Shown: one piece after another, positions 1 to 64,000 of the stretch | Numbering within the stretch: the stretch's first letter is position 1 | Layout of the letters: each line of letters starts with the position of its first letter | IMG/VR virus record: IMGVR_UViG_3300036770_008442 | Location: 1 to 64,000 of that record | Reading direction: 5' to 3' (one strand) | DNA from: a virus | Length of the DNA stretch: 64,000 bases | Translations under genes and position numbers: made by a program | The notes under the pieces: model-generated | Databases searched by the model: none | The model's input: the letters and a program-made list of their open reading frames with translations, nothing else | Told to the model about the DNA's origin: nothing

Positions 1-938
1 CTCTCGGCTCCAGGAACTCCCCAAAGATAAGAGAGGTCCAACAGGACCGGTCCGTCTTGTTTGAGATCTCCCTTGAGCTTTGCCAACAGGGGTTTGGGAT
101 CTAGAAGGGTCAGGACCAGGGCTTTGGCTTTGGGATCATCAATAGTTTCCCAAGCCTGCAGCCATCCGGCAGGTCCCCATTGACCCTTCGGAATTTTGAA
201 TTCTTGAGCTTCAACCCCAGCAGAAAATCTGAAGACACCCCCTATCTTCTGGGGTGCCCCGACTAGGGTCTCCAGAGGATTTCCATCGCAATGGAAATCT
301 CCTTTCACCTCCGAGGTTGCTCCCTCGAGGGAGGTGAGCTTGTTCCGGTGACACCGAAAATCCCCTTTCACCTCCCGGGGTGCTCCGACTAGGGAAGTGA
401 GCTTGTTCCCGGAGCAATAAAAATCCCTACTCACCACCGCGGGTGCTCCCTCGAGGGAGGTGAGATTGTTCTCGTAGCAATAAAAATACCCTCCCACCTC
501 CGGGGGTGCTCCCTCGAGGGAGGTGAGCTTGTTCTCGTAGCAAGAAAAATCCCCTTTCACCTCCCCGGGTGCTCCGACTAGGGAGGTGAGCTTGTTCTCT
601 GAGCAACTAAAATCCCCTCTCACCTCCCCGGGTGCTCCCTCCAGGGAGGTGAGCATGTTCCCGGAGCACCAAAAACCCCCACTCACCACCCCGGGTGCTC
701 CCTCGAGGGAGGTGAGCTTGTTAAAGGAGCAATTAAAATTCGCACTCACCTTCCCAAATGTCACACCCTTCAAATCAGAAAGTCCCTGATAGGAACATCT
801 AAAACTCCCTTCCACATCCACCAGTCCCTCTGCATTAACGGTCCAGGTACCATAGGTGCACTTGTCCAACCAACTTTCCTGCTCGGGTGTCAGTCCATGA
901 ATATCGGATTCGAAAACCTTGAAGGTTTTGATTCTCAT
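1..938 (-). CDS. Leucine-rich-repeat protein, 5' part (cut by window edge)
   Basis: The reading frame opens at ATG 938 and runs without a stop to base 1, so about 312 residues are seen and the C-terminus is missing. After about 45 N-terminal residues come roughly ten 21-residue repeats of the form GDFxCxxNxLTSLEGAPxEV, then a region without repeats. The pattern matches phage and bacterial leucine-rich-repeat proteins with one Cys and one Asn per turn, which form a solenoid used for binding. Sequence composition is visibly richer in G and C than the neighbouring genes, and the repeats are nearly identical at DNA level, which suggests recent expansion or acquisition. Its ligand is unknown; a role in adhesion or host interaction is only inference. 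No Shine-Dalgarno sequence is visible; the leader is A-rich (AAATAAATAAAAA). Confidence 0.8.
   Translation of the reverse strand, partial: MRIKTFKVFESDIHGLTPEQESWLDKCTYGTWTVNAEGLVDVEGSFRCSYQGLSDLKGVTFGKVSANFNCSFNKLTSLEGAPGVVSGGFWCSGNMLTSLEGAPGEVRGDFSCSENKLTSLVGAPGEVKGDFSCYENKLTSLEGAPPEVGGYFYCYENNLTSLEGAPAVVSRDFYCSGNKLTSLVGAPREVKGDFRCHRNKLTSLEGATSEVKGDFHCDGNPLETLVGAPQKIGGVFRFSAGVEAQEFKIPKGQWGPAGWLQAWETIDDPKAKALVLTLLDPKPLLAKLKGDLKQDGPVLLDLSYLWGVPGAE
240..790 (-). repeat. 63-bp tandem repeats coding for LRR units
   Basis: Copies of a 63-bp unit recur in register; for example, the same hexamer starts at 505 and again at 568. Each unit codes for one 21-residue leucine-rich repeat. The core LTSLEGAP or LTSLVGAP is kept almost unchanged at DNA level, while the residues between Phe-x-Cys and Asn differ from copy to copy. 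Confidence 0.9.
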
Positions 939-947
939 TTACATTTT

Positions 948-1403
948 TTATTTATTTTTCATGGACTTTAGAAACTCATTAAATTCCTTAATGATTCTGG
1001 ATTTCTTTCTTTTTTTCTTAGTGCTAGACAGATTTAAAGAGGGAAATTTATCCCCAGATCCAACAGTTCCTCCATAAAAATCAGCGTTTGTACCACCTGC
1101 TGATGGAAATTGAACTGCTCCCATTCCTGAAACAGTATCAAGAGAAGCAAAAGAACCACCCCCCATATCTCCTCCCATATCTTCTAGGACATAATCAGTG
1201 CATCCACAGGTTTCTGTAATTTCCTTTTCAAGTTGCCATTTTTCAACACAATAGTTATTCGAATCCATCCATTCCTTATATGTGGATTCAACAGATTTTG
1301 GATCTGAACCAGATTCAAAAAAAGGCTTATCTGCCTCGCAACATAGACAAACCAAGGTTCTGCCCCCCGTTCCATTTCCTGTAGGATAGTATTTCATTTC
1401 CAT
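948..1403 (-). CDS. Unknown cysteine-containing protein (151 aa)
   Basis: The product is not recognised. Its N-terminal half holds several cysteines (LVCLCCEAD near residue 17, then TCGCTD near residue 65), which could bind a metal or form disulfides. The middle is Gly-rich and the C-terminus is strongly basic (STKKKRKKSR). The ATG directly abuts the stop of the upstream 74-residue gene, so the two are probably co-transcribed. The paired cysteines are what is seen; metal binding is inference. Confidence 0.6.
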   Translation of the reverse strand: MEMKYYPTGNGTGGRTLVCLCCEADKPFFESGSDPKSVESTYKEWMDSNNYCVEKWQLEKEITETCGCTDYVLEDMGGDMGGGSFASLDTVSGMGAVQFPSAGGTNADFYGGTVGSGDKFPSLNLSSTKKKRKKSRIIKEFNEFLKSMKNK

Positions 1404-1628
1404 TTATTCTAAAACTTTTATTATATTTTTACTAAATATTCGGGAATATTGACCAGCAGAATCCCGAGTAACATACCCAATAATGTCCTGGTGTGGATCG
1501 TAAATTGCAGACACCACAAGAAGTTCACGATTTGAATCATCAACAATCATTTTTCCAGAAAGCTCGTCTACTTGTTTTGTCTGAGACGAGGGGAATACGT
1601 TATTTTTTTTGTTACAACCACAGCCCAT
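1404..1628 (-). CDS. Unknown small protein with Cys-rich N-terminus (74 aa)
   Basis: The protein begins MGCGCNKKNN, a short Cys-Gly-Cys head followed by a compact domain with alternating hydrophobic residues (LLVVSAIYDP, IIGYVTRDS). No family is recognised. A GATAAATA element lies 24 nt upstream of the ATG, so it may have its own promoter. The MGCGC head would suit metal binding, but nothing proves this. Confidence 0.6.
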   Translation of the reverse strand: MGCGCNKKNNVFPSSQTKQVDELSGKMIVDDSNRELLVVSAIYDPHQDIIGYVTRDSAGQYSRIFSKNIIKVLE

Positions 1629-1651
1629 GATTTCTATTTGTATTATTTTAT

Positions 1652-1659
1652 TATTTATC
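1652..1659 (-). promoter_or_regulatory. GATAAATA promoter-like element
   Basis: On the minus strand GATAAATA lies 24 nt before the ATG at 1628 and overlaps the stop codon of the upstream gene. It belongs to the recurrent GATA(T/A)ATA set seen upstream of many starts in this window and resembles the T4 late promoter TATAAATA. Confidence 0.4.
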
Positions 1660-2077
1660 TGTAATTATTTCTCAATTCTTTTCTCCTAAGATAATTAAAA
1701 AGATATCTTAGGGCCTTCTTATATTCCATCGAATTTCTAAATGGCGATGGATAGGATCGAATCGGATTTCCTTGACCTTCCGGAAATTCAGAATCCTGCT
1801 CGTCTTCTATTGCTGGATTATACCTTCTGATTGATCCGGAAGGATGCACAGTATAAAAAACGTCACCATATCCTTCTTCGCGAGGCTGATTTTTTCTTTG
1901 AAATTTGAGGGTATTGTTGAGCTCCTGCTGATGTGAAGTTAAGTCTTCAAATCCAAGATCAATAATGTCTGCATATTCCGAGCTTTTTCTGATGTTGTCA
2001 AGATTTATTTCTCTTCTAGTTTCCTCTTGATACTCAGATTTAGGATCATAATCCCTATAAGAAATGACGGATTTCAT
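1655..2077 (-). CDS. Unknown charged protein (140 aa)
   Basis: No family is recognised. The protein is rich in charged residues, has an acidic and Glu-rich N-terminal half, a central segment (YGDVFYTVHPSGSIRRYNP) and a basic helix at the C-terminus (LFNYLRRKELRNNYR). Its ATG overlaps the stop of the upstream 218-residue gene by 4 nt, indicating translational coupling. Confidence 0.6.
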   Translation of the reverse strand: MKSVISYRDYDPKSEYQEETRREINLDNIRKSSEYADIIDLGFEDLTSHQQELNNTLKFQRKNQPREEGYGDVFYTVHPSGSIRRYNPAIEDEQDSEFPEGQGNPIRSYPSPFRNSMEYKKALRYLFNYLRRKELRNNYR

Positions 2078-2730
2078 TTTTTACTGTCTTCTATCCAATC
2101 CCTATAATCCTTAAGATTCTCTAAATTTCTTTTGCCCGCTTTCTCTTTTTTAGAATCTGGATTTAAAAAAGGTACAATGGGTTTTATGCCCTTTCCAAAA
2201 TTCATATTTGGAACAAAGGAAGGCAACCCGCTGGATTTGATAATCTTGGCTGCATCGGATTCATTAACAGATGCAGGCAGATTTGACGTTTTTGTTTTTG
2301 CGAATTTCAGCAATTCTTTATCCGACATCGGTTTGACCTTTTTGCCCGAATCGTCTCTATATCCGAAAGCTATTTTTTTAATTTCTTCCTTATATTTAGG
2401 ATCAATGTCCGATATTTTTAGACTTCCTTTTCTCAAAGCCCACGCCTGCCCCATAATAGATTGCTGAGATTTACTGACCGATTTTTCATCCAAATTCTCG
2501 TTTTCTAGATACAAATTTTTCATTTTCTTTTCTATTTCTTTTGAGCTCATCGGCTTTGAATTCAATTGCCAATTAGTGTTTGGGTTGATAATTTTCTTTT
2601 TCCCTTTTTTCCAATCAGAAAAAGTCCACAGCCATCTGTTATAACCTTTACCAACAACCTCAAATCCTTTATCTCCAGGCTGAATAGCAATTGGTGATTG
2701 GGGCGGTATGTAGCTTCCAGTTTCAGCCAT
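2074..2730 (-). CDS. Unknown lysine-rich protein (218 aa)
   Basis: No family is recognised. The N-terminus (PPQSPIAIQPGDKGFEVV) looks extended; the rest is Lys-rich with two similar short helical stretches, PMSSKEIEKKMKNL and PMSDKELLKFAKT. Its start overlaps the stop of the upstream DUF4494-like gene by one base (TAATG), so the two are likely translated together. The high positive charge would fit nucleic-acid binding or an internal virion protein, which is speculation. Confidence 0.6.
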   Translation of the reverse strand: MAETGSYIPPQSPIAIQPGDKGFEVVGKGYNRWLWTFSDWKKGKKKIINPNTNWQLNSKPMSSKEIEKKMKNLYLENENLDEKSVSKSQQSIMGQAWALRKGSLKISDIDPKYKEEIKKIAFGYRDDSGKKVKPMSDKELLKFAKTKTSNLPASVNESDAAKIIKSSGLPSFVPNMNFGKGIKPIVPFLNPDSKKEKAGKRNLENLKDYRDWIEDSKK

Positions 2731-2936
2731 TATTCTATTACTGATTCTATTTTTGATTTAGAAACCTGAACGGTCTCAAAAAATCCGACAGTTCCCTTCA
2801 GATGATCTGAAACTTTTGATTCCACTTCTAAAACGGATTGAGCCTCAACCAAAAATTCCACCTTTTTAAGAACAGGATCTCCATTTTTTTTGACCTCACC
2901 TGATTCAAAACTGACTTTAGCGATATAATATCCCAT
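2730..2936 (-). CDS. DUF4494-like small protein (68 aa)
   Basis: The protein (MGYYIAKVSFESGEV..., then KVEFLVEAQSVLEVESKV) has the layout of the Bacteroidota DUF4494 family: a beta strand, a loop with a charged Lys-Asn-Gly turn, then VEA plus a helix. Its function is unknown. An upstream in-frame ATG at 2966 exists, but the ATG at 2936 is preferred. A GATATATA element and an A-rich leader lie between the two, and a long hairpin (2968-2996) sits just above. The family link is by eye and needs a profile search. Confidence 0.55.
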   Translation of the reverse strand: MGYYIAKVSFESGEVKKNGDPVLKKVEFLVEAQSVLEVESKVSDHLKGTVGFFETVQVSKSKIESVIE

Positions 2937-2948
2937 GATTGTTTTTTT

Positions 2949-2956
2949 TATATATC
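2949..2956 (-). promoter_or_regulatory. GATATATA promoter-like element
   Basis: GATATATA on the minus strand is followed by an A-run and then by the ATG at 2936, 13 nt away. It sits directly after a strong hairpin that may end the upstream transcript. Confidence 0.45.
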
Positions 2957-2967
2957 TTTTCTTCATG

Positions 2968-2996
2968 AGAAAGGCAACCGATTGGGTTGCCTTTCT
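2968..2996 (-). terminator. Perfect 12-bp hairpin after the H1-like gene
   Basis: The arms AGAAAGGCAACC and GGTTGCCTTTCT pair perfectly around a 5-nt loop. It lies 21 nt past the stop of the H1-like gene. On the minus strand the 3' arm carries pyrimidines, but no long U-run follows, so termination is likely but not certain. Confidence 0.55.
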
Positions 2997-3017
2997 TGAT
3001 TTCAGATCTTTTAGATC

Positions 3018-3191
3018 TTATGAATTCTTAATCTCCTGGACTTCTGTTCTGACCTGTTGAGCAAGTTTTTTAATCTCCTGCATAGCTTGTCGAACGCGGG
3101 TTCCAGCAGCTTTGTTTCCCTTTCCTACAAACTTTTCAACGTCTGCTTCTGCGGTGGAAACGATTTCCTTGATTTGTTCAAAAGACTCCAT
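3018..3191 (-). CDS. Histone H1 (Hc1)-like small DNA-binding protein (57 aa)
   Basis: The frame from ATG 3191 to TAA 3018 codes for a 57-residue helical protein. Its motifs EADVEKFVGKGNKAAGTRVR and MQEIKKLAQQVR match the Hc1-like histone-H1 proteins found widely in Bacteroidota (KGNKAAGTRVRKAMQ is the family signature). These proteins bind and compact DNA. Full family length appears to be present. In a phage it could condense phage or host DNA or act as a decoy nucleoid protein; that role is inference. It stands alone with a hairpin after it, so it is probably its own transcription unit. Confidence 0.85.
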   Translation of the reverse strand: MESFEQIKEIVSTAEADVEKFVGKGNKAAGTRVRQAMQEIKKLAQQVRTEVQEIKNS

Positions 3192-3247
3192 GTTTTTTTG
3201 TTTTATGGTTTGATGATTATAGTGATATTTTCTTTTTTGTTTCAGTC

Positions 3248-3781
3248 TTACCTGCTAATTATGTAAGTTTTTTCACGGGATCCGGTTTGAATAGACCATT
3301 CCGGTCCAATGTATGAAAGTAGAATAGATCTCATATTTTCTTCATAGTTATCGATATCCAAATTTGTTTCCATTTCGTCGAAAATTCGGATCACTTTGGG
3401 ATTTTTTTCCAGATAATTGAGGATAGCCTTGGAGATTTGCTCAAAGAATCTTGACAGATCATTGCCCGATAGAGTAAATTTCTCTTCGTTTACCATGGGC
3501 AATTCAGCTTTACCTATAGCAACATCCTGAATGATCTCCGGAGAAATCTGATTCACATTTAAGACAGCATAGGAATTTTTAGGTCCTTCTGTCGTCTCGA
3601 ATTGAGAATACTTACCTATCATAAACATAAATCCCAGACTTTCTCCTTTTTCAAGTTCGAGCTGGAAGAAATAATAGAATAAATCCCCATCTTTTTTTTG
3701 TAGGAAGGGCATAGTCCCAAATCCATCCCCCTCATTTATTCTTCTATTAAAATCAGAAAAACTAAGAACTTTAATTTTCAC
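3248..3781 (-). CDS. Unknown protein with capsid-targeting-like N-terminus (177 aa)
   Basis: Translation appears to start at GTG 3781, because an in-frame stop lies just upstream and no ATG fits. The N-terminus, VLSFSDFNRRINE followed by GDG, resembles T4 capsid-targeting sequences: a hydrophobic-aromatic patch ending in (L/I)-x-E, the T4 prohead-protease site. The remaining about 160 residues form an unrecognised alpha/beta domain. GATATATA lies 19 nt upstream. The protein may be packaged in the prohead and cleaved after Glu17; the body has no known function. Confidence 0.6.
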   Translation of the reverse strand: MKIKVLSFSDFNRRINEGDGFGTMPFLQKKDGDLFYYFFQLELEKGESLGFMFMIGKYSQFETTEGPKNSYAVLNVNQISPEIIQDVAIGKAELPMVNEEKFTLSGNDLSRFFEQISKAILNYLEKNPKVIRIFDEMETNLDIDNYEENMRSILLSYIGPEWSIQTGSREKTYIISR

Positions 3782-3799
3782 TTCGATTAATTATTTTTT

Positions 3800-3807
3800 T
3801 ATATATC
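3800..3807 (-). promoter_or_regulatory. GATATATA promoter-like element
   Basis: GATATATA followed by an A-run lies 19 nt upstream of the GTG at 3781, just after the stop of the ligase/NMNAT gene. Confidence 0.45.
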
Positions 3808-3812
3808 CAAAA

Positions 3813-5771
3813 TCAAACATCCTTTACAAGATCATTATAGAGAATCGCAACTTCAGGGGGAACCATTTTTTTAAACTTAGAAAAATCCCGATCCGTCAAA
3901 GCTTCTCTTACTTTAGTAGCTGATCCAGATCGTGGGGTTTCAATTAATTTCAGGTCCGGACTAATAATATCCTTAATGTCGGATTGCTTGATGTATTCCA
4001 TTTGCTTCTGGTAATCATCTATCCTATCATCTCCTGCTCCTATTAATTGAGGATCATATCCTGAATCGAGAAGTTTAGCAACAGCAGATCCTAAAAGACC
4101 TCTGGATAACATCATAAATCCCTCGATCTGGGGATGATTCTTGGTGATTTCTCCCATATATCTCTCAACCTTGTCAATGGGAAATGGAGATTTACCGGAT
4201 TTATTATGACCTGGATGAACGACTATAATATAGGAATCAAACCCGTTTTTTTCTTTTAGGAAATCAGCCATTTTTAAATGGCCATAATGAAAGGGCTGAA
4301 ATCTACCCAGGATCACATTGATCTTCTTTCTTTCCTCCTCTGTATCTTCTACAATGGAATCAAATTTAGAAGACTGGGAATCAATAGTTTCTAGGTTTCC
4401 AATAAATTCATCATAAGAAAAGAGAGGATTTTCGTTTTTCTCATCTTCCTCGTCTTCCTCCTTGAGATACTCTACTGGCTTAATAAATTCCTTTTTGAAT
4501 TGATCGAAAGAAATGAGAGATGATTCGTTGATTTCCTTTTTTGGCTTCTCCACATATCTTCGAATCTCCTCGACCAAAGAATTGAATTGCTCCTGCATAC
4601 CCTTGTTGATAATGCCTCCAGCTCGGGTTTTAATTTTCCGAAAAGAATTAAGAATAAGTTTGTAAAGGGATTCAAAGGTCTGATCCTTTTCCAGATACTT
4701 CAGAACTCTCCGATCATTAATGAGATCTTTATTCAGCCTGAATTCTTCTTTCTTTAAGTATTCTGGCTCTTCGTAATCAGCATTTTTATACTTATTCTCA
4801 TATCGATCTAAGAATCGAACAAACACATCAGAAATAAAAGAAATGTATCTCTCATCTTCTGTATCCCCATCAATATCGAAAGATCTTACACCCTCCTCCA
4901 AAATAAAATTCATAACATCCATGAGAGTTATGCCCAAAAAATCACTCGGTTTTTTCTGAGCCTTCTCCTGATATTTGGATTTTGCTATTTCGGTAAAGAT
5001 CGGATCCACCATTTTGGCTAACACGGTTTCTCCCTCCTTATCAGGATCACCGAATCTAAAAACAATTCCTTCCACGTCCTTATCTAGATCTTCATTCAAG
5101 GCAGTTTTAGATAATTCCGGGTTGAGAGTGGAAATTATGAATCTGACAAAACTATTGGTTCTAAATTTCTCTACTAGATCTTTAAATGGAGTTTCTAGAA
5201 ATTCCATCAGTTTTATCTTCTGAGTCGAATCTAGAATGCCCTGAAAAATGATGGGGGGTCTTTCCACACCTAATAAATCCGCCCAGGTGTCAAGAAGATC
5301 TTTGTCCTGGATCGTTTTAATTATTTTTCTTGATTCGTCCAATTGATGGACATAAGAAAGGATAAGATGATTTTTAGGAGTTCTGTCGTAGACTATCTCA
5401 ACAGGCTTGTTATTGGCAAAATATTCAAGTCCGAATCTCCACCCTCTGGGAATTTTCTCAATCACATGGGGAGGCAGGGATTCAATATAGTTAATTGGTT
5501 TTTCATAATATCTCATCAAAGTCCGATCGACGAGAGTTATAGGATTTCTTTGATCTCTTCTATAAAATTTAAACCTTCCGCTTTCCCTGTCTCTTTCAAA
5601 CGTGAAAGCGGATCCATCCATTTTCTCATTGATAGTGACGAACTGATTAAAAAGATCATTAATAAAATTTGCACCCTTTTTATTATAGATATCGTAAAGA
5701 TGATTAATTCCAGACATGTTTGAGATAATATGATTAAGATTCCGCGGAGGATTTGATAAAATGTGGGCCAA
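3813..5771 (-). CDS. Fused KxDG nucleic-acid ligase and NMN-adenylyltransferase-like protein (652 aa)
   Basis: Two enzymes are joined. Residues about 45-260 look like an ATP-dependent RNA/DNA ligase: EKMDGS (KxDG, Lys50 as the likely adenylated residue), GWRFGLEYF (motif III-like), DVEGIVFRF (motif IV-like) and VLAKM (motif V-like). Residues 484-652 look like an NMNAT/cytidylyltransferase fold: GRFQPFHYGH (the HxGH site) near 489-498 and SGSATKVRE (the S-x-T-x-x-R site) near 615. The acidic linker between them carries LISFDQF and LFSYDEFIGNLE, which resemble the capsid-targeting motif of neighbouring proteins. The first could seal RNA or DNA nicks; the second would make NAD from NMN and ATP. 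ATG 5771 overlaps the upstream gene by 38 nt; ATG 5717 is an alternative start. Domain calls are by motif; the exact ligase family is not resolved. Confidence 0.75.
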   Translation of the reverse strand: MAHILSNPPRNLNHIISNMSGINHLYDIYNKKGANFINDLFNQFVTINEKMDGSAFTFERDRESGRFKFYRRDQRNPITLVDRTLMRYYEKPINYIESLPPHVIEKIPRGWRFGLEYFANNKPVEIVYDRTPKNHLILSYVHQLDESRKIIKTIQDKDLLDTWADLLGVERPPIIFQGILDSTQKIKLMEFLETPFKDLVEKFRTNSFVRFIISTLNPELSKTALNEDLDKDVEGIVFRFGDPDKEGETVLAKMVDPIFTEIAKSKYQEKAQKKPSDFLGITLMDVMNFILEEGVRSFDIDGDTEDERYISFISDVFVRFLDRYENKYKNADYEEPEYLKKEEFRLNKDLINDRRVLKYLEKDQTFESLYKLILNSFRKIKTRAGGIINKGMQEQFNSLVEEIRRYVEKPKKEINESSLISFDQFKKEFIKPVEYLKEEDEEDEKNENPLFSYDEFIGNLETIDSQSSKFDSIVEDTEEERKKINVILGRFQPFHYGHLKMADFLKEKNGFDSYIIVVHPGHNKSGKSPFPIDKVERYMGEITKNHPQIEGFMMLSRGLLGSAVAKLLDSGYDPQLIGAGDDRIDDYQKQMEYIKQSDIKDIISPDLKLIETPRSGSATKVREALTDRDFSKFKKMVPPEVAILYNDLVKDV

Positions 5772-6159
5772 ATTGAAGATCTAAACTCGATTTTACGATC
5801 CCGTTCATGATCAAATAGGCTATTCCTTGTACAATACTTTCTATCAATATTTTCGATTTATCATCTAGATCCTTTTCATAAATAGTCGAAAGCTCCTCCA
5901 AAAAATCATCAATTTCCAGAGCCATTTCTTTTCTGTTTATGACCTCAAAAATGAAATTTTCTATGGTGTACACAACAGATCCATTGACGATAATATCCCA
6001 GTTTCCTGTTTGGTTTTTTTCGATTATACCATGATTACCAAGTCTAGTACTAAATTCAATCCTATCCAATTCTCTACCTATAATTAAAGGAGAATCGTGC
6101 TCTAGAAAAACATCTAGTGCCCCATACATCAAGTCATTATATTTTGATGTGAATTCCAT
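5734..6159 (-). CDS. Unknown protein (141 aa)
   Basis: No family is recognised. The protein is acidic and mixed alpha/beta, with an N-terminal helical part, a strand-rich centre (GNWDIIVNGSVVYTI) and a helical C-terminal half. Its ATG overlaps the stop of the upstream nucleotidyltransferase by one base (TAATG), and its 3' end overlaps the start of the ligase/NMNAT gene, so the three are probably one operon and could work together. Confidence 0.6.
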   Translation of the reverse strand: MEFTSKYNDLMYGALDVFLEHDSPLIIGRELDRIEFSTRLGNHGIIEKNQTGNWDIIVNGSVVYTIENFIFEVINRKEMALEIDDFLEELSTIYEKDLDDKSKILIESIVQGIAYLIMNGIVKSSLDLQFGPHFIKSSAES

Positions 6160-7076
6160 TATCTTAATTCTGTTGGGATTTCATAATTCCCATTGGTTAA
6201 ATATCTAATGAGATCATCTTTAATAGATTCAAATCGATCCTTATGTATAAAATTAGGGGATTTCACCATTTTCCAGGCTTGCTCAAATGTTTTGACATCG
6301 TCCGGTGAAACTCCTCCTCCAAAAAGAAGATCTAAGAATTCTTCGGGGCTGTCAGTAATAAACTGGTTATGGCCTGCTACCGTCTGGGGGTTTTTAAGTC
6401 TTTTGGTAACGCCCTTAAAAGTTTTTTTATTCTTATAAATTCCATCGCTGAGTCTTAGGGCATAAGAATAATATGTTTCAGGATCCCCGTTGTCATCAAA
6501 GCTCTCGACTTCCTTCAGAGAAGAAAGAATAGCCTGAAAAAGCCAGTTTCTGTGGGCTGATTTGTATTTACTTTCACCAATTCGATAATCGGGTGAGTAA
6601 AAAATAAAACTAGCCCAGTCCATATTAGAAATAGGAATTAGATCCAGTTGAACAGTCTCTGAATTCGTATTTGCTCCTGCAATGGGCCAACCAATAGAGA
6701 TGACATTGATCCCCTTCATTAATTTCATCTCCGGGGTAAATCCCAAAACACCAGGAAGTTCGTCCTCTAGCAGTTTAAAAATGAATTCCAGAACCTGATC
6801 TTCACTAATCCTAAATTTTCTGGAAATGTACCCTTTATCTATACCCAGGTCAATATCACCCGATGTGTCTGTTGGATTCTGTTTTTTCCCAATACTTCCG
6901 ATGATAATATATTCTTCACCCATTTGACCACCCCCGATCAGAGGAAGCAACAAATTTTCGATTGATTTGAGGGTTTCAGGAACCTCAGATTCCATAATCC
7001 TCCTAGATTGTTTAATGGCATTGCCGCCTTCAAACAGAGATTGGAATTTAGAATATGTGAGTATTTTAGAAGTCAT
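6159..7076 (-). CDS. Pol-beta-type nucleotidyltransferase with capsid-targeting-like N-terminus (305 aa)
   Basis: ATG 7076 is chosen over 7097 because it places the N-terminal motif ILTYSKFQSLFE, ending in L-F-E before GG, at the start; this resembles T4 capsid-targeting peptides cut after (L/I)-x-E. The catalytic signature of a nucleotidyltransferase follows: GS at 60-61, DID at 74-76 and a third acid in VQLDLIP (Asp145), giving the GS...DxD...D pattern. Such enzymes transfer a nucleotide to RNA, proteins or small molecules. The target is unknown. If packaged, it could act on the host early, as T4 Alt does. The neighbouring 147-residue gene upstream carries the same kind of N-terminus, and the ORFs overlap. 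Confidence 0.65.
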   Translation of the reverse strand: MTSKILTYSKFQSLFEGGNAIKQSRRIMESEVPETLKSIENLLLPLIGGGQMGEEYIIIGSIGKKQNPTDTSGDIDLGIDKGYISRKFRISEDQVLEFIFKLLEDELPGVLGFTPEMKLMKGINVISIGWPIAGANTNSETVQLDLIPISNMDWASFIFYSPDYRIGESKYKSAHRNWLFQAILSSLKEVESFDDNGDPETYYSYALRLSDGIYKNKKTFKGVTKRLKNPQTVAGHNQFITDSPEEFLDLLFGGGVSPDDVKTFEQAWKMVKSPNFIHKDRFESIKDDLIRYLTNGNYEIPTELR

Positions 7077-7509
7077 CCGTGAAATATTTTCTTGCATCCC
7101 TAGCGTATCTAGAATAAATTATTTCTTCCCTGCTTCTAGGGTTGTTCAGATTAAAATCTTCCCCAAAATAATCTCTGCCTTGAGAAGTATATTTCCGGTA
7201 AAAATCTTCGTAATCTTTTTTCTTATTTTTTCCGCTAATGCGAATTCCCTCTCCCCATTTATCCAGAATTTCGCTCCTGTTTTTTTCTAAATCATCCAGA
7301 CTCATTTTTTCAGCATTTTTATCGCCGAAAAGATTTGAGATTCCCTTAGAAATTTTTTTAATTCCGGAAAAAACCTGTCCCAATAGTCTTTTGGCTGCTC
7401 CACCCTCATCATAAACCATCCGATCTAAAGAACTGATGCCTTTCTCTTCCGTATCCTCCTGATATTTAGACTCTAATAGAAAATGATGAAAATTATGTAA
7501 ATATTTCAT
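7066..7509 (-). CDS. Unknown protein with capsid-targeting-like N-terminus (147 aa)
   Basis: The start, MKYLHNFHHFLLE followed by SKYQED, again shows an aromatic-hydrophobic head ending in L-L-E, matching the T4 prohead-protease site. The body is basic and helical, with a Gly/Lys stretch (GIKKISKGISNLFGDK) and a Tyr-rich C-terminus (SRYARDARKYFTDDF). No family is recognised. GATATATA lies 16 nt upstream. A likely internal, possibly injected, protein by inference. Confidence 0.55.
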   Translation of the reverse strand: MKYLHNFHHFLLESKYQEDTEEKGISSLDRMVYDEGGAAKRLLGQVFSGIKKISKGISNLFGDKNAEKMSLDDLEKNRSEILDKWGEGIRISGKNKKKDYEDFYRKYTSQGRDYFGEDFNLNNPRSREEIIYSRYARDARKYFTDDF

Positions 7510-7524
7510 GCGGATCTTTTAGCC

Positions 7525-7532
7525 TATATATC
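7525..7532 (-). promoter_or_regulatory. GATATATA promoter-like element
   Basis: GATATATA on the minus strand lies 16 nt upstream of ATG 7509 in the short gap after the uvsW stop codon. Confidence 0.45.
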
Positions 7533-7542
7533 GGCAAAAAAA

Positions 7543-9066
7543 TCAAAGATTAACCCTGAAGATTTTATATCTGAAATTCTCATTCCGATAGATCTGGATC
7601 CTTGCCTCACTGTGCTTCATGAGGTAATTATTGTACTTGGGTGTACTGAAATCGTCCACAAAATCTATGACATTGACCTTATCCTTGCCCTCCATTTTTC
7701 TCATCCCCCGTCCTAAACTCTGCTTGATCAGAACCTCACTTTTATAGGATTCCACTAAGAAAATATTATGTAGATTGTTGATTGAAATCCCGGTGGAGAA
7801 AGTGCCGTAGGTCGCAATAAGAACCTTGTTTTCCCCCGATGACATCCGGGTCTTGTACTCTTCTCTCAGAGATTCGTCTGTGTCCCCATCCACATAGAAG
7901 ACCTCTCGATCCGAACTGAGATCCCTGAGTCTATTCCAGATCTGTTTTCCATATTCGTCCTTTACAGATTGAAAAAGAACCAAAGAATTTTTAGAGGTCT
8001 TTGAAATAAAATCCACTACGTATTTAAGCCTCTTTTCGCTTTCTATGACCAGTTTTCTCTCGATATTATAAATATCATTGCCCTCCATATTGACGGCATT
8101 CAGTTTCAGATCTGCCAGTTTAGCTTTGATCTCTGGATCAAGCCAGTTCATGATGACAACTTTGATCTCGACCGGAGTAGCATGATTGTTTTTAAACAGG
8201 AATTCGGGAGAAATCTCCACCACCAATGGGCCCAAAAATTGTTGGATCGTCAAATAGTCCGCAGATCCTCTTTTGGTCAGGGTTCCGGTTAGACCAAATC
8301 TCCACCCGCAATGCATACAATGAGCAACTATTTTTTTGATGGACATTGAATTAGTGTGGTGAGCTTCATCGACAAAAACCGCATCCACCTCCTCAAAGAA
8401 ATCGGGGTCTTTCTTAACCAAAGACTGGAATGTTCCTATAATTAGATCACACCCCTCTCTCAATTTGCTGCCTCCTCCTATCTGCTGGATTTTAACCCCC
8501 AAGTCTTCAATCCCATAATCAATAAAGTCATCATTTCCTTGAAAGACCAAATTTGTATTTGGAACTATCATAAGAAATTTTCGGATCAGCCCCTGTTGCT
8601 TTAAATAGGCAAAGATCATAAAAGAAATGAGGGTTTTGCCGGATGATGTGGCAATTTCAGAAATGGAATATCGATATTTTATGATCTTCCAAGCTGCCTC
8701 TATTTGATAATCCCGGGGCTTGACATCCTTTCCCTCGAAAAATTGGTCAACCCATGCATTAAAGCTCTCGAGAGTAAGATCAGTGAGAATAAGATCCTCA
8801 ATTCCTTCGATCTCGATCTCCATCTTGTACTCTTTTCCGATCTCTAAAACCTCCCTCCATAGACCGATCGGAATTTTCCAAAATGCTCCTTTTTTTTCAA
8901 TGAAACAGATGCTTCCATCCCAGATTTTTTTCTTAACCAACGGATGGAAATACCAATTATGGATCTTTTTGGTCAGAGAAATATCTATCTGTCTTTTTTC
9001 AACCTCATCTGAGGCACTAGCCAGAATAATCCATTTTCTATCCTCAGAGATGTTGAATTTAAGCAT
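7543..9066 (-). CDS. uvsW: UvsW-like ATP-dependent helicase
   Basis: This 507-residue superfamily-2 helicase is close in length to T4 UvsW (about 500). Visible motifs are RDYQIEAA (118-125), the Walker A ATSSGKT (139-145), VDEAHH (232-237), GLTGT (258-262) and the C-terminal QSLGRGMRK arginine-finger motif. The N-terminal about 110 residues fit the small UvsW substrate-binding domain. UvsW unwinds R-loops and branched DNA and helps switch T4 from origin-dependent to recombination-dependent replication. It lies directly downstream of a UvsY-like gene, as in T4. Confidence 0.88.
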   Translation of the reverse strand: MLKFNISEDRKWIILASASDEVEKRQIDISLTKKIHNWYFHPLVKKKIWDGSICFIEKKGAFWKIPIGLWREVLEIGKEYKMEIEIEGIEDLILTDLTLESFNAWVDQFFEGKDVKPRDYQIEAAWKIIKYRYSISEIATSSGKTLISFMIFAYLKQQGLIRKFLMIVPNTNLVFQGNDDFIDYGIEDLGVKIQQIGGGSKLREGCDLIIGTFQSLVKKDPDFFEEVDAVFVDEAHHTNSMSIKKIVAHCMHCGWRFGLTGTLTKRGSADYLTIQQFLGPLVVEISPEFLFKNNHATPVEIKVVIMNWLDPEIKAKLADLKLNAVNMEGNDIYNIERKLVIESEKRLKYVVDFISKTSKNSLVLFQSVKDEYGKQIWNRLRDLSSDREVFYVDGDTDESLREEYKTRMSSGENKVLIATYGTFSTGISINNLHNIFLVESYKSEVLIKQSLGRGMRKMEGKDKVNVIDFVDDFSTPKYNNYLMKHSEARIQIYRNENFRYKIFRVNL

Positions 9067-9081
9067 AGATTTACCGAAATT

Positions 9082-9522
9082 TTACTTAATTGTACTTCCT
9101 CTTAGGTATTCCTCCAGAGATATTCTAGACTTGATCCCATAGAGCATATGATCTACTGTCTGGATTGTCTGATCTATAAATTTTCTATGGCTCTCTACCA
9201 TTTCTATCTTATTCACTATTTCTGCTACTTCTCCTTCAATTAAAATTTTCATCTCATTGGATCCATATCGGATATCACTATTCTGACTGTATTCTTTAAG
9301 CTTATTAGCCCGGGTCTGTCTCTCTTTAGCTCCCATCTTGCTTATAATCTGAGCAAGTTTATAGCTGTATTCTAAAAGAACCTGTCTTTGGGAAAAGAGA
9401 TCTATTTGAACTTCCGCTACAGTTTTAATGTTTTTAAGTCCTAGAGAAAGGACTTGAATTTTCTCTTTCCATTCCGATCTCTCAGATTCAAAGAGCTTGA
9501 GATAATTTTCATTCTGATCCAT
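9082..9522 (-). CDS. uvsY: UvsY-like recombination mediator (146 aa)
   Basis: The protein is all-helical and similar in size to T4 UvsY (137). By eye the C-terminal half shares its pattern: a Lys-rich helix (RANKLKEYSQ), then NEMKILIEGE, and the ending HMLYGIKSR plus EEYLRG, comparable to EMKTVL..., DAIKSRG and the short tail in T4. UvsY loads UvsX recombinase on gp32-coated DNA. Position between primase and UvsW fits. No UvsX is in the window. The match is by short motifs only. Confidence 0.5.
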   Translation of the reverse strand: MDQNENYLKLFESERSEWKEKIQVLSLGLKNIKTVAEVQIDLFSQRQVLLEYSYKLAQIISKMGAKERQTRANKLKEYSQNSDIRYGSNEMKILIEGEVAEIVNKIEMVESHRKFIDQTIQTVDHMLYGIKSRISLEEYLRGSTIK

Positions 9523-9524
9523 AA

Positions 9525-9743
9525 TTAAAATAATCCTTTTTTGGATTCATTTCTCTTAGATGATTTCCAGAGATTAATTTCTCTCACATCATTTTTTATA
9601 ATGGCAGGAGGACTGGTAGTCACAGTAGTCTCTATTTTTCCCAGATTGATCAGATCATCAGTTTCTAAGATTTTTACGGGAAATTTTAGTTCGCCCTCCT
9701 TATTATCGTCAATTTGTTTCTCCCATTCTTCGGTCATATCCAT
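9525..9743 (-). CDS. Unknown small acidic protein (72 aa)
   Basis: No family is recognised. The first half is acidic and the last 20 residues are basic (WKSSKRNESKKG). It is packed 2 nt ahead of the UvsY-like gene and 11 nt after the primase stop, inside the replication operon, so a replication accessory role is possible. The sequence before its ATG (TTATAAAT) touches the start codon and is too close to be counted as a promoter. Confidence 0.5.
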   Translation of the reverse strand: MDMTEEWEKQIDDNKEGELKFPVKILETDDLINLGKIETTVTTSPPAIIKNDVREINLWKSSKRNESKKGLF

Positions 9744-9754
9744 ATTTATAATTT

Positions 9755-10816
9755 TTATCCTTCCAGGAAATAAACAAGATCCAAAATATCAGAAGTGAAG
9801 TATTGATCGAATCTTTTGACCTTTATCCCGTTTTTTCTCAAGTGATTGACCATATCGTTTAGATCCCACTTCTTATTTATCGGAAGATCGTGCTCGATCA
9901 AGAATTTTTTCCAATTGAAGACCGCAAATCCATTTGATAGCATTTCGGCATTTTTGATTCTGCCTGCTTTGTCCCAGTCATACCAATATTGCACATTATC
10001 TATTTCAAAGGGAAATTTGTTCTCAACCGAGCACAAAGCAACAGAATTCTTCCAGAGCCAAGAATCCATAGGTCCCTCAAAAATGGTGATTGTTCGGTCA
10101 AATGTTATTTTGCCAATATTAAATACACTAGAAACAGGATCTATCTTTCTAGCCTCCTCTAAAAAATCATCATCCTTAATCCGATACAATTTATCCCAAA
10201 TTCCGCTGAGCTTGTATGTGTAATATTTTGCTCCTCCCGAGTATTTCATATTTCTGAACTGAAGTCCTAAAATCTGATCTTCCCGGGTCAAATTAAGCAA
10301 ATAAAGCCTCTGATTCTTTTCATCCCAGGCAAATTTCTCATCAGGAATTTGATTTCTGTTAATCAAATATCTTTCTATTTTAGATCCGTGTACCTCTTTT
10401 AAGTCTAGATTCTGCATAAAATCTTGTCGGGGAATAACTACTTTCTCAAAATCGGTATCAAAAAAGAAAGAGATGTCAACATCCCCGTAAACTTTCCTTC
10501 TTTTATCCTTTCCGTCTCTAACAATAGAAAGAATATCATTTTTTTCTTCCTGATTGATTTTTAAATCCAGAGAAAAATCTTTGAGCAAAGTAAAGGCATC
10601 CTTAAAAATACCACATCCACCATTATAGCATTTATAAGTTAGGGTATCCAAATAAAAGTTCCCCCTTTTCTTCCTGTAATTTGTGCTGTCTCCACAATAG
10701 GGACAAGAAAAATTCAGTCTGTTTCCAGCTCTGTAAATTTTCTGCTTATTGATGTCACCCGGAAAAGATTTACCGAGAGCTTGTCCCAGAAGATCCTCTA
10801 TTCTTGATATTTCCAT
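9755..10816 (-). CDS. DNA primase, T4 gp61-like
   Basis: The 353-residue protein is close to T4 gp61 in length (342). The N-terminus carries a zinc-binding site, CPYCGDS at 38-44 with KCYNGGCG at 62-69, as in bacterial and phage primases. A Toprim-like acidic segment (FEGPMDSWLW) follows in the second half. It would make RNA primers for lagging-strand synthesis with a gp41-type helicase that is not in this window. It follows gp32 and its terminator in the transcription direction. Confidence 0.8.
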   Translation of the reverse strand: MEISRIEDLLGQALGKSFPGDINKQKIYRAGNRLNFSCPYCGDSTNYRKKRGNFYLDTLTYKCYNGGCGIFKDAFTLLKDFSLDLKINQEEKNDILSIVRDGKDKRRKVYGDVDISFFFDTDFEKVVIPRQDFMQNLDLKEVHGSKIERYLINRNQIPDEKFAWDEKNQRLYLLNLTREDQILGLQFRNMKYSGGAKYYTYKLSGIWDKLYRIKDDDFLEEARKIDPVSSVFNIGKITFDRTITIFEGPMDSWLWKNSVALCSVENKFPFEIDNVQYWYDWDKAGRIKNAEMLSNGFAVFNWKKFLIEHDLPINKKWDLNDMVNHLRKNGIKVKRFDQYFTSDILDLVYFLEG

Positions 10817-10828
10817 TTTTGTTACATG

Positions 10829-10859
10829 AAAAAGGGGGACAGTATCTCTACCGTCCCCC
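10829..10859 (-). terminator. Rho-independent terminator after gp32
   Basis: A hairpin with arms GGGGGAC and GTCCCCC and a 12-nt loop is followed on the minus strand by TTTTT. It lies about 20 nt beyond the gp32-like stop codon and before the primase gene, so the abundant gp32 message can end here with partial read-through to replication genes. Confidence 0.85.
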
Positions 10860-10876
10860 TTCTACTTTATTATAGA

Positions 10877-11896
10877 TTAGAGATCTGCGTACAGATCATC
10901 TAAGGAAGATGCAGTCTCAGGGGCAGAAGGCTGCTTGAAAGGAACATCGTCATCGTCAGATTTCTTCGAACTTTTAGATCCAATCTTGGTATCTCCGGAT
11001 TCATCAAAAATCTGAGAACTTGTACTTGTGGAAGAAGAGGAAGATGATCCAGAGCTTTTGGTTGAAGATCCGGAGTATTCTGATTTGTTAGAAGAATACT
11101 GGGAAGAATTAACTCCTGACAAAATCTCATTAACCATCCTTCCGTCGGGAACTGTATTTTTAATGATGTTCATAACCCGATCAGTCAGATTATCGTCCCA
11201 TTCTTTATATTCAAAGCTCTTGAGGTTATCTGGACCAGTTTTGAGGAATTCCATAATGGTTTCCATGTCCTCTTTTGTTTTCTTCATTTTGCGCCCTTCT
11301 ATTTCAATAGGACTATTATTTCCAACAAATTGACAGAGGTCATAATTGTTCCATTCCCCAACCTTTCTGGAATGAATAGAAAAGAGCTTTCCTTCAAAGA
11401 GATCAAAGGGATTACAGGGATCTCCATATTCAGGCTTTAACTGGGACTCAAGCATATCATTGATCTTTCTTCCAAACTTAAAGATCATGATTTTACCCTC
11501 GAGATCTGGATTGTTCTTATCCTGAACAATTTGAATCAGTGCATAATAATCTTCTTTTCTGGAGAAAGATTTAGCAAGTTCCTGATCTGCCGCAGAATTA
11601 GAATTCTTAAGCTTCCAGAAAATATCCTTTAGAATAGATTTTTTCCCCATCGTTGAAGGGCAGTCGACCGAAAATCCTTCTCCCGAAGAAGGGTCATTCA
11701 AATAAACATAATACTTATGGATCTTTGATTTAGCAGGATCCACATAGTTAGGAACGAACCTAACCAAAGCCTTATAAACTCCATCCTTCCCATTTTCCGG
11801 ATAAGGCTTGTAAAAATCAGAATCTCTCGAATCCTCTTTTTTGGGCTTCGTTACGAAATTCTCAACATCCAAGTTAAACACATCTAAATTACTCAT
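10877..11896 (-). CDS. Single-stranded DNA-binding protein, T4 gp32-like
   Basis: The 339-residue protein has the gp32 plan: a basic N-terminus, a core DNA-binding domain, a long Ser/Thr linker (about residues 265-300) and an acidic C-terminus ending SLDDLYADL, the usual partner-binding tail. The zinc site of T4 gp32 is not clearly kept; only one Cys and one His are seen in the expected area. It coats single-stranded DNA and recruits replication and recombination proteins. A strong terminator follows. Confidence 0.82.
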   Translation of the reverse strand: MSNLDVFNLDVENFVTKPKKEDSRDSDFYKPYPENGKDGVYKALVRFVPNYVDPAKSKIHKYYVYLNDPSSGEGFSVDCPSTMGKKSILKDIFWKLKNSNSAADQELAKSFSRKEDYYALIQIVQDKNNPDLEGKIMIFKFGRKINDMLESQLKPEYGDPCNPFDLFEGKLFSIHSRKVGEWNNYDLCQFVGNNSPIEIEGRKMKKTKEDMETIMEFLKTGPDNLKSFEYKEWDDNLTDRVMNIIKNTVPDGRMVNEILSGVNSSQYSSNKSEYSGSSTKSSGSSSSSSTSTSSQIFDESGDTKIGSKSSKKSDDDDVPFKQPSAPETASSLDDLYADL

Positions 11897-11968
11897 ATTA
11901 CCTTAATTTTTTTTAAATTCTTCTATTTAACTTCTACCGAGATCAAAAGTTTCACCCTTATTTTCTTT

Positions 11969-12718
11969 CTATCTTGAATTTTTCGTCCAATTTAGCTCAT
12001 TTTGTTCCAGGTCTCCAATTCTTTTGTCTCTTAAATACACATCAAGATCTACTCTTTCCACATCGAACTCCGATGTGAATAAATGATATTTCAATAGGGT
12101 CTCGGGATGGAAAAGTATTTTCTTATCGACTATATATGTCTCTATTTTTGAATATAGTGAACAGTAGTAAGACATGGCATCCCTTCCTCCCATGGCAAAA
12201 ATGTCATTAATCCCAGATCTCCAGTCATATCCTTTGGGAATTCTAATGACCATTGGATCCAGATTGAATTCAGGAGACTCCTTAAAAAGTAAATCAAATC
12301 TGGATTTAATAATCCTATCATATCTTATTCCGGTTTCCCTCTCATAATCAGTCAGAAGGGAAAGGGCAGATCCTATTTTATACCACATACAGAATACAGA
12401 GCTAAAACTGATCTCCCCATTCTTGATGGAAAAATCCCCCAGTGAATTTGCCCGGTTGATAATATTTTTTATTTTGGGAGAATTAAAATCCTCCGAAAGA
12501 ATTGATTTTGGTTCGTAGATTGAAATGACATCAGAGATGCTCAGGGTATCCTGAATATCCCGGGTCTGTAATTGAACTGTATCAAAAATAGTTTCAGTGG
12601 GATTCCAACAAGAAATAAAAACATCAGGATGATAAACATCAAGAATATTTTGCTTGAATTGAGGAAAATAATCAGAAGCGTTTCTGAATTGTCCCGAAAT
12701 TAATAGAGCAGTTCTCAT
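11969..12718 (-). CDS. Glycosyltransferase-like protein of capsule-cluster type (249 aa)
   Basis: ATG 12718 is chosen because it overlaps the stop of the GDPD-like gene in ATGA. The protein starts with a strand and loop (TALLISGQFRNASDYF). It has FISCW, an RIIKSRFDLLF segment that carries the Arg-x-Asp-type acidic site of many glycosyltransferases, and IPKGYDWRSGINDIFAMG, typical of hypothetical proteins in capsule and LPS loci. It is the last gene of the sugar module. The likely job is transfer of an activated sugar; donor and acceptor are unknown. Confidence 0.5.
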   Translation of the reverse strand: MRTALLISGQFRNASDYFPQFKQNILDVYHPDVFISCWNPTETIFDTVQLQTRDIQDTLSISDVISIYEPKSILSEDFNSPKIKNIINRANSLGDFSIKNGEISFSSVFCMWYKIGSALSLLTDYERETGIRYDRIIKSRFDLLFKESPEFNLDPMVIRIPKGYDWRSGINDIFAMGGRDAMSYYCSLYSKIETYIVDKKILFHPETLLKYHLFTSEFDVERVDLDVYLRDKRIGDLEQNELNWTKNSR

Positions 12719-13176
12719 AGATATCGGCGGGAATAATCCGTACAAATTGCATAGCACACAGAAACATCATCATTATGTATCTCTGGTAAAACTGCTACAC
12801 TGCCCACGATGGGCTGATTTCCTGGATATGCCCAGATAAAACCAAGAGAGGTCAAGGTAACAGAATCAGACTGGTGCCAAAAATAATTGTATCTACATTT
12901 CCAATGGAAATCACTCTTATCAGAAGCTGATTGGAAAAAACAGAGAGCTTCAAAATTCTTACAATGAATCCAAGTGTTTTTGCATCTATCGGAAAACCAA
13001 GACAGAGAGACTGGGAAATCTGGTTTATCGTGGCCCAAGAAAATTCCGTTTTCTAAGACCCAAACATCGACTTCGACATCAAATCCCCCAGCAAGAGCTG
13101 CATCTATATAATCTGGGTGATTTTCAAGAGATAGATTGGGTCCTTCTAAATTTCCTCGATGTGCAATAATAATCAT
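12715..13176 (-). CDS. Short GDPD-like phosphodiesterase (153 aa)
   Basis: The N-terminus shows the glycerophosphodiester phosphodiesterase signature: IAHRG, then LEN, EVDVW (Glu and Asp metal ligands), LGHD and WIHCKN (the later Lys). The family normally has about 230-250 residues, so this is a compact version. Short GDPD-like proteins occur in capsule loci, where they act on phospho-linked sugar or polyol intermediates. It starts 4 nt after the RuBisCO-like stop and overlaps the glycosyltransferase-like gene by 4 nt. Confidence 0.65.
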   Translation of the reverse strand: MIIIAHRGNLEGPNLSLENHPDYIDAALAGGFDVEVDVWVLENGIFLGHDKPDFPVSLSWFSDRCKNTWIHCKNFEALCFFQSASDKSDFHWKCRYNYFWHQSDSVTLTSLGFIWAYPGNQPIVGSVAVLPEIHNDDVSVCYAICTDYSRRYL

Positions 13177-13180
13177 TCCC

Positions 13181-14416
13181 TTAGAAAATACGATAAGCTA
13201 GATCTTTTGAAAATTTTCGGTCTCCCCATTTTTCAATGGCTGCTTTGTATTCAGGCTTTTCAAATTCCCCATTGATGGCCTGAATCATAGCAATTCCACC
13301 GGATCTTGTTCCCATGGGATGTCCATGCATAGCACCCCCGACGTTAGCCATCCAGTCTGTAGAGTCTATAACCTGATTAATAAACTGAACTAATCCGGGG
13401 TGCATGCCGCAACTAAGAGCAGGAACTATATCAAAAGACCATAAAACCTTTAAGGCATCAATTAATTCTTGGTCTTCCTGGTTCATATAGCCACCTATCA
13501 TTCCTGCATGAATAGAGTCGCAGCCAGACCATCCCGCTATTTTACAGATAACGGGCCAATAGATGTGAAATGGAGCTCTGCGATCAGTAAAGAATTTATC
13601 ACCGCTTTTTTGAAAATGAATCCACAGATCCGGATTTTCTTTTCTAATAGCTCGATAAACACCCAGTCCACTCCATACATTGATGTGAATCCCGTTGCCC
13701 CCGTTTTCTTGAACGAATCGAGCTCTCTCCAAAGCATATGGACTGTCTCCATTGATACAAAAACAATAGATCACATTCGGTGCATGGGAATTAAGCCAGT
13801 TGCTAATGAGAGGAACTCTTACCTCGAGTGGGCAGTGAGCAGGATTGCCCAAAAGCTCGTCTTCCTTGATGAAATTAACCCCTCCTGCCACCATTTCTTT
13901 AACAGCTTCAAGGAGCACATCCGGACTCATCCCAACCTTGGGCTTCACAATTCCACCTAAAAAGGGTTTATCATAAACTCCATTGAAGGATCTAAATCCC
14001 CGGATTCCATAGGCACTCTTTAAGGTAAAAGATCTTTCTACATCAGGGGGAAGTTCAATATCCAAGACGTGACATTTCTGAATTTCCAAAATGTCAACTT
14101 GACCTCCAGCTACATGACAAAGAATTTGGGAGATCCCATCCTCCTCGAGATTCAAATTGCTTAGAGGAAATGCTATCCGAACCTCCCCACTTTTTATTCT
14201 AGCGAGGCCCTCCTCTTCTTCTAGCACTATACATCCGTGATTGAGAAACATTTCTTCAGTTTCCCAAAAGCTTCGGTTATTCGGATTGCCTATGCTCTGG
14301 CCAATTGCTAGATTCCAAGCAGCCTCTCTGAGCGAATTTTTGGCTTCGAGATAATATGTTACCGTGAAATAATCGGATAGATCCAGATCGGATTCATTCC
14401 GAAATATACTAACCAT
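13181..14416 (-). CDS. RuBisCO-like protein (form IV-type), 411 aa
   Basis: The fold signatures of the RuBisCO large subunit are all in order: GQSIGNP in the N-terminal domain, GGIVKPKVG (154-162, equivalents of Lys175 and Lys177), FIKEDE (182-187, with the carbamylated Lys201 and Asp203/Glu204 equivalents at 184, 186 and 187), SIHAG (301-305, His327), SCGMHPG (335-341) and GGAMHGHPMG (360-369). The loop-6 lysine (Lys334), needed for CO2 fixation, is replaced: HAGMIGGY ends in Tyr310. His294 and Arg295 also appear changed, to Gln and Lys. It is therefore a RuBisCO-like protein, expected to do enolase, isomerase, aldolase or decarboxylase chemistry on a sugar or polyol phosphate. Known relatives act in methionine salvage and D-apionate breakdown. 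Here it sits between a cupin and a GDPD-like gene in a glycan module. Confidence 0.9.
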   Translation of the reverse strand: MVSIFRNESDLDLSDYFTVTYYLEAKNSLREAAWNLAIGQSIGNPNNRSFWETEEMFLNHGCIVLEEEEGLARIKSGEVRIAFPLSNLNLEEDGISQILCHVAGGQVDILEIQKCHVLDIELPPDVERSFTLKSAYGIRGFRSFNGVYDKPFLGGIVKPKVGMSPDVLLEAVKEMVAGGVNFIKEDELLGNPAHCPLEVRVPLISNWLNSHAPNVIYCFCINGDSPYALERARFVQENGGNGIHINVWSGLGVYRAIRKENPDLWIHFQKSGDKFFTDRRAPFHIYWPVICKIAGWSGCDSIHAGMIGGYMNQEDQELIDALKVLWSFDIVPALSCGMHPGLVQFINQVIDSTDWMANVGGAMHGHPMGTRSGGIAMIQAINGEFEKPEYKAAIEKWGDRKFSKDLAYRIF

Positions 14417-14427
14417 TTTTTATTAAA

Positions 14428-14748
14428 TTAAATTGCGTATTTATCCCCGGGTTTAGATGGTGTCTTAACGATCAGAACTTCACAGTTTTCAATAAAAATC
14501 GGATCTGCAACTTCATATTTTTTAATGACAAATATATCACCTTTTACCAATTCTTTTCCTTGTATGATCATTCTTCCCCTGATCAATAAATTGATCTCGT
14601 CGCTTTCCCGATGGTAATGTACTGGCCATTTTTCTCCGGCTATATGGGTCTTAAAGCAGACTTCAAAATCACCGGTCTGATAGGCAGAAGGATCGAAATT
14701 TCCGATAAACCATCCTCCTTTATAGCTCTCGATTCTTGTAACTTCCAT
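14428..14748 (-). CDS. Cupin-fold protein (106 aa)
   Basis: A single cupin domain: WPVHYHRESDEINLLIRG gives the HxH...E metal motif (His44, His46, Glu51), followed by GDIFVIKKY as the second motif, in which the usual His is missing. Small cupins next to sugar enzymes are often isomerases or epimerases. Its stop lies 11 nt before the RuBisCO-like ATG, so the two are co-transcribed and may act on successive intermediates, which is inference. Confidence 0.7.
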   Translation of the reverse strand: MEVTRIESYKGGWFIGNFDPSAYQTGDFEVCFKTHIAGEKWPVHYHRESDEINLLIRGRMIIQGKELVKGDIFVIKKYEVADPIFIENCEVLIVKTPSKPGDKYAI

Positions 14749-14778
14749 TTTCTGTTTTTGAATTTAGTTATTCATTGA

Positions 14779-15270
14779 TTATTTACCGATCGGAATTATT
14801 AGACTGGCTGAGACTTCTCCTGTGCTCGGGACATAACTCGCCGCTAAATTACCTAATGATACCCCAAATGCTCCGGGTTCATAAGATACCCCGACATCTG
14901 TATTAGGTATATAATATGTGAAACCTCCCGCTACCATACCTTCACCTGACTCATCATCCCGATACTGGTAAAAAAAAGGTTCAAAACCTTTATCTATTAA
15001 TCCCTGCGATAATCGGGAAACAAAATCCGGTTTAGCCGGGTCTAAATTTAGACCGACAATTTTTTTAGCCAATTCTGTATTTTGTCGGATCTGATCCAAG
15101 AGGGATTTGTTATTTTTAATTATTGAGGGAGTAAGTTTCGGTATTTTTAAGATTGAAGCTGAAACCGGTTTGGTTTTTTTACCCTTATCTAAAATATCCC
15201 TGCTGGATTTTTCTTGTAAAATTTTTGAAAGTTGTTTCATCCTACTGTTTTTTAATTCACCGTCACTCAA
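14779..15270 (-). CDS. Unknown protein (163 aa) in the sugar module
   Basis: No family is recognised. The N-terminal half is basic and helical; the C-terminal half has Gly-rich beta segments (GMVAGGFTYYIP, GAFGVSLGNLAASYVP). It lies between the 310-residue unknown protein and the cupin. The beta-rich C-terminus could be structural rather than enzymatic. Confidence 0.5.
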   Translation of the reverse strand: MSDGELKNSRMKQLSKILQEKSSRDILDKGKKTKPVSASILKIPKLTPSIIKNNKSLLDQIRQNTELAKKIVGLNLDPAKPDFVSRLSQGLIDKGFEPFFYQYRDDESGEGMVAGGFTYYIPNTDVGVSYEPGAFGVSLGNLAASYVPSTGEVSASLIIPIGK

Positions 15271-15292
15271 TATTTATTCCCGTAATAATAGA

Positions 15293-16225
15293 TTAGTGAC
15301 TAAATGTATGTGAAGTTTTTTTAATGTTGGGCATATTATTAAATACAAACTCTCTTGGAAATAATCCTCCCCCGAATGGTGCGTTTGGATTGGGAACTCC
15401 GTTGTACAGATCATTAAATAAATAGTTACAAGCGTCGTCACTTAAATTGCCGTATGATCCAATCGACCATCCTGTTCCTATACTATAGTTTGTAATGTAC
15501 CATACCCCGTGATCTTTTTTTCCTCCGAAGATTCCAATATCCTGATACCATTGCCAGTATTGCCAATATGCCGGGTTTTCTATATACCATCCACTTGCAT
15601 TGGAAATAAAGGAATTTTCGTTACACTCAGAAATCCTATCATCACATTGATTACTTGGATACCATGCTGTAATTTCAAAATTAGGTAAAAGAGTATTCCA
15701 TACTTGTTGATCAAGACCAAAAACCGCTTGAAGCATAATGTCAGTATAACCTGTATCAGTTTTGGCGGGTACATCTACCGTTGATAAATCAGATAGTTTT
15801 CCCGAAACTGTGTAAGTTCCGAATGCGGTATTGACTTGTCCTTCATAAACTGTATCCCAATATGTGGTTGGATCATCATAGAATGTTTGTAAATCAAACT
15901 GAAATTGATTGGAGGTATTTTGGAATCTTTCTATAAGACGGCTTGTCGCACTTAAAAGACTCGGTGGTGTATTGGTTGAATATCTTGAAACAACCCCACA
16001 ACAAAAATTGGCGGCGATTTGAGTAACCCCGTCGGATGCTGCCCAAAATGATCCGTCTAAAATATTGATTCCGATTTGGACTCCTAAATCTTTATTGTCT
16101 TGGATGGATAAAAGAGCAAATGCGTTTTCTATTTTGAGATTACCATTCACAAGAATGTCAGAATTTAAGTCCATAAGGTTTCTTAAATTTAATTTTACTT
16201 TGTCGATTTGATCTTGTGGAATCAT
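15293..16225 (-). CDS. Unknown Trp/Tyr-rich protein (310 aa) in the sugar module
   Basis: No family is recognised. The second half is rich in Trp, Tyr and Asn (PAYWQYWQWYQDIGIFGG), a composition seen in carbohydrate-binding and fibre proteins. Several Cys residues occur (CDDRISECNENS). Its ATG overlaps the nucleotidyltransferase stop by 4 nt, so it is tightly coupled to the sugar module. It could be the carrier or acceptor of the sugar, or a structural protein; neither is shown. Confidence 0.55.
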   Translation of the reverse strand: MIPQDQIDKVKLNLRNLMDLNSDILVNGNLKIENAFALLSIQDNKDLGVQIGINILDGSFWAASDGVTQIAANFCCGVVSRYSTNTPPSLLSATSRLIERFQNTSNQFQFDLQTFYDDPTTYWDTVYEGQVNTAFGTYTVSGKLSDLSTVDVPAKTDTGYTDIMLQAVFGLDQQVWNTLLPNFEITAWYPSNQCDDRISECNENSFISNASGWYIENPAYWQYWQWYQDIGIFGGKKDHGVWYITNYSIGTGWSIGSYGNLSDDACNYLFNDLYNGVPNPNAPFGGGLFPREFVFNNMPNIKKTSHTFSH

Positions 16226-16971
16226 AGTATGGTATTTTTTTGAATTATCGATTGATATCTTTTGAGGTCTTCTGGAATTCCAATCGGAAAATGCATATTA
16301 AAGAAATAGGGTAATATTTTTTTTCCCTCTTGAATCAAGTAGTTATAGGTTGGAGCAACATAAAATTCCCCATTGCAACGATCGTTGCATTGAATCATTT
16401 GTTCGGCAGATCTAACAAAATCAGAGCCGGATTTCCAATAATGGAGACCGTTGGTTGCTAAATTAGAGATAACCTTTTTCTCCGCTGTCTGAACGACCTC
16501 TCCATCCCGATTGAGTTTGATGTAACTGTTTTTGGGTGACTCCGAGACAAAGCATCCCAAAGCTCCATCGCAATCATGAATCTGTACAAAATCCGAGAAA
16601 AATTGGAAATCAAAGTCCCGAATAATCTGATCACAATTCACAACCAAAAGAGGATTCTGAGAATCGATCTCTTGTTTTGCGAGAAGACATGTCGAAGCCG
16701 GGCCCTCTGTTAAAATAGGTGTGGTTATAATTTGAAACTCAATCCCAGTTTTAGAAACATGCTTAATAAAGTCCAATGGAGGTAGGATCCCCTCCCGAAC
16801 GACAAATAAAAAACGAGAATTTGGGATCTTTAAATTCTTAATAACCGATGTGATCATCGATTCCCCGTCCACGTTAATGAAAGGTTTGGGATCTAAATAT
16901 CCCGCATCAGAGAATCTCTTTCCCAATCCCGCCAAGGGAATTAGTACATTAATTTTTTGGTTCGATCTCAT
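16222..16971 (-). CDS. Sugar-phosphate nucleotidyltransferase-like protein (249 aa)
   Basis: The N-terminus carries the NTP-transferase signature LIPLAGLGKRF with the catalytic lysine in PKPFINVDG. VVNCDQII gives the metal-binding Asp and AEKKVISNLATNGLHYW the later sugar-pocket segment. Such enzymes join a sugar or polyol phosphate to a nucleotide, making the activated donor for a glycosyltransferase. The version ending NCDQ is common in capsule loci. It overlaps the RuvC-like gene by 23 nt at its start and the 310-residue gene by 4 nt at its end. Confidence 0.75.
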   Translation of the reverse strand: MRSNQKINVLIPLAGLGKRFSDAGYLDPKPFINVDGESMITSVIKNLKIPNSRFLFVVREGILPPLDFIKHVSKTGIEFQIITTPILTEGPASTCLLAKQEIDSQNPLLVVNCDQIIRDFDFQFFSDFVQIHDCDGALGCFVSESPKNSYIKLNRDGEVVQTAEKKVISNLATNGLHYWKSGSDFVRSAEQMIQCNDRCNGEFYVAPTYNYLIQEGKKILPYFFNMHFPIGIPEDLKRYQSIIQKNTIL

Positions 16972-17620
16972 GACCTAAAAACAAACAGATCCAGGTTGCG
17001 TCAATAATATCATCAATCGGTTTATTGATATTTCTCTTAGGGGTAATCCAAGAATCCTGGTGATCCTTGAGTGCATTAGTGAATGTGTGAAGATTAGTTT
17101 CGGGTAATTGCATTTCCATTATCCTATGATAAAGCTCATCTTTCTTAGCGTTACCTTTGAGAGCAAATTTTTTAACAGAGGTTGGGGAAAACACATAGAA
17201 TCTTTCTGGTCCTGAAAAATCCATAATTTTTTTCCGGAGTAAAGCGGTGGCCATGGAGATATCAATCAGGGCATTGCCATTGGAAGCAAAACTAAGACCC
17301 TCGATAGCTACATAAACTTCATCTCCAGGCAAACAATGTTTTTCAATAGAGGACCAGAAATGATCTACAAGCTCCATAAAATAAACGATCTTAATTCTTT
17401 CTTTCTCTGAATACTCCTCGGGAATACTCTTTTTTTCCAGGAAAGACAAGAAAAATTCCTTCATACCATCGAGAACGAAAAAGGGTTTATCCTTGGATTT
17501 TTTGAGAGAATTTTCATTTCGATCTGACCGGGTGAGAGATCCCCAAATAAAATTATTCTCTCTTCTGATACAAAAAGCAGGGGAATTGAGGGAAAAATCG
17601 ATCCCAATTAAAACTTTCAC
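16949..17620 (-). CDS. RuvC-like Holliday-junction resolvase (223 aa)
   Basis: GTG 17620 starts the frame. The RNase-H-fold acidic set is visible: GIDFSLNSPAF (Asp8), YVAIEGLSFAS (Glu107) and PIDDIIDATW (Asp204/Asp207). Lys-rich KKFALKGNAKKDEL gives the conserved basic stretch of RuvC-like nucleases. It would cut branched DNA for packaging, a job done in T4 by gp49 endonuclease VII. A GATATATA element and a terminator of the upstream gene lie just above the start. Confidence 0.75.
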   Translation of the reverse strand: MKVLIGIDFSLNSPAFCIRRENNFIWGSLTRSDRNENSLKKSKDKPFFVLDGMKEFFLSFLEKKSIPEEYSEKERIKIVYFMELVDHFWSSIEKHCLPGDEVYVAIEGLSFASNGNALIDISMATALLRKKIMDFSGPERFYVFSPTSVKKFALKGNAKKDELYHRIMEMQLPETNLHTFTNALKDHQDSWITPKRNINKPIDDIIDATWICLFLGHEIEPKN

Positions 17621-17647
17621 TATTTACAGGTTTATAGAATTACCTTC

Positions 17648-17655
17648 TATATATC
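17648..17655 (-). promoter_or_regulatory. GATATATA promoter-like element
   Basis: GATATATA lies immediately after the U-run of the terminator at 17656-17687 and 28 nt before the GTG at 17620, the arrangement expected for a new transcript start. Confidence 0.5.
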
Positions 17656-17687
17656 CACAAAAAAAGACCCCGGAAAATTCCGGGGTC
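17656..17687 (-). terminator. Rho-independent terminator
   Basis: The hairpin GACCCCGG-AAAATT-CCGGGGTC is followed on the minus strand by TTTTTTT. It ends the short transcript of the 81-residue gene at 17736-17981. Confidence 0.88.
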
Positions 17688-17735
17688 TTAAGACAATAAA
17701 ATAATAAGACAAAAAACACAAGAACCAAGAATAAA

Positions 17736-17981
17736 TTATATTGAAGGCTTTACATTCTCACCTTTTTTTCCAGTGTAATTATAGACATTGATGAGCTTGT
17801 TGTAGCAATCTTTCATTTGTGCGTCCGTGAGACAATTGACTATGTCATTCAGAACTCTTTGATCGTTCCCAGAAGCAGCTACCAAAAGATCCTTCATATG
17901 GACCTTGAGGTCATTCTCCCCATACATGGGTTGTCCATATTTCATCTCATTGATCTTAGTTAATTCCGAAAATTTCTTCAT
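17736..17981 (-). CDS. Small protein with capsid-targeting-like N-terminus (81 aa)
   Basis: The start MKKFSELTKINE followed by MKYG shows the same head ending in I-N-E as other candidate capsid-targeted proteins here. The rest is a helical domain with two Cys. The gene is a single transcription unit: GATATATA lies 18 nt upstream and a strong terminator follows, so it may be made in large amounts late in infection. It is comparable to small T4 internal proteins, by inference. Confidence 0.55.
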   Translation of the reverse strand: MKKFSELTKINEMKYGQPMYGENDLKVHMKDLLVAASGNDQRVLNDIVNCLTDAQMKDCYNKLINVYNYTGKKGENVKPSI

Positions 17982-17998
17982 TTCTCAATTTTTCTTTT

Positions 17999-18006
17999 TA
18001 TATATC
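17999..18006 (-). promoter_or_regulatory. GATATATA promoter-like element
   Basis: GATATATA followed by AAAAG lies 18 nt upstream of ATG 17981 and overlaps the stop codon of the tail-tube-like gene. Confidence 0.5.
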
Positions 18007-18565
18007 ATTTCTGTTTTCTGATTTCTAGATCTATGTCAAGATAGTTACATCTGAATCCAACGCTAAAGGTGTAAACACTGGGTGCATTTTGTGTGTAATT
18101 GAGAGATAAATTTGAAACGGAGGTCAGGGTAACCTCTTTAAAAATTACGCTGGTCACTACATTACCTTCGTTATCCAAAATTCTCAAAGGAAGATTCGGA
18201 AGAAACACTTGGGGATTTTTAAAATTAAGCTTATCCAAAATAGTCTCCAGAACAATAAAATAATTTATAAATCCCTCTGACATTCTAAATACGACCTCAA
18301 AATCCTTACTAAAAAGATCTTGAACTGGTGTTGCACTTTGATAATTAATCTTTTTGCCAAGATTCCGGGTCTGCTCCACTAGGTCAATAGACATGGTAGG
18401 AAATCCAATCGACTGGATTGAGCTATTGATATATGAAGTGATAGTATCGTATGGAGTGGGCTGTTTTTTTACATAGTCGATGTATTTCTCCTGAATTTTT
18501 TCAGGAAAAAATCCCTTCGGAAAAACAAAATAAAAACTATTGGCTCTGGCATTAAGCATACTCAT
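18005..18565 (-). CDS. Tail-tube-like protein (186 aa)
   Basis: The layout fits gp19/gp54-like tail-tube proteins: an N-terminal segment NSFYFVFPKG, a central DFEVVFRMSEGFINYF and a C-terminal beta segment (VYTFSVGFRCNYLDI). Size is near T4 gp19 (163). It may form the tube or a tube-related ring. It lies 17 nt after a large virion gene. The call is by pattern only. Confidence 0.45.
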   Translation of the reverse strand: MSMLNARANSFYFVFPKGFFPEKIQEKYIDYVKKQPTPYDTITSYINSSIQSIGFPTMSIDLVEQTRNLGKKINYQSATPVQDLFSKDFEVVFRMSEGFINYFIVLETILDKLNFKNPQVFLPNLPLRILDNEGNVVTSVIFKEVTLTSVSNLSLNYTQNAPSVYTFSVGFRCNYLDIDLEIRKQK

Positions 18566-18582
18566 GATGGATATTTCTTATT

Positions 18583-21015
18583 TTAAATTGTTCTTCTGGG
18601 TATTGGAGGAATGTTCGGAGATCCGCTATCACTACCAGACTGATTAGCATTCGAACCCATGTTTGCTCCATCCCCGCCGTTTGTTCTTCCTCCTCTGGTA
18701 TCGCCATAATAATTCAATAACAAGAGATCTCCTCTACTGAAAATTCCAGTTACAGCTTGCGTAAATATCTCTTTGGTGATTCCAGAATATAGTTTGTATC
18801 CAGCAGAAGATGGATCTAAGAAATAAGATAATATCTCGGGGGTATTCCACCCTAATTGGATTTTACCCTGAACATCAGAGGCAATAGCAGACTTTAACTC
18901 GACGGGAGAAATCTTCATTTCGGTGATCGTCTGGGTAGGTCTGGGAATTCCAGATGTTCCTGCTGAAGCTCCTCTGGGGGCTTTCACAGATTGCCAAGAA
19001 CTTCTGCCCACTTTAGAAATAACTGGTTTGGTTTCGGGCTGTACGGGTACCACCGAAACCTGAGCGCTAATAGCTGGGGTTTGTTCAGGTACTAATTCAT
19101 CTTCTTTCAGCCAATTTCCCCAATACAGCACAGAAAAAGAATTTCCACCGACATTTGCAGTATTGACAGCTTTTGAAACTGGAGAAGTTCTTTTAGCTTG
19201 GATTTGAATATCTTTAGCAGTATCCTTTAAACTAATTGATTTTTGAGCCAGCCTTTCCTTGATACTTGAAATCTTAGAAACTGGATTTATAGATCCGGCT
19301 GAAGGATTTTCCTCCGGTGGTTTATTAGTTATGTAAAATTTTCTGTTTGTAAATTGCAGAATTTGATTCGAAAGAGATTCATCAACCTTAAAAGCCAACT
19401 CCCCCTTTGCCGGTTTAGATATATTTTGATCCGCAATAGAAGGAGCATAGACTTTGTTTCCTAGATTATCCACAAAAACAATATTATAAGAACCAGAAGA
19501 GGATAAATCGATTTCTTGGGTGGTCCCATCATTTCCTCTTTTGTAGAAAGAAAATTTATAGTAATTATCGAAGGGACTGATTTTTATATAAGCCTTCCCC
19601 ATCCCATAAGAAATAGCTACCTGACTAGTGGTATTTGCCTCTGTTAAGGATGTCCCGTTGAGTTCCAGATTAGTAACAGAAGTGTTGACAAGAGTTCTGT
19701 CTACAAAGACATTAAAAACCTTATTAATAACAACGGGGGAAATCTGATTTTGGGGAACCGTAATATTAGTCGGACCTGCTATTTTATTAAATATCTTTTG
19801 CTGTTGAGGTAAAACAGAAAGCTGAAGAGGAGTAATTGTGAGTCCATATCTACCAGGATCACTATCTGTATACGTGGCTATTCTGATAAGTCTGCTTTGA
19901 TCCTTGCTATTAACGAGAGTTACTGTGTACCGGAGAGAAAAACTAGTAGCAACATTTGAATATCTGACGATGGGCCTGAACAGATTTGGGACATCGTAAG
20001 CTGAGGTTTGGATACTAGTAAAATTAGAGGTTTCGAGCCAAGCTGCTCCAACCTGTTCCAAAACTTCTATTGAATGCTGAATGTAATAACTATTTCCAAT
20101 CGAGTTTTGGAAAAGAATAAAATCCTCAATAAAACCCCCGTTTTCTGTTGCAAAATACTCAAAGAAATCTCCAGTGTCTGCAGGGGCTATATAAGCTCCA
20201 ATCGTTTGAAAGGGGTCAGTTGGTTCCAGAGACAAAGAAGCTAAGACCTGAGTTCCGTAATTTTCATATCCATCCACTAAGCTGGTGCTGATAATGGAGT
20301 ATGCGGTAACTCTAATAGGGAAGTTTGCTAAATACCCCCTGCCGCTTTTAGAAGTCAATGCAGCTAGAGTTTGAGGCCGAGCCACAGAACTGACCGCATT
20401 GTACTTATTTATCATGTCAGATAAAGATGGGATCTTAATCTCAAAGTATTTGTCGTAGATATTAGATCCGATCGTAAGAGGGCTAGGATTTAGAGTATAG
20501 GATTGAGAACTTCCCTTTGATAGTTTAATCTGAGAGAAAGTAACAAAAGATCCATCCACATCCGGATATCCGATTGATAAAATTAGTCCATCAATATTAT
20601 CCAAATTATATCCTGCCAGAATGTGATAACGAACAGAATCATAAACAACATTTAGATTAGATGGGAAGACGATGGGTAAATTAGCAGTATCTGTTAATTC
20701 TGGACTAAAGTCATTATAAGGAACTATCAGATTCGGATTAAGAGTGATGAAATTACTCCCGTTAATTCGAACTACACTGTTATTAGATGTGTTTTGAGTT
20801 ACGTTAGCATCCTGGTCTCTATTAAATATTTGGGCGTCATTGCTGGGTTGACCGTTTGAATCCGTAAATATGCCATTGATAAGTTTATTGTACCCAACGC
20901 TTGGGAATCCAGTGTTTACAAAATATGTTTCAGGATCAGGAGGTCCTGCATACATGTATTCCATAACTAAATATGGAGCTAACTGAACGTATTTTGATGT
21001 GGTCGAAAAGGACAT
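18583..21015 (-). CDS. Virion structural protein (810 aa)
   Basis: A long beta-rich protein with repeated Asn/Ser/Gly-rich strands, a low-complexity Pro-rich segment (about residues 640-690) and a Gly/Asn/Ser-rich tail ending NIPPIPRRTI. No enzyme motif is seen. It sits between the spanin-like gene and the tail-tube-like gene, so a tail or neck role is likely. It was compared by eye with tail sheath and not found convincing. Confidence 0.5.
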   Translation of the reverse strand: MSFSTTSKYVQLAPYLVMEYMYAGPPDPETYFVNTGFPSVGYNKLINGIFTDSNGQPSNDAQIFNRDQDANVTQNTSNNSVVRINGSNFITLNPNLIVPYNDFSPELTDTANLPIVFPSNLNVVYDSVRYHILAGYNLDNIDGLILSIGYPDVDGSFVTFSQIKLSKGSSQSYTLNPSPLTIGSNIYDKYFEIKIPSLSDMINKYNAVSSVARPQTLAALTSKSGRGYLANFPIRVTAYSIISTSLVDGYENYGTQVLASLSLEPTDPFQTIGAYIAPADTGDFFEYFATENGGFIEDFILFQNSIGNSYYIQHSIEVLEQVGAAWLETSNFTSIQTSAYDVPNLFRPIVRYSNVATSFSLRYTVTLVNSKDQSRLIRIATYTDSDPGRYGLTITPLQLSVLPQQQKIFNKIAGPTNITVPQNQISPVVINKVFNVFVDRTLVNTSVTNLELNGTSLTEANTTSQVAISYGMGKAYIKISPFDNYYKFSFYKRGNDGTTQEIDLSSSGSYNIVFVDNLGNKVYAPSIADQNISKPAKGELAFKVDESLSNQILQFTNRKFYITNKPPEENPSAGSINPVSKISSIKERLAQKSISLKDTAKDIQIQAKRTSPVSKAVNTANVGGNSFSVLYWGNWLKEDELVPEQTPAISAQVSVVPVQPETKPVISKVGRSSWQSVKAPRGASAGTSGIPRPTQTITEMKISPVELKSAIASDVQGKIQLGWNTPEILSYFLDPSSAGYKLYSGITKEIFTQAVTGIFSRGDLLLLNYYGDTRGGRTNGGDGANMGSNANQSGSDSGSPNIPPIPRRTI

Positions 21016-21025
21016 TATGTTCTAA

Positions 21026-21817
21026 TTATTTTCCAAATTGTGCCCATTTAGGTGAATATGATAATCCTAAACCCAAAAATGGACCAGGATAATATCCATT
21101 CTGATTAAAAACAATTCCATATCCCAGGGAAACCCCAAATCCGAAGGGCTTTCTGCTGTTTATGGATTGCTCCTTATCAGACGGGCTATCTATAATATCT
21201 ATTGATTCAATTTGACTAAAAGTTATCCCTGGGAAAGTGGTGGATGCTCTAATCTTGAGCTGATTTGTTTCGGGATCCCGATAAAGGCCGGTAACTAAAT
21301 CAATTTTTTGATCCAGAGTCAGAATAGCCCTACCTGGTAAAATCGTACTATCTGAAGTGAATGTATAAGGTATATCACCGCTAATTAAAAGTCTATTTGT
21401 ACCTGGTAATACAGGATTATAAGAAAATGTGATAAACGATGAATCACCTACGTGACGGTTAGAAGCTATAACGAAAATGTTGGTATCCCTATAAACGATC
21501 TCAGTCTCGATAATTACTTCAGGTTTCTTATTTTTCTCTAATTCTAGTCTTTTAATTAGATCCCTGTGATCATCCGATAATTCATTGTATCTTAATTCAT
21601 AAGCAGACTTTTGAGCTAAAACATTACCATATTTAGATTTAAGATGGGTTACCGAATCTTGGGAAGCTAAATAGTTCCTAAATTCTCTCTCGGCTTTTCT
21701 TTCCGCTTCTTCCGTTACCCCACACTGTCTGATCAACAAAAGAAAAACAAGAATCAAAGCTATCAATAAGAAAGCTTTATTCTCGAGTAATTCTAATATT
21801 GATTTAATTTGTTTCAT
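21026..21817 (-). CDS. DUF6808-like membrane protein, candidate spanin (263 aa)
   Basis: Residues about 14-31 form one transmembrane segment (AFLLIALILVFLLLI) followed by Cys, then a helical coiled-coil region and a beta-rich C-terminus ending GFGVSLGYGIVFN and FLGLGLSYSP. This plan is typical of the DUF6808-like proteins of Bacteroidota phages, thought to span the envelope at lysis. No classic lipobox is present. Its start overlaps the upstream coiled-coil gene by 14 nt. Lysis function is inference. Confidence 0.55.
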   Translation of the reverse strand: MKQIKSILELLENKAFLLIALILVFLLLIRQCGVTEEAERKAEREFRNYLASQDSVTHLKSKYGNVLAQKSAYELRYNELSDDHRDLIKRLELEKNKKPEVIIETEIVYRDTNIFVIASNRHVGDSSFITFSYNPVLPGTNRLLISGDIPYTFTSDSTILPGRAILTLDQKIDLVTGLYRDPETNQLKIRASTTFPGITFSQIESIDIIDSPSDKEQSINSRKPFGFGVSLGYGIVFNQNGYYPGPFLGLGLSYSPKWAQFGK

Positions 21818-22049
21818 ATTCTAGGGTAAATGGATTGAGCTTGCCCTGACCATATTTTTTCGACAGAGCATTCATAAACTCTGTTTCTTTATCTCTCAAA
21901 AGTTCTAATTCCTTGATTAGAGTTCCTGCTCTTAGATTCAAATTTTCTATCATCGATTGGACCTCTGATATCTCGCCTCTAATTTGAGCGAAATTAGACT
22001 TCATTCTATTTGCTTGGTCCATTTCTTTCTTGGTCAGTTTCTTTTGCAT
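21804..22049 (-). CDS. Small coiled-coil protein (81 aa)
   Basis: ATG 22049 is chosen over an upstream ATG that lies inside the fibre gene. The product is helical, with Lys-rich N-terminus (MQKKLTKKEMDQ) and heptad-like Leu/Ile spacing (IRGEISEVQSMIENLNLRAG). It overlaps the spanin-like gene, so the pair may act together at lysis. No family is recognised. Confidence 0.55.
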   Translation of the reverse strand: MQKKLTKKEMDQANRMKSNFAQIRGEISEVQSMIENLNLRAGTLIKELELLRDKETEFMNALSKKYGQGKLNPFTLEYETN

Positions 22050-22078
22050 ATTTATCTTAGTTTTAAAAATTACCAGAA

Positions 22079-23767
22079 TTAGTCTCCTCCTGCTCCTCCC
22101 CCAGTTCCTACAATAACAGAGCTCCAATTAATCCATCCACAATCCAAATTAATTCCAGATGTCCCCGAATAGAAACTATATAAATAGTGTCTCCTTAAAA
22201 AATCTTCCCGCGAATTAAAGAAAGTCAGTCTGATCCATCGACATGAAGATTCAACAGTAGCCGAATTACCTCCGGGATCTGTGATTTCGTTGAAATTAAA
22301 TTGCCCACTACCACCTCCTCCTGTCGTTGGAATGGTTCTAATTCCACCAAATGCATAGGTGTTGCTATTCATTATAATATCAACCGTTCTTTCCTTCCCC
22401 TGCGATAAATTCAGCCAAGCGAAGCTTGAGCCAATAGAAATACAAACTCTATTGATCCTATTATTTGTTTTCACAGATCCAATAGTTCCTGTGGGGTTTA
22501 TAAGGATCACATCTTTTGATGGAGAAATAGAAACGAAATTGTTAGTAAATCCGCCATAACTAAAAGTTGAAGAAAAAGAACTATTAACAACTTCAACGGA
22601 TTTAACTAATTTACCCCCTGTAATTCCAACCGATGTACTGCTCACGGTACTATCCCCAGTGCCACCAATTTGCAAAAATCCCCTGTCTTCCAGACTTAAA
22701 GCTTGCAAATAATTACCATCATCAGAAGAGCATCTAAATACTCCGGCTGTTCCCGCTGAAGACTTGATTGCATTGACCTTGATACCATTTAAGGATGTAT
22801 TTAAATAAACGACTTCTGGGGTTTGAGGATCTACAAAACTATTCATTCTCACATATCCAAAAGTTCCAGAAGTTCCGTTTGGTCCAATAGAGGTTGGATT
22901 AGAAATCATCTGGGCTGAATCCAAGACCAGAGAAGAACTTAGGACATTAAAAACCCCGGGTGTTGAAATCGATATATTTCCAGTGGATCCTGCACTAGTG
23001 CCGGAATTAAAAGTTATATTGGCAGCAGAATTAGCGTAAAAATCTGTTCCTGCCTCAATCGTGTGGGTTCCCCCAGTCGATCCAAAAGAAGCAGCAGAAG
23101 AGATAATAGTGCTTTCTGATCCAACATCAAAAATTGTATTATAATTTGTTCCCAGAGGACTTTCAAAGTAAAATCCTGGCAAATTTTCCTGAGGAATAAA
23201 AGTCTTTGCCATTCCTAAAATGGGATTCGAAACTCCCATTGAAGAATCCACGGAAATCAACATTTTAGCAAGATTGGGATTGATGCTTCCAGTAAAACCT
23301 TCTGCATCGGATATAACTAAAGTGGTATCAGCCGGATTAGGAACGGGATCATTGATCACAACAACATTGTTTTCAGTTGATCCACCAGGACCAGAAGCTC
23401 CCGGTAGAACCTTGAAAACACCAGCTGTTAGCAGGCTTTCTCCCGAATCTACCCAAGATCCTGATGTGTATTCAAAAACCTGCTGAGCACCAGTTGGCCC
23501 TATATTGATCCAAATATCTCCATTTTGAGAAACGGACGCTTCGGGTTCATCGGGTTGAAAATACCATTCGGTAGCTCTATTTCCAGTTGCCCCTGGCTGT
23601 CCATCCCGACCCGCCTGACCTATGATACCGGTAGCTCCAATTTCCCCTATCTCGCCCCTCTCTCCAACTGCATGTGAAAGAATGTTATTAAAATTTCTGT
23701 TGGTCTTAGAAATAATAACATTTTTATCATCTCCGGGTAAAATGTAATCGTTATTGTATTTGGACAT
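22079..23767 (-). CDS. Tail fibre with collagen-like stalk (562 aa)
   Basis: The N-terminus has a head motif (ISKTNRNFNNIL) then Gly-X-Y repeats (residues 35-62, GERGEIGEIGATGIIGQAG), followed by a segment with WYFQPDEPE and DIWINIG. A long Gly/Ser/Thr-rich beta shaft follows, with a C-terminal domain of unknown fold. It is a paralogue of the 506-residue protein encoded just upstream. Trimeric collagen-like stalks are common in phage fibres. The C-terminal part probably sets receptor binding. Confidence 0.7.
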   Translation of the reverse strand: MSKYNNDYILPGDDKNVIISKTNRNFNNILSHAVGERGEIGEIGATGIIGQAGRDGQPGATGNRATEWYFQPDEPEASVSQNGDIWINIGPTGAQQVFEYTSGSWVDSGESLLTAGVFKVLPGASGPGGSTENNVVVINDPVPNPADTTLVISDAEGFTGSINPNLAKMLISVDSSMGVSNPILGMAKTFIPQENLPGFYFESPLGTNYNTIFDVGSESTIISSAASFGSTGGTHTIEAGTDFYANSAANITFNSGTSAGSTGNISISTPGVFNVLSSSLVLDSAQMISNPTSIGPNGTSGTFGYVRMNSFVDPQTPEVVYLNTSLNGIKVNAIKSSAGTAGVFRCSSDDGNYLQALSLEDRGFLQIGGTGDSTVSSTSVGITGGKLVKSVEVVNSSFSSTFSYGGFTNNFVSISPSKDVILINPTGTIGSVKTNNRINRVCISIGSSFAWLNLSQGKERTVDIIMNSNTYAFGGIRTIPTTGGGGSGQFNFNEITDPGGNSATVESSCRWIRLTFFNSREDFLRRHYLYSFYSGTSGINLDCGWINWSSVIVGTGGGAGGD

Positions 23768-23777
23768 TTTTTATAGA

Positions 23778-25298
23778 TTAAAGGGATGATATTCTGCCAC
23801 AATCACCTTCACAGGTGGCATAATAGATTGAAAAATCATTGATACCCGATCCCTTAACAAGGATGACATCAACAGAAAGAGCTGCAGTACCAAAAGCTTC
23901 AATTGCTCCGGGACTGCCGACAGAGCTACCAATACTTAGGGCTGTAATTTTCTTGGTTCCATCAACACTGGATATTTTAATACAGATTGAGCTGTAATTA
24001 TCCAGATAACTTGTCCAAGATCCATAATTTGTTAGAGCACTCCCATAAGGGAACATAATAATTCTTTGGGAACCGGCTGCAGGGGTCAATTCAGTCAATA
24101 GGATATTTCCATTATTTAAAATATCATATCCGATTCTCCATACGTTATCTGTTCCTCCACCTCCTCCGTCACTAGTCCAAGCGTTTGCAGCCGTACCCAC
24201 GAAAGAGGTAAATCCATTAACCATTTGGACGACTTCCGTTCTTCCGTCCGCCCGAGCTCCGAATATTCTACTGCCTGAGGATTGAAAATCAGCTATATAA
24301 TAACTGCTCGAGTTGGATGTCGTATTTACTCTTAATCCTCCACCTCCCACTCCAGAAACAGGAGTGTAATTATTGTAGATATTGAGAGCAAAATTAGAAC
24401 TATTATTGTTTATAGTTAGGGGAACGGATAATTGAAATTTATTACTGCTCAGAACCGCTTTTGAAGATGTAAGGGTGAAAGCAGCATTTCCGCTTTTAGC
24501 ATTAACAGTAATGGAACTATTCGAGGTGAAAGACATATTTCCCCCTGCGGAAAAACTCATTGTTGAGTTTGAATAAAAACTTAGTGTTGATGATGTGCTT
24601 CTGATTAAAAGGTTTCCGCCAGATCTGATAGTTAATGTGTCCTGAGGAACCGTAAAGAGGAGGTTATAATTTGTTGAAGAAGGATTTAACCATCTAAATT
24701 GGGGATGTCTATTATAATCAATTGGAGATCCAACATTTAAGGCATTGGTTTTAGAAAATTCCAAAATCGGGTAGTCGCTAACAGAATTTGTTGAGATCAA
24801 TACCTTAGCATAGGTTGGATTCACTGTGCTAACGTTAGCTAAAGCATCACTTAAAACTAGGGTATTAATTTGGGGAAAAACAGAACTAAAGACAATAGCA
24901 TTTTTATTACCGACGGGACCTGATATTCCTTCTAAAGATTTAAAGACCTCCTCTGCTTGTAAATTTGAATTTGTGTTCACCCATCCTTCTGGACCGTATT
25001 GATAAATTGTATTTTCATTGAAAACATCCACCCAATAGTCACCAACTAAAATAGGATCATTTACTCCTCCCGTTGGGCCAGTAGCCTGGACAAACCATTT
25101 GGTTCCCCTAGTTCCTTGCTGACCCGGATCGCCCTTCGGGCCAGCAGGTCCAACTGGTCCCTGAGGACCATTCTGGCCCTTTGGACCCTTGGGACCTCCA
25201 CCATTAGAAACTATGGAATCAAAATTAGAATTTACCTTTCTAATTATATCTTCCTGAGAATCACCGGCATTGAGATTTAAGATGTTTAAGCTAGGCAT
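23778..25298 (-). CDS. Tail fibre with collagen-like stalk (506 aa)
   Basis: Head motif IIRKVNSNFDSIV, then perfect Gly-X-Y repeats (residues 33-66, GPKGPKGQNGPQGPVG), then TKWFVQATGP and a beta-rich shaft with Ser/Asn runs, ending in a Cys-containing tip (ATCEGDCG). It shares its plan with the 562-residue protein encoded just downstream, so the two arose by duplication and their tips diverged. TATAAATA lies 13 nt upstream of the ATG. Confidence 0.7.
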   Translation of the reverse strand: MPSLNILNLNAGDSQEDIIRKVNSNFDSIVSNGGGPKGPKGQNGPQGPVGPAGPKGDPGQQGTRGTKWFVQATGPTGGVNDPILVGDYWVDVFNENTIYQYGPEGWVNTNSNLQAEEVFKSLEGISGPVGNKNAIVFSSVFPQINTLVLSDALANVSTVNPTYAKVLISTNSVSDYPILEFSKTNALNVGSPIDYNRHPQFRWLNPSSTNYNLLFTVPQDTLTIRSGGNLLIRSTSSTLSFYSNSTMSFSAGGNMSFTSNSSITVNAKSGNAAFTLTSSKAVLSSNKFQLSVPLTINNNSSNFALNIYNNYTPVSGVGGGGLRVNTTSNSSSYYIADFQSSGSRIFGARADGRTEVVQMVNGFTSFVGTAANAWTSDGGGGGTDNVWRIGYDILNNGNILLTELTPAAGSQRIIMFPYGSALTNYGSWTSYLDNYSSICIKISSVDGTKKITALSIGSSVGSPGAIEAFGTAALSVDVILVKGSGINDFSIYYATCEGDCGRISSL

Positions 25299-25310
25299 TT
25301 TTGAGGTCTT

Positions 25311-25318
25311 TATTTATA
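25311..25318 (-). promoter_or_regulatory. TATAAATA late-promoter-like element
   Basis: The exact T4 late consensus TATAAATA lies 13 nt upstream of ATG 25298 on the minus strand, ahead of the fibre, coiled-coil and spanin-like genes. Confidence 0.5.
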
Positions 25319-25336
25319 TATTTCCAATTCTTTTTC

Positions 25337-28300
25337 TTAGATTTTTTGGATTTGGAAAGAAAAGGTTGTTGAATAATTTTGAGAATCCTCCAGAGGAAGT
25401 TCAAAGGTGTAAGAGAGATCATTTCTCATAGTTAAACTAAAATTAGCCTGGGGATAATACTGATATCTAATCCGATCAGGGTTTATTAAATCTCCACGGA
25501 GTAAAAGTTCAGTTGGAGAAAGTCTATTTCCAGTTTTTTTAACATATAGGTCTAAACTTACAGCCTCGTAAATTGGGACTATGTTCTTATCGATATATGC
25601 CTTGATATCATCTTCAATACTATTAGGATCACCCACTCCAAATTCTGAAATCATATTGTCAACAAAAACACGATCAATCCCCGAATTGAGAAGATATCTT
25701 CTTAAAACTCTATCTAATCTAATAGATCCAACTAATTTATTGTTTCTTTCGTCCCTTTGCCAAAAAATTTCTACGTCGGGATAAATCCTTTCATCCAGAG
25801 AAGCTAAATCTACACTGCTTCGAGCTGTTCCCAGCTGACCAATCCCAGTATTAGAATTGGATGGGGTAATGCTTTGAATTTGGGTTAGAGCTGATTTTGC
25901 AGCTTGATTAATGGTCTGAACGTCAGTACTACCCGATGTTCTTGATATTTCAAGAGCAATAAATGTGTAGAGGGTAATAGTGTAGGGGGTTTGCATCATT
26001 TTTGATCCCAAAAATGACTTGTTCTCCCTCATGGATCTGGTTCCTGCCACAGGTGTTTGGGATGTTGCAGAACTATATAAATTGTAATATCCAGGATCCC
26101 AAGAGCTCAAAAAGACTGAGAAATTTTTACGATCAATGGGGGTTTGGCCAACTAAAGGATATGCAGGGCCTGCTGGTAAATTTTGGGACGCCTTTAAGAT
26201 ATTTTTACCCAAATCCACTTTACTATAGCTCAGATTATCAACGATTCCAAACCCATTTTTTTCAGGTGCAAATGTGCAATTTCGGTAAGACAAATCCACA
26301 ATAGGATAGCCGGTAATTGTGTCGTTTTTATCTCTCTTAAACTTAAAAATCTTCTTGAAGATCGGTTCATAAGAACCAGCATATCGTAAAATATCCGATG
26401 CATAAGCTGCACCCCCATTTCTAATCGTATAACTAGTCGGCTGATTTTGACCTAAAGTCTGAGGTCCAAAAAAGCTTTGAGCTGGAAAAAGACCGCTGGG
26501 TTTTTTAATAGCAGTCGGTTTTGATAACTGGATTTCAAAGTAATCCAGTCTTGATTTAGTAGATTGAGATTCACTATCCCAGTAATAACTAGTATATGTG
26601 ATATATGGACTTCTGGAATTTACTCTCTCGTAGATCCGAGCCAATGAAATTCTTTTCATAATAAAATCAAAGTACCTAATCCCGCCATCTAATTGAAAAA
26701 CAGGATTTCCCGCATAGGTACTTCTTGGTCCAATCGGAACTGTAGCTGGGGAAGAGAAGGAGAAAGGAATAGTAAAAGTATATTCCGGATTTTGAATAGG
26801 TCCGAAATTAACTATTCTAGATGATCTTCCTGTCGGCCAAGGATACTTGCAATCTATTTCGGGAACAGTAAAACTGCCCGGACCGGTTAATCCTAAAGAT
26901 CCAGTTCCCCCCGGAGGATAGAATAGATTAATTTCTTCCCTCAGATCAGTATCAAATTCTGGGTTTGGAATCGTATATATGAATCCAGGATTAGTAATAG
27001 GGGTAACTGAACTACCTGAAGACATTGATAAATCCAGAGCTGAGCTGAGCTTAATATCGGATATTTCATACAGATTAGGTCTTATAGCTCCAGTCGGTCC
27101 GGTATATCCAGTAAGCCCCACCCCAGCATCTTGTTTTTTATCTCTTAGACTATACAGAAGGGTGTAGTCTAAGAAAGGACTACCTCCCGTACCCCCAGTA
27201 TAGCCAAGTGGTAAAGCTCGATAGTCTTTAATGACAACTTTGCAAATGAAAAGAATTGATTTTTGCTCTACATTCTCTATTATTTCATAGGTTACCGGGG
27301 CTTGAATAGTGTCAGTAGTTTCCGGGACCACCCTTAAAACGGAAGCAAATTTATAATCTTGAAATCCTCTGTAATTTGGAATAAATCTTTCCTCATCACT
27401 CGTAGGGTTTTGAATGGAACTTCGTCTTTTCAAAGAGATTTTAACACCCCTGAAAATAGTGTCATAAAAGCCATTAGCTGGATTATAGAAAAAGGGAGAA
27501 AAAATCTCCTTAACCTGATTTGAATTCAAATTATACGGAGATGGGTAATCACCCGGATCGATGGTAAAAAAGGACGAGAAATAAAGAGCATCATCAGGAT
27601 CTGCACTTTTAATCTTGGCAAGATCTACATTTCCAGGTAAATAATTTTGCTGGGATCCAATCTTGTTAACTGGATAGCCGGGAGGAATACCCTCAAGAAG
27701 CATCCATTCATGAGTTAAATATTTGGGATCTGGACTTTCTTTTTCAAAGCTAGGGGAAAAGTTGGTGGGACTAAACGCGGGGGAGACGTCCAATCTATAA
27801 ATATTTCCTCTCGCATCAGATCCTCCAAAAAATCCCCACTTATTAATATAAGGTACAACTTTTGAACGATTAGCACGGGTAACTGTAAAGTTCTCCTTTA
27901 AATACAAATATTCGTTACTCAGTTTCCCATAATTAAAAAGATCCCCTTTAAATTCTTCTCCCGGGACCTGTTCTGTTGAATCTATTGCCTGGATCCCATA
28001 AAATCCATCAAAAGAATCTAGATTTTCCTCTGCTTTTATTTCGGCAGGATTATAGGTAACAGTATCATCTTGCCACGGGATCTGAGTAAAAATAGCAGGA
28101 ACAACAATAGATTTTACACCTAAGGTGTTCAGTCCAGTGTCCAAAAAAGAGCTCACCGTGGATCCAATAAAAACCTGACCCTGGGAAAGGGTTCTCTCCG
28201 TGGGAAGTCCCTTGTCAACCAGAACAACTCCTTGACGAATAAAATACTTAACTCCCTCTATTATTTGTCCATCCGTCTCGGGGAGAAGTTCGAAATATCG

Positions 28301-30877
28301 ATGATATTCAGGATCTGGGGTTTCCCCGTACGGAGAAGACCAAAAATCAAAATCAAAATCTTTAAGATCAAAGAAAGAAAACACACCAGTTTTAGGCCTA
28401 AAAACCTCAAAAACATTAAAAGACGAATCGCTACCGAGATCTATTTTAATTTTTTGATTCTGGAGATTAGCAACCAGTCTTTCACCATATCCAGAAAATC
28501 CAGAAACGGATCCATTTGAAACTATGGGTTGATCCACATATCTACTGATTGATTCGACAATCGCTATTCCCCCAGTAACACCGGTTCCTTCTCCTACTTG
28601 AATCCAGGATCCTGCCGGAATTTTATCTCTATCATTAATACTAAAAGAAACCCGGCAGAGAGGATTATCGGTGCCTCCTGAAAAATAAACGATTCCGTTT
28701 ACATCGGATGCATCGATATCTCCTATTTTAATGTATCCTGGGGAATTAAATGTCGAATGGGGATCCCAGTTTGAAATGTCATCATCAGGAGAAATATTAG
28801 GAGAAGTTGGGGTTGCAGTCGAAATATTGGAAACAGCCTCAAAATATTTCCCTTGATAAAAAACAATGTTTCCGGCTGTGTATGAACTCGTTGGATTCCA
28901 AACGCCGATATAGGAATTTAAAAAATTCTCATAATCATCATAAACAGTGACAGAAAAAGATTTGTTTAAACTATATCCAGTTGATTTACAAACTATTGCT
29001 GATATTGATCCAGCTCTAGCACAATCCCAAACGGAATCATCAATAGAAAGAACGCACTTAGTGAAAGCATCAGCAAAATCAGAATTTTCCCCATCTAACC
29101 AATTGAAATAGTGATAATCCCCACTGTTATAAGCTGACCCCTTGGTCCAGCCTAAAAGTGTTCCCCCAAATTCACCGCTTCTAATCAAATCATATCTGCC
29201 TGCAGGCTCCTCGAATGTTCCATTGGGCCAAAATATCTTAAAAACTATTTCTCCAGTGAAGTCGGATTTTTTCAGAAATTCTATCCCGGTATTTGCCTTG
29301 CCATTTGAGTTAGGAAGAAATCCTTTATATGTTCCCACCTTAGATCCGGGTCCTGTAAAGAGTGCAAGGTCTACCGATTTATTAGCAATAACCAGGGATC
29401 CTGTAGTAAGATTAGGATCTCCAGTAATCCCGAATGTATTTCCATTAAAAGCACCATATGTAGCATAATCCGGGGTGTTATTTTCCCATTGATCCGTAGA
29501 GGGAGAATAATTCTCAAATCTTTTTAATGAATAAAATTTATCCCCCTTGTCGGTGATATAGTACAATTTCTGCGGATCATTGACATTAACATCATATGAA
29601 CCAGGCATCCATCCATTTAGATCCTCATAAAAAAGCCGGACCCCTCCGGTACTACTTTGGAACTGAACCCTATTGTTGAAATAATAACCCAGATTATCAC
29701 GCGAAGGTTTGGGTTCGTTTAAATTATAGGGAAGATTTCTATAACGATAAAAGAATTCTCCATTGAGATGAAAATCTCCCAAATCATTTCGGGAAACATA
29801 GCACCCATAATACCTGTTGATCGTATATAAATCAGAATCCCGATCATTGAAAAGAAATTCTAAATTCAAAAGACTAGCACAGATGATACCATTTCTTCTG
29901 AATCCGGAGGTCACATAATTTTCAAAGTCGGATTGAACAGTAGATCCATCAGATACTAAATAGTCATACAGTAGTTCTCCGGATCTGGTAAAAACTCCGT
30001 TTTCAATAGAAATCCCATTGTAATAAGTATAAGAATTAGATTGAAATGAAAAATCAATGGGTGCATATCTAAATTCTGGATCATTAACTATCGATCTAAT
30101 GTACTTACCTATTTTCGTCTCAGCCCGAAGATCAAAGGTCGCTACAACCGAAGAATTCGGTAAAATTTTAGAATTAAAGAGAGCATTGACATCATCCACG
30201 TTTGGCTGAAACTTGAGCTCCGTCATTTCAACTATTTTACCGCTTCCACTTAGAATTTGATAGCTTGGATATAATGGATCTCCAATAAAAATATCACCGT
30301 TTGAATAGGTGACAGTCTGATTTAATTCATTAACAGCATAGGAAATGCTAAAAACATCAGTGGAAGATGTATCCTGTACCACCTTATATGATTTTCCCCC
30401 AATAATTGTGGTTTGGTTAGTTGAATAAGGATAGGAAAGGGGTTCAGGAACTTTAAAAACTACGAAAAAATCAGGGAGTTCGTTTCTGAGCCAAAGAGGC
30501 TGAAAATATCTGAAGTTTTCTGGGTAGTTTCTATCGATAAGTGTAGAAGCTCCAGCCCCATAGAAAAAATCATACTGGAACTCGAAATCGTCCACTGGTT
30601 TATTCTCTCCATCTGTGAATGCACCAACCTGAAATATAATGTCATTTGAGATCGACTCATCATTGAAAAGATTGTAAATATCCTGAGAATAAGGAAGATT
30701 ACCTGTTACCTGGTATTTTTTAAATTTCTGAGAACTTAGAGCCGGATTAGCATTAAGGGAATTGAGCCAAACTCCACCTTCGGAATCCAGAGTAATCTTC
30801 ACATTTCCGGTTAATCTAGGATTTGTTCTTAAGACTCCGAACGAGGAATTATAGTCAAATAGTTTTGGAGATGCCAT
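25337..30877 (-). CDS. Giant tail/baseplate structural protein (1846 aa)
   Basis: One continuous frame of 1846 residues, beta-rich, with many Tyr/Phe/Asn/Gly segments and no enzyme motif. It follows two other large structural genes with about 24 nt between them. Its size and place after the wedge genes suggest a peripheral baseplate or long-fibre component. The exact role is unknown, and no homology to a named T4 protein can be claimed from sequence alone. Confidence 0.55.
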   Translation of the reverse strand: MASPKLFDYNSSFGVLRTNPRLTGNVKITLDSEGGVWLNSLNANPALSSQKFKKYQVTGNLPYSQDIYNLFNDESISNDIIFQVGAFTDGENKPVDDFEFQYDFFYGAGASTLIDRNYPENFRYFQPLWLRNELPDFFVVFKVPEPLSYPYSTNQTTIIGGKSYKVVQDTSSTDVFSISYAVNELNQTVTYSNGDIFIGDPLYPSYQILSGSGKIVEMTELKFQPNVDDVNALFNSKILPNSSVVATFDLRAETKIGKYIRSIVNDPEFRYAPIDFSFQSNSYTYYNGISIENGVFTRSGELLYDYLVSDGSTVQSDFENYVTSGFRRNGIICASLLNLEFLFNDRDSDLYTINRYYGCYVSRNDLGDFHLNGEFFYRYRNLPYNLNEPKPSRDNLGYYFNNRVQFQSSTGGVRLFYEDLNGWMPGSYDVNVNDPQKLYYITDKGDKFYSLKRFENYSPSTDQWENNTPDYATYGAFNGNTFGITGDPNLTTGSLVIANKSVDLALFTGPGSKVGTYKGFLPNSNGKANTGIEFLKKSDFTGEIVFKIFWPNGTFEEPAGRYDLIRSGEFGGTLLGWTKGSAYNSGDYHYFNWLDGENSDFADAFTKCVLSIDDSVWDCARAGSISAIVCKSTGYSLNKSFSVTVYDDYENFLNSYIGVWNPTSSYTAGNIVFYQGKYFEAVSNISTATPTSPNISPDDDISNWDPHSTFNSPGYIKIGDIDASDVNGIVYFSGGTDNPLCRVSFSINDRDKIPAGSWIQVGEGTGVTGGIAIVESISRYVDQPIVSNGSVSGFSGYGERLVANLQNQKIKIDLGSDSSFNVFEVFRPKTGVFSFFDLKDFDFDFWSSPYGETPDPEYHRYFELLPETDGQIIEGVKYFIRQGVVLVDKGLPTERTLSQGQVFIGSTVSSFLDTGLNTLGVKSIVVPAIFTQIPWQDDTVTYNPAEIKAEENLDSFDGFYGIQAIDSTEQVPGEEFKGDLFNYGKLSNEYLYLKENFTVTRANRSKVVPYINKWGFFGGSDARGNIYRLDVSPAFSPTNFSPSFEKESPDPKYLTHEWMLLEGIPPGYPVNKIGSQQNYLPGNVDLAKIKSADPDDALYFSSFFTIDPGDYPSPYNLNSNQVKEIFSPFFYNPANGFYDTIFRGVKISLKRRSSIQNPTSDEERFIPNYRGFQDYKFASVLRVVPETTDTIQAPVTYEIIENVEQKSILFICKVVIKDYRALPLGYTGGTGGSPFLDYTLLYSLRDKKQDAGVGLTGYTGPTGAIRPNLYEISDIKLSSALDLSMSSGSSVTPITNPGFIYTIPNPEFDTDLREEINLFYPPGGTGSLGLTGPGSFTVPEIDCKYPWPTGRSSRIVNFGPIQNPEYTFTIPFSFSSPATVPIGPRSTYAGNPVFQLDGGIRYFDFIMKRISLARIYERVNSRSPYITYTSYYWDSESQSTKSRLDYFEIQLSKPTAIKKPSGLFPAQSFFGPQTLGQNQPTSYTIRNGGAAYASDILRYAGSYEPIFKKIFKFKRDKNDTITGYPIVDLSYRNCTFAPEKNGFGIVDNLSYSKVDLGKNILKASQNLPAGPAYPLVGQTPIDRKNFSVFLSSWDPGYYNLYSSATSQTPVAGTRSMRENKSFLGSKMMQTPYTITLYTFIALEISRTSGSTDVQTINQAAKSALTQIQSITPSNSNTGIGQLGTARSSVDLASLDERIYPDVEIFWQRDERNNKLVGSIRLDRVLRRYLLNSGIDRVFVDNMISEFGVGDPNSIEDDIKAYIDKNIVPIYEAVSLDLYVKKTGNRLSPTELLLRGDLINPDRIRYQYYPQANFSLTMRNDLSYTFELPLEDSQNYSTTFSFQIQKI

Positions 30878-30901
30878 ATTTTTTCGTCTTTATCTTATTG
30901 T

Positions 30902-33900
30902 TTATCCTAAAATTTTAGATGAAGTAAAGTTGGGGGAAGAAAGCGTATCGTTCTTATATTTTCCGGTTACCTCTACATCGAATGAAAAAGGACTTTGATT
31001 CCTAACCTGCACATCTATTCCTATTTTTTTATTGTAAGTAATATTGGTTGGATTTCCGTCTGCTCTGTATCCTCCAATATATCCAAGCTTATCAACTGCT
31101 CTAAATTGGAAAATCAAGGGAACATTAATAGCATTAGAAACACCGGTTTCAACTGGTTGAGATGCAAGTTGAGTTGATCCCTGTACTTGGACTAAAGAAG
31201 CAGTAGGAGGACCTAAGAAAAGATAAGATCCGCAGCTATATCTTCCTATCAGATATGAATCATTTTCAGTAAAGCCAAGTTTTTGTGGGTACATAGAGTC
31301 TTCTCTGGTAGCTGTAGCCCCGGTTGCAAAAGAATCCGTAACTACCTGATAGCCAAGCTGTTTATAGCTGTCGACTGTAGTGGAGTCCGTGTAAAAGTAG
31401 TCGGAATGCCTAAAATATGGGTAAACGACAACATTATTGTTGAAATCTGGTTTAACCAAAGAAGTAAAAATATTTCCAGCAGGTCCGATCGAAAGTGCTG
31501 GGTGATCCACATGAATACAAAATTCAGACAGGGTTCCATTTCCTTCACCCGCATACGATCCAGTCTGTCCAGTTACCCCTCCGTTCCACACATTAGCGTT
31601 TGATCCAGATGCTGTTGGAACTGCTGAATCAGTGGGATCAAATGGAATAAGCTGACTTCCATTTCTAGGCAATCCGTTCGAATCCCCAGCATAAGAATAT
31701 GATGGGACATATGAACTTGGAACCACATAAAGATCATTATCCAGACCAACAGTTTTCCATCTTGGGTAAACAAATTGACTATGGGAATTACCCGAAGCAA
31801 AAGGAGGTGCTTGTCTAAAAAGCTCAAAAGATTCAAGGGTTGCAGCCGAAAATCCAGGAGGAACAATATCCGATGTAGTGAGGGAAGTAATAGAAATTGG
31901 GATTTCCCCATATCTTAAATTCGTTCCATATCCAGCAGGAAGCGGGAAAGTGGCAGATTGGCCTGCAAGAACATCCAGTCCGCCCGGTAAAACAGAGGAT
32001 AGTTCCAATATTCCAGCTGCAGTATTTGTGATCTGAATTTGATAAATCACAGAAGCTATACTTCCAGCATCAGCTCCAAGAGGATCATTAAATATCTGAT
32101 TATAATAACCAGCGTTAATTTTAATAGTGGAACCATTATTTACGATTTGTGAGTTGCCATCCTGATCCACGATCGATACCTGAAGTACACCCACACTTTT
32201 AACAATCGTAGAACTCAATAAATTAATTTGATCTTGGAGTTCTGTTAATTTTCTGAATAGATCTACTGGATTACCAGAAGAGTCAAAAAATCCACTAGCA
32301 ACACTATCAGATCCAATATAATATGTCTTATTGCCAGCAGTAAATTTTTGGGAAAGCAACCCATCTAAGCCTTTAGAAGAGAGGTCCTGCTGAATTTTAA
32401 GTACAGCAGAATCCCTTAAATTGGATGTGAAATTAGCTGCAGTACTCTGAGTTGAAGCATCCTCGGGGAAAGTTATGATCACAGATTCGCTAAATTCAGA
32501 CATTGCTGGATTATCGGGCCATCCAGCCTCTGAAATTGAACGAATTCTTATTTCCACTCTTTCACCCTTGGTAATTGGGATATCAAGTTGATTGATATTG
32601 TTTACGTCTGCATTATCAGGTTGTTCCTCTACCCAAACATAAGTCCCTGTATTGGGATCGTAGACTTTACTACGAATCTCGGATTTTATCTCATTCCAGT
32701 TACTAAAGGCCCCAGTCTTTCTCTGTCCGTTTTGATCCAAATAATTGATCTGCTCAACAGGAGGCACTGCTCCAGAGTCGCTAAGATATCTGTATTGAAT
32801 GAGAAATTGTATTACATTCTGAGGACCAGTAAGCGGACTATCCTTAGGAGCAGGCATCGCCCAGAATCCACGAACTCTATATTTGGGTTCAACATTTAGC
32901 TGAGGGTTTGTCTCTGAAATAGTTGTGATGTCGGAGACAACAGAAGCTAAAAGCTGTTGTTTTTGTACCCTTTGCTCCGTTAATGCATTTAGATTTGCAA
33001 TCTGGGATGCGTTATCAGTTGAAGCAGAAGTGCTTCGATTCTGAGCAGCCTGACCCAAAGACCTAGTAGGTGCAACGGCTGTTGTGGAATCACTATTAAT
33101 AGATGTTCTAATCTGAGAGATAGAATTATCTAATTGGGAGATTTCACTTTGGAGGGTTGATTTTAAAGAAACCTTTTCGTTTAGAACTCTGACATCAGTA
33201 CCTCCTGTCAATTGACGATTAATCTGGACAACCTTAAAATTTTCAGCAGCTAAGAGAGGTGGATTGGGACTTTCTGCATTAATTGCTGCGATCTTTTTCT
33301 CTTTCGCCATGCCCAGGAATATCTGTCCTAAATCAGCAACGGAGCTCAGATAAAATTGTTCTAGAGTCTGAACCCCAGAGAAAGTATTGATATTTAATTC
33401 ATTGCTAAAAAAAACAACACCAGTGGACCATGTTGACCCAATAACGTTGTAATTATCATCTATTTTCTTAAAAAAGATGCCCTGCCTTTCATCAAATCCC
33501 ACATTCACTTCAACGAATCTAGGACTAAATTGAGTTGAGAGGAGGGTAAGCACGTCTGCTCCTATTTCTACTGGCTGATAGCCCGAGGTTCTTTTTAATT
33601 GAACCGAGGTTTCTTCAATATTAACGCTCGTAATCTGATATCTAGATCCATCAGCAGTCAAAAGAAAGTCACCAACAGTTAGTGTTTTTCCATTTACTAC
33701 ATTAGTAGTCGTATCTGTGTAATTAACGCTTGTTAGTTTGTAATTCCTTCGGGTTTCCTGAGTTTGATTGCCATTCGAGTCTATAACAGTAACAACATCA
33801 TCATAAAAAGAAACCACCCCAAAATTACCCTTATTTCTGATCGTTCGGAGGGGTAAATCTATGTTTTCCTCATCAACAAAATAGATAATACCATTATCAT

Positions 33901-34462
33901 CTAAAGCATTAATAAAATCCTCTTCGCTTATGTCATTTCTTCCTTTCAGATTCTGATCAAAATAACTCTTTTGCTCGTCCGTCTCGGTATTGGCTATAAC
34001 CCTCTTAACCCTAATCCGGTCGGCACTATCGTCTATTTGACCTGTTACATCTATACTTATATAGAGAAGAGGAGATAGAAAGCTCTCGAAAAACCAATTA
34101 TCCCGGGTTGCAAAAGTACTTGGAACCTGAAGATTTACAAGAGGGGTTGGATCTTTAACAGGTTGAGCCTTATAAACTTGAGAATATGTACCGTCTGGAT
34201 TTCTAACAGTAGCAAAGCTATCTCCTAAACCAGCAAGAGACTGGATATTAGAATCAAGTCTTTGAATTTGAGATCTTAGATATCCATATCCTGGAAGGTT
34301 AGCAAAGGAAGGTAACCCATTCTCATCTAAAACCTCAATCTGAACATTCTCACTGGTGGAGGTTGCCACCTCATTCAATCCATTGATGATCTCAATGGAG
34401 TTTTTCTGGAGTCTTAAGAACTGAGCTACTAATGAGCTAATCGAATTTTGTGTCGCTGCCAT
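30902..34462 (-). CDS. Large virion structural protein with FN3-like segment (1186 aa)
   Basis: The protein has an N-terminal helical part (SSLVAQFLRLQKNSIEIIN), a middle coiled coil (about residues 430-510) and, near residues 540-680, strand patterns like fibronectin type III (FLIQYRYLS ... RVEIRIRSISEAGWP). The C-terminal third is beta-rich. It is probably part of the baseplate periphery or a fibre network. No catalytic motif is seen. Confidence 0.5.
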   Translation of the reverse strand: MAATQNSISSLVAQFLRLQKNSIEIINGLNEVATSTSENVQIEVLDENGLPSFANLPGYGYLRSQIQRLDSNIQSLAGLGDSFATVRNPDGTYSQVYKAQPVKDPTPLVNLQVPSTFATRDNWFFESFLSPLLYISIDVTGQIDDSADRIRVKRVIANTETDEQKSYFDQNLKGRNDISEEDFINALDDNGIIYFVDEENIDLPLRTIRNKGNFGVVSFYDDVVTVIDSNGNQTQETRRNYKLTSVNYTDTTTNVVNGKTLTVGDFLLTADGSRYQITSVNIEETSVQLKRTSGYQPVEIGADVLTLLSTQFSPRFVEVNVGFDERQGIFFKKIDDNYNVIGSTWSTGVVFFSNELNINTFSGVQTLEQFYLSSVADLGQIFLGMAKEKKIAAINAESPNPPLLAAENFKVVQINRQLTGGTDVRVLNEKVSLKSTLQSEISQLDNSISQIRTSINSDSTTAVAPTRSLGQAAQNRSTSASTDNASQIANLNALTEQRVQKQQLLASVVSDITTISETNPQLNVEPKYRVRGFWAMPAPKDSPLTGPQNVIQFLIQYRYLSDSGAVPPVEQINYLDQNGQRKTGAFSNWNEIKSEIRSKVYDPNTGTYVWVEEQPDNADVNNINQLDIPITKGERVEIRIRSISEAGWPDNPAMSEFSESVIITFPEDASTQSTAANFTSNLRDSAVLKIQQDLSSKGLDGLLSQKFTAGNKTYYIGSDSVASGFFDSSGNPVDLFRKLTELQDQINLLSSTIVKSVGVLQVSIVDQDGNSQIVNNGSTIKINAGYYNQIFNDPLGADAGSIASVIYQIQITNTAAGILELSSVLPGGLDVLAGQSATFPLPAGYGTNLRYGEIPISITSLTTSDIVPPGFSAATLESFELFRQAPPFASGNSHSQFVYPRWKTVGLDNDLYVVPSSYVPSYSYAGDSNGLPRNGSQLIPFDPTDSAVPTASGSNANVWNGGVTGQTGSYAGEGNGTLSEFCIHVDHPALSIGPAGNIFTSLVKPDFNNNVVVYPYFRHSDYFYTDSTTVDSYKQLGYQVVTDSFATGATATREDSMYPQKLGFTENDSYLIGRYSCGSYLFLGPPTASLVQVQGSTQLASQPVETGVSNAINVPLIFQFRAVDKLGYIGGYRADGNPTNITYNKKIGIDVQVRNQSPFSFDVEVTGKYKNDTLSSPNFTSSKILG

Positions 34463-34478
34463 TTTTTATTTTAAGATT

Positions 34479-36689
34479 TTACCCATTATTGGTTAAACTT
34501 TTTCCAACTATATCAACCTGAAAGAGAAGACTATTTTCATCTATACACACTATATCTATGACTGGCAAATACCCATAAGAATTTATGTCAGAATCAACCA
34601 GAGAGATGATGAGAGTTGAATATTCAACACCAGATGGATTATCCACAGGATATCTGCCATTAGCGTTGGTAAGGAAGTTTATATTGTAATCTCCTGGAAT
34701 TATCTCATCGCCAAAACTGAATCTCATAACCTGACCTCTTTTCCACTGAACAGGACCATCATTAATTCTAATAACCAAATCGGAAGATAAAGTTATGGGG
34801 GTTCCATTATTTACGTGTTTAATGTAATTTCCAAAACTCCTGAGAGGCACCTCATTAAAAGTTGAATTTTGGAGGTTGACAATTCCGAAGTTGTTTCCGA
34901 TATTATAGGACTGATTATCATTGTAAATAATAACCTGATTTGGAATTCCTCGATCTACCAAGATTCCAGATCCCTGCTTAATTCCATCTAAATTATATGA
35001 GATCTCGACTGATGTTTCATTATTAATGATCGCTCGAATGAGCTCATAGTTTTGATTAATCAGTCCCATCACAGCCTGTGTGTTATTAAACAGGGCTTGG
35101 TTAGAGGCATATGAATTTTCAAGAGAAGCTATTCTTCGGTCGATGTTTACAGTGGTATCAGTAGAAAGTACTAGATTTTCCAAATTAGAAACTCGTGATT
35201 CCAAAGCACTGTATGTAGAAGCATTGTTATTTAGAGTTGATGAAGCATCCTGAAGCACGTTCATGGCATCCATAAACATAGTTAAGGAAAATGGGGAATA
35301 GTCATTAATAGCTTGTTCTACTCCGGTTTGATCTATATCAACATCAAATTTGATATTCAATTTAAGTCCGTATGAGTTACCATTAAGTTTAGTAACTATA
35401 TTCGGCTTATACTTCTTAAAAGTGGGTATTTGATAAACATCAGTTCCCGCCACTTGAACATCATCTAAAAAGAGAACTCCATATAGGTTAGTGGCAGAAT
35501 CTGTGGGGATAGCTGGATCGTAAACATCATAATACACTAGAACACAGTTGAACTCAAAATCTATAGACAGGGAGGTTGAATTAAATTCCTCGATCGTACT
35601 GATTGAGGAGTCATCAACAATTTGCTTATATGATCCTGGATCAAAATCAATTCCGACTGAATCGAGTTTGGTTCTTACATATTTCTGAAAAGCAACACCC
35701 GAAGTTGCACCTGAAACAGATTTTGATAAGATGAGCGAAGTTGGATCCGTAAATAAAGCATCAGTAAAATATGTGTTAGCCGTATCTCTTGGTGTATACC
35801 AATTTCCAGCTCCTGTTGTTCCATCGGAGGTATCCTCATAAGTAACAGAGGGAGATCCCAAAACATCATCGTCGAAAATAGCCAGATTAGTCAGACCACT
35901 AGGATTTAATTCATCATATGCTCTTCCTGTTAGATATTCTCTGTTTAAAGGATCAGATGGATTATTAGTCCACTGATAATCTGGGTAATAATTGGTATCG
36001 ACTACGTTTTTGAACAAAACAGTAGGGGTGTTACCATCCTTTGTTGGTACATGAACATAAACCTCAGAATACGTATTGTTGTTGTTCTTGACAGAGTTGA
36101 CTATATCCAGATTTCCGATGTACTGAACTACCCGATTATAGATAGATCCTGATAATCCATAAGATCCTGTACCTCCAATAGGGTCGCCCTCAACAAATCT
36201 TTTTTGGGTAACCGGAAGAGAATTGACAATAGTAACAGTGTTTTGATCTAAGGTGGGGACAACCTGAGCAGATGATGCTGGTTGGAATCTAATAGCTCCA
36301 ATTTCCTTTAACCATTTAAAAAATATTCTTTCGGAAATATTCTGCTTCAATGACGAATCATAAACATCAGAACTTAAAATTGTGGTTTCTAAATTCAGAC
36401 AATAGCTTTGAAAACTCTGGGAAAAATCAATGTTAGCATTACCTGTAATAATTTTTCCCGCACTAGATGCTTTATCTAAAAAAGCACTATCGGGAGCATT
36501 CAGTTTAATTGAATTTCCTAAAGGATCTCCTGAATTAATTTCAGGCAAATTCAGCAAAGCAAATTTAGAGAATTTAAATTTATTAACCGAATTATTAAAA
36601 GTAAAAGACAGGTCTTCAGCAGCAGAAGAAAAAGCATAAAAAGTTCCTCCCTGTATTTGAAGCGGTCTTATAAAAGGTGTTTTTGCCAT
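34479..36689 (-). CDS. Virion structural protein (736 aa)
   Basis: A beta-rich N-terminal 480 residues, then a coiled-coil segment (VLQDASSTLNNNASTYSALE and SRVSNLENLVLST) with heptad spacing, then a beta C-terminal domain. The plan suggests a trimeric stalk or connector in the baseplate-fibre region. No family is recognised. Confidence 0.5.
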   Translation of the reverse strand: MAKTPFIRPLQIQGGTFYAFSSAAEDLSFTFNNSVNKFKFSKFALLNLPEINSGDPLGNSIKLNAPDSAFLDKASSAGKIITGNANIDFSQSFQSYCLNLETTILSSDVYDSSLKQNISERIFFKWLKEIGAIRFQPASSAQVVPTLDQNTVTIVNSLPVTQKRFVEGDPIGGTGSYGLSGSIYNRVVQYIGNLDIVNSVKNNNNTYSEVYVHVPTKDGNTPTVLFKNVVDTNYYPDYQWTNNPSDPLNREYLTGRAYDELNPSGLTNLAIFDDDVLGSPSVTYEDTSDGTTGAGNWYTPRDTANTYFTDALFTDPTSLILSKSVSGATSGVAFQKYVRTKLDSVGIDFDPGSYKQIVDDSSISTIEEFNSTSLSIDFEFNCVLVYYDVYDPAIPTDSATNLYGVLFLDDVQVAGTDVYQIPTFKKYKPNIVTKLNGNSYGLKLNIKFDVDIDQTGVEQAINDYSPFSLTMFMDAMNVLQDASSTLNNNASTYSALESRVSNLENLVLSTDTTVNIDRRIASLENSYASNQALFNNTQAVMGLINQNYELIRAIINNETSVEISYNLDGIKQGSGILVDRGIPNQVIIYNDNQSYNIGNNFGIVNLQNSTFNEVPLRSFGNYIKHVNNGTPITLSSDLVIRINDGPVQWKRGQVMRFSFGDEIIPGDYNINFLTNANGRYPVDNPSGVEYSTLIISLVDSDINSYGYLPVIDIVCIDENSLLFQVDIVGKSLTNNG

Positions 36690-36706
36690 CCTCTAAAATT
36701 TATTTG

Positions 36707-37591
36707 TTAAGACCAAGACATATTTGACGATCCCAAAACTACCCACGATCCTTCTTGGTTACCCGTTCCCTTTCCAATTCTAGGTTCCCATTGAAGCTGT
36801 ATTGATGACTGATAAGGTCTATCTGCATCTACTGTAATTCCGGTAGAAGGGAATTTTCCATATGTGGAAATTGTATTAAATCCAGTATAGGATGATCCTT
36901 GAATTCCCGTCTTAATAACACCTCCAGAAGCTCCAGTATTCACAATTGTTATTCTTAATCCGTCGGGAATATTAGAAGCGGTAGCTCCAGTTGTTCCTAC
37001 GCTCATATAAAAACCAGGATTGCACTGAGCATAAATAACATCCTCTAGCCCAGTAATAACATAAGGACTACCTGAGGAAGTGGCTATCCCGCCTCCACCG
37101 GATGTCGAAACGGGGAATGGTGTTCCTGCAGTTGCTCCAGTAACAACAACGGTATTTTTGCTTCTAAAACTTCCAGCCAAATAACCAACGGTTAAAGCTC
37201 CGTTTAGATTAACAGCACCATTTAAATTAGTATTTCCGGTGAAAGTGCTGATTCCACTTTGGGCCAAGGCCCCAGAGAGATTAATAGCTCCGCTTCCGGT
37301 CAGAGTAGTAGTAGATAGACTTTGGAAGCTCGCAGCCCCCGATGAAGTAATCTGAGCAAGAGCAGTTCCTCCGCTAGGAACGATAATTGAATCAAATTTG
37401 CCGGATTTAGCAGAGATTCTTCCGGTTGATGCTAAGGATAGATCTAAAATCCCATTGGTAGAATCAATACCAAAAGTATTATTGTAAGAGTTAATCCAAT
37501 TCTGTAGTAGTAGAAAATTTGAATTAATAGTGGTCCTAGATGATGAGATAGAATCAGAACCTAAAATAGTCGTTGTGCTTACTGTCGCCAT
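36707..37591 (-). CDS. Short tail fibre-like protein (294 aa)
   Basis: ATG 37591 is preferred to the upstream in-frame ATG at 37753: the protein then starts MATVSTTTILGSDS and GATATATA lies 36 nt upstream. The first 35 residues carry the same head motif (INSNFLLLQNWINS) as the two collagen-stalk fibres. A repetitive Ser/Thr/Gly/Ala shaft follows (LSGALAQSGISTFTGNTNLN), then a C-terminal tip. It is probably a fibre sharing an attachment site with the other two. Confidence 0.65.
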   Translation of the reverse strand: MATVSTTTILGSDSISSSRTTINSNFLLLQNWINSYNNTFGIDSTNGILDLSLASTGRISAKSGKFDSIIVPSGGTALAQITSSGAASFQSLSTTTLTGSGAINLSGALAQSGISTFTGNTNLNGAVNLNGALTVGYLAGSFRSKNTVVVTGATAGTPFPVSTSGGGGIATSSGSPYVITGLEDVIYAQCNPGFYMSVGTTGATASNIPDGLRITIVNTGASGGVIKTGIQGSSYTGFNTISTYGKFPSTGITVDADRPYQSSIQLQWEPRIGKGTGNQEGSWVVLGSSNMSWS

Positions 37592-37626
37592 TTGGTAAGA
37601 ATTTTTTAATTTCTGTAATTTTAGAA

Positions 37627-37634
37627 TATATATC
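37627..37634 (-). promoter_or_regulatory. GATATATA promoter-like element
   Basis: GATATATA lies 36 nt before the ATG at 37591 in the intergenic space between the divergent fibre and PhoH genes. Confidence 0.4.
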
Positions 37635-37774
37635 TTATCATTTTTAAACTCCAAAATATGTCCGGACAAAATTTGGTCCGTCTTCATAGACTTCCACTCA
37701 GGATTCCATTGGAAAATTGCCACGGAAAAGGAATAAAGAACCCAAAAAATCAAATTATAGATCTATCTTAAATC

Positions 37775-38434
37775 ATGTCAGAGAACCAATCAAAAAGAGT
37801 TCCCCGCGGGGAGATGAAATTTTCAATAGTTTTATCAGAAGAACAAAAATCAGCTAAATCTCAAATCCGAAACCACCCCTTTAATTTTCTAACTGGAAAA
37901 ACTGGAAGCGGAAAAACATTGTTGGCTGTACAGATAGCACTGGACTCTTTTTTTAAAAGAGAAGTTGATAAAATAGTCATTACCCGACCAACCGTCTCTA
38001 ATGAAGACAACGGGTTTTTGCCCGGATCATTGGAAGAAAAAATGGAGCCTTGGCTAGTCCCCATTCGATCTAATATGAGAAAGGTTTTCGACAATCCGGA
38101 AATTTTGGATCGGATGGAAAAAGAGGAATGTATAGAACTCGTGTCTTTAACTCATTTCAGGGGTCGGACTTTTGATAATTCTGTTGTTATAGTTGACGAA
38201 TTCCAAAATTTAACTAAACAGCAGCTCGGGATGGTGCTTGGAAGACTTGGAAAAAATTCTAGGATGATCCTATGTGGAGACGGACAGCAGATAGATCTTA
38301 AATTTGCAAACGATTCAGCAATTCACGACATCCCCAAGCTCAAAGAATCTAAATATGTCTTTACAATTGGATTAAAAGATAATCACAGACACGAATCTCT
38401 AGATGAGGTGTTGAGGCTGCTATTTTCTTTTTAG
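37775..38434 (+). CDS. PhoH-like ATPase (219 aa)
   Basis: The only plus-strand gene in the window. Walker A GKTGSGKT is at 41-48, a Walker B segment VVIVDEFQNL follows near 138, and CGDGQQIDL is typical of the PhoH family. PhoH proteins are common phage auxiliary genes of uncertain role, linked to phosphate stress or RNA metabolism. Its stop codon overlaps that of the convergent 1328-residue gene (minus TAA and plus TAG share TTAG). No GATATATA element precedes it, so it may be expressed at a different time. Confidence 0.85.
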   Translation: MSENQSKRVPRGEMKFSIVLSEEQKSAKSQIRNHPFNFLTGKTGSGKTLLAVQIALDSFFKREVDKIVITRPTVSNEDNGFLPGSLEEKMEPWLVPIRSNMRKVFDNPEILDRMEKEECIELVSLTHFRGRTFDNSVVIVDEFQNLTKQQLGMVLGRLGKNSRMILCGDGQQIDLKFANDSAIHDIPKLKESKYVFTIGLKDNHRHESLDEVLRLLFSF

Positions 38435-41400
38435 TACTGATTGAAAGTTGCGTCTGGATTATCTGGAATAAATATCCCAGATCCAAATTGAATTCTATTA
38501 TCGAATAAAATCTCTAGGCGTTCTTTAGATAGATCCTCTGCTAGCTGGAAAGATTTTGAATTCCGGTCTACCTTAGTTTCTACATATCCATAATCAGCAG
38601 AATTAACATATTCTGGATTTGGATCGTCCGCAAGAGGAATTGATTGATTGACAACTTTAATCATGGCGGGTTTGGAAATTTCATAAACATTACCCGCCGA
38701 GTCCTCAACTGAATTAACAATGGAATAATATCCAGATCTAGTAAAAGTGTAAATAAAATAGGGAACATTCTTAACATCTAGCAAGATCTCTCCTGTTTTA
38801 GAATTAGAAAGAACCCATCTGTTATTTCTTTTACCAAATATTTTGGAATCGTAGTTGCTCAAAAAAACTGTCGATAGCATGGGAACATAAAGATCCCTTT
38901 CTGAGTTATGAACATCAAACCAAGTCCATGCTCCAGATCCTGCTCTAGAGATGATTTCTCCCATGCTCTTACCAGTTTGAGGTTTATAGCTTTCCAGAAG
39001 ACTAACAAAGGATCCGGTTCCACCCTCATATGGAAGATTTAGTGGTCCATTATTGCCATAATAAGATCCCGCCACGAATAAATCAGAATTGCTGGAAACG
39101 TGATATTTAAGACCAAACTGATCTATAGCCAGTGGGGTTAAACAAATCTGAGCAGCACCCGCCTCCATGTTTGTCGGAAGGGTTCCAGTAACAGATCCAT
39201 TTAAATAATTTATCTGGAAAAAAGAACCAAGATTACTGATAGAGCTAGGCACAAAAGACCCGGTATTTCCAGCTGAATCTGTGATAGAAATAGTAAAACT
39301 AGCAGCAGGAATATTAGAAAGAGTTCCGGAAATATCCAATCCGCTCTGAGATGCATTAATTAAAATAGCTCCACTGACTGGAGAGAAATAATAAGCAATA
39401 GCACCATTTACTGGTGGATTAAAACCAGTTACTTGAAAATCAACAGAATAACAACTAACTGGGAAAGTAGAAAAATCATCGATAAAGGTACCAGTCACGT
39501 TTCTTTTGATTAAAAGATGACCTTTCTCTGTGCTGCCCGGAGTCTTGGGATAATAAAAAGAAGAGTAATAATCATTATCTGTATTAGCATCGCTAGATCC
39601 GGCTTGACTCACATAATAAGTATCCTCATAAGATTCAGGTAAGACCTCATAATTGGAAAGAATCGAATAATAACCACCTGGTTTAACAGAAAGGGTTCCA
39701 AGATTTAGAGATCCAGAAGCTCCCGGTGAAGTAATGATGTTGCCATTGGGTGAATTTGAAAAAATAGCATTCCCCGTGTATAAGAAATCTAAATAATATT
39801 GAGATCCCGACTTAAATGGAGAAATTGTATTTCTCCAGTTTTGAAATCCCACTGCGTTTTTATCCGAATTTTTAATAAAAGACCCGCCAAGAGCAGAATT
39901 AGAAGAACTGTTTAAAATAAAGAAAGGCATTGCATATCCTGGCTTTGGATGGATCAAAGAAATACCGGGAGATGACACATTATATTTTGAAGTTCCAGTT
40001 AGTAAATATGTTAGAGAATCGGGAAGACCTGAAATTTTATCCAGCGAAAGAGACTGAGTGTTAGGACCGGTATCCCCAATCGAAACACCGTTTTTAAGAT
40101 CCAAATAAGAATCTAAATCTATTACCGTCCCGCCGTCCGTATAATTAGGGCCAAAGAAATTTGTAAAAATAAAATCTGGAGATTGTGGCATATCGCCAAA
40201 GTTTCCGTATTGGTTTTTAAGCAAAGAAATTCCCCCGCTATAGTTTACTGTCATGCGGACAGAGTTTTTAGAAACTGCTAAATCAACAGATCCAATTTTA
40301 TTAGGAGAATCTGCAGTAGGAACGCCAGGTCTAGGGTCATAAACAGAACTAGCTCCCGGGAAGTATCTAAAATTCTTTAGACAATAAGAGGACTGAGGGG
40401 TTTCACCCTGGGAAAAATCTATTCCGCCGTAACTAGTTTGGTTTCCAAGATCGAAATCAACCTCAGCTAGAAAAAATCCGTATCTGTCAACAAGAATACT
40501 AGTGTCGGGTAAATAAATTCCACTAGTTGCTCCGGTCGGTCCATTTAATATCCAAGGATAGTCATAACTGCTGGTAATTCCGGGCGTTGCTATATTAGAG
40601 AATCCTATCGGAGAACCGGTTGGACCACTAACTCCAGTTGCCGTCATATCAGGAGCTCCTGGATATTCGGAAGAATAAACGAATTTTCCGGCCTCTATGT
40701 ACTTCTTAAAAGCCCCGGCAACATACAAGGTTGAATCATCCAGTGAAGGAACCGCTTTAAAGACATAGGTAGAACTTCCCCTAAAAGGAATACATCCTAA
40801 AACTTGACCTCCGTCTGTATAGAAAGCTATGAATCCAACTGGATTAGGGGATCCACTAGAATCAGTTGGATTGGGATTAAGTAAAGTGTAACTCTCCTCC
40901 AGATTAGAGGATTGTCCGAGTACAATGGAAGGACTATCGGAATACCCCGTTACTACATTATATCCCCTGAATTTACAGGTGGAGGTCACCGTAAAGGGGG
41001 ATGTATCCTGGAGCCAAGAATTTGACGGAATCTTCTTAGCAAGATCCTGATCTTCAATAGGTATAACTGGTCCGTTGTTCCAGTATGCTTGTTCTCCTGC
41101 CCGATTATTTGCTATATCTTTGAAATCTGTTTCCAAAAAAAGATTTCTTGGGTCCATTCCCGGATGGGCAGTTATTAGATAATTAAGATCCCGATTGGTC
41201 CAGGTTGGAAAGGTCCAGGTGTACTTATCGGCCTTAGGTAGTCTAGCATGATCGGTAGTTGCACCTTCTGAGGTGGGTGTATAATAAACGAAATTCCATC
41301 CGGTCGAGCCAACATATTTAGACGTAGCATAAATATGAGGAATCTGGTAATCGAAAAGAACCAGATTATTCCCAGAGACAATCCAAAGATCCCCTGGATA

Positions 41401-42417
41401 AGCAGAGGATGTTGAGAAATTACTTTTCTCCTGGACGAGCATAAGATCAACTACCCGATCATCAATAAGATCGGAATTGGATTGATTATAATTCGTAAAA
41501 GTATCCCCGTTGAAATGATAGAATCCATCGGTAACACTCGTAGTAACCAGGGTTGGATCTCCTATTTTAAAGAAAACGTGTCCATTTTTTCGGGCAACCA
41601 CTTTAGTTACCCCTAATCCCCCACCAACATCCCATCTATAGTATTTTTGACCATCCCAATAGACTAATCCGTTTTGGGTTCCAAGCCAATAATTGGCGTT
41701 CTCATCAAAAGAAATTGAATAGACAATATTTGACCCGATCCCTGAGTTAGATGTATTTTTTTTAATCAGGTTTGGAATAGAAATCAGGCCATCCAAGAGA
41801 ACAGATGAATCAATTTTTCCATCTGGAATAATTTGTAGTCCGTCAGAGGTACACAGATAATACTCATAGTCACCATTAGAAGTACCCAAAGCAGTGATAT
41901 CATAAATATGTGGCCAAGTGTAGTCTTGAACAACCTCCTCCCAATTTTTTGAAAATTTATCATATCTCCAGAGGTATCCCCCTGTTGTTCCCACATCGCC
42001 AGTTGCTCCGGTTCCTCCACCCCCATTTAAAGGAGAGATAAATGCCAAAACATCGTTCCCGTATGGACATCCATAGATAGTTGGGACCTCCCAATTTGGG
42101 CTAATCGAAGAAAGAGATCCAAAATTAGAAAGATCCCAAGATTCACCCTCTTCTACAGACTCTCCGCTCAGATAGAAAACAAGATCCTGTCCAATTCCGG
42201 ACGTAACCGCACATCCAACCCATTTATTATTTTGAGGATCAATAGAGATTGATCTGGTATCTTTAAAATAAGGTAAACTACTAGGAACTGCAGAATTAGT
42301 AGAATTATAATAAAACCAATTGTCTCCATCAAATTTGTTTACATTTCTACCAACGCACCAGACAGACCCAAAAGAATCTAGAGAAGCCTGATTAATAAAT
42401 AAATTTTGGTTTGCCAT
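38431..42417 (-). CDS. Large baseplate/tail protein with beta-propeller-like N-terminus (1328 aa)
   Basis: The first about 350 residues have repeats like two-component-regulator propeller blades: NKWVGCAV, NYWLGTQNGLVYWDG followed by QKYYRWD, and GDLWIVSGNNLVLFD. The remaining about 950 residues are beta-rich, Ser/Gly/Pro-rich structural sequence. A propeller tip fits sugar or surface binding. GATAAATA lies 12 nt upstream of the ATG. It follows the PKD-domain gene. Confidence 0.55.
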   Translation of the reverse strand: MANQNLFINQASLDSFGSVWCVGRNVNKFDGDNWFYYNSTNSAVPSSLPYFKDTRSISIDPQNNKWVGCAVTSGIGQDLVFYLSGESVEEGESWDLSNFGSLSSISPNWEVPTIYGCPYGNDVLAFISPLNGGGGTGATGDVGTTGGYLWRYDKFSKNWEEVVQDYTWPHIYDITALGTSNGDYEYYLCTSDGLQIIPDGKIDSSVLLDGLISIPNLIKKNTSNSGIGSNIVYSISFDENANYWLGTQNGLVYWDGQKYYRWDVGGGLGVTKVVARKNGHVFFKIGDPTLVTTSVTDGFYHFNGDTFTNYNQSNSDLIDDRVVDLMLVQEKSNFSTSSAYPGDLWIVSGNNLVLFDYQIPHIYATSKYVGSTGWNFVYYTPTSEGATTDHARLPKADKYTWTFPTWTNRDLNYLITAHPGMDPRNLFLETDFKDIANNRAGEQAYWNNGPVIPIEDQDLAKKIPSNSWLQDTSPFTVTSTCKFRGYNVVTGYSDSPSIVLGQSSNLEESYTLLNPNPTDSSGSPNPVGFIAFYTDGGQVLGCIPFRGSSTYVFKAVPSLDDSTLYVAGAFKKYIEAGKFVYSSEYPGAPDMTATGVSGPTGSPIGFSNIATPGITSSYDYPWILNGPTGATSGIYLPDTSILVDRYGFFLAEVDFDLGNQTSYGGIDFSQGETPQSSYCLKNFRYFPGASSVYDPRPGVPTADSPNKIGSVDLAVSKNSVRMTVNYSGGISLLKNQYGNFGDMPQSPDFIFTNFFGPNYTDGGTVIDLDSYLDLKNGVSIGDTGPNTQSLSLDKISGLPDSLTYLLTGTSKYNVSSPGISLIHPKPGYAMPFFILNSSSNSALGGSFIKNSDKNAVGFQNWRNTISPFKSGSQYYLDFLYTGNAIFSNSPNGNIITSPGASGSLNLGTLSVKPGGYYSILSNYEVLPESYEDTYYVSQAGSSDANTDNDYYSSFYYPKTPGSTEKGHLLIKRNVTGTFIDDFSTFPVSCYSVDFQVTGFNPPVNGAIAYYFSPVSGAILINASQSGLDISGTLSNIPAASFTISITDSAGNTGSFVPSSISNLGSFFQINYLNGSVTGTLPTNMEAGAAQICLTPLAIDQFGLKYHVSSNSDLFVAGSYYGNNGPLNLPYEGGTGSFVSLLESYKPQTGKSMGEIISRAGSGAWTWFDVHNSERDLYVPMLSTVFLSNYDSKIFGKRNNRWVLSNSKTGEILLDVKNVPYFIYTFTRSGYYSIVNSVEDSAGNVYEISKPAMIKVVNQSIPLADDPNPEYVNSADYGYVETKVDRNSKSFQLAEDLSKERLEILFDNRIQFGSGIFIPDNPDATFNQY

Positions 42418-42428
42418 TTTTCTTTCTG

Positions 42429-42436
42429 TATTTATC
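42429..42436 (-). promoter_or_regulatory. GATAAATA promoter-like element
   Basis: GATAAATA on the minus strand lies 12 nt upstream of ATG 42417. Confidence 0.45.
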
Positions 42437-42466
42437 TGCTGTTAAACTTCTCTTTATTTTAATTCA

Positions 42467-42715
42467 TCAAACGGGGACAACAGTAACCAAATTGGATAGG
42501 GTCAGAGTATTAGAAACCCTTTCAGAATCTGTTACTTTCAGGGTCACATCAAAACTTCCTAGATAATTATAAAAAACAGAAGCAGTGGGACCGGTAGCAG
42601 AGGTAATAGATCCACCAACGAATGTCCATTCATAACTATAAGGTCCAATACCCCCAGTGGAAGTTTCCTGAAAAATAACAGATTGTCCTTGATTGATTTG
42701 AATATTATTTGGCAT
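42467..42715 (-). CDS. Single PKD/Ig-like domain protein (82 aa)
   Basis: The whole protein is one PKD-like beta-sandwich: NQGQSVIFQETSTGG, then YSYEWTF, then the closing FDVTLKVTDSE. Such domains in phages usually decorate virions or bind carbohydrates. It lies between two giant baseplate genes and could be a stand-alone decoration or a domain that became separate from one of them. Confidence 0.7.
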   Translation of the reverse strand: MPNNIQINQGQSVIFQETSTGGIGPYSYEWTFVGGSITSATGPTASVFYNYLGSFDVTLKVTDSERVSNTLTLSNLVTVVPV

Positions 42716-42729
42716 TTTTCGTTTGTTTA

Positions 42730-45700
42730 TTATGGGCCAGTTGCATAAGTAAATGAAACAACTAAGGGAGCTGGTGCACCAGGAATACTAGCTGGAATAG
42801 GGGCTGTTCCCCCTGTTGCAGGGACGTCATAAAAACTTAGATCCAAAGGAGCAGAGGTGGTGAGGGATGCACTAGCAGTGGAGGGAATAACCCGATAATA
42901 AAAATTAGTAATATTGGGATCTGAAGAGTTGTTTAATTGGTCTACGGCAGACTCCAAAACCAGATAAGCAGAAGCACCAGTTGATCCAGTAGTTCCAAAG
43001 GTTACCCCCGTTGGAAATGGAAATGTTTCAGCCCCGGTACTAATTTTTATATGATCCCCAATCTTAGAACTGTGGATTTCATATCCTCCAAGCCAGCCAC
43101 TCTCATACCCGAAATCATCCCAGGAATGAGCATATGCTTCGTCCCAAGATGGATCCGTAAAAGTCTCCCAGTCTAAGAACTTGGTTCCGAAATATTTCAA
43201 ATTATCAACCGGCAGATTACCTTCTGCTGGATCCCAATTGACATAGGAGGTTCCCCCCGTAACTCCACCCGATAGAAAACTATCACTAGAAACCAAAATT
43301 AGAGATCCGGTTAAATTAACAGTTAAGGACTTGTCGTTTCCAATACTTCCACTGCTAGGATCTGCCACTATATTAATAGTAGCAGGATCTGAAGAAGGGG
43401 AAAGAGACTGGGCAAAATAATCAGGTTGAGTTGTGACCTTATTTATTTCTTCGATAATGGAATTAACAGTTGCCTGTAAATTAGATCCGGATGAAGTTGC
43501 TCCTATCACTCGTCCATCCACAGAAACAGATATTCCTCCACCTCCCGTAGTTTTTTGATCCGGATAAAGATCAGGCAAGACGTAATATCCAGTTCCCCCG
43601 ACTATGGAGGAAATTCCAGAGGTCAGACCAACCCCAATCTCATTATTAATGACATAAGGAACCTGAAAACTGTAACCAGTAGCTCCTTCAGGAATTATAA
43701 CTTTCCAAGACTTATTTAGGGTCGGGATAGATCCCGTTATGAATATATTTTCACCCGAAATGAAGTTATGCGGTTCCGTGGTGTGAATGGTAGCAAATCC
43801 ATATTGATCACCAGATATAAATTTAGAATACGCCTTGCTTATAGTCAGAATATTTTGGTCTATAACAAAGTTACCAGATGCACCCACGGAAGGAATTTGG
43901 GCAAGAACTGATAAATTTTGGCCATCCACTGCGTTATTTCCGTAAATAGCGAAATCCAGAATTTCCTCAGGTATTTCCTTGGTTAGATCAGAGTATGATT
44001 TTCCCTCTGCTGGATATTCCCAAATAGAATCATAATCGTCCCAAGAACGGATAGTCTGATCCCAGATGTATCTTTCATTTTCTCTATATCTTGTCCAGGC
44101 ATCAATTTGAATTGTTCTAGGAGAAACATTTATAGCCTGTTTCCTTATTTTTCTATTTTTAAAATTGAAAGAATCATAGATGTAACAGGTTACATCATAG
44201 ATACCAGGATAAGGTAAAAAATGTGCTAGCTTGTAAAAATTAAAAGCATAACCGCGATATGAGAAATAATATGGACTGCCGGATTGGGTTGGTGATTTTT
44301 GTATGATCCATTCTATTTCATTATAGGTCGAAAAATCAATGGAGTCCCAAGTTAAAGCTTGATTATCGAAGCTAAAAGCAGGCAAAGACATAGAGTCCCA
44401 GCTCATGCCCATTTCAGCCCAGTCCCAGGTGTCAACCTGGAGTTCTAAAACCAAAGGCATTCCGATAGGATTGATATAGGGATCTCCAGTAACTGGATCT
44501 AGGTCCGAAATAGGATCTTGAACGTTATCCCCCAGATTTTCTAAAAGCCCATTCTCCTTATAATAATAGAATTCAGAGATAGCGTTAATGAGGGATAAAT
44601 TCTGATTCTTATCGTATCTCTGTCCATTATGGAGGGGATTAACAATATTGCCAAAATCCGAGATGGGAGCGTTATTGACATTAATAGATCCTGTTAATTT
44701 CACAGGATTTATAGATGAATAATAATACAGAGTAGATTGCTCTTGAGGATTCAGATCCAGGACGACAGATCCGGTGGAGGCTCCATTGTTCAAAATCCCC
44801 AATGGATCAACCTGGGTTAATCCAGGATCAGTGGTTATATAAAAATCATACCCACTGGTTAGAACGTTAAAAATGTATTTTTTGCCTCTTGATAATTCAA
44901 GGGTGCTGTTCAATTTAGGAGAAGTCGAGAACAAAAAAGCATCTCCTGTAGGACCAACAACAGTCACCCCAATTTCAATAGCATCATCATAATTCATAGG
45001 GGCCTGAATAGAAATTGGACTAGTCCTCGTTCCAAATGCTCTAAGATCTTCAATAAATCCAAAATCTGGGTTTACGACAAAATCAATATTATTGCCAGAG
45101 GTAATATCATATCTCTCAACAAAATCAGTCCATTCCTTCGCATTATAGATGTTGTAATAAACTCCTTCCCCTGTAATATCAATAATTCTTGCATTTAGTG
45201 GCAGATAAGATTTTTTCAATCTTTCCTTCAGAGCAAAAAGTTTTAGGAGAACCTCTTCCTGAGTAAATGCGAATGCTTCCGGGGTTATGGGGTATCCATA
45301 ATCATCTAAAAGATCGGAAGTTCTATTGATATCATAATACAGGCCAAAGAGAGAAGTCTTTTTATAGGTTCTGCTAGGAACTAAAGTATTTTCAGACGAA
45401 ACGTCTAAAATATATTCACCATCCTCGTTTGGCCCATATGTTTGCTCCAGTCTGTATTTTCCACTGTTCTCATTGTCTAAGACATCAGCAATTAGAACTG
45501 ACTGATTAGCAGTTATGCTATTATCATAATTATCTAGAAAAATCTTATTCTCCTCCAGAGGAGTTAATTGAGTTTGATTAAACTGAAGATTCAGCCAGTA
45601 CTCCTTAATCCTAAGATCTTGATATCCAAAAAATTTAAGAGCACCAATTAATCCTTTGTAACTACCGATATAGGGAAAAATCTCTTCCCCCGCTACCATT

Positions 45701-46776
45701 AATTCTTTTCTCTTCTCGTTAATCTCTAAATAGTTTGGGAGTGGCTCGTTAGGATCATGATTTCTTAAAATAGGAGAATCAGATCCAAAGAAAGCTCTAC
45801 CTAAGTTTTTTGTCAATACATCAAGTCTTGAGTCTTCTCCTATTACCTGTCCATAAAAAAGTATCTCAGCAACCTTGGAAGGGGAATCATAAGTAATGTC
45901 TTCAATTATGAGTCTTCTCTCGTAGATTTCGGCAGCTATTTCTGGAGCCCCAAGAGCAACATTTACACTCAAAGCCCGAGAAGGAGTTGCCGATTCTGGG
46001 GTAACAATATACCCGAAAGAATAGGAATCTGATGGATTTTTAATAACAGGAAAAGCTATGTTTTCATAGTTCTTAATCGAAGGATCCCCGTTCAAATCAG
46101 GATCGTTTTCAACTATTTGGTAGGTGAAAATAATATTTGAAACATCGGTATTTCCATATGTTTGATTTTCCCACCGTGTTCTCCATAAAGGATTAGAAGC
46201 AGATCCAGTTGCACCCGTGTGGGGCAAACCCACGAAAGGACTATTAGTGGAAGAATCTCTAAATTCCTGAACAATAAAAATCTGCTCATTTTCAAAAAGT
46301 CCAGCAGAAACAGGCTCGAAAAAAACGGATCCCGTAAAATATCCGCCGGGAAGATTTTGGGTCAAACACTCCAAGTATGCGGTATTTCCATCGGAAATGA
46401 TGGTTGTTCCGAGAACACGGGAGAAGTTAATTGTAAGAATAGTAGCACCGATAGAAATAGAGGAGATTTCACCTTCCAGAATATTAGCAGGGTAAAATGT
46501 AGTCTTCAGAATTATCTTTCCTCCTTGAGAAATCTGGGTATTAATCGTATTTGCCCAAAGGGTCAAATCGTACCCATTCATATCTTTCTTATTCAGATAG
46601 ATAATATTAGAAGAGATGTCATAAAGTGAAATTCCACCCTGGGGTGGCGAAGCACTATAAGAGGAGCTCTCGTAATTAAAAGTATATGTTAGAGGTGGCT
46701 CTGCACTGGGTCCAACGTATTCAAAATTTAAGGGATGACCTCTTTTATCGAAAAATTTAAGATTCCTGTTTGCCAT
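42730..46776 (-). CDS. Large baseplate wedge-like protein (1348 aa)
   Basis: The protein lies downstream of the gp6-like gene, where T4 has gp7. The N-terminal half has mixed beta and helical segments with EEIFPYIGSYKGLIGALKFF, and a PKD-like strand pattern occurs later (FLPYPGIYDVTCYIYDSF). The C-terminal end is beta- and Gly-rich. Position and size suggest a wedge component comparable to gp7; no clear sequence match is claimed. Confidence 0.5.
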   Translation of the reverse strand: MANRNLKFFDKRGHPLNFEYVGPSAEPPLTYTFNYESSSYSASPPQGGISLYDISSNIIYLNKKDMNGYDLTLWANTINTQISQGGKIILKTTFYPANILEGEISSISIGATILTINFSRVLGTTIISDGNTAYLECLTQNLPGGYFTGSVFFEPVSAGLFENEQIFIVQEFRDSSTNSPFVGLPHTGATGSASNPLWRTRWENQTYGNTDVSNIIFTYQIVENDPDLNGDPSIKNYENIAFPVIKNPSDSYSFGYIVTPESATPSRALSVNVALGAPEIAAEIYERRLIIEDITYDSPSKVAEILFYGQVIGEDSRLDVLTKNLGRAFFGSDSPILRNHDPNEPLPNYLEINEKRKELMVAGEEIFPYIGSYKGLIGALKFFGYQDLRIKEYWLNLQFNQTQLTPLEENKIFLDNYDNSITANQSVLIADVLDNENSGKYRLEQTYGPNEDGEYILDVSSENTLVPSRTYKKTSLFGLYYDINRTSDLLDDYGYPITPEAFAFTQEEVLLKLFALKERLKKSYLPLNARIIDITGEGVYYNIYNAKEWTDFVERYDITSGNNIDFVVNPDFGFIEDLRAFGTRTSPISIQAPMNYDDAIEIGVTVVGPTGDAFLFSTSPKLNSTLELSRGKKYIFNVLTSGYDFYITTDPGLTQVDPLGILNNGASTGSVVLDLNPQEQSTLYYYSSINPVKLTGSINVNNAPISDFGNIVNPLHNGQRYDKNQNLSLINAISEFYYYKENGLLENLGDNVQDPISDLDPVTGDPYINPIGMPLVLELQVDTWDWAEMGMSWDSMSLPAFSFDNQALTWDSIDFSTYNEIEWIIQKSPTQSGSPYYFSYRGYAFNFYKLAHFLPYPGIYDVTCYIYDSFNFKNRKIRKQAINVSPRTIQIDAWTRYRENERYIWDQTIRSWDDYDSIWEYPAEGKSYSDLTKEIPEEILDFAIYGNNAVDGQNLSVLAQIPSVGASGNFVIDQNILTISKAYSKFISGDQYGFATIHTTEPHNFISGENIFITGSIPTLNKSWKVIIPEGATGYSFQVPYVINNEIGVGLTSGISSIVGGTGYYVLPDLYPDQKTTGGGGISVSVDGRVIGATSSGSNLQATVNSIIEEINKVTTQPDYFAQSLSPSSDPATINIVADPSSGSIGNDKSLTVNLTGSLILVSSDSFLSGGVTGGTSYVNWDPAEGNLPVDNLKYFGTKFLDWETFTDPSWDEAYAHSWDDFGYESGWLGGYEIHSSKIGDHIKISTGAETFPFPTGVTFGTTGSTGASAYLVLESAVDQLNNSSDPNITNFYYRVIPSTASASLTTSAPLDLSFYDVPATGGTAPIPASIPGAPAPLVVSFTYATGP

Positions 46777-46778
46777 AA

Positions 46779-47309
46779 TTAAAATACCCTCTTATTATTA
46801 AAAGGAACTGTGTAATTGAAAGTGTTTCTAATCTGTTTGACTGACTCGACCAGAGCAAAAACTATCTTTTGAAGCGAAAATAGGATCTCTGTTCTTTTAG
46901 GATCCCTAAAAATCACATTCGACATGGTCCGAGGAAATATTTGTTCCTTGTAATTAAAACCCTCCTTAACTCGATCATAAGCAGAATCTCTAATATCAAA
47001 TAGATTATCGGTGGGATCGAATTGATAATATCTCCTTTCCATATTATTCTCATTTATGCTCTTCATAATCGAAGTATAAACACTTACAGAAGAACAAGGA
47101 CCATATAGCATATCTCCCTTTGCATTAATAGTTGCTTTTCTATATCCACTGCAACCTATATTATAAGATCTTTCCTCTGCCTGAGCAATAGTCGGATAAA
47201 GATCGTTGTTCGTTTCAAAAACGGGAGTAGATGTCCGGTAAACTATTTTTCCAACATTATAGGAGTTCTGTTTTTCCTTCTCTAAATAAGGGCTATAGTT
47301 TCTATTCAT
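46779..47309 (-). CDS. Unknown protein (176 aa) in the baseplate operon
   Basis: No family is recognised. It is Tyr/Asn/Arg-rich with strand patterns (KIVYRTSTPVFETN) and helices at the C-terminus. It is set 1 nt after the gp6-like gene and 2 nt before the 1348-residue gene, so it is translationally linked to baseplate genes and is probably a small wedge or connector protein. Confidence 0.55.
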   Translation of the reverse strand: MNRNYSPYLEKEKQNSYNVGKIVYRTSTPVFETNNDLYPTIAQAEERSYNIGCSGYRKATINAKGDMLYGPCSSVSVYTSIMKSINENNMERRYYQFDPTDNLFDIRDSAYDRVKEGFNYKEQIFPRTMSNVIFRDPKRTEILFSLQKIVFALVESVKQIRNTFNYTVPFNNKRVF

Positions 47310-47310
47310 G

Positions 47311-49041
47311 TTATCTATTGTTCGATATAAGTCTTGATTTCGTTTCAGAATTTAATTCATTCAAGAAATTTCTGGGATTAATAGACACAATGGAAATATT
47401 CAGAGCTGAAGGCTTACCTGAAACTATTCCTTCCTCGTAATAAATACCATTTCGATCTGCCCAGCCTCCCCTCATCAGGATAAGTTCTCCGTTTTTAATA
47501 ATGACATCACCAAAATCATCCAATCCAATCTGTTTGTTCTTCTGTTCATTACTAGCATTCTCCAATCCATCAATTATAGTGTGATAATTTTCATTCTCTT
47601 GTCCTATGAAATAAAAAGAAACAGAGTCAACACCTTCTATGGATTCTATAATAGCTATGATGTCTGATTTTGGTATACGATCCCTTCTTTTATTATTGAG
47701 CATATATTCAGAAATAGAAGATCTGACCTTATCTTTGACTAATTCTGGATCGTATCCTTCGAAAATAGACATAACCACATTTCCTACAAATCTTCTAATT
47801 TCGGGCTCAATGATCTTCACTACTGTTGTCGCTATCATTCTGCCTGAATCCTCTATCAGATTTAGAATCGAAAGTTTTTGAGAAGAGGTTAAAAGAAAAT
47901 TAGATTCAGGGATATCAAAATAATCCTGATTGCTGGTCATACTTATGGTCACATCAGGAACTAGAAAAATGTAAACAACGTTATCATCATCTAGGTATTC
48001 ATCATCAAAAGTTGAAAAGGCCTGAATCTGAGAAAAGATATTAAATTTCTGCAGAAATATTTCATAGTTTTCCGCATTAGCGAAAACAAAGGATCTACTT
48101 GTTTTGGGTGCTACTAGTCTTGTGATTTCTATTGGCTCTGGATCAGATCCAAAGGAGGGATCAAGAACTCCCAAAACTTTTAAATAATTGTCCAGATTAA
48201 CAGTGTTTCCAAATAAATCTTCCCCGGGATCTAAGAATTTGTAGGTTAGGGTTTGATCTGGTCTACTTTGAATATTTCCACTAAATCCAGAGGTCTGTAG
48301 ATATTCTATTCTAATACTAGATCCCGCCTGGGGAATTTTTCCGAAATTAGAATTTCCGAAGTAAATATCTATTCCCTCCTGAATCCCGGATCTAACTAGA
48401 TATCCCTCTCTGTTTAAAGGAATATCATATAATGATTCGTATTTTTTCCATTTGTTTCCATTCACATAAACATCAACATAGAACTGATCTATTAAAGCAC
48501 CGGATTTAGAAGGAAGATTATAGCTTTGCAGTGCCCTACCAGTTCCAGTAAAAGTAGCAGACCCAAATGCACCCTGAACTATCTTGAAATTGAAAGAGGA
48601 TGATCTATTGAGCGGGACCTTAACAGAAGGGGATCCCAATAAAAGAGTATATGGCAGACCGTTTTGAAGGCATTGAATTCGAGGAGTTCCTCTTAAAACA
48701 ACAGCTCCACCTCCAACATCAGACTCCTTTAGATTCCATGCTATGGATACTTCCCCCTGTGCAGACATACCCCGAACTGGATCATATCCAGATATCCTAG
48801 CTAAACTTTTGATAGAATAGCTTCTTGTCGCCTCCTGCATATTCAGTTCTGTGATAGAATCCTCAATAAAATAAAGTATAAGCTGGGAAAGATTTTCAAG
48901 AACAAATAGGATTTGTCCCCAAGCAGAAGCAACAGTAAAAACGTTACGGGACTGACTATAAGTACGCTGTAAAAACTGGTAGGAATCATTTAAGAGACCT
49001 CCTATGAGAATATTGTTCTTTTTAAAAATATTTTCCGCCAT
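47311..49041 (-). CDS. Baseplate wedge protein, gp6/baseplate-J-like (576 aa)
   Basis: Helical N-terminal region (QILFVLENLSQLILYFIED), then a beta domain with YFGNSNFGKIPQAGSSIRI, the segment typical of baseplate-J/gp6 proteins, and a helical C-terminal domain. T4 gp6 has 660 residues. It joins wedges into the baseplate ring that drives sheath contraction. It lies just downstream of the gp25-like gene, a conserved order in contractile tails. Confidence 0.7.
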   Translation of the reverse strand: MAENIFKKNNILIGGLLNDSYQFLQRTYSQSRNVFTVASAWGQILFVLENLSQLILYFIEDSITELNMQEATRSYSIKSLARISGYDPVRGMSAQGEVSIAWNLKESDVGGGAVVLRGTPRIQCLQNGLPYTLLLGSPSVKVPLNRSSSFNFKIVQGAFGSATFTGTGRALQSYNLPSKSGALIDQFYVDVYVNGNKWKKYESLYDIPLNREGYLVRSGIQEGIDIYFGNSNFGKIPQAGSSIRIEYLQTSGFSGNIQSRPDQTLTYKFLDPGEDLFGNTVNLDNYLKVLGVLDPSFGSDPEPIEITRLVAPKTSRSFVFANAENYEIFLQKFNIFSQIQAFSTFDDEYLDDDNVVYIFLVPDVTISMTSNQDYFDIPESNFLLTSSQKLSILNLIEDSGRMIATTVVKIIEPEIRRFVGNVVMSIFEGYDPELVKDKVRSSISEYMLNNKRRDRIPKSDIIAIIESIEGVDSVSFYFIGQENENYHTIIDGLENASNEQKNKQIGLDDFGDVIIKNGELILMRGGWADRNGIYYEEGIVSGKPSALNISIVSINPRNFLNELNSETKSRLISNNR

Positions 49042-49046
49042 TTCTT

Positions 49047-49418
49047 TTAACTTAGTTTCAAAACAATTGCTGGGGATTCATTGCTATAATCCGGTAAATA
49101 GAAATCCAAAAAAGCTATATCTCTATTTACCCCCTGATAAAATTTGAGATCAAAATATCCTCCCAATTGTGAAAAAAGGGGAACATAAATTCTTAGATGG
49201 TCATTGATTCTTTCTTTTAGGCTTTCTTCTGAAAGATCCATAGAAAACACTAATTCGTCAAGATTTAAACCAAATTTAGGATCACCCAATACTTCCCCTT
49301 TATTGGTTAAAAGAATCATTTTAATTTGGCCAATACAAACGTCAGTAGGTTTTGTGACCTCTACAATATCCTGTTTGTAATTAAAATCTTCTGGGTCCTT
49401 ATTGTAAATCTCAACCAT
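49047..49418 (-). CDS. Baseplate wedge protein, gp25-like (123 aa)
   Basis: ATG 49418 is chosen over an upstream TTG because GATATATA lies 22 nt ahead of it. The protein has the gp25/GpW fold pattern: IGQIKMILLTNKGE, GDPKFGLNLDELVF and a C-terminal strand pair (IAFLDFYLP). T4 gp25 (132 residues) nucleates the sheath on the baseplate. It is directly followed by the gp6-like gene. Confidence 0.82.
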   Translation of the reverse strand: MVEIYNKDPEDFNYKQDIVEVTKPTDVCIGQIKMILLTNKGEVLGDPKFGLNLDELVFSMDLSEESLKERINDHLRIYVPLFSQLGGYFDLKFYQGVNRDIAFLDFYLPDYSNESPAIVLKLS

Positions 49419-49439
49419 TGGGAATCTAAAATTTCCCAA

Positions 49440-49447
49440 TATATATC
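49440..49447 (-). promoter_or_regulatory. GATATATA promoter-like element
   Basis: GATATATA lies 22 nt upstream of ATG 49418 of the gp25-like gene. Confidence 0.5.
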
Positions 49448-49451
49448 GAGA

Positions 49452-50228
49452 TCAATTCCACTGCAAGAAATACGACGGAGTGTTTTCTCCGTTGATCATA
49501 TCCATCACTTCTTGCAGCTCCTTTTCTCCGTCAGATCGGAGTTCAGATGTGTTAACACTGATTCCCCCAGGTAAATTATAATTGAAAGCACTAAGAACTC
49601 TGGAAAGGCTGATCTTGGATTTAGCCAAGCAATATCTGATAAAAAGTTCGTCATCATAAAGGTCATCATCATCAATGGCAACAAAACAACGAACTGCAAC
49701 ATCCATTCCATTCTGATCATACCCCGTTCCGACTCCTGTCGATCCAGATCTATTTGGATCTCTTCCCAAAATTGTTAGTTTCTTGGTGTTCTTATTCCAC
49801 TTAAAAGCGTAAGTAGGGAGAAGATAGGCTTGAGCTAAATCAAAATAAGAGTACATGACCGTCCGGTAAACAAGATTATCTCCAGTAAAAGGGGATAGGA
49901 GAAGTTCAGATCCTAGAAGTTTAGAATCACCGAAATCCCTATCTGGGTTTCCTGAGATCCCCATCCCATTCACCTCCCTAACGTCATAGACACTCACAAT
50001 TCTTTCAGGGAGATTAATCTGTCGGGTTTTTCTAAAACTTGGATTCGAAAAAAGATTATTGGCCAAAATAAAAACCCTATCTTCCACTGCATATTGATAA
50101 TTATCATACATGTATTGCTTTGCCCTTTTGACAATACGATGAATCTCATCATCATTTAAGTTATAAGGCAAAGAACAACTAGCTGAAATGTCGTCTTTGA
50201 TCTCTTGTACCAATTCTTCTAAAGTCAT
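49452..50228 (-). CDS. Virion or assembly protein, unknown (258 aa)
   Basis: ATG 50228 is chosen because it sits next to the stop of the upstream gene; the longer frame would begin inside that gene. The N-terminus is helical (LNDDEIHRIVKRAKQYMYD), followed by beta segments (RIVSVYDVREVNG, LVYRTVMYSYFD), a Gly/Asp loop and a helical end. Proteins of this plan occur next to gp25/gp6 in several T4-like phages, but the role is not known to me. Confidence 0.5.
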   Translation of the reverse strand: MTLEELVQEIKDDISASCSLPYNLNDDEIHRIVKRAKQYMYDNYQYAVEDRVFILANNLFSNPSFRKTRQINLPERIVSVYDVREVNGMGISGNPDRDFGDSKLLGSELLLSPFTGDNLVYRTVMYSYFDLAQAYLLPTYAFKWNKNTKKLTILGRDPNRSGSTGVGTGYDQNGMDVAVRCFVAIDDDDLYDDELFIRYCLAKSKISLSRVLSAFNYNLPGGISVNTSELRSDGEKELQEVMDMINGENTPSYFLQWN

Positions 50229-50229
50229 C

Positions 50230-51627
50230 TTAGTAATTTTGATTTTTAAATTTAATTCTAGAAATGGGATTGTTAAGATCCTTGAGTCTAGAATCAGAAA
50301 TGAACCGGTCTTGCCTAATTTCATTGAAGTCCTTAATCTCCTCGGTTTCCTTGCTAACTTCAGCACTACTCCCGATATCTGCTTTTCTAATTACCCCTCC
50401 ATCAACCCGACAATTAATCATTTTTCGGGGAGAATCAATATAGCAAGATTCCAACAAATTCCCATAATCTGCGTTGGTATTATGGATCTTACTGTGAAAT
50501 ACTTTATTAGAATTTATGATCTGTGATTCCTGAATTTCAGAATCTCTAACCTCACAGCCATATAAATTGCAATTAATAAGCTTAGAATTTTTTATTTTAC
50601 AATTAATAAGATCCAGATCTGTCAGAAATGAAGCACCCTTACACTTGGCATCTTTGAGCTGGAATCTTCCATTGCTCGTGTCATAATTAAAAAAAGCATG
50701 CTTGACGTTGCCCTCGACTATGATATCAAAAACCTTTTCCCTAATAAAAGGAAAATAGGTCTTAATATTTTCATCAAATCCTTTTAAATCAACCAGAAGA
50801 TGAAAATCAGGAAAATTGGTAAAAAATGATTCGACGTCAGAAAAACTCCGGACTACCTTGGTGTAATCCCTCATCATTTCCTGGAGCTTTTCAAGATCTG
50901 CTTTACTATATGGCCTTCTATTGGAGAGAAGATCGTACAGATAAAGGACTACATAATCAACAACCTCCCTGATAGCAGAGATCTTTTTCTCATAGTCCCT
51001 TCCCCCTAGATATCTTATTTCAATATAACCCTTTGGAATTTTAGAAAAATTAGCACCGTAATACTTCTCCTCTGGAACTTTAAATAATCTAGGATCTATG
51101 GATGAAATGTTTTCTAGGATAGAAAATCTATTTCTTGGGACTATTTTTTTTACAGATTTAGCGTAAACGTTATTAGTTCTATTGCCAAATTTAGAATAAA
51201 TAAGTCCTTCATCGATCCCTAGAATGAATTGGAGTTTATCCAATTCTTCCATCCTTTTAAGTTCCCTATTTGATCTATCAAAACTGATGGAAAATTGAAA
51301 AGCACACTTATCATCGGTCCATCCATTTTCATCTATCCACCTTAAGGTTTTAATCAAAATAGGCATAGCCTCCTGATAAGAAAGAGGACCTGTAATAAAT
51401 TCGTTCATTTTAGAACCACCCGAATAATCTGGCTCGAGTTTAAAAGACTCAGAAGTAACCGGTATTTTAGAGTGATATTTGCTACTCAGAACTACCTTTT
51501 TACCTAGAATCTTTTCAAGCCCTTCCGTTATTCTGCCTCTAGTTAGGTCCGAATAAAATTCAAACTCAAATCCGATTTTAGAATCAGAAAGAGCACCAGA
51601 TTTATCGAAATGGGAACGTTCAGCCAT
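50230..51627 (-). CDS. Amidoligase-like protein fused to pentapeptide-type repeats (465 aa)
   Basis: Residues about 15-210 resemble the amidoligase/glutamate-cysteine-ligase-like fold: GFEFEFYSD (19-27), KLEPDYSGGS (63-72), NEFITGP (75-81), CAFQFSISF (108-116) and YIEIRYLGG (201-209). These are the ordered acidic and Arg positions used for ATP and Mg binding. Residues about 320-420 are pentapeptide-like repeats (DLDLINCKIKNSKLINCNL). Amidoligases make peptide or amide bonds on small molecules or proteins. Here the gene lies in the baseplate operon, next to an S1-like gene. The substrate is unknown, and the family call rests on motifs. Confidence 0.55.
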   Translation of the reverse strand: MAERSHFDKSGALSDSKIGFEFEFYSDLTRGRITEGLEKILGKKVVLSSKYHSKIPVTSESFKLEPDYSGGSKMNEFITGPLSYQEAMPILIKTLRWIDENGWTDDKCAFQFSISFDRSNRELKRMEELDKLQFILGIDEGLIYSKFGNRTNNVYAKSVKKIVPRNRFSILENISSIDPRLFKVPEEKYYGANFSKIPKGYIEIRYLGGRDYEKKISAIREVVDYVVLYLYDLLSNRRPYSKADLEKLQEMMRDYTKVVRSFSDVESFFTNFPDFHLLVDLKGFDENIKTYFPFIREKVFDIIVEGNVKHAFFNYDTSNGRFQLKDAKCKGASFLTDLDLINCKIKNSKLINCNLYGCEVRDSEIQESQIINSNKVFHSKIHNTNADYGNLLESCYIDSPRKMINCRVDGGVIRKADIGSSAEVSKETEEIKDFNEIRQDRFISDSRLKDLNNPISRIKFKNQNY

Positions 51628-51630
51628 TTA

Positions 51631-52785
51631 TTATTCTTTAGGTTTTGCAAATAATTTACCCATTACTGGATCCACCTCATAGATTTCAACTTCAATCTTA
51701 TCGCCAGTTTTAAGCGATTTATGCTCTCTTGTCATTCTTGCCTGCGGAATAACAGCCATAATTCCCATCCCGTTTAGCTCAATCAAAGCTCCATTTTTCC
51801 TTCTGTGCTTCAGAGTTGCCATAGAAGATATTGGACCGCTTTCTTCTATCTCTCTCTTCATATCATACAGTTTTACTGTTTTTTCTATCGGCTCCCCGAA
51901 AGTGAGAGTTAATTTATTATCGTCCTTTACCTCTTTGATGTAGAATTCAATTTCATCTCCGGGTCTAAATCCCTTCACAACCTCATTTTCAAATTCGGTC
52001 TTATGGATTAATCCTGTGTAAACATCCTCCCATTCAACAAAAACACCAAATTCTGATGTGCCAGTTACATATCCTTTGTATTTTTTAGTTAAATCCAATT
52101 CCTGGATTTTGTCATCCATAATCTTTTGGAGATATTTCTTATACGAGACCACGAAGATATCTTTCTGCGGTACATATCCATCTATCATAACATAAATACT
52201 TTTTCCCACATAAGATTCAAAATCGCTGATTTTATTGGCAGCAGCTAGAGATCCGGGCAAAAAGCATTCTAGACCTTGGACTTCTACCATATATCCGCCC
52301 TTGTTGACAGATTTTACAGTTGCTTTGTAGGCTAGGGTTTCTTTTTCTATTTGTTCAAAAAACTCAGTTCTAGTGTTGTTAATAAATCCATCTACAACAG
52401 ATCCATAATAGGTGCTCATAACTTTTCTGACAGTGGCGTGGATTTCATTACCAACCGAAAAATCTATTCCAGTAATACTTAATCTTTTGGCGTCTTTAAA
52501 CTCTTTTACGAGATCTATGTAAACCGATTGTCCACCGTTTGTTTCTGCAATAGCATATTCATCATTGCTAAAAACAACTCTACATTCGTAAGAATGCCCA
52601 CTAGTTAAATCTTTGGAAATATCACTATCTCCGATTTCATTAATATATTTATTATAAGTATCCTGAGCGTAAGGCTCATGACAATAGACTTTGGACCCGT
52701 CCCGGGTTTTTACTTTACGATTAACAACATAACCATTGAGTAGATTCCAATCGAAGTCTTCGATTGGGCTTGAAAAATTAGACAT
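51631..52785 (-). CDS. Ribosomal protein S1-like protein (384 aa)
   Basis: At least three S1/OB-type RNA-binding domains are visible, near residues 150-218, 235-297 and 320-380, with a weaker one near 62-130. The clearest (GYVTGTSEFGVFVEWED, then TGLIHKTEFE, then GDEIEFYIKEVKDDN) is a typical S1 repeat. S1 brings mRNA to the 30S subunit. In Bacteroidota, which rarely use Shine-Dalgarno pairing, a phage S1 could steer ribosomes to phage mRNA; that is inference. GATATATA lies 27 nt upstream. Confidence 0.82.
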   Translation of the reverse strand: MSNFSSPIEDFDWNLLNGYVVNRKVKTRDGSKVYCHEPYAQDTYNKYINEIGDSDISKDLTSGHSYECRVVFSNDEYAIAETNGGQSVYIDLVKEFKDAKRLSITGIDFSVGNEIHATVRKVMSTYYGSVVDGFINNTRTEFFEQIEKETLAYKATVKSVNKGGYMVEVQGLECFLPGSLAAANKISDFESYVGKSIYVMIDGYVPQKDIFVVSYKKYLQKIMDDKIQELDLTKKYKGYVTGTSEFGVFVEWEDVYTGLIHKTEFENEVVKGFRPGDEIEFYIKEVKDDNKLTLTFGEPIEKTVKLYDMKREIEESGPISSMATLKHRRKNGALIELNGMGIMAVIPQARMTREHKSLKTGDKIEVEIYEVDPVMGKLFAKPKE

Positions 52786-52811
52786 TTATTTAAGTTTTAA
52801 AGTTAGCTTAT

Positions 52812-52819
52812 TATATATC
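52812..52819 (-). promoter_or_regulatory. GATATATA promoter-like element
   Basis: GATATATA lies 27 nt upstream of the ATG of the S1-like gene in a 61-nt gap. Confidence 0.5.
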
Positions 52820-52846
52820 AAAACTTAGAAATAATCCGGGAAAAAA

Positions 52847-55624
52847 TTATTTCTTTAGAGAGGGTAAAAGATAAGTTCTTATGAACCAAAGCTCTCTATT
52901 AATTAATATTCTTAGGTCTCTAGCCTGAACTTTCTCAGGGAATCCCTGGGTAGTCACTCTATATTTAGAGAGTGCTTGTCTTAGTCTTCCTGAATAAAGG
53001 TCCGAAGATATACCCTCCCGATTTTTTCCCCTTACAACAAAATCAATTTCGTTTGTATCCAGTTCATCAGAAGAAAAGTAGTCTAAATTCCTATATTTAT
53101 AGAGAACAGAAAGTAAAATTTTAGTGCTTATCCCCAATTCATTAACAGAATAAGATCCATAATAAAAAGAATTTTTATTGGGCATGGAAGTGCTAAATTT
53201 ATAGGAATTATCCCCCTCTTCTCTGTTATACAAGAAATTTTTACCCAGATCAGCTCCGCCTAAATTTTCAGAGGATAATTTTTCTTTGAACACTGATCTG
53301 TCCAATCCTAGTTCTTGAAGCTGCGAATCTAAATCATAGAATAAAGTCTCTATCGGAGATTCATCATCATTGAGTATCGAGTTAAAAGCTTCTCTAATCC
53401 CCTCATTAAACTCGGGTGTTGCAAAATCCTTTACAGTGGACTCATAAGCCCATGATCTTGAAGCAAGATCTAAAATTTCATCCAGAGAATCAACAGATAC
53501 ATCAGGAGATTCACCAATGTCTTCGCCCTTCTTGATTTTATCTACTCTTTGATTTAAATCCAATTTGTTTAGTCCAAATAGACTTCTAATGATAGCGGGA
53601 AAAATAGAAGGAATCTGAATAGCCAAAGCGCCGAAAATAGCTAATATCCCTTTTATAGATTCCCATATTATAATAAGTTTGAGGGGTAAATATTTTTCTA
53701 AAATAAATAATGGTGTCTTGTTTTGGTTATTCACAGTCAATTGAGAAGAGAATCTAGCAATATTGATTCCACGAACGGCTCTCTCTTCATTAGAGATCTG
53801 ATCTTCCCCGGTTTCCGTAATTTGTTTTAAAACACCATATTCAATAAAATCTTGGTCTATTCTTTTGTAGGTAATTCTAAATTTTTGGAATCTTTCTCCA
53901 ACGAAAAGAGTAATTATTTCTCCGACCGTAACGTTAACCAACGGTGCCAAAGCATTCGATACATTCCCTGTCTTATAAGATACCCGGATTCGAGTAATTG
54001 AATCAATATTACTCGAATCTGCTGTTAATTGTCCAGCTTCTGGAATTTCTAGACTTCCAATAAAATCGTATGGAAAAGAAAGAGGAATTTTATCAATCTG
54101 ATCTCCCTGCCCTGCTTGATTCAATTCAGTCCGAATAGAATCTAAAAAATCTTTGCTAGGTGTGAATTTTTTTAGATCCCTAGAAAACTTACCACAAACC
54201 ATATCACTGATTAATGGTCTCAATCCTCTACCTGGATCAATCGGATCCTGTTTTGCCTCTGAGTATGGCATAATCGGAGTGATAAATTGAGCAATATAAG
54301 GTTCTATGAATTCAAGAATTGCTTCTGAAATCAGATCACAAAAAAGTTTAATGGGATTCGTTATTCCTAGAATTACAATTCGGATAAGACCAATAGGATT
54401 GGTTATTTTTTTTGCAAGTCCAGCCAAGGAAGAAAGAAAAACATGAACGGGAAGCAATAAGAGTTTTAAAATATTAAGGATGATCTTGATCAAAAAAAAT
54501 GGATTTTCTGCTCCGATCTGAATTAGTCTGGCGAAAGAAACCAAATCTTCTTTTCTTTGTTCTCTCTTCCCCTGCTGGCTGTCTGGATTTTCTTGGGTCT
54601 CTTTAAAATCTATTTTAGGAAATTTGCCTTCTAGAATTCCAGAAAGAATTTCGCTGAAGTCCAATCCAGATTGTGCTCCCAATTCTTGCAGATATTTGGC
54701 AGTTGGGGAGTCAGGAGAAACTTTAGAAAAATCCCCAATAACCAAATTAATTCTAGACAGAAGGGGAAAATTAAGTCCAAGCACAGAGAAAGGTATAATC
54801 AAGGACCCATCTTTGATGAAATTCCGGAGTATCAATCTTCTAGAAGTCCGAATTTCAACATTGGAAAAATTTGGGATTGTAACAGATCCAGATGAATTGG
54901 ATTCTTCAAAACTTAAAGAAAGAAGAGTCAGTCCAAATTCATAATAATCGGGGGTTCCCTTTATTTTTCTTATTGAAGTGACTCTAAAAGATCCATAATT
55001 AGGACCATCTGTTATATCCAGATTATCACCTATTTTTAGCAGGGATAAAGAAAAATTAGGGTCAGAATTTTCTGTTACTGTACTGACCCTTATCGTCCTA
55101 ATCGTTGCTAGAGAAGAAGAATTTGTAGTGATCTGACCTTTCTCGGGTGAAGACGAGGAGAGAAAAATCGTCTCGTAATTATATCTTTCCAGAGTGGAAT
55201 CAATGGGATCCGGTCCTGAATTATCAATGAGACTTTTAAGTCTATCCACATCCCCAGAGGATTCACCAATTCTCAATTCTAAAGGAAACGGGAATTCTTT
55301 TAATGTTGAGTTAAACCCCTCATCCAATAAGAACTGTAAAGGACTACTGAATATGGTTTTTATCGAATTAAAAGCCGTTCGAATTTCATCTAGTCCTTCC
55401 CCACCAAGAGCCTTTTTACCAATAAAAATAGGAGCAAATAAGGAGGATAAAGATTTTTCTAGTATTTTAATTTGCAACTTTACCAAAAGTCCCAGCCCGA
55501 AAAGATTTTGGTTTGGAATTTTGAATTTCGAATCACTAACAATCTCCCCAGAGGTAGAGTTTGTTCGATCTATAAATGCTCCAATTTCTTCATCTTCTAG
55601 TATTTTATCAGGTAACAATCCCAT
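52847..55624 (-). CDS. Large virion protein with hydrophobic segments (925 aa)
   Basis: The protein contains several long hydrophobic helices near residues 380-465 (IKIILNILKLLLLPVHVFL, IRIVILGITNPIKLF) and again near 650-690 (IIIWESIKGILAIFGALAI). Two similar beta blocks in the N- and C-terminal halves (IRTIRVSTV and ITRIRVSYK) suggest an internal duplication. It lies between the spike and S1-like genes. It may be a membrane-contacting or tape-measure-like protein; neither is shown. Confidence 0.45.
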   Translation of the reverse strand: MGLLPDKILEDEEIGAFIDRTNSTSGEIVSDSKFKIPNQNLFGLGLLVKLQIKILEKSLSSLFAPIFIGKKALGGEGLDEIRTAFNSIKTIFSSPLQFLLDEGFNSTLKEFPFPLELRIGESSGDVDRLKSLIDNSGPDPIDSTLERYNYETIFLSSSSPEKGQITTNSSSLATIRTIRVSTVTENSDPNFSLSLLKIGDNLDITDGPNYGSFRVTSIRKIKGTPDYYEFGLTLLSLSFEESNSSGSVTIPNFSNVEIRTSRRLILRNFIKDGSLIIPFSVLGLNFPLLSRINLVIGDFSKVSPDSPTAKYLQELGAQSGLDFSEILSGILEGKFPKIDFKETQENPDSQQGKREQRKEDLVSFARLIQIGAENPFFLIKIILNILKLLLLPVHVFLSSLAGLAKKITNPIGLIRIVILGITNPIKLFCDLISEAILEFIEPYIAQFITPIMPYSEAKQDPIDPGRGLRPLISDMVCGKFSRDLKKFTPSKDFLDSIRTELNQAGQGDQIDKIPLSFPYDFIGSLEIPEAGQLTADSSNIDSITRIRVSYKTGNVSNALAPLVNVTVGEIITLFVGERFQKFRITYKRIDQDFIEYGVLKQITETGEDQISNEERAVRGINIARFSSQLTVNNQNKTPLFILEKYLPLKLIIIWESIKGILAIFGALAIQIPSIFPAIIRSLFGLNKLDLNQRVDKIKKGEDIGESPDVSVDSLDEILDLASRSWAYESTVKDFATPEFNEGIREAFNSILNDDESPIETLFYDLDSQLQELGLDRSVFKEKLSSENLGGADLGKNFLYNREEGDNSYKFSTSMPNKNSFYYGSYSVNELGISTKILLSVLYKYRNLDYFSSDELDTNEIDFVVRGKNREGISSDLYSGRLRQALSKYRVTTQGFPEKVQARDLRILINRELWFIRTYLLPSLKK

Positions 55625-55627
55625 GAT

Positions 55628-56296
55628 TTATCTTGTTTTTGAAACATTAGACAGATGGGATGGATCTGATGGAATTACAGGGGGAGATGTGGGTGCTCCC
55701 AAATTTCCTATATGAGTATGAGAATTAAAATAAGTTTGGAAAGTATTTCCTTTGATAACAGATTCAATAGCAGCTTCCCCCAGTTCTATATTATTAGAAT
55801 TAATTATGACCTTATTATTCTCCATTCGAATTTGGTCATTTCCCATTTGAACCACTATTCTTAGAGCTCCACCATCTTGGGTATCCAGCTGTATTTTAGC
55901 ATCACCTAGAATTAGATTCAGACCCTTTTTTTTAGTGTAAAAAATTTGAAGAGAACCTGGCTCTGCCGTATTATCATAGATCAAAGAATGAGCACCTTCA
56001 TAAGAATCAGCAATCTCTTCTTTTAAATCAGGGGATGTCTCAAAATCTGAATAGTAGTATGAGTTATAATAATTCTGTCCATTAAATTCTAATCCTACTA
56101 TAGATCCGAGCTTGGGGATAGAGATATTACCACCCCCCAGTCTACCAAAAGAAGGGGGTTTAACCTGGGTAGACCAAGGAATGTCTTCATTCTCGATACC
56201 ATCAAAAAGACCAAAGACTCTAACCCTTGCCCTACCCTCTTTCTTGGGATCGTTTATATCAACAACCTCTCCGAGATAAATTTTTGGTGATGCCAT
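55628..56296 (-). CDS. Baseplate hub/spike protein, gp5-like OB-fold, no lysozyme (222 aa)
   Basis: The N-terminal domain has the gp5/GpV OB-fold signature (YLGEVVDINDPKKEGRARVR, then DIPWSTQVKPP and IPKLGSIVGLEF). The C-terminal part has beta-helix-like strands (QIRMENNKVIINSNNIELG) and ends with the usual FNSHTHIGNLGAPTSPP. T4 gp5 also carries a lysozyme domain, which is absent here. It forms the membrane-piercing spike with the gp27-like hub. Confidence 0.78.
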   Translation of the reverse strand: MASPKIYLGEVVDINDPKKEGRARVRVFGLFDGIENEDIPWSTQVKPPSFGRLGGGNISIPKLGSIVGLEFNGQNYYNSYYYSDFETSPDLKEEIADSYEGAHSLIYDNTAEPGSLQIFYTKKKGLNLILGDAKIQLDTQDGGALRIVVQMGNDQIRMENNKVIINSNNIELGEAAIESVIKGNTFQTYFNSHTHIGNLGAPTSPPVIPSDPSHLSNVSKTR

Positions 56297-56298
56297 AG

Positions 56299-58863
56299 TT
56301 AGACTTCATAATCATCTGGATTGAAATCACCCAAACTGATGTTATATTTATCCGAAGGTTTAGAATTTCCTAGATTTAGGGGGGATTCCATTATAAAATC
56401 TCCGGATGTTAAGGGAAAAACATTTCCCAAATTTTGAGGTTTCTTTTGCCTATTTTGATCCACATAAACATTACCCGGGGATTGATCGAAATTATTTTCT
56501 CTATTTCTTAATTCTCCCCGTGATTCAATCTGGGTAGATTGCTCATAAACTTTAGAAGCTTCTAATTTAGGCGAAAAATCTTCTAATCTCGAAGGAAATT
56601 CGTTTGATAATGAATTTGGTGCTTGCGTATTTTGATTTGGAGAATTATCATAAACAGTGGAATTAAAAACCGGATATGTCCTATTAGGTACCCCTAGATC
56701 ATCCCCAGGAACTTCCCGATATAGATCAGAATCTAAAGATGGATACTGTCGAATAGGAACCCCTAGATCAGCTCCGGGAACATCTGGATAAACATCAGAT
56801 TTTATAGATTCATAGTCCCGGGACGGAACCCCCAAATCAGCTCCAGGAACACCTGAATAAACATCATCAACAAGACCGGGATACTCCCTAGTAGGAACAC
56901 CTAAATCTGAACCGGGCACACCCGGGTAAACATCATCATTAAAATCTGGATAAACCCTGTCTGGAACTCCCAGATCAGTCCCAGGAACACCCGGGTAAAC
57001 ATCATCATTAAAATCTGGATAAACACGGTCTGGAACTCCCAAGTCTTGACCTGGAACATTTTCGTAAGCGTCTCCGCTCGAAGGAGGATAAACCCGATCC
57101 GGAACCCCTAAATCAAATCCAGGAACATTCACATAAACATCTTCTTTTGGTTCTGGATAAATCCGATCTGGAACACCTAGATCGGTCCCAGGAACATTTG
57201 AATACAAATCATCTTCTACCGTCGGATAAACCCTGTCAGGAACTCCTAAATCCGATCCAGGTACATTTGGATAAGCATCAGCCTTTACCATAGGATAAAC
57301 TCTTTCCGGAACTCCTAAATCTGGACCAGGAACACCCGGGTATGAATCCGAATTTCCTCCCACTGGGGGATAAACTCTTTCCGTTGGTCCGCCCTGTCCC
57401 ATTTTTTGAGGATTGGGGAGATTTCCTTTAAAAATATTGTCTATCCCAGTTTCAGCTGCTCCATTCAAAAAGTTTTCAAGATTATTAAAACCAAGTTTAC
57501 CGCTTTCATTAGTAAATCTAGCTAATTGGGTTGGATTAAATGAATATATGTTTCCCAATAAACTTTGATCCAGTCCGCTTAAAAATCGATCAGACAGAGA
57601 TCTTATCCCTTCGTTAACAAGATCAGAAACAGCATTTGAAACAACGTTAGTTAAAAGTTGTCCAGCGTTTCCCAGAAGCTGTTCGAGACTTAAAGCATCA
57701 GAAGCTCCAAGGTCCTGTAAAGAAGATCTATTTTGATCGTATCCGTCAGCTAAAATGAGGGGTTTACCGTCACCTCTAATGTTGGGATATTGGGATTTAG
57801 TCCTTACTTTCCCGACATATATTCTGAACTGATTAGTTTCAGGTTCTGCTGAGGAAGATCCCATATCAATCGTTGATTTTATCGGGGTGGTTTCGCTAAA
57901 ATCAAATTCACACTGTTGGCATTCATAGATCATAACAGGTTTGATGCCCAGCTGATCTGTTTGGTTTGAAAGAGCAGCGATGTCGTTTGAAATTCCAGAT
58001 TGACCCAAAATATTGTTCGTAAAACTAGAGAAAGAGTTGCCCCTCCCTGAATCACTGCCACCAACAGGATCAGAGGTCAAAGAGGATAGTCCGCTTCCGA
58101 TACTGCTCCCTGCATTATTGTTAGTTTGTAATAGGTTAGAAAGACTATCGATAGCGGTTAATGTAGTACTTGAATTTATCAGTCTGCTGGTCTTGAAAAA
58201 ATTCCTAATTTCTGTAACAAAAATCCACATCGTGAACTTCCTCAAATTTCTCGGGACTAGCCATCTCATATTATCATAATCAAAGGTGGCCTGATTATAC
58301 AATTCAGCTAAAGCAGAAATTCTAAGGTTTATAGATTCTAAAGTTTTAATATTTAGATATTTTTCTGCTGTTCTTTGGGTATCAAAAGCATCGAATTGAT
58401 TTGATGTTTGAAATCCAGATCTGGAAACTTGGGACAATTTATCAAGTCCATCGATTGACTGAAAAAACCAAGGCGAATTGGCATTTATTTCTTGTAAAAG
58501 TTTAGTAAATTGTAGAATAGCATTTGCTCTCTTTGTCCTATTATTCTCAGCATCAAAAGACCCTTCTCTTTGTAGCAAATAATTATAAGCAGAATAGTAC
58601 ATTAATTGCGGGTTTGAAGCAGCATATTGTGGCTGACCAAAGGGATTATTGATACTTTCAGCCATTGATGAGTTATCTATAGAGTAATTTTCTCTTTTCA
58701 ATAAAGGACTAGGAGCCCATCCATAATTTGGATCAACCGTGAGATTTCCAAAATCAAACATTATTTTAAATCCAAGATAAGTTGGATCCTCATTTTTGCC
58801 CGAATTAGAAAGCTTAAATCCTTTAAGGAATAGACTCCTTTCTCTATCTGTTGCTTGTATCAA
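56299..58863 (-). CDS. Tail-tube-initiator-like protein with C-terminal Pro/Asp repeats (854 aa)
   Basis: The frame starts at TTG 58863. Residues about 1-400 look like a baseplate/tube protein of gp48/gp54 kind: YDNMRWLVPRNLRKFTMWIF, then QQCEFDFSETTPI and FRIYVGKV. Residues about 490-730 hold ten 23-residue repeats of the form VYPxxxxDVYxxVPGxDLGVPDR, followed by a Gln/Asn-rich tail. The repeat arm could be a long flexible linker. GATAAATA lies 21 nt upstream. The gp54 assignment is by pattern only. Confidence 0.5.
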   Translation of the reverse strand: MIQATDRERSLFLKGFKLSNSGKNEDPTYLGFKIMFDFGNLTVDPNYGWAPSPLLKRENYSIDNSSMAESINNPFGQPQYAASNPQLMYYSAYNYLLQREGSFDAENNRTKRANAILQFTKLLQEINANSPWFFQSIDGLDKLSQVSRSGFQTSNQFDAFDTQRTAEKYLNIKTLESINLRISALAELYNQATFDYDNMRWLVPRNLRKFTMWIFVTEIRNFFKTSRLINSSTTLTAIDSLSNLLQTNNNAGSSIGSGLSSLTSDPVGGSDSGRGNSFSSFTNNILGQSGISNDIAALSNQTDQLGIKPVMIYECQQCEFDFSETTPIKSTIDMGSSSAEPETNQFRIYVGKVRTKSQYPNIRGDGKPLILADGYDQNRSSLQDLGASDALSLEQLLGNAGQLLTNVVSNAVSDLVNEGIRSLSDRFLSGLDQSLLGNIYSFNPTQLARFTNESGKLGFNNLENFLNGAAETGIDNIFKGNLPNPQKMGQGGPTERVYPPVGGNSDSYPGVPGPDLGVPERVYPMVKADAYPNVPGSDLGVPDRVYPTVEDDLYSNVPGTDLGVPDRIYPEPKEDVYVNVPGFDLGVPDRVYPPSSGDAYENVPGQDLGVPDRVYPDFNDDVYPGVPGTDLGVPDRVYPDFNDDVYPGVPGSDLGVPTREYPGLVDDVYSGVPGADLGVPSRDYESIKSDVYPDVPGADLGVPIRQYPSLDSDLYREVPGDDLGVPNRTYPVFNSTVYDNSPNQNTQAPNSLSNEFPSRLEDFSPKLEASKVYEQSTQIESRGELRNRENNFDQSPGNVYVDQNRQKKPQNLGNVFPLTSGDFIMESPLNLGNSKPSDKYNISLGDFNPDDYEV
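56650..57380 (-). repeat. Ten 69-bp tandem repeats (DLGVPDR units)
   Basis: Ten units of 23 codons with the core GxDLGVPxR. Two neighbouring units near 56930-57060 are almost identical at DNA level, pointing to recent duplication. The rest vary mainly in the first half of each unit. Confidence 0.88.
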
Positions 58864-58883
58864 CTTTAGAATAATTATTTTTG

Positions 58884-58891
58884 TATTTATC
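58884..58891 (-). promoter_or_regulatory. GATAAATA promoter-like element
   Basis: GATAAATA lies 21 nt upstream of TTG 58863 and overlaps the end of the gp27-like gene. Confidence 0.4.
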
Positions 58892-60392
58892 CGGAATAAA
58901 GATTTAATGGGAAAGATTTCGGGAATGTTCCTGCACTATTCAGAGTCCATTCTCTTTTTCGAAGATGCAAAACCTGATAAATTCCGCCATATCTTTCATA
59001 ATTAACCTCTATTCCATCCAAAATGTAAATCCCCGAAAGAAATTGATCCAGTACCGGATTTATCTCTTCCTCTATTTTTTCATCATTTGAAGTACCAGCA
59101 TTATTTTTTCTTATTCCCTGGTCATTGACATAGATTAAAACAGGAATTGCCTGACCCCTGTAAAAACCAGCATAATAAGGCCTAGTTTGAACTCTCAGAG
59201 TAAATTTTGTGATCTCCTCATTATTTATTTCATTCTGGATTAAAGCCTGAATGAAATTTTCATGAACCCCTCCCCTACCGGAATCACTGCTGTTTAGAGT
59301 TCCGTACCAATTTTTTCGTATTTCTTGCCTATAAAGATCCTCTTTAGGTCTTCCCTTCTGAAGAATCTGATTTTCTCTCAGATTTTCTGTTGTTGTACTT
59401 TCAATTGTATATCTGATGTATTTCTCACTATAATTCTCCGTATTTAGTCCGCTGTCATAAAACTGAACTTCCTGGATGTATCCCCTATTATTAACAACGT
59501 TTCCTGCGTTTGATACTAATGTATAATTCGAAATATAAAGCGGAATATCCTGACTACCTTTTTGGTTCGTTAGCACCAAAGGCATTTCCTGCATTTCAAG
59601 TTCTATTCCTTGGAATTTGGTATCGTTAGCAGTATTCGTAGACATTCCTCGAATGACTTTTACCTGCTGTACATAGTCAGTAGCAGTCAACTGATTTTCC
59701 AGATTTACGAAATTCAAATTATAATAGGGATCTATCCAGACTTTAAAAAAACTTCGATCGTCTTTATAAGATCTACTAGCAACTTCCTTAATAAAATCGT
59801 AATACGAGAGGTTCGGACAAATCCACGTCATAGAGTCATTCAGATTCTGTTCATTCGAAGAGAAACCGAGATTTAATTCTTGAGAAACCTCAAATAGGGT
59901 ATCATAGGAAGTCTTTCCTCTAAATGCTTTAGATATTTCAGAATAAAGACCAGGTATTCTAGTTTCTGCCAAAATGCTGAATTGTATCCCATTGCCCTCT
60001 GGATCGGCAGATTGTCCGGATTTAACAGAGAGAATGTTGAAATCCATACGAAGAGGCTTATATACTTCTACCCATGATCTTAGATAAACAGAAACAATAT
60101 CCCCATCTTTTGGATAATTAACACTAATAAATAGAGGATCTCCCATAGTGAAATTAAATCTTAGAACTGGAATAATTCCAGTCATGTCTAGGGAGAAAAA
60201 AGATAGGTATTTTTGGACATAATATCCATTGACAAAAACCACCGGAGTATAGGCCCCGAAAGATTTCTCGTCCGCATCTTGCAATAAAGGCTGATCCCGA
60301 TTAGCATCCCCACTTCTATTCGGAACAACCAGCTCATCTAATCTAATGCTAGTTCGGGCAAAGTTATTTATGATGATCTGGTCAGAAGGCAT
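58887..60392 (-). CDS. Baseplate hub protein, gp27-like (501 aa)
   Basis: The protein has the plan of gp27-type hubs: two beta domains in the first 250 residues (VFVNGYYVQKYLSFFSLDM, GDIVSVYLRSWVEV), then a segment like MTWICPNLSYYDFIKEVASR and FKVWIDPYYNLNFV. The remaining part is beta-rich. It lies two genes upstream of the gp5-like spike gene, whose product it would hold in the hub. No enzyme motif is visible. Confidence 0.6.
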   Translation of the reverse strand: MPSDQIIINNFARTSIRLDELVVPNRSGDANRDQPLLQDADEKSFGAYTPVVFVNGYYVQKYLSFFSLDMTGIIPVLRFNFTMGDPLFISVNYPKDGDIVSVYLRSWVEVYKPLRMDFNILSVKSGQSADPEGNGIQFSILAETRIPGLYSEISKAFRGKTSYDTLFEVSQELNLGFSSNEQNLNDSMTWICPNLSYYDFIKEVASRSYKDDRSFFKVWIDPYYNLNFVNLENQLTATDYVQQVKVIRGMSTNTANDTKFQGIELEMQEMPLVLTNQKGSQDIPLYISNYTLVSNAGNVVNNRGYIQEVQFYDSGLNTENYSEKYIRYTIESTTTENLRENQILQKGRPKEDLYRQEIRKNWYGTLNSSDSGRGGVHENFIQALIQNEINNEEITKFTLRVQTRPYYAGFYRGQAIPVLIYVNDQGIRKNNAGTSNDEKIEEEINPVLDQFLSGIYILDGIEVNYERYGGIYQVLHLRKREWTLNSAGTFPKSFPLNLYSG

Positions 60393-60397
60393 TTTAA

Positions 60398-60982
60398 TTA
60401 TAGATTAGCATTTGGGTTTGGAGTAGCATTACTGACATCTGGGGCTAGAGCTATAACAGATCTAGTTCTAACTGTTTGTCTTTCTCCTTCTTGCATTAAG
60501 TTAGGAGGCAGAATTTGGGGTGGCAAATTCTTAGCTTTAGCTGTCATTTCAATGAATTTGGATCTCGATTCACTAGTTTTAAACTTTCTTTGCTCTTGAG
60601 ATTTTCTAAATTGAGTGTTAGGATTAGATGTTCCAGATTCTTTCTGGATAAGTTTGGCTTTCTGAGTCACCGCACTATCCAGGGTTTCCTTGAGAGGAAA
60701 AACTGCTATATCTCCCTCTCCTACCGCAAAGGGATTTGAAATTCCATTGAATTTCATAAAAGATCCGGTATAGGATATTTCACCATAAGAAAGATAGGCC
60801 AATCTATCAGGTCTCATAGAAAATTCCTCCGCAACTATTTTATAATTTCTAATTTTTTGAATTACCCCGGTATAGGTTAAGCTGGATTTAGTAAGATCCC
60901 AGATACCAATATTTCTGGACTGAAGCTGGGTATCAGGATTAAATATACCCTTGTTTTTAGAAATTGTATCTATTTGTAGCAT
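60398..60982 (-). CDS. Baseplate wedge protein, gp53-like (194 aa)
   Basis: The segment EFSMRPDRLAYLSYGEISYT with NGISNPFAVGEGD resembles gp53-type wedge proteins (RPD...YG...N.I.dPF.l..GD). T4 gp53 has 196 residues, the same length. The C-terminal 80 residues are basic and poorly structured. It lies between two large hub/tail genes, as expected for a contractile-tail baseplate. Confidence 0.55.
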   Translation of the reverse strand: MLQIDTISKNKGIFNPDTQLQSRNIGIWDLTKSSLTYTGVIQKIRNYKIVAEEFSMRPDRLAYLSYGEISYTGSFMKFNGISNPFAVGEGDIAVFPLKETLDSAVTQKAKLIQKESGTSNPNTQFRKSQEQRKFKTSESRSKFIEMTAKAKNLPPQILPPNLMQEGERQTVRTRSVIALAPDVSNATPNPNANL

Positions 60983-60993
60983 TTCTGTTTTTA

Positions 60994-62883
60994 TTATTGA
61001 ACTATAACACTCGTTTGCTGCTGAAGATTCTCTAAAGGACTTGTTTGGGTAGAATCATCAGGATTAACAGCAGCAGAAGATCCATCCGTGTTTGCAAGAG
61101 CAGAAGTGGATTGATTAGACGAATAAGTCGGAAGAGAACTTTGATAAAGTCTTTGTTGACCTCTGTTAAAAATCGATTCAATCTCCCCCTTATCCCGATC
61201 TCTTCCGTGTTTGAGACTAAAAGTGGCAACAAGTTCAGTCGGAAAATCATCAGGCCCAAGAACTTCTCCAAATTCAATAGAAACGCTATCGCAAATCAGA
61301 TTACCTATCATAGCAACAGGATTTAAAGGATTACCAACAACCAGATGCCATTCACCAACAGGAGCACCAGTATAAAGAGAAAGTGGGAGTCTAATGTCTT
61401 GTATTAAGTCATCCGCTAGAGCAGCAGCCAATACATTAGAAGCTGCTCCCTCAGCATCAGCAGCGATTGCTTTTAAATCTCCTTTCTGGAACTGTTCTAT
61501 AACAGAAGCAAGATCCTGAACTGCTCTTTCGATAGAATCTTGAGTTTCCTTAAGGTCCTGAGAAACCGGATTATTCATAGTGGTTCCACTCGGATCTGCT
61601 AAAAATTGAATAGCGGTTTTGGTCCAACCGATAGGATCTGTAAAGAATCTTTTTAAACCGTCATCCCCTCCCGGGAATCCAATTGCAGGGAATTTGTTAT
61701 CATATCTTATTTCAGGGGTCAAGAAATTTCCATAATTGGTACCTAAAGCTAACAGATTTGCTATAATATCAAACATTGCTGCTTTGGTATTAACCTCCCC
61801 AACAGAGGTTAATTCATAGTGAAATTTAATATCGATAGCTTTATCTATATTAAAGGTTAATCCCCTGCCTCTAATGTAAGTTTTATCCACAGTATCAACA
61901 GAAACAAAAATAAAATCAGAAAGAGGCCCTCCTGGCTGAGTCATTTTATCACGGAGAGCAAAATTGATCTTAGGAATAGTGACCTCTTCTAATCCAGTTT
62001 GACTAGCTTGAACTGCAATATTGGCGGTGTTCCCTAGAAGTGCTAAGAGTTCACCAGCTCCCGCTTGTTCTGAAAGTCCAGTAAATGCTCTGCCCAAAAC
62101 CGATTTAAAAAATCCTTGATCAAATCCCTCTTGCTTTAATAAGTCAGCCTGGGTTTTTGACTGCCACACAAGTCCAGTAGAAAATCCTACAATATCACTT
62201 AAAGAATTATCTGTTGCTCCGCCCCACCAGGTAACAGCTTGGGCAACAGGCCTACCCGCTCCCTGAAATTTAAAGTAATCAGATTGAATAACTCCATCGG
62301 GCAAAGAAAGATTATCCCTCATGGGAGAGGGAAATCTTCTAAGAGTAATCATATAATTATTGGGGATAGTTCCATAATATTTACAATATAAAAAATCACC
62401 CCATGTATAGGGAGCAGAAGCACCTCCCAAAATTTGAGAAGTCTGAAATGATGCAGACTCACTACTCCCTCCGCCTTCTGCTGCTTCTATAGCTTCATTA
62501 GAATATTTAACCAGGGATCCAGCACTTGGATTTTTCGATTTAAAGGATGAAATTCCTGTATTAAAATCAGTTCTTTCCGATTTATAATACAGGTCAGTAA
62601 AATTATTTCCGGAAGGATTTCTTAAGGAATAAAATAAAAACTGACCATATTTGTCCTGCCCATCTTGATAAAAACCTCCTCTATAAAAAAGAGTTCTTGC
62701 AGTTGGGACAGTTAACGGAATGGCAGATCCTAAATTAGATCTAGCAGAAATCAGATTATCCGCTCCTTGCTGTCTTCCTACTTCACCTAGTGAGAAAGTT
62801 TTTTCTGCCTGATTTTCCCTTATGTTTCTTTCAACTTCGGCGGAAGTAGGTGAATTAGTATTCGTAAATGTTTCGGATGACAT
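60994..62883 (-). CDS. Virion structural protein, tail/baseplate (629 aa)
   Basis: The N-terminus is disordered and the centre beta-rich, with many aromatic residues (FLYCKYYGTIPNNYMITLRR). The C-terminal half contains GEWHLVVGNPLNPVAMIG and SIEFGEVLGPDDFP, then a Gln/Ser-rich tail. It is first in the baseplate gene run (gp53-, gp27-, gp48/54- and gp5-like follow), so a tube or hub role is likely. The family is not identified. Confidence 0.5.
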   Translation of the reverse strand: MSSETFTNTNSPTSAEVERNIRENQAEKTFSLGEVGRQQGADNLISARSNLGSAIPLTVPTARTLFYRGGFYQDGQDKYGQFLFYSLRNPSGNNFTDLYYKSERTDFNTGISSFKSKNPSAGSLVKYSNEAIEAAEGGGSSESASFQTSQILGGASAPYTWGDFLYCKYYGTIPNNYMITLRRFPSPMRDNLSLPDGVIQSDYFKFQGAGRPVAQAVTWWGGATDNSLSDIVGFSTGLVWQSKTQADLLKQEGFDQGFFKSVLGRAFTGLSEQAGAGELLALLGNTANIAVQASQTGLEEVTIPKINFALRDKMTQPGGPLSDFIFVSVDTVDKTYIRGRGLTFNIDKAIDIKFHYELTSVGEVNTKAAMFDIIANLLALGTNYGNFLTPEIRYDNKFPAIGFPGGDDGLKRFFTDPIGWTKTAIQFLADPSGTTMNNPVSQDLKETQDSIERAVQDLASVIEQFQKGDLKAIAADAEGAASNVLAAALADDLIQDIRLPLSLYTGAPVGEWHLVVGNPLNPVAMIGNLICDSVSIEFGEVLGPDDFPTELVATFSLKHGRDRDKGEIESIFNRGQQRLYQSSLPTYSSNQSTSALANTDGSSAAVNPDDSTQTSPLENLQQQTSVIVQ

Positions 62884-62895
62884 GAAATAACAGTA

Positions 62896-63234
62896 CTATT
62901 TTTCATCAATATGGATGGTATAGTCTATTTTTTCTTCTATTTCATTGTCTAAGAAATACCTTAGATTTTCAATGAAAGAAGAAGAAATATTCTTATAGAC
63001 CACCAAAATATCTTGAGTTTTAGTACTATATATTCCTTGTATAATTTTCCTCTGAACTGTATAGTTTATGACAAATTCGGACTCGGATGTCAAAAATTCT
63101 AAGCTATATCCGAGTTCTCTAATAATTTTACCAATATCTACTATAAAAAAAGAAGACTCTGGACAATGTTTTTTCTTAGCCTCTTTCGGGGAGCAATTAG
63201 TAAGAATAAATCTTATTTCCCTTGCTCCCTCCAT
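62896..63234 (-). CDS. Unknown small protein (112 aa)
   Basis: An alpha/beta protein with no recognised family (IRFILTNCSPKEAKKKHCPE, SFFIVDIGKIIRELGYSL). It starts 2 nt after the preceding gene and ends 12 nt before the structural gene, so it belongs to the tail operon and may be an assembly factor. Confidence 0.5.
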   Translation of the reverse strand: MEGAREIRFILTNCSPKEAKKKHCPESSFFIVDIGKIIRELGYSLEFLTSESEFVINYTVQRKIIQGIYSTKTQDILVVYKNISSSFIENLRYFLDNEIEEKIDYTIHIDEK

Positions 63235-63236
63235 TA

Positions 63237-63581
63237 TTAGGCAATCTTTTCTTTAGAATCTAGAAAATTATCAGAATCAGATCCCTGAGGTAAATCGGAA
63301 TTCTGTAAATAATTAGAACCTAAAAAATCAAAAGAAGATCCAGAAACATTTTCATTAGAGTTGATGAGACCGGAAATAGATTCTCCCTCTATTCTTTCAG
63401 TATTTTTTCTCTCAGATTCAAGTTCTAAATTTTTAATTCTTTCCAAATGTCCGAGATGTAAATATTTACCCATCTCTTGGGATCTTCTATATCTTTCCCT
63501 CTGCTGATCTAAAGTTTCTTCTTTCCCTAAATACCCCAACTTTTTAGCAAGTTGTCTTCTTTGTCTTCTAGATTCACTCAT
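63237..63581 (-). CDS. Unknown small charged protein (114 aa)
   Basis: The N-terminal half is Arg/Gln-rich and helical (SRRQRRQLAKKLGYLG, RERYRRSQEMGKYLHLG); the C-terminal half is Ser/Asn/Asp-rich and probably unfolded. No family is recognised. It could bind nucleic acid or act as a chaperone; this is not shown. Confidence 0.45.
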   Translation of the reverse strand: MSESRRQRRQLAKKLGYLGKEETLDQQRERYRRSQEMGKYLHLGHLERIKNLELESERKNTERIEGESISGLINSNENVSGSSFDFLGSNYLQNSDLPQGSDSDNFLDSKEKIA

Positions 63582-63592
63582 TTTAGAATTTT

Positions 63593-64000
63593 TTAAATTG
63601 TACTTGATTTCGAAGGAGACGTACTTTGTATATCTATCCCCAAAACATATTTGAAAAGTTTTAAGAAGAGACCAGGGATAAAAATATCTTTAGCTTTTAC
63701 GACATCATTGGCTGGAATAAACATAAATTCCATCTCCTGTTCTTTCTGACTACCGTCTGTAATAGGATCTCTCTTTTCTATATTCGTAACATCAACCGCA
63801 AAGCAAGGTTGTTCGTGTTGGACGAATTTAGACGAAGTTACAGATCCAAGATAATACCATCTTTTATTATCAGAAACCTCGAATCCAGCTTCCTCGAGCA
63901 ACTCTCTTTTGGCCGTTGTCAATAAATCAGGATCTTCGTCTTCAGTTGTTCCTGTAATCAGGGTAACAGAATATCCTTCATCCCTGAATGGATTTTTTTC
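63593..64000 (-). CDS. Nudix hydrolase, C-terminal part (cut by window edge)
   Basis: The frame is open to base 64000, so the 5' end is missing; 135 residues are seen. The Nudix box is visible as a Gly (ITGTTEDED) followed by AKRELLEEAGFE, with about two extra residues between the first Glu and RExxEE compared with the usual pattern. Nudix enzymes hydrolyse nucleoside diphosphates linked to another moiety, such as ADP-ribose or NAD. With an NMN-adenylyltransferase domain elsewhere in the window, an NAD-related substrate is possible but not shown. Confidence 0.65.
   Translation of the reverse strand, partial: EKNPFRDEGYSVTLITGTTEDEDPDLLTTAKRELLEEAGFEVSDNKRWYYLGSVTSSKFVQHEQPCFAVDVTNIEKRDPITDGSQKEQEMEFMFIPANDVVKAKDIFIPGLFLKLFKYVLGIDIQSTSPSKSSTI

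Follow-up and report, generated by a model that had tools for sequence, protein, structure and literature searches.

A conserved ligase-NMNAT fusion of large T4-like phages as a candidate enzyme for RNA repair and NAD+ restoration

Why would a phage join a nucleic-acid ligase and an enzyme of NAD+ synthesis in a single polypeptide? This question is raised by a gene in a viral DNA (IMG/VR record IMGVR_UViG_3300036770_008442), whose first 64,000 nucleotides constitute the stretch analysed here (the window). The initial annotation had placed an open reading frame at 3813-5771, with a KxDG motif at Lys50 in its N-terminal part and the signatures HxGH and S-x-T-x-x-R of an NMN adenylyltransferase (NMNAT) in its C-terminal part. 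It had proposed either that the product of one domain feeds the other or that the protein couples NAD metabolism with RNA repair against host defences.

The fusion gene and its relatives

The reading frame exists, on the minus strand (the initial annotation had named no strand), and its start is more likely at 5717: the TTG at 5771 finds no support among the relatives, which begin at the ATG, and this ATG was taken as the start for that reason (Table 1). The protein then begins MSGINHLYDIYNKKG, and the proposed KxDG motif is present as KMDG, its lysine becoming Lys32 once residues are counted from the ATG. Both C-terminal signatures were confirmed (H477-H480 and S599-R604). In an alignment of 22 non-redundant members K32, D34, G35, E98, E216, G217, K235, H477, G479, H480 and R604 are invariant.

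Table 1. Features of the ligase-NMNAT gene and its neighbours (nucleotide positions in the window; residues counted from the ATG at 5717)
Feature	Residues	Position	Strand	Basis or remark
Ligase-NMNAT fusion gene, 634 aa		3813..5717	minus	ATG at 5717; relatives, alignment
RNA-ligase nucleotidyltransferase core	1-248	4974..5717	minus	AF2 model and T4 Rnl2 structure match
Motif I KMDG, predicted adenylated Lys32	32-35	5613..5624	minus	22/22 aligned; 56/57 loci
Helical C-terminal domain of ligase half	249-390	4548..4973	minus	secondary structure of model
Variable linker with two short conserved motifs	391-463	4329..4547	minus	alignment
Linker motif 1, ES(x)nSFxxF, capsid-targeting-like	398-411	4485..4526	minus	alignment
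Linker motif 2, S(Y/F)xxFxxxxET	432-444	4386..4424	minus	alignment; resembles T4 internal-protein targeting peptide
NMNAT-type HIGH nucleotidylyltransferase domain	464-634	3816..4328	minus	AF2 fold and profile search
HxGH	477-480	4278..4289	minus	H477, G479, H480 invariant
S-x-T-x-x-R	599-604	3906..3923	minus	R604 invariant, S599 nearly
Adjacent downstream gene of unknown family, with a targeting-like N-terminus		3248..3781	minus	orthologue alignment
Upstream gene, nucleotidyltransferase-like GS...GDxD...D, targeting-like N-terminus		6159..7097	minus	motif level only; ATG at 7076 more likely
Gene of unknown family lying upstream, with a targeting-like N-terminus		7066..7509	minus	motif in 25/25 aligned
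UvsW-like helicase, conserved syntenic neighbour		7543..9066	minus	

A first search of IMG/VR returned 37 loci. L001-L036 are related to the entire fusion or to a cut-off part of it; in L037 the match is confined to the NMNAT half. A second search, with contigs largely overlapping those of the first, gave 57 distinct loci. EKMDGS is found in 56 of them; 52 also carry the NMNAT signature and four more end at the contig edge before the NMNAT is reached, the 57th locus being the divergent member L101. Conservation of this kind indicates that the ligase and NMNAT signatures are no chance motifs. The fusion, which occurs in a conserved operon across dozens of large phage contigs, is real, is widespread within a single group of large phages and comprises two recognisable, conserved enzyme folds. 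A protein of an uncultured Caudovirales phage (UniProt A0A6J5NWC5, 623 aa) was retrieved as a structure match to the ligase half (36% identity, E 3.9e-37); its annotation, 'cytidyltransferase-like', covers the cytidyltransferase part only. One scan of genome contigs with short, strict patterns returned no cellular relative, and the literature searched, in which subscription journals are thinly represented, yielded no published description of the fusion or naming of DUF6267, a family considered below.

Three observations concern other parts of the window. The contig start (1-800) holds repetitive low-complexity reading frames with EQAHLPxGSTPGGER-like units, two proteins at 22079-25298 have collagen-like G-x-x repeats near their N-termini, and a lone long plus-strand gene amid minus-strand structural genes (37775-38434) carries a P-loop motif and is PhoH-like by eye.

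Folds and predicted activities of the two halves

A full-length AF2 model built on 22 close relatives represented residues 464-634 well and the ligase half poorly. Residues 1-405 refolded alone with 32 more diverse sequences gave a good ligase model (pLDDT 87.5, pTM 0.81), whose 12 top Foldseek matches in the PDB were all RNA or tRNA ligases, headed by T4 Rnl2 (2hvq, E 4.2e-7). By VIA-align, the model matched the Naegleria ligase with Z 11.5 (183 residues, 3.4 A) and T4 Rnl2 with Z 11.4 (195 residues, 3.6 A), and the first row recognised as a DNA ligase, Pmar-Lig, had Z 9.4. The match to RNA ligases spans residues 1-248, and the ranking of the structure matches favours an RNA ligase over a DNA ligase. 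The assignment of the N-terminal half as a ligase was thus borne out by the core fold, present in the AF2 model and in both structure comparisons, and by the motif order I, III, IV, V. Fold and motif order are shared with T4 Rnl2, Naegleria RNA ligase and trypanosome REL1, whereas sequence identity to them is very low (13-15%). The acidic residues of motifs III and IV (E98 and E216, invariant in 22/22) were assigned by motif order alone. Motif V, which has two lysines in T4 Rnl2, here contains a single invariant one (K235, 22 aligned sequences), and this feature, a helical C-terminal domain of its own and the fused NMNAT set the protein apart from the T4 Rnl2 group.

On the sequence level, the Pfam RNA_ligase family matches 22 of 32 N-domain sequences (best E 9.8e-7). 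It also matches the fusion in all 11 records G000-G010 (E 1.2e-6 to 2.6e-4), i.e. the window's own 128 kb fragment (G000) and ten large fusion-bearing records (G001-G010, of which G008-G010 are almost identical). The gathering score was reached by three of these 11 fusions, only with neighbouring stretches included. Because the window protein stays below it (19.2 to 20.7 versus 27 bits), the domain is called Rnl2-like and was not filed as Rnl2. Searched with HMMER, profiles of this domain retrieved no ligase from the PDB by sequence, so that its identity rests on structure, motifs and Pfam. The Rnl2-like half is predicted to self-adenylate on Lys32 and would rejoin RNA that is nicked or broken, for example tRNA cleaved by toxins of the host. 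Since most of these phages (13 of the 14 relatives G001-G014) carry another, clearer RNA ligase, the fusion's ligase would not be needed for general sealing.

The proposal that one domain feeds the other implies that the ligase uses NAD+ and releases NMN, which the NMNAT would turn back into NAD+ with ATP. The pairing itself, seen in two settings, is the sole point that speaks for such a cycle. In LigA an NAD+-specific domain sits before motif I. The present model begins at the ligase core and has no such additional N-terminal domain, so that NAD+ as adenylate donor finds no support; moreover, the RNA ligases that match best structurally use ATP. Chemical coupling is therefore very improbable, and the fusion would rather co-deliver two separate repair activities.

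Two clades of huge phages keep the ligase-like domain without its motif I lysine. In L101 (the same protein as L039, LR756500) NLDG replaces KMDG and the NMNAT is kept. In the clade of L104-L115, L040 and L041, EDIQG-like letters (EEVQA in L109) stand at the place of motif I, and no NMNAT is present where the reading frame is complete (L115 is cut). Where the fusion has linker motif 1, the lysine-less proteins retain an aromatic-x-x-aromatic motif at their ends. Each of the four long records from these clades (G011-G014) contains a PF04095 match, an NAD synthetase and a separate CTP_transf_like gene; the PF04095 genes examined resemble the shorter nicotinate type by eye, and the pseudo-ligase of G013 and G014 is separated by about 1 to 3 kb from both the PF04095 gene and the NAD synthetase. 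For the lysine-less domain a non-catalytic role is possible. That the ligase half in general is mainly a non-catalytic or regulatory module, such as a platform binding RNA or the head with catalysis optional, would agree with the survival of these domains and of the motif resembling linker motif 1. It is quite unlikely, and against it stands the window's clade, in which neither the lysine nor any of the other motifs varies; a catalytic ligase is the reading retained here.

For the C-terminal half, fold comparison gave NadD (Z 14.3), PPAT (Z 13.7) and archaeal NMNAT (Z 13.1); the fold alone cannot name the substrate, because NMNAT and PPAT share it. In a PDB profile search the 12 lowest E-values all belong to NMNAT-type chains, archaeal enzymes first (1f9a, E 1.3e-7), a match resting mainly on the GRFQPFHxGH region. 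The equivalog and subfamily cut-offs for NMNAT in NCBIfam were missed (best model 23-27 bits for the window protein and 36 bits for L010, versus 127), and the label NMNAT-type was chosen for that reason. The initial identification as NMNAT thus holds with respect to fold, signatures and closest profile matches, the archaeal NMNATs, but is weakened by the missed equivalog cut-offs and the fold shared with PPAT. With archaeal NMNAT (MJ0541, 1f9a) and the bacterial or phage NMNAT-Nudix and NadR proteins the domain shares the GRFQPFHxGH and SxTxxR signatures, the fold and the best profile match. It differs from NMNAT-Nudix and NadR in that its partner is a ligase instead of a Nudix or kinase domain and that the use of NMN is predicted.

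A HIGH-family nucleotidylyltransferase acting on another substrate is an unlikely alternative. Public records name the family, present in 515 of 50,697 phage records, 'cytidyltransferase', its fold also suits PPAT and further HIGH enzymes, and the NMNAT cut-offs were missed. The uniformly NMNAT-type chains among the lowest profile E-values and the presence of a NAMPT-type gene in most large relatives argue against it. As an NMNAT, the C-terminal half would make NAD+ from ATP and NMN, with the NMN coming either from the host or from the NAMPT that the phage itself encodes. On the evidence of the structure models, the RNA-ligase fold and the NMNAT-type fold are both settled.

Operon and NAD genes

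The gene order is conserved across L001-L036 and runs from a gp32-like gene through a primase-like gene, UvsW, genes 7066..7509 and 6159..7097 and the ligase-NMNAT to gene 3248..3781 and several small genes. Exceptions are L019, in which neither gene 7066..7509 nor gene 6159..7097 is matched, L024 (no 6159..7097), L030 (no 7066..7509) and contigs that end early. In L019 the ligase-NMNAT carries the counterpart of gene 3248..3781 as a C-terminal extension. PADLOC returned no match for five operon proteins. Gene 6159..7097 has no Pfam match and no link by profile to the S-CREM2 nucleotidyltransferase.

A tie to NAD metabolism was corroborated by genome context. A NAMPT-type gene (PF04095) occurs in seven of the ten records G001-G010, three of the seven being near-duplicates, and NAD synthetase (NadE) in none of the ten; no PF04095 gene was found in G003, G005 or G007, nor in the G000 fragment. 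The fusion is the sole Pfam CTP_transf_like match in G001, G002 and G006. Three NAMPT-type genes tested had as their best NCBIfam model PRK09198, nicotinate phosphoribosyltransferase (two above its cut-off), and their phage relatives are mostly annotated as nicotinamide phosphoribosyltransferase. The frequency of NAMPT-type genes is suggestive and not decisive, because NadV has already been reported in 33% of jumbo phages in the accessible part of one survey (PMC9503650). In G006 (L121) a PRPP-synthetase-like gene directly adjoins the NAMPT-type gene, which could mean a NARP1-like pair. The arrangement resembles NARP2 and NadV-NMNAT phage NAD+ salvage in that a NAMPT-type gene is found in the same genomes (7/10 large fusion records); it differs in the fusion of the NMNAT to a ligase.

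KptA, which removes RNA 2'-phosphates in an NAD+-dependent manner, was considered as a link between the halves and not found: none of the 11 records G000-G010 had a KptA match above its cut-off. The proposed coupling of NAD metabolism with RNA repair against host defences stands as far as the identity of the two domains and the NAD-related genome context are concerned, but not in the form of a KptA link. The reading of the fusion as a counter-defence enzyme of large T4-like phages with two functions, which would repair RNA and restore NAD+ and might be packaged and injected, has about an even chance of being correct.

Linker motifs, DUF6267 pairs and possible packaging

The linker between the halves is mostly modelled with pLDDT below 50 (residues 391-463 of the full-length model) and is variable in sequence, apart from its two motifs. 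In the first, E398, S399, S403, F404 and F407 are invariant in 22/22 sequences. T4 internal proteins IPII and IPIII begin with MKTYQEFIAEA and share a short aromatic-x-x-aromatic...E motif with the linker. Their motif is N-terminal, whereas the window protein lacks a targeting peptide at its N-terminus and carries its motifs in the linker only. Enrichment of such motifs in the window's own contig appears weak: 6 of 119 genes carry one, against 2.6 expected in shuffles (shuffle fraction 0.034). Three of 15 operon families have a targeting-like N-terminus in at least 80% of aligned orthologues (genes 7066..7509, 6159..7097 and 3248..3781). Such a motif was conserved in at least 80% of orthologues in four of 93 internal 30-residue stretches, one of which is the ligase-NMNAT linker before the NMNAT.

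A related pairing exists in marine T4-like phages. The NMNAT half of the fusion is homologous to the cyanophage 'cytidyltransferase' (hhalign probability 98.6%, E 5e-16). In S-H9-2 the gene for the latter is directly preceded and overlapped by one encoding DUF6267 (E 1.8e-83) with the sequence STKWDGAP. DUF6267, to which 373 of the 50,697 phage records have a match, has invariant K49, D51, G52, E375, G376, V378 and K388 in 65 aligned sequences, which look like ligase motifs I, IV and V. Homology of DUF6267 to the fusion's ligase domain is not claimed, since hhalign was not significant (P 0.0057 and 0.025) and no DUF6267 member matched Pfam RNA_ligase. Among the best 80 of 586 DUF6267 loci in IMG/VR, an NMNAT signature follows downstream on the same strand in 56 (within 471 bp in 50), and the two form a single continuous reading frame in six; none was found in the other 24, eight of which have less than 700 bp of sequence left. 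In-frame DUF6267-NMNAT fusions were seen in the marine phage contigs L167, L171, L178, L181, L188 and L227, and in S-PM2 (L146) DUF6267 is split over two annotated genes, with its C-terminal part fused to the NMNAT. No cytidyltransferase is annotated beside DUF6267 in S-SSM7 and ACG-2014f, that of ACG-2014f lying elsewhere in the genome. The cyanophage cytidyltransferase (T4-GC 190) and DUF6267 (T4-GC 71) are thus comparable to the fusion in that a homologous NMNAT domain is paired, and sometimes fused, with a KxDG/EGxV/KxV protein, but homology between T4-GC 71 and the fusion's ligase domain could not be shown.

Many of the stand-alone NMNATs and DUF6267 proteins begin like T4 IPII and IPIII, e.g. 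MKFTNFIAEARTVAGE and MQSFKQYLSEARNTHLEH. A strict targeting pattern was found in 15 of 42 NMNAT and 14 of 69 DUF6267 reading frames, compared with 18 of 389 other reading frames of the same loci. De-duplication of the reading frames considered just the first 40 residues of each, and the loci are phylogenetically non-independent. The corresponding Fisher P values of 1.6e-8 (NMNAT) and 4.6e-5 (DUF6267) are optimistic, because the patterns were composed after some sequences had been viewed and divergent DUF6267 reading frames were moved out of the 'other' class after an earlier count.

The distant stand-alone NMNAT relative gp154 of cyanophage S-CREM2 starts with MKNFSSFLTEADEK. According to the available portion of the S-CREM2 report, three unique peptides of gp154 were detected in virions, where its neighbours gp155 and gp156 were likewise found, and the authors warn that such detection may be carry-over (PMC10665884). 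Gp156 belongs to a nucleotidyltransferase family by Pfam (E 3.4e-4). A NARP2 protein was likewise detected in virions of a Schizotequatrovirus, as stated in the accessible section of that study (PMC12028318). A prohead protease of the T4 (gp21) type is encoded in 11/11 records G000-G010 (78281-80305 in G000). Outside the window and near head genes, L044:629-1420 (record position 83128-83919) shows a weak NTP_transf_2 match (E 6.6e-4) and a targeting-like N-terminus, IKSFSSYFLNES.

It is conceivable that a linker motif directs the whole protein, or no more than its NMNAT part, into the head for injection, a possibility rated somewhat below an even chance. Only slightly short of even is the prospect that the protein acts early in the cytoplasm, as a housekeeping or counter-defence enzyme that is produced once infection has begun and does not enter the head, its linker motifs being common docking motifs or fortuitous. 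The position of the gene among replication genes (gp32-like, primase-like, UvsW) and away from head genes would fit such an enzyme, as would the missing N-terminal targeting peptide and the weak motif statistics of the contig. It accounts less well for the invariance of the motif residues amid an otherwise variable linker and for the T4-type targeting peptides of stand-alone relatives, one of which was found in virions in the portion of the S-CREM2 report noted above (PMC10665884). In the most far-reaching version of packaging, ligase and NMNAT, either fused or as DUF6267 and 'cytidyltransferase', would form a virion-borne kit that is packed into the head by the targeting motif, severed by the prohead protease within the linker and injected with the DNA, re-sealing RNA and restoring NAD+ before phage expression; this version is doubtful and draws its support from the relatives rather than from the window protein itself.

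Packaging of this kind would offer a possible reason why 'cytidyltransferases' occur in cyanophage virions, as described in the available part of the report (PMC10665884), and the fusion suggests a specific hypothesis about the uncharacterised DUF6267 family. Bacterial immunity against phages commonly ends in the cleavage of RNA or the depletion of NAD+. One conserved protein predicted to undo both makes the idea of a multi-purpose, perhaps pre-loaded, repair activity testable.

Follow-up and report, generated by a model that had tools for sequence, protein, structure and literature searches.

The closest described relatives of the RuBisCO-like protein (RLP) studied here are the form IV RLPs, i.e. 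MtnW, OiaX and the RLPs found beside four-carbon acid sugar kinases; to our knowledge, all characterized RLPs act in salvage or catabolism. The phage RLP has in common with them the fold, the lysine, aspartate and glutamate of a carbamate/metal site, and the lack of a small subunit. However, it belongs to a separate clade with a unique pocket (HxQKSGD, Y310 and SCG), and that clade is mostly viral, with glycan-biosynthesis rather than catabolic genes as neighbours.

Comparable gene sets are found in the LPS-type clusters of cyanophages (S-SM2, P-SSM2 and S-SSM7, PMC3037559; also Bellamy, SynMITS9220M01, S-CAM9 and B23). These share with our cassette a sugar nucleotidyltransferase (NTP) and a GDPD-like gene, set in large glycan islands, and in Bellamy and SynMITS9220M01 a cupin as well, but they are devoid of an RLP; the NTP of SynMITS9220M01 has an RpiB isomerase domain joined to it instead. 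A second point of comparison is provided by the O-antigen/O-chain clusters of Pelagibacterales (PMC11898729), described in a paper that does not mention RuBisCO: three Pelagibacterales genomes carry the cassette, the copy of SAG-MED47 lying amid O-chain-type genes, but it is rare in this group (2 out of 397 genomes searched). Heptose-1-phosphate pathways of the HddC/WcbM type follow a similar logic, leading from a ketose phosphate through an isomerase (then a kinase and a HAD phosphatase) to a nucleotidyltransferase. The cassette NTP displays weak sequence similarity to WcbM, but the module showed no homologue of GmhA or HldE; there, the RLP and the cupin would stand at the early steps. No report of phage RLPs or of the NTP-cupin-RLP set was found in the open-access literature, which supports the remark made in an initial sequence-only reading, i.e. 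that no phage pathway with this set was known.

Organization of the cassette and its recurrence in phages and cells

The window, i.e. the whole stretch of 64,000 nucleotides that was analysed, covers one half of a T4-like phage record of 128 kb. Seven ORFs, all on the minus strand, are tightly packed between 11969 and 16971, which confirms the closely packed run noticed at the outset. Along the minus strand, they encode the NTP, of the RmlA/HddC-like fold family (16222..16971), two proteins of unknown function of 310 and 163 amino acids (unk310, 15293..16225; unk163, 14779..15270), a small metal-binding-type cupin (14428..14748), the RLP (13181..14416), a short GDPD-like phosphodiesterase of 153 amino acids with a putative minimal barrel (12715..13176) and a glycosyltransferase-like (GT-like) protein (11969..12718). 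The stop/start overlaps and very short gaps reported earlier were found again: the NTP gene shares its last 4 nt (16222-16225) with the start of unk310, and gaps of 11 and 4 nt separate the RLP from the cupin and from the GDPD-like gene, respectively. For the GT-like gene, the start is probably the ATG at 12718 and not the GTG at 12757, because relatives start there; with this start, the gene overlaps the stop of the GDPD-like gene by 4 nt. Upstream of a RuvC-like gene, an intrinsic-terminator-like hairpin on the minus strand (17664..17689; 11-pair stem with 7 GC, followed by a T run) is the strongest found in a region where about six such sites are expected by chance, and it is a possible upstream boundary of the cassette's transcription unit. 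The T4-type late promoter motif TATAAATA was not found near the module, its counts in the window being at chance level, and sigma-70-like sites were fewer than the shuffled expectation. The remaining half of the phage record contains no second copy of the module genes.

The sequence-only reading had proposed a search for the same gene order in other phages, and separation of the genes in relatives was looked for as evidence against it; the set was found to recur together. Among 23 RLP groups (clustered at 75% identity), the NTP is a neighbour of the RLP in 22; the cupin is close by in 20 (directly upstream in 17) and the GDPD-like gene in 19, whereas a GT-like gene is present in 11. Since NTP, cupin and RLP directly follow one another in this order in 16 of the 23 groups, the arrangement is more than chance. 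NTP, cupin, RLP and GDPD-like gene are thus shown to be linked, and conserved as a set, in phages of many kinds and in a few cells, usually amid glycan genes; the GT-like gene belongs to this set too, more loosely. In the lineage of the window (17 loci, this one included), the cassette always lies between the RuvC-like gene and gp32. Among relatives, dN/dS medians for its genes range from 0.06 to 0.23 in the measurable pairs (1-10 pairs per gene, a single one for the RLP). The content of the large phage glycan islands differs greatly.

The two proteins of unknown function depart from this picture. Neither has a match in the other loci (about 81 examined); unk310 has none in Pfam, PHROG, NCBIfam or INPHARED, and unk163 matches no family and nothing in INPHARED. 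As they were found in this genome only, they have the appearance of inserted genes, and we rejected them as pathway enzymes. The proposal of one pathway made by all seven genes therefore stands for NTP, cupin, RLP and GDPD-like protein and, more loosely, for the GT-like protein, but not for unk310 and unk163, which none of the other genomes examined contained.

The RLP was detected in at least 243 IMG/VR stretches from large phages, mostly sampled from water, and had no match in INPHARED (50,697 phage records). It is present in 4 out of 84,980 prokaryote species genomes and in one further Pelagibacterales genome. These cellular copies belong to SAR11 or other alphaproteobacteria and to one Patescibacteria metagenome-assembled genome (MAG); no copies were seen in Bacteroidota capsule loci, where the sequence-only reading had suggested looking. 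At least three of the five sit in surface-glycan gene clusters: in SAR11 SAG-MED47 the cassette adjoins Gmd, a flippase and a GME-like epimerase, in an alphaproteobacterial single-cell genome the RLP lies beside RmlB, RmlA and DegT, and in the Patescibacteria MAG it is found among glycosyltransferases. The cupin is absent from three cellular cassettes (L085, L087 and L182). Co-occurrence of the set in many divergent phages and in these few clusters bears out the functional link supposed between the genes. Patescibacteria were also considered as a reservoir of the RLP and rejected. There, 28 out of 380 genomes match the RLP alignment, but all except one (G002) score at most 218 bits, and the six matches checked are ordinary form III or II/III RuBisCOs carrying HRAMH or HRAGH.

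An RLP clade not described before, and its partners

The RLP matches PF00016 above the Pfam cut-off (E 2e-30), and its AlphaFold model (mean pLDDT 89) matches a type III RuBisCO at a TM-score of 0.83; from sequence and model, it is broadly an RLP (form IV). Almost certainly it is no RuBisCO, its score for form III being 142 against 497 bits. By its profile scores (NCBIfam) it also falls far under every cut-off for characterized RLPs: 84.5 and 115.2 bits against cut-offs of 513.6 and 409 for the MtnW equivalogs TIGR03332 and NF007095 and 109.1 against 700 for the OiaX equivalog NF042437. In the tree, the sequences form a single clade (bootstrap 100) with a stem of 0.85 substitutions per site, which groups with other RLPs (bootstrap 100), next to form III RuBisCO, and adjoins MtnW (98, with long branches). 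This clade is a previously undescribed branch of the family.

Residues were compared in 86 sequences, 81 from phages and 5 from cells. K184, D186 and E187, equivalent to Lys201, Asp203 and Glu204 of the RuBisCO carbamate/Mg site, are invariant, as are K158 and K160, which correspond to Lys175 and Lys177 of the KPK motif; H303 is conserved. In place of RuBisCO H294, R295 and the loop-6 K334, all sequences have Q269 and K270, within the HxQKSGD motif, and Y310, respectively, and the equivalents of E60, T65, W66 and N123 are altered too. The alignment thus shows a retained metal/carbamate site beside a new, invariant substrate pocket.

The same holds for the partners, in which every catalytic residue that could be checked in the alignments is conserved, although the sequence-only reading had allowed that such residues might be lacking. 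The NTP is, by its sequence, a true PF00483 member (29.9 bits, cut-off 21.2; phrog_3980, 1e-57; closest PDB entry 4evw), and G15, G17, R19, K29 and D114 of its GxGxR...KP and Asp motifs are invariant in 78 relatives, as are E164 and K165. The other assignments are predictions drawn from motifs and distant profiles. The GDPD-like, cupin and GT-like proteins reach no Pfam cut-off; the PHROG families that they match are of unknown function. The cupin (phrog_24762, 8e-27) stays under the Pfam cut-off (Cupin_7, 13.4 versus 27), and its H44, H46 and E51, invariant among relatives, make up the metal-binding motif HxH(x)4E. For the GDPD-like protein (phrog_34507, 1e-26; no Pfam family at E ≤ 0.1), the model has a pLDDT of 95, and Foldseek gave no significant PDB match (GlpQ at TMq 0.50, E 0.84). 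Its H6, R7, E35, D37, H49, H71 and K73 are invariant in 31-34 relatives; we take H6 and H49 to be the two catalytic histidines and E35 and D37 to be metal ligands, H71-x-K73 presumably occupying the third ligand position (E-x-K in GDPD). The GT-like protein (phrog_13607, 1.5e-16) is suspected, from its R153-x-D155 motif, to be an LPS-type glycosyltransferase, and in our judgement it resembles WavE; it scores 17.2 against DUF7796, versus 30.2 for a cyanophage relative (L082; cut-off 27).

Among relatives, the NTP is often fused to HAD phosphatases. In the Synechococcus phage SynMITS9220M01 and in contig L214, both with cupin and GDPD-like gene and without RLP, its extra domain is a sugar-phosphate isomerase of the RpiB type, recognized by Pfam (4e-33) in the phage and read from the sequence in the contig. 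Among 49 cupin groups, an extra C-terminal domain on the NTP is found in 6 of the 7 without RLP versus 1 of the 42 with RLP (Fisher p 3e-6), from which it follows that the two alternate. Since this domain is usually a HAD phosphatase and RpiB was seen twice only, performance of the same reaction by a different enzyme is no more than a possibility.

Possible function and competing explanations

A glycan or sugar-nucleotide role of the cassette seems to us very likely. Our more precise reading, which we consider reasonably probable, is that of a sugar-nucleotide biosynthesis unit for glycan modification, with the RLP doing an enolization-type step. The RLP would act on a ketose phosphate from the host (R-CO-CH2-O-phosphate type), form the enediolate at its Mg-carbamate centre and re-protonate it elsewhere; it may be an isomerase or epimerase rather than a decarboxylase, with chances that we see as about equal. 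The cupin would catalyse a neighbouring isomerization or epimerization, the NTP would activate the product, the GT-like protein would transfer the activated sugar and the GDPD-like enzyme would cleave or remodel a phosphodiester. The lack, in the minimal module, of a kinase or mutase that would make a sugar-1-phosphate counts against this scheme, as do the cellular cassettes devoid of the cupin. There is perhaps one chance in two that the product modifies the surface of the infected cell, and a somewhat smaller one that it modifies the virion.

The most serious competitor, possible though rather unlikely, is that the sugar goes on the phage's own collagen-like, Ser/Thr-rich tail fibres and not on the host surface. 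The same phage record does contain a TibC/Aah-type O-heptosyltransferase (TIGR04414, 247.6 with a cut-off of 200; PDB 4rap, 7e-52), GT4- and GT2-like genes and a fibre gene with GSSGSSG repeats at a distance of about 6.6 kb; in 10 out of 81 loci, collagen-like genes are found no more than 10 kb from the cassette, and in one of these loci (L032) such a gene immediately precedes the RuvC-like gene upstream of the cassette. But collagen-like fibres are common in phages, hence we do not take the 10 loci as an enrichment, and the cellular RLP copies are surrounded by polysaccharide clusters rather than by fibre genes. TibC was rejected as a constant partner of the RLP: it exceeds the cut-off in only 2 out of 41 RLP-bearing records, many of these being fragments.

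The remaining explanations appear much weaker. A role of the RLP in salvage or catabolism (as an MtnW-like enolase, a 5-methylthioribulose-1-phosphate isomerase or an OiaX-like decarboxylase), i.e. as an auxiliary metabolic gene with incidental glycan neighbours, would agree with the activities of all characterized RLPs and with its place beside MtnW, reached over long branches. It is nevertheless improbable in view of the scores far under the MtnW and OiaX cut-offs, the differing pocket residues and the neighbours in about 80 loci, which are glycan genes and not methionine-salvage, kinase or dehydrogenase genes; plasmid-borne relatives of the RLP, by contrast, adjoin four-carbon acid sugar kinases and transporters. 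Passive carriage is still less credible. ‘Stuffer DNA’ was once proposed for cyanophage LPS clusters (in 2010, PMC3037559) and the variable content of the glycan islands would fit, but the cassette has a conserved gene order, active sites invariant across about 50% sequence divergence, the dN/dS medians given above and a fixed position in 17 loci, and no frameshifts or stops were noticed in the RLP among the loci read. Least plausible of all, to the point of being negligible, is a genuine CO2-fixing RuBisCO supplied by the phage: the equivalents of K175, K177, K201, D203 and E204 are kept, but K334 is replaced by an invariant Tyr, H294 by Gln and R295 by Lys, with the changes at E60, T65, W66 and N123 in addition, the form III score is well below its cut-off and no phosphoribulokinase was seen among the neighbours.

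Overall, the sequence-only reading is partly supported. We are evenly divided on the boldest interpretation, namely that a mainly viral RLP clade is biosynthetic and not devoted to salvage, producing a novel activated sugar or polyol with which phages, and a few ocean bacteria, would decorate surfaces or virions. If true, this would add a further function of the RuBisCO superfamily to carbon fixation, methionine salvage and sugar-acid catabolism, and phages would be the main carriers of the clade, judging from the numbers of viral stretches and prokaryote genomes found (at least 243 versus five). Through the cassette, the question of what phage glycan islands do can be approached in a concrete and testable way. 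In 2007, RuBisCO homologues forming new branches outside all known forms were reported from ocean metagenomes (PMC1821046), and the RLP clade could help to explain them.

Gene content of the module and its relatives in viruses

All seven open reading frames that the sequence-only reading had placed in the run 11969-16971 were found at exactly those positions. The RuBisCO-like protein (RLP, 13181-14416, minus strand) and the sugar nucleotidyltransferase (NTP, 16222-16971, minus strand) are above the Pfam cut-offs of PF00016 and PF00483, respectively; matches of the cupin, GDPD-like and glycosyltransferase-like (GT-like) proteins are limited to PHROG families of unknown function. The likely start of the GT-like gene is 12718, as in its relatives, which would give a 4-nt overlap with the GDPD-like stop.

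The virus record is 128,254 bases long, and the window covers its bases 1-64,000. Since the module is flanked on one side by a RuvC-like gene (16949-17620) and on the other by gp32 and primase genes, with a UvsW-like helicase farther out, the virus is a T4-like phage. A Bacteroidota host is plausible, given that the top INPHARED matches of one large protein in the window, whose function is unknown, come from phages of Flavobacterium, Prevotella (Lak) and Tenacibaculum. Immediately upstream of the RuvC-like gene there is a strong hairpin (17664-17689) with a T run after it, so the genes from RuvC through NTP to GT could form a single transcription unit. Elsewhere in the window, 3813-5771 (minus strand) encodes a 652-aa protein, an unusual combination of a CTP_transf_like domain (PF01467, above cut-off) with a region that weakly matches RNA_ligase.

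No RLP match was found among the 50,697 annotated phages of INPHARED; at least 243 IMG/VR stretches encoding the protein were revealed by a profile-guided scan, and 88 with the window protein alone as query. In the viral loci read, NTP, cupin and GDPD-like genes repeatedly co-occur around RLP. When near-copies were removed by clustering at 75% identity and neighbours were counted within four genes of RLP, NTP was present in 22 of the 23 groups, the cupin in 20, the GDPD-like gene in 19 and the GT-like gene in 11; NTP-cupin-RLP was contiguous in 16/23. The proposal of a sugar module around RLP was right at its core, and only the two unknown proteins counted in it (unk310, unk163) have to be excluded: as they are absent from every other locus examined, we regard them as an insertion in the window's genome.

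In the window's lineage (17 loci), the cassette has the RuvC-like gene on one side and gp32 on the other; outside this lineage it lies mostly within larger glycan islands, containing CapD-, WecB- and DegT-like enzymes, methyltransferases and glycosyltransferases (several of these names come from sequence reading, with no profile). A close relative (L032:5434-6852) gives a second example of insertion near the cassette: there, a collagen-like Thr/Ser-rich gene separates d81 from the RuvC-like gene that precedes the cassette. One freshwater phage group (L026-L034) has, immediately ahead of NTP-cupin-RLP, a gene resembling transaldolase/fructose-6-phosphate aldolase (PF00923, score under the cut-off), which may hint at the precursor of the sugar. 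Median dN/dS values for module genes in the window's lineage are 0.06-0.23, from few unsaturated pairs (one only for RLP).

Active sites and the likely reaction

We aligned 25 divergent RLP members and, in a residue table, compared 81 sequences from phages and 5 from cells with OiaX, MtnW, other RLPs and RuBisCOs. K158, K160, K184, D186, E187 and H303 are retained (RuBisCO K175, K177, K201, D203, E204 and H327), as are the phosphate-loop motifs SCG and GG, while RuBisCO H294, R295, H298 and K334 are replaced by Q269, K270, D273 and Y310, and E60, T65, W66 and N123 by G39, N44, P45 and G105. The AlphaFold model (pLDDT 89, pTM 0.88) matches a type III RuBisCO (TM 0.83, 26% identity). In the IQ-TREE analysis, 33 representative phage and cellular sequences group together (bootstrap 100) on a stem of 0.85 substitutions/site, and this clade falls among RLPs, adjoining form III; a FastTree of all 86 concurs on a single clade (0.946). 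Its scores lie far under every NCBIfam equivalog cut-off. The protein thus has an apparently active metal site and a substrate pocket of another kind; by sequence it is no carboxylase, nor is it of a known RLP type.

Among the other enzymes, the NTP keeps its motif residues, its closest solved structures being 4evw and, at weak similarity, enzymes for heptose (WcbM) and other sugar 1-phosphates, and the cupin keeps H44, H46 and E51. In the GDPD-like protein H6, R7, E35, D37, H49, H71 and K73 are conserved; its predicted fold is confident (pLDDT 95), with no significant PDB match and GlpQ aligned at TMq 0.50, and at 140-150 residues (12715-13176 and the relatives in alignments A2 and A4) it may be a GDPD barrel of unusually small size. 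One locus (L060) encodes it as a fusion with the GT-like protein.

Characterised enzymes of the RuBisCO superfamily act on a carbonyl adjoining CH2-O-phosphate, with an enediolate as the intermediate. In SynMITS9220M01, an annotated Synechococcus phage, cupin and GDPD-like genes are present without RLP, and the NTP carries a fused RpiB/LacAB sugar-phosphate isomerase (PF02502, 4e-33); this fusion (L082:5838-6995) is annotated merely as 'phosphatase', and the cupin directly after it (L082:7001-7303) is mostly unannotated. By eye, the RpiB-type fusion recurs in an uncultured contig (L214), and in most of the remaining cupin cassettes that lack RLP the C-terminal part of the NTP is a HAD phosphatase (profile support in L051). 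Among 49 cupin groups, the longer NTP with an extra C-terminal domain is found in 6/7 RLP-less versus 1/42 RLP-bearing groups, so RLP and other sugar-phosphate enzymes alternate in supplying the same NTP. This alternation favours, without proving, an isomerase- or epimerase-like step before activation.

Cellular copies and the possible destination of the sugar

RLP relatives were found in 4 of 84,980 prokaryotic species genomes, and a further one turned up among 397 Pelagibacterales genomes. As read from the sequences, three copies lie within surface-glycan clusters: in SAR11 SAG-MED47, GDPD-NTP-RLP adjoins GDP-mannose dehydratase, flippase and GME-like epimerase genes; an alphaproteobacterial SAG has the order NTP-cupin-RLP-GDPD-RmlB-RmlA-DegT; and a Patescibacteria MAG has NTP and GDPD-cupin-RLP amid glycosyltransferases. 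Read in the same way, a Pelagibacteraceae SAG contig carries NTP-RLP-GDPD-epimerase-GT, and the fifth genome (Pelagibacterales G238) GDPD-NTP-like-RLP-NTP adjoining lepA and pheST. The latter cassette is the earliest-branching cellular one, and its second NTP-like protein (L182:8852-9592), between RLP and the GDPD-like gene, is apparently degenerate. Those contigs that are long (232 kb in SAG-MED47, where transhydrogenase and EF-P genes are near) and carry housekeeping genes are chromosomal; the cassette is therefore not purely viral, yet rare in cells.

Two destinations remain for the sugar, the host surface or the phage's own fibres. The cellular copies and the glycan islands favour the former. 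The latter is favoured by a TibC/Aah-type autotransporter O-heptosyltransferase in the same record (TIGR04414 247.6 versus a cut-off of 200; PDB TibC 7e-52), grouped with GT4- and GT2-like genes at a distance of about 6.6 kb from a collagen-like, Ser-rich GSSGSSG-repeat fibre gene that runs off the contig end (G000:C1:119201-128252, outside the window; L265:15201-20000, L266), a candidate set for fibre O-glycosylation. TibC as a constant partner of RLP was rejected (2/41 records above cut-off), and in 10/81 loci a collagen-like gene lies no more than 10 kb from the cassette, with no demonstrated excess over chance.

Large cyanophage LPS clusters are known, their function being open (PMC3037559), and new branches of RuBisCO homologues were reported from ocean metagenomes in 2007 (PMC1821046). 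Our open-access search, which subscription journals and preprints largely escape, returned no literature on phage RLPs or on a gene set of the NTP-cupin-RLP type. The RLP clade is new and mostly viral, and its setting is probably a biosynthetic glycan pathway.

Follow-up and report, generated by a model that had tools for sequence, protein, structure and literature searches.

A phage-borne RuBisCO-like protein with tyrosine at the Lys334 position in a conserved nucleotidyltransferase-cupin gene cassette

The RLP gene and its phage neighbourhood

The DNA analysed here (the window; 64,000 nucleotides) makes up the first half of a virus record of 128,254 bases (IMG/VR IMGVR_UViG_3300036770_008442). 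It carries a gene for a RuBisCO-like protein (RLP) within a run of minus-strand genes, with primase and gp32-like genes on one side and genes for a RuvC-like resolvase and a tail tube on the other (Table 1). The RLP gene is thus phage-borne. Its open reading frame (ORF), as given in the sequence-only reading, is real and lies on the minus strand, the plus-strand frame over the same positions being interrupted by many stops, and its product matches PF00016 (Pfam; 106.5 bits, cut-off 30.1, E 2e-30).

Table 1. Coordinates of the RLP gene, its active-site codons and the neighbouring genes in the window
Feature	Length (aa)	Position	Strand	Basis
Helicase, after primase		7543-9066		UvsW-like in our reading
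Phage DNA primase		9755-10816	-	phrog_47, E 9.9e-23
gp32-like single-strand DNA-binding protein		10877-11896	-	PF08804, 48.4 bits, cut-off 26.8
Putative glycosyltransferase-like protein	262	11969-12757	-	DUF7796 below cut-off; phrog_13607; name is our reading
Short GDPD-like protein	153	12715-13176	-	HRG, EN, ExD and GHD motifs; phrog_34507
RLP	411	13181-14416	-	ORF from ATG to stop; PF00016
RLP codon Tyr310		13487-13489	-	
RLP codon His303		13508-13510	-	
RLP codon Lys270		13607-13609	-	
RLP codon Gln269		13610-13612	-	
RLP codon Lys184		13865-13867	-	
RLP codon Lys160		13937-13939	-	
RLP codon Lys158		13943-13945	-	
Small metal-type cupin	106	14428-14748	-	phrog_24762; HxHx4E
Orphan ORF in cassette	163	14779-15270	-	no Pfam or PHROG match
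Orphan ORF in cassette	310	15293-16225	-	no Pfam or PHROG match
Nucleotidyltransferase, sugar-1-phosphate type	249	16222-16971	-	PF00483; phrog_3980
RuvC-like resolvase		16949-17620	-	phrog_159, E 5.8e-14
Tail-tube-like protein		18005-18565	-	phrog_45, E 1.4e-7

Two orphan ORFs separate the nucleotidyltransferase gene from the cupin gene in the window; neither has a counterpart in the 17 loci compared, and the longer one has no match in phage records. PADLOC returned no match for six cassette proteins, and neither promoter-like matches (22 against 31.9 by chance) nor terminator-like matches (10 against 7.9) are in excess over chance. Elsewhere, the record encodes a PfkB-family kinase (L096:8315-9301, minus strand, at about 92.3-93.3 kb of the record), HldE-like by eye, two glycosyltransferases, a sulfotransferase and an asparagine-synthase-like protein. 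A long protein with GSSG repeats (L098; 432 aa, frame open) lies at the end of the record.

The RLP evolves under constraint, that is, purifying selection: of 529 RLP pairs that share 75-98.5% of their amino acids, 48 have a dS below 2, and in these pairs, which are non-independent, dN/dS ranges from 0.040 to 0.111, with a median of 0.071.

Fold and active site of the RLP

The AlphaFold model of the RLP has a mean pLDDT of 90.0 and a pTM of 0.88, with the loop that holds Tyr310 less certain than the rest (block means of 78 and 74), and overlays RuBisCO-superfamily structures over almost the full length (Foldseek; VIA). The top match is the RuBisCO of P. horikoshii (2cwx; VIA Z 42.4, rmsd 2.3 over 381 residues), followed by MtnW of B. 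subtilis (2zvi; Z 41.8, rmsd 3.2 over 371 residues) and RLP2 of R. palustris (2qyg; Z 41.3, rmsd 2.6 over 385 residues); matches within 1 Z count as tied, so that the fold by itself names no RLP subfamily.

The active-site residues listed in the sequence-only reading, namely Lys158 and Lys160 (KPK), Lys184, Asp186, Glu187, His303, Tyr310 and Gln269-Lys270, are all present in the protein. Spinach numbers, which we take from general knowledge, were put onto the RLP by motif. Of the ‘lysines for carbamylation' seen there, Lys184 (Lys201) is the one that is carbamylated, and Lys158 and Lys160 occupy the Lys175 and Lys177 positions instead. The position of Tyr310 is borne out by a 127-row alignment, in which the corresponding column holds Lys in all six form I, all five form II and all 14 DPANN rows; likewise, these three groups have His-Arg where the RLP has Gln269-Lys270 for His294-Arg295. 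The references are a chosen subset (form I and form II rows from L115 and 30 loci, 14 of 30 DPANN rows, L118 unused), we ourselves assigned the labels form I, form II and DPANN form III from score bands, annotation and source, and the rows left out are L001 (the window again) and L035, L076 and L090 (cut). A degenerate HAGMxGGY pattern with at most one mismatch has a single match in the window (13487-13510, minus strand) and none in 100 shuffles.

All these residues are shared by the viral rows of the alignment, that of the window among them (79/79), and by the uncut cellular rows (8/8). In a second set, the best 80 of 243 viral loci, Lys158, Lys160, Lys184, Asp186, Glu187, Gln269 and Lys270 are invariant (80/80), as are Gly39 and Gly105 in the columns of Glu60 and Asn123, so that both positions are changed in the clade, with the caveat that these two columns are less certain than the barrel motifs; Gly in the Asn123 column occurs also in both OiaX rows and hence is not unique to the clade. 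Tyr310 is found in 79 of the 80 loci, the remaining one being cut off there, and is better kept than His303, which is His in 71, Gln in eight and cut off in one. The eight loci with Gln at this position, the equivalent of His327 (L398, L409-L411, L413, L414, L420 and L423), retain the GGY with Tyr310.

The loss of Lys334, which the sequence-only reading took as separating an RLP from RuBisCO, does not mark RLPs in general, because 17 of 24 other RLP rows retain Lys in this column: 13 of 15 in the 127-row alignment, the other two having Ser (MtnW-like), and four of nine further rows, the other five, a divergent group, having Arg. The second Lys of KPK, equivalent to Lys177, is retained in none of these 24 rows. 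Judged from the alignments, the peculiarity of the clade is the combination of Tyr at the Lys334 position with an intact KPK. In RuBisCO, the residues of the carbamate-Mg site serve enolisation and those lost here serve CO2 addition, and replacements of this kind at the active site would bar carboxylation; the kept metal site is consistent with the earlier suggestion that the RLP retains the enolisation half of the chemistry.

Phylogenetic position

In two trees, of 68 and 63 rows, each with 20 of the 79 viral sequences (less than 72% identical to one another), the viral representatives and eight cellular sequences form a clade of their own, with support of 100/99.9 and 100/100, respectively. 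The viral rows are not monophyletic, four cellular sequences lying among them in both trees. The form I, form II and DPANN enzymes are separated from this clade by branches with support of 100/98 (68 rows) and 99/97 (63 rows), and realignment restores no Lys334, so the assignment to RLPs rather than to RuBisCO, on which the sequence-only reading had staked its case, withstands both the tree and the alignment. OiaX and the kinase-linked RLPs make up a separate clade (100/100 in both trees), and MtnW falls together with five divergent proteobacterial RLPs (100/98, 63 rows). The sister of the viral clade differs between the two trees, which were sampled without certain DeepYkr or IV-Photo sequences: it is MtnW in the 68-row tree (89/82) but OiaX with the kinase-linked RLPs in the 63-row tree (88/42).

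Among the NCBIfam models, form III RuBisCO gives the highest score, 142 bits against a cut-off of 497.45, and the cut-offs for MtnW (TIGR03332; 84.5 bits against 513.6) and OiaX (NF042437; 109.1 bits against 700) are not reached either. The RuBisCO fold, the homology and the active-site replacements place the protein in form IV in the broad sense. Two of the divergent proteobacterial RLPs with Arg in the Lys334 column (L431 and L450) are encoded beside what appear, in our reading, to be parts of a transketolase.

Distribution of the clade

Relatives of the RLP are encoded in 88 of 90 pattern-matched viral stretches of IMG/VR and in at least 243 of 300 viral stretches retrieved with a profile query; pattern scans require short exact motifs and thus give lower bounds, and relatives were confirmed by tblastn only. 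The best 80 of each were examined, mostly on the same contigs (16 rows of the second set are absent from the first), and near-copies are common, with 67 of 81 RLPs distinct in the first set and 66 of 80 in the second. Among 50,697 phage records, no match was found at E 1e-5, in a search that may omit records very near the genome of the window; the neighbouring helicase, as a control, matches 3,276 records of the same collection. In GTDB (84,980 genomes), nine relatives were found among 208 pattern stretches, all on contigs titled MAG, and in the phylum of one of these (L083) a single genome of 398 sampled, the one already known, has a relative (E up to 1e-40). Thus, in the collections searched, and with scans that depend on short exact motifs, the clade is mostly viral.

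The cassette and its partner genes

The genes next to the RLP recur across the viral loci. Within 6 kb of the RLP gene in the best 80 of 243 loci, the nucleotidyltransferase is found in 77, the cupin in 73 and the GDPD-like gene in 62, counts that are depressed by loci cut at contig ends, and in only one locus does the RLP lack all three partners. The cupin gene is immediately upstream of the RLP gene in 66 loci, always on the same strand (66/66), with a median gap of -4 bases, and the order nucleotidyltransferase-cupin-RLP is contiguous in 64 loci; downstream of the RLP, the GDPD-like gene is the next in 36 loci and the second in 12. When the neighbourhoods are viewed from the partners instead, taking the best 80 among the matches listed, which lean towards the query, the cupin is accompanied by the RLP in 62 and by the nucleotidyltransferase in 79, and the GDPD-like gene by the RLP in 10 and by the nucleotidyltransferase in 68. 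We read these numbers as a nucleotidyltransferase-GDPD core to which the cupin and then the RLP were added. On the nine cellular contigs, a nucleotidyltransferase of the cassette family is near the RLP in six (L082-L085, L087 and L089), the three without it all being short; four of the six also have a cupin or a short GDPD-like gene (both in L082, L084 and L085, a GDPD in L087). In L088, a GDPD gene overlaps the long frame of the RLP, and both this GDPD and that of L087 score above the PF03009 cut-off. In one locus (L081:2017-3480), the cupin beside the RLP is joined to a longer C-terminal part, for a total of 487 aa.

The nucleotidyltransferase matches PF00483 with 29.9 bits (cut-off 21.2), and its model (pLDDT 94.3) overlays 4evw (VIA Z 29.1, rmsd 2.0 over 229) and the UDP-glucose pyrophosphorylase 2pa4 (Z 26.4, rmsd 2.3 over 233). 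Profile and model point to RmlA, mannose-1-phosphate guanylyltransferase, GalU and GlmU types, so that, by predicted fold and family match, the partner would be a nucleotidyltransferase of the sugar-1-phosphate type. The HxHx4E motif of the cupin is invariant in 25 of 25 aligned sequences; the PDB matches of its profile are a mixture of quercetin dioxygenase, small cupins and KdgF and therefore do not tell its reaction. The GDPD-like protein alone has no Pfam match, but its family profile matches the GDPD 7e0v (E 1.3e-4), and HRG, EN, ExD and GH are present in 25 of 25 aligned sequences, with the D after GH variable.

In a tree of nucleotidyltransferases labelled by neighbours, those encoded with an RLP form no single group, and rows with and without it are partly mixed, with 13 label changes against a shuffled mean of 21.2 (none of 500 shuffles as low). 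The labels are noisy because loci are cut, and the row of the window itself is labelled ‘cup', its RLP gene being more than three genes off. Without a single RLP group, no claim is made that the RLP fixes the substrate of the nucleotidyltransferase; given the partial mixing, what the RLP provides may be either a common substrate or the input to a side branch.

The RLP gene has been exchanged within a fixed locus. In L061 and L064, which are probably one lineage, the RLP is only 52% and 51% identical to that of the window, compared with 75-81% in nine other syntenic loci, whereas the phage locus is unchanged and its other genes share 42-85% identity with their counterparts in the window, within the span seen for the remaining syntenic loci. 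Their gp32, primase, cupin and nucleotidyltransferase are 56-75% identical, the cupin and the nucleotidyltransferase being no more distant than elsewhere, and the GDPD-like protein is slightly more distant (43% against 46-56%). The reverse is seen in L002, where an RLP 80% identical to that of the window resides in a different genome context. Such exchange suggests that both RLP subfamilies do the same job and appear interchangeable.

Proposed role and alternatives

The reading that we favour, at a little better than even chances, is that the RLP is a phage-borne, non-carboxylating, Mg-dependent enolising isomerase or epimerase of sugar phosphates that feeds the formation of a nucleotide sugar. 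With carbamylated Lys184, Asp186 and Glu187 as its ligands, Mg2+ would activate a phosphorylated keto-sugar, which would be enolised and then re-protonated, with Lys158 and Lys160 taking part, so that an isomer or epimer results; this step would be directly preceded or followed by that of the metal cupin. The nucleotidyltransferase would then convert the resulting sugar phosphate to an NDP-sugar, from which transferases would add the sugar to a glycan, either on the virion or on the cell under infection. Tyr310 and Gln269-Lys270 would replace residues that handle CO2 and phosphate and might help to set the substrate, as the earlier reading had suggested for the tyrosine. The roles of the cupin and the GDPD-like protein in this scheme are guesses. 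An isomerase or epimerase comes first, and a decarboxylase next, on account of the published RLP-cupin pair and the constant partner of the nucleotide-sugar type.

Taken further, the clade, largely carried by viruses, might catalyse a reaction new to RuBisCO and RLPs, one that would belong to a nucleotide-sugar pathway not yet described, a possibility that we put at somewhat less than even. In one concrete form of this idea, the RLP and the cupin would replace the usual sugar-phosphate isomerase and yield a rare sugar that marks particles or remodels the host surface; this form is drawn from the virus record, which has the PfkB kinase and in which no SIS_2 isomerase match was found.

The alternative that survives best, although we consider it unlikely, is that the RLP, similar to OiaX, decarboxylates a 3-oxo sugar acid or its phosphate and would give the cassette a chain-shortened or branched sugar precursor. 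The OiaX model does match the RLP at E 2.3e-31, the best PDB match in a phmmer search is a Burkholderia RLP (3nwr), and on a Marivivens plasmid an RLP labelled OiaX, 30.0% identical to that of the window, is followed by a gene annotated as a glycosyltransferase. OiaX and the kinase-linked RLPs also share the RuBisCO fold, Lys175 and the carbamyl-Lys/Asp/Glu site, at identities of about 25-30% among the plasmid hits listed. However, the score falls far short of the OiaX cut-off, the two OiaX rows have Lys334 and His-Arg and lack Lys177, the reverse of the viral clade, and they belong to the separate clade described above. The gene neighbourhoods differ as well: a four-carbon acid sugar kinase follows the related RLPs, which we take to be those known as the IV-NonPhoto type, but is absent among the window neighbours scanned. 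On the Marivivens plasmid (L109), it is the annotated glycosyltransferase gene, and not a sugar kinase gene, that comes directly after the annotated OiaX gene.

The RLP and the cupin could also make up a shunt for methylthioadenosine salvage like that of Rhodopseudomonas palustris, by which the phage would aid sulfur recycling in the host, but this is improbable. In the available part of the report on the R. palustris system, the DeepYkr RLP, encoded in the same pairing with a cupin (RPA2169/RPA2170) in an MTA-isoprenoid shunt, is a 1,3-isomerase that turns 5-methylthioribulose-1-phosphate into 1-methylthioxylulose-5-phosphate, after which the pair removes the thiomethyl group, the cupin acting as methylsulfurylase (PMC5893883). 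The likeness is one of gene pairing (66 of 80 loci). In 27 of 82 loci, the gene directly after the RLP belongs to methyltransferase cluster 6 or 12 (assigned from one scanned member each, Methyltransf_24 and Methyltransf_21), which would also suit such a pathway. Yet the usual partner in the viral loci is a nucleotidyltransferase of the sugar type, and that part of the report names neither a nucleotidyltransferase nor a GDPD as a partner of the DeepYkr pair (PMC5893883). A PF01008 (MtnA family) match was found neither in the phage record (0/1), a fragment in which absence is unproven, nor were methionine salvage genes found by Pfam among the window neighbours scanned; the control search for PF01008 gave matches in nine genomes. 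MtnW itself (YkrW-type; 2,3-diketo-5-methylthiopentyl-1-phosphate enolase) resembles the viral RLP in being a non-carboxylating protein of the RuBisCO fold that has lost Lys334, but differs, in the one named row, in having Ser at Lys334, Pro at Arg295, Leu at His327 and no Lys177, as well as in its clade and in the mtnX gene that follows it.

That the RLP is a working RuBisCO for CO2 fixation by the phage is very hard to maintain, and this reading is rejected on the residues and the tree. It would fit with published accounts, as far as their available parts go, of viral rbcL as a carbon-fixation gene in the Great Salt Lake (PMC8506154), of landfill viral rbcL that clusters with RbcL-like proteins, with the function present also in sampled IMG/VR viruses (PMC12607003), and of viral rbcL from contaminated soil that, expressed together with rbcS, gave carboxylase activity in lysate (PMC12615777); these genes are set beside the clade by description, not by sequence. 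The form III enzyme of P. horikoshii (2cwx/2d69) combines the top fold match and the highest NCBIfam score with KPK and His327, and the RLP likewise retains KPK and the metal site. Unlike that enzyme, however, the RLP is changed at the positions of Glu60, Asn123, His294, Arg295 and Lys334 and falls outside forms I-III, and no match to the phosphoribulokinase (PRK) family was found in the record. A bacterial origin of the RLP gene, with the viral contig mis-assembled or mis-called, to which the MAG contigs with relatives and the likeness of many IMG/VR loci to glycan clusters might point, is equally hard to credit and is rejected, because phage genes flank the cassette on both sides in the window and, in 17 of 82 loci, window included, the RLP is found together with gp32 and primase genes of the same clusters.

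Implications and related phage gene sets

For members of a clade that lacks the CO2-handling residues and resides in a cassette of the nucleotide-sugar type, an annotation as carbon-fixation genes would be wrong, and a simple sequence test for membership is available: GGY after HxGM or QxGM, plus QKSGD. For the evolution of RuBisCO, the clade is an unusual natural variant in which KPK and the carbamate metal site are intact and Lys334 is gone. The cassette consists of only four or five short genes, so that the reaction is directly testable. In one open-access library (with bioRxiv and subscription papers outside the scope), no description of the clade, its Tyr or the cassette was found; the new groups that contain 65 RuBisCO homologues according to the available part of the GOS paper may include it (PMC1821046).

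The closest gene sets in known phages are the glycan islands of Kyanoviridae (Synechococcus phages SynMITS9220M01 and Bellamy), in which a nucleotidyltransferase, a cupin and a GDPD-like gene lie within a few kilobases, beside genes annotated as epimerase and glycosyltransferase, but without an RLP. A cupin like that of the window was sought beside L155, where none was found. A second cassette, which lies beside some of the RLP cassettes in viral contigs (L034:5287-5916 and neighbours; also L026, L028-L031) and occurs in Synechococcus phage S-SKS1, encodes RibB (DHBP synthase; PF00926, E 1e-73), a transaldolase-like protein (TAL_FSA below cut-off), an HAD-like protein and a nucleotidyltransferase of its own. 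This RibB-transaldolase module was considered as a lead to the substrate of the RLP and dropped, having its own nucleotidyltransferase and occurring without an RLP in S-SKS1, where the nucleotidyltransferase match and RibB are found in one 475-aa ORF annotated as RibB (L094 4001-7539).
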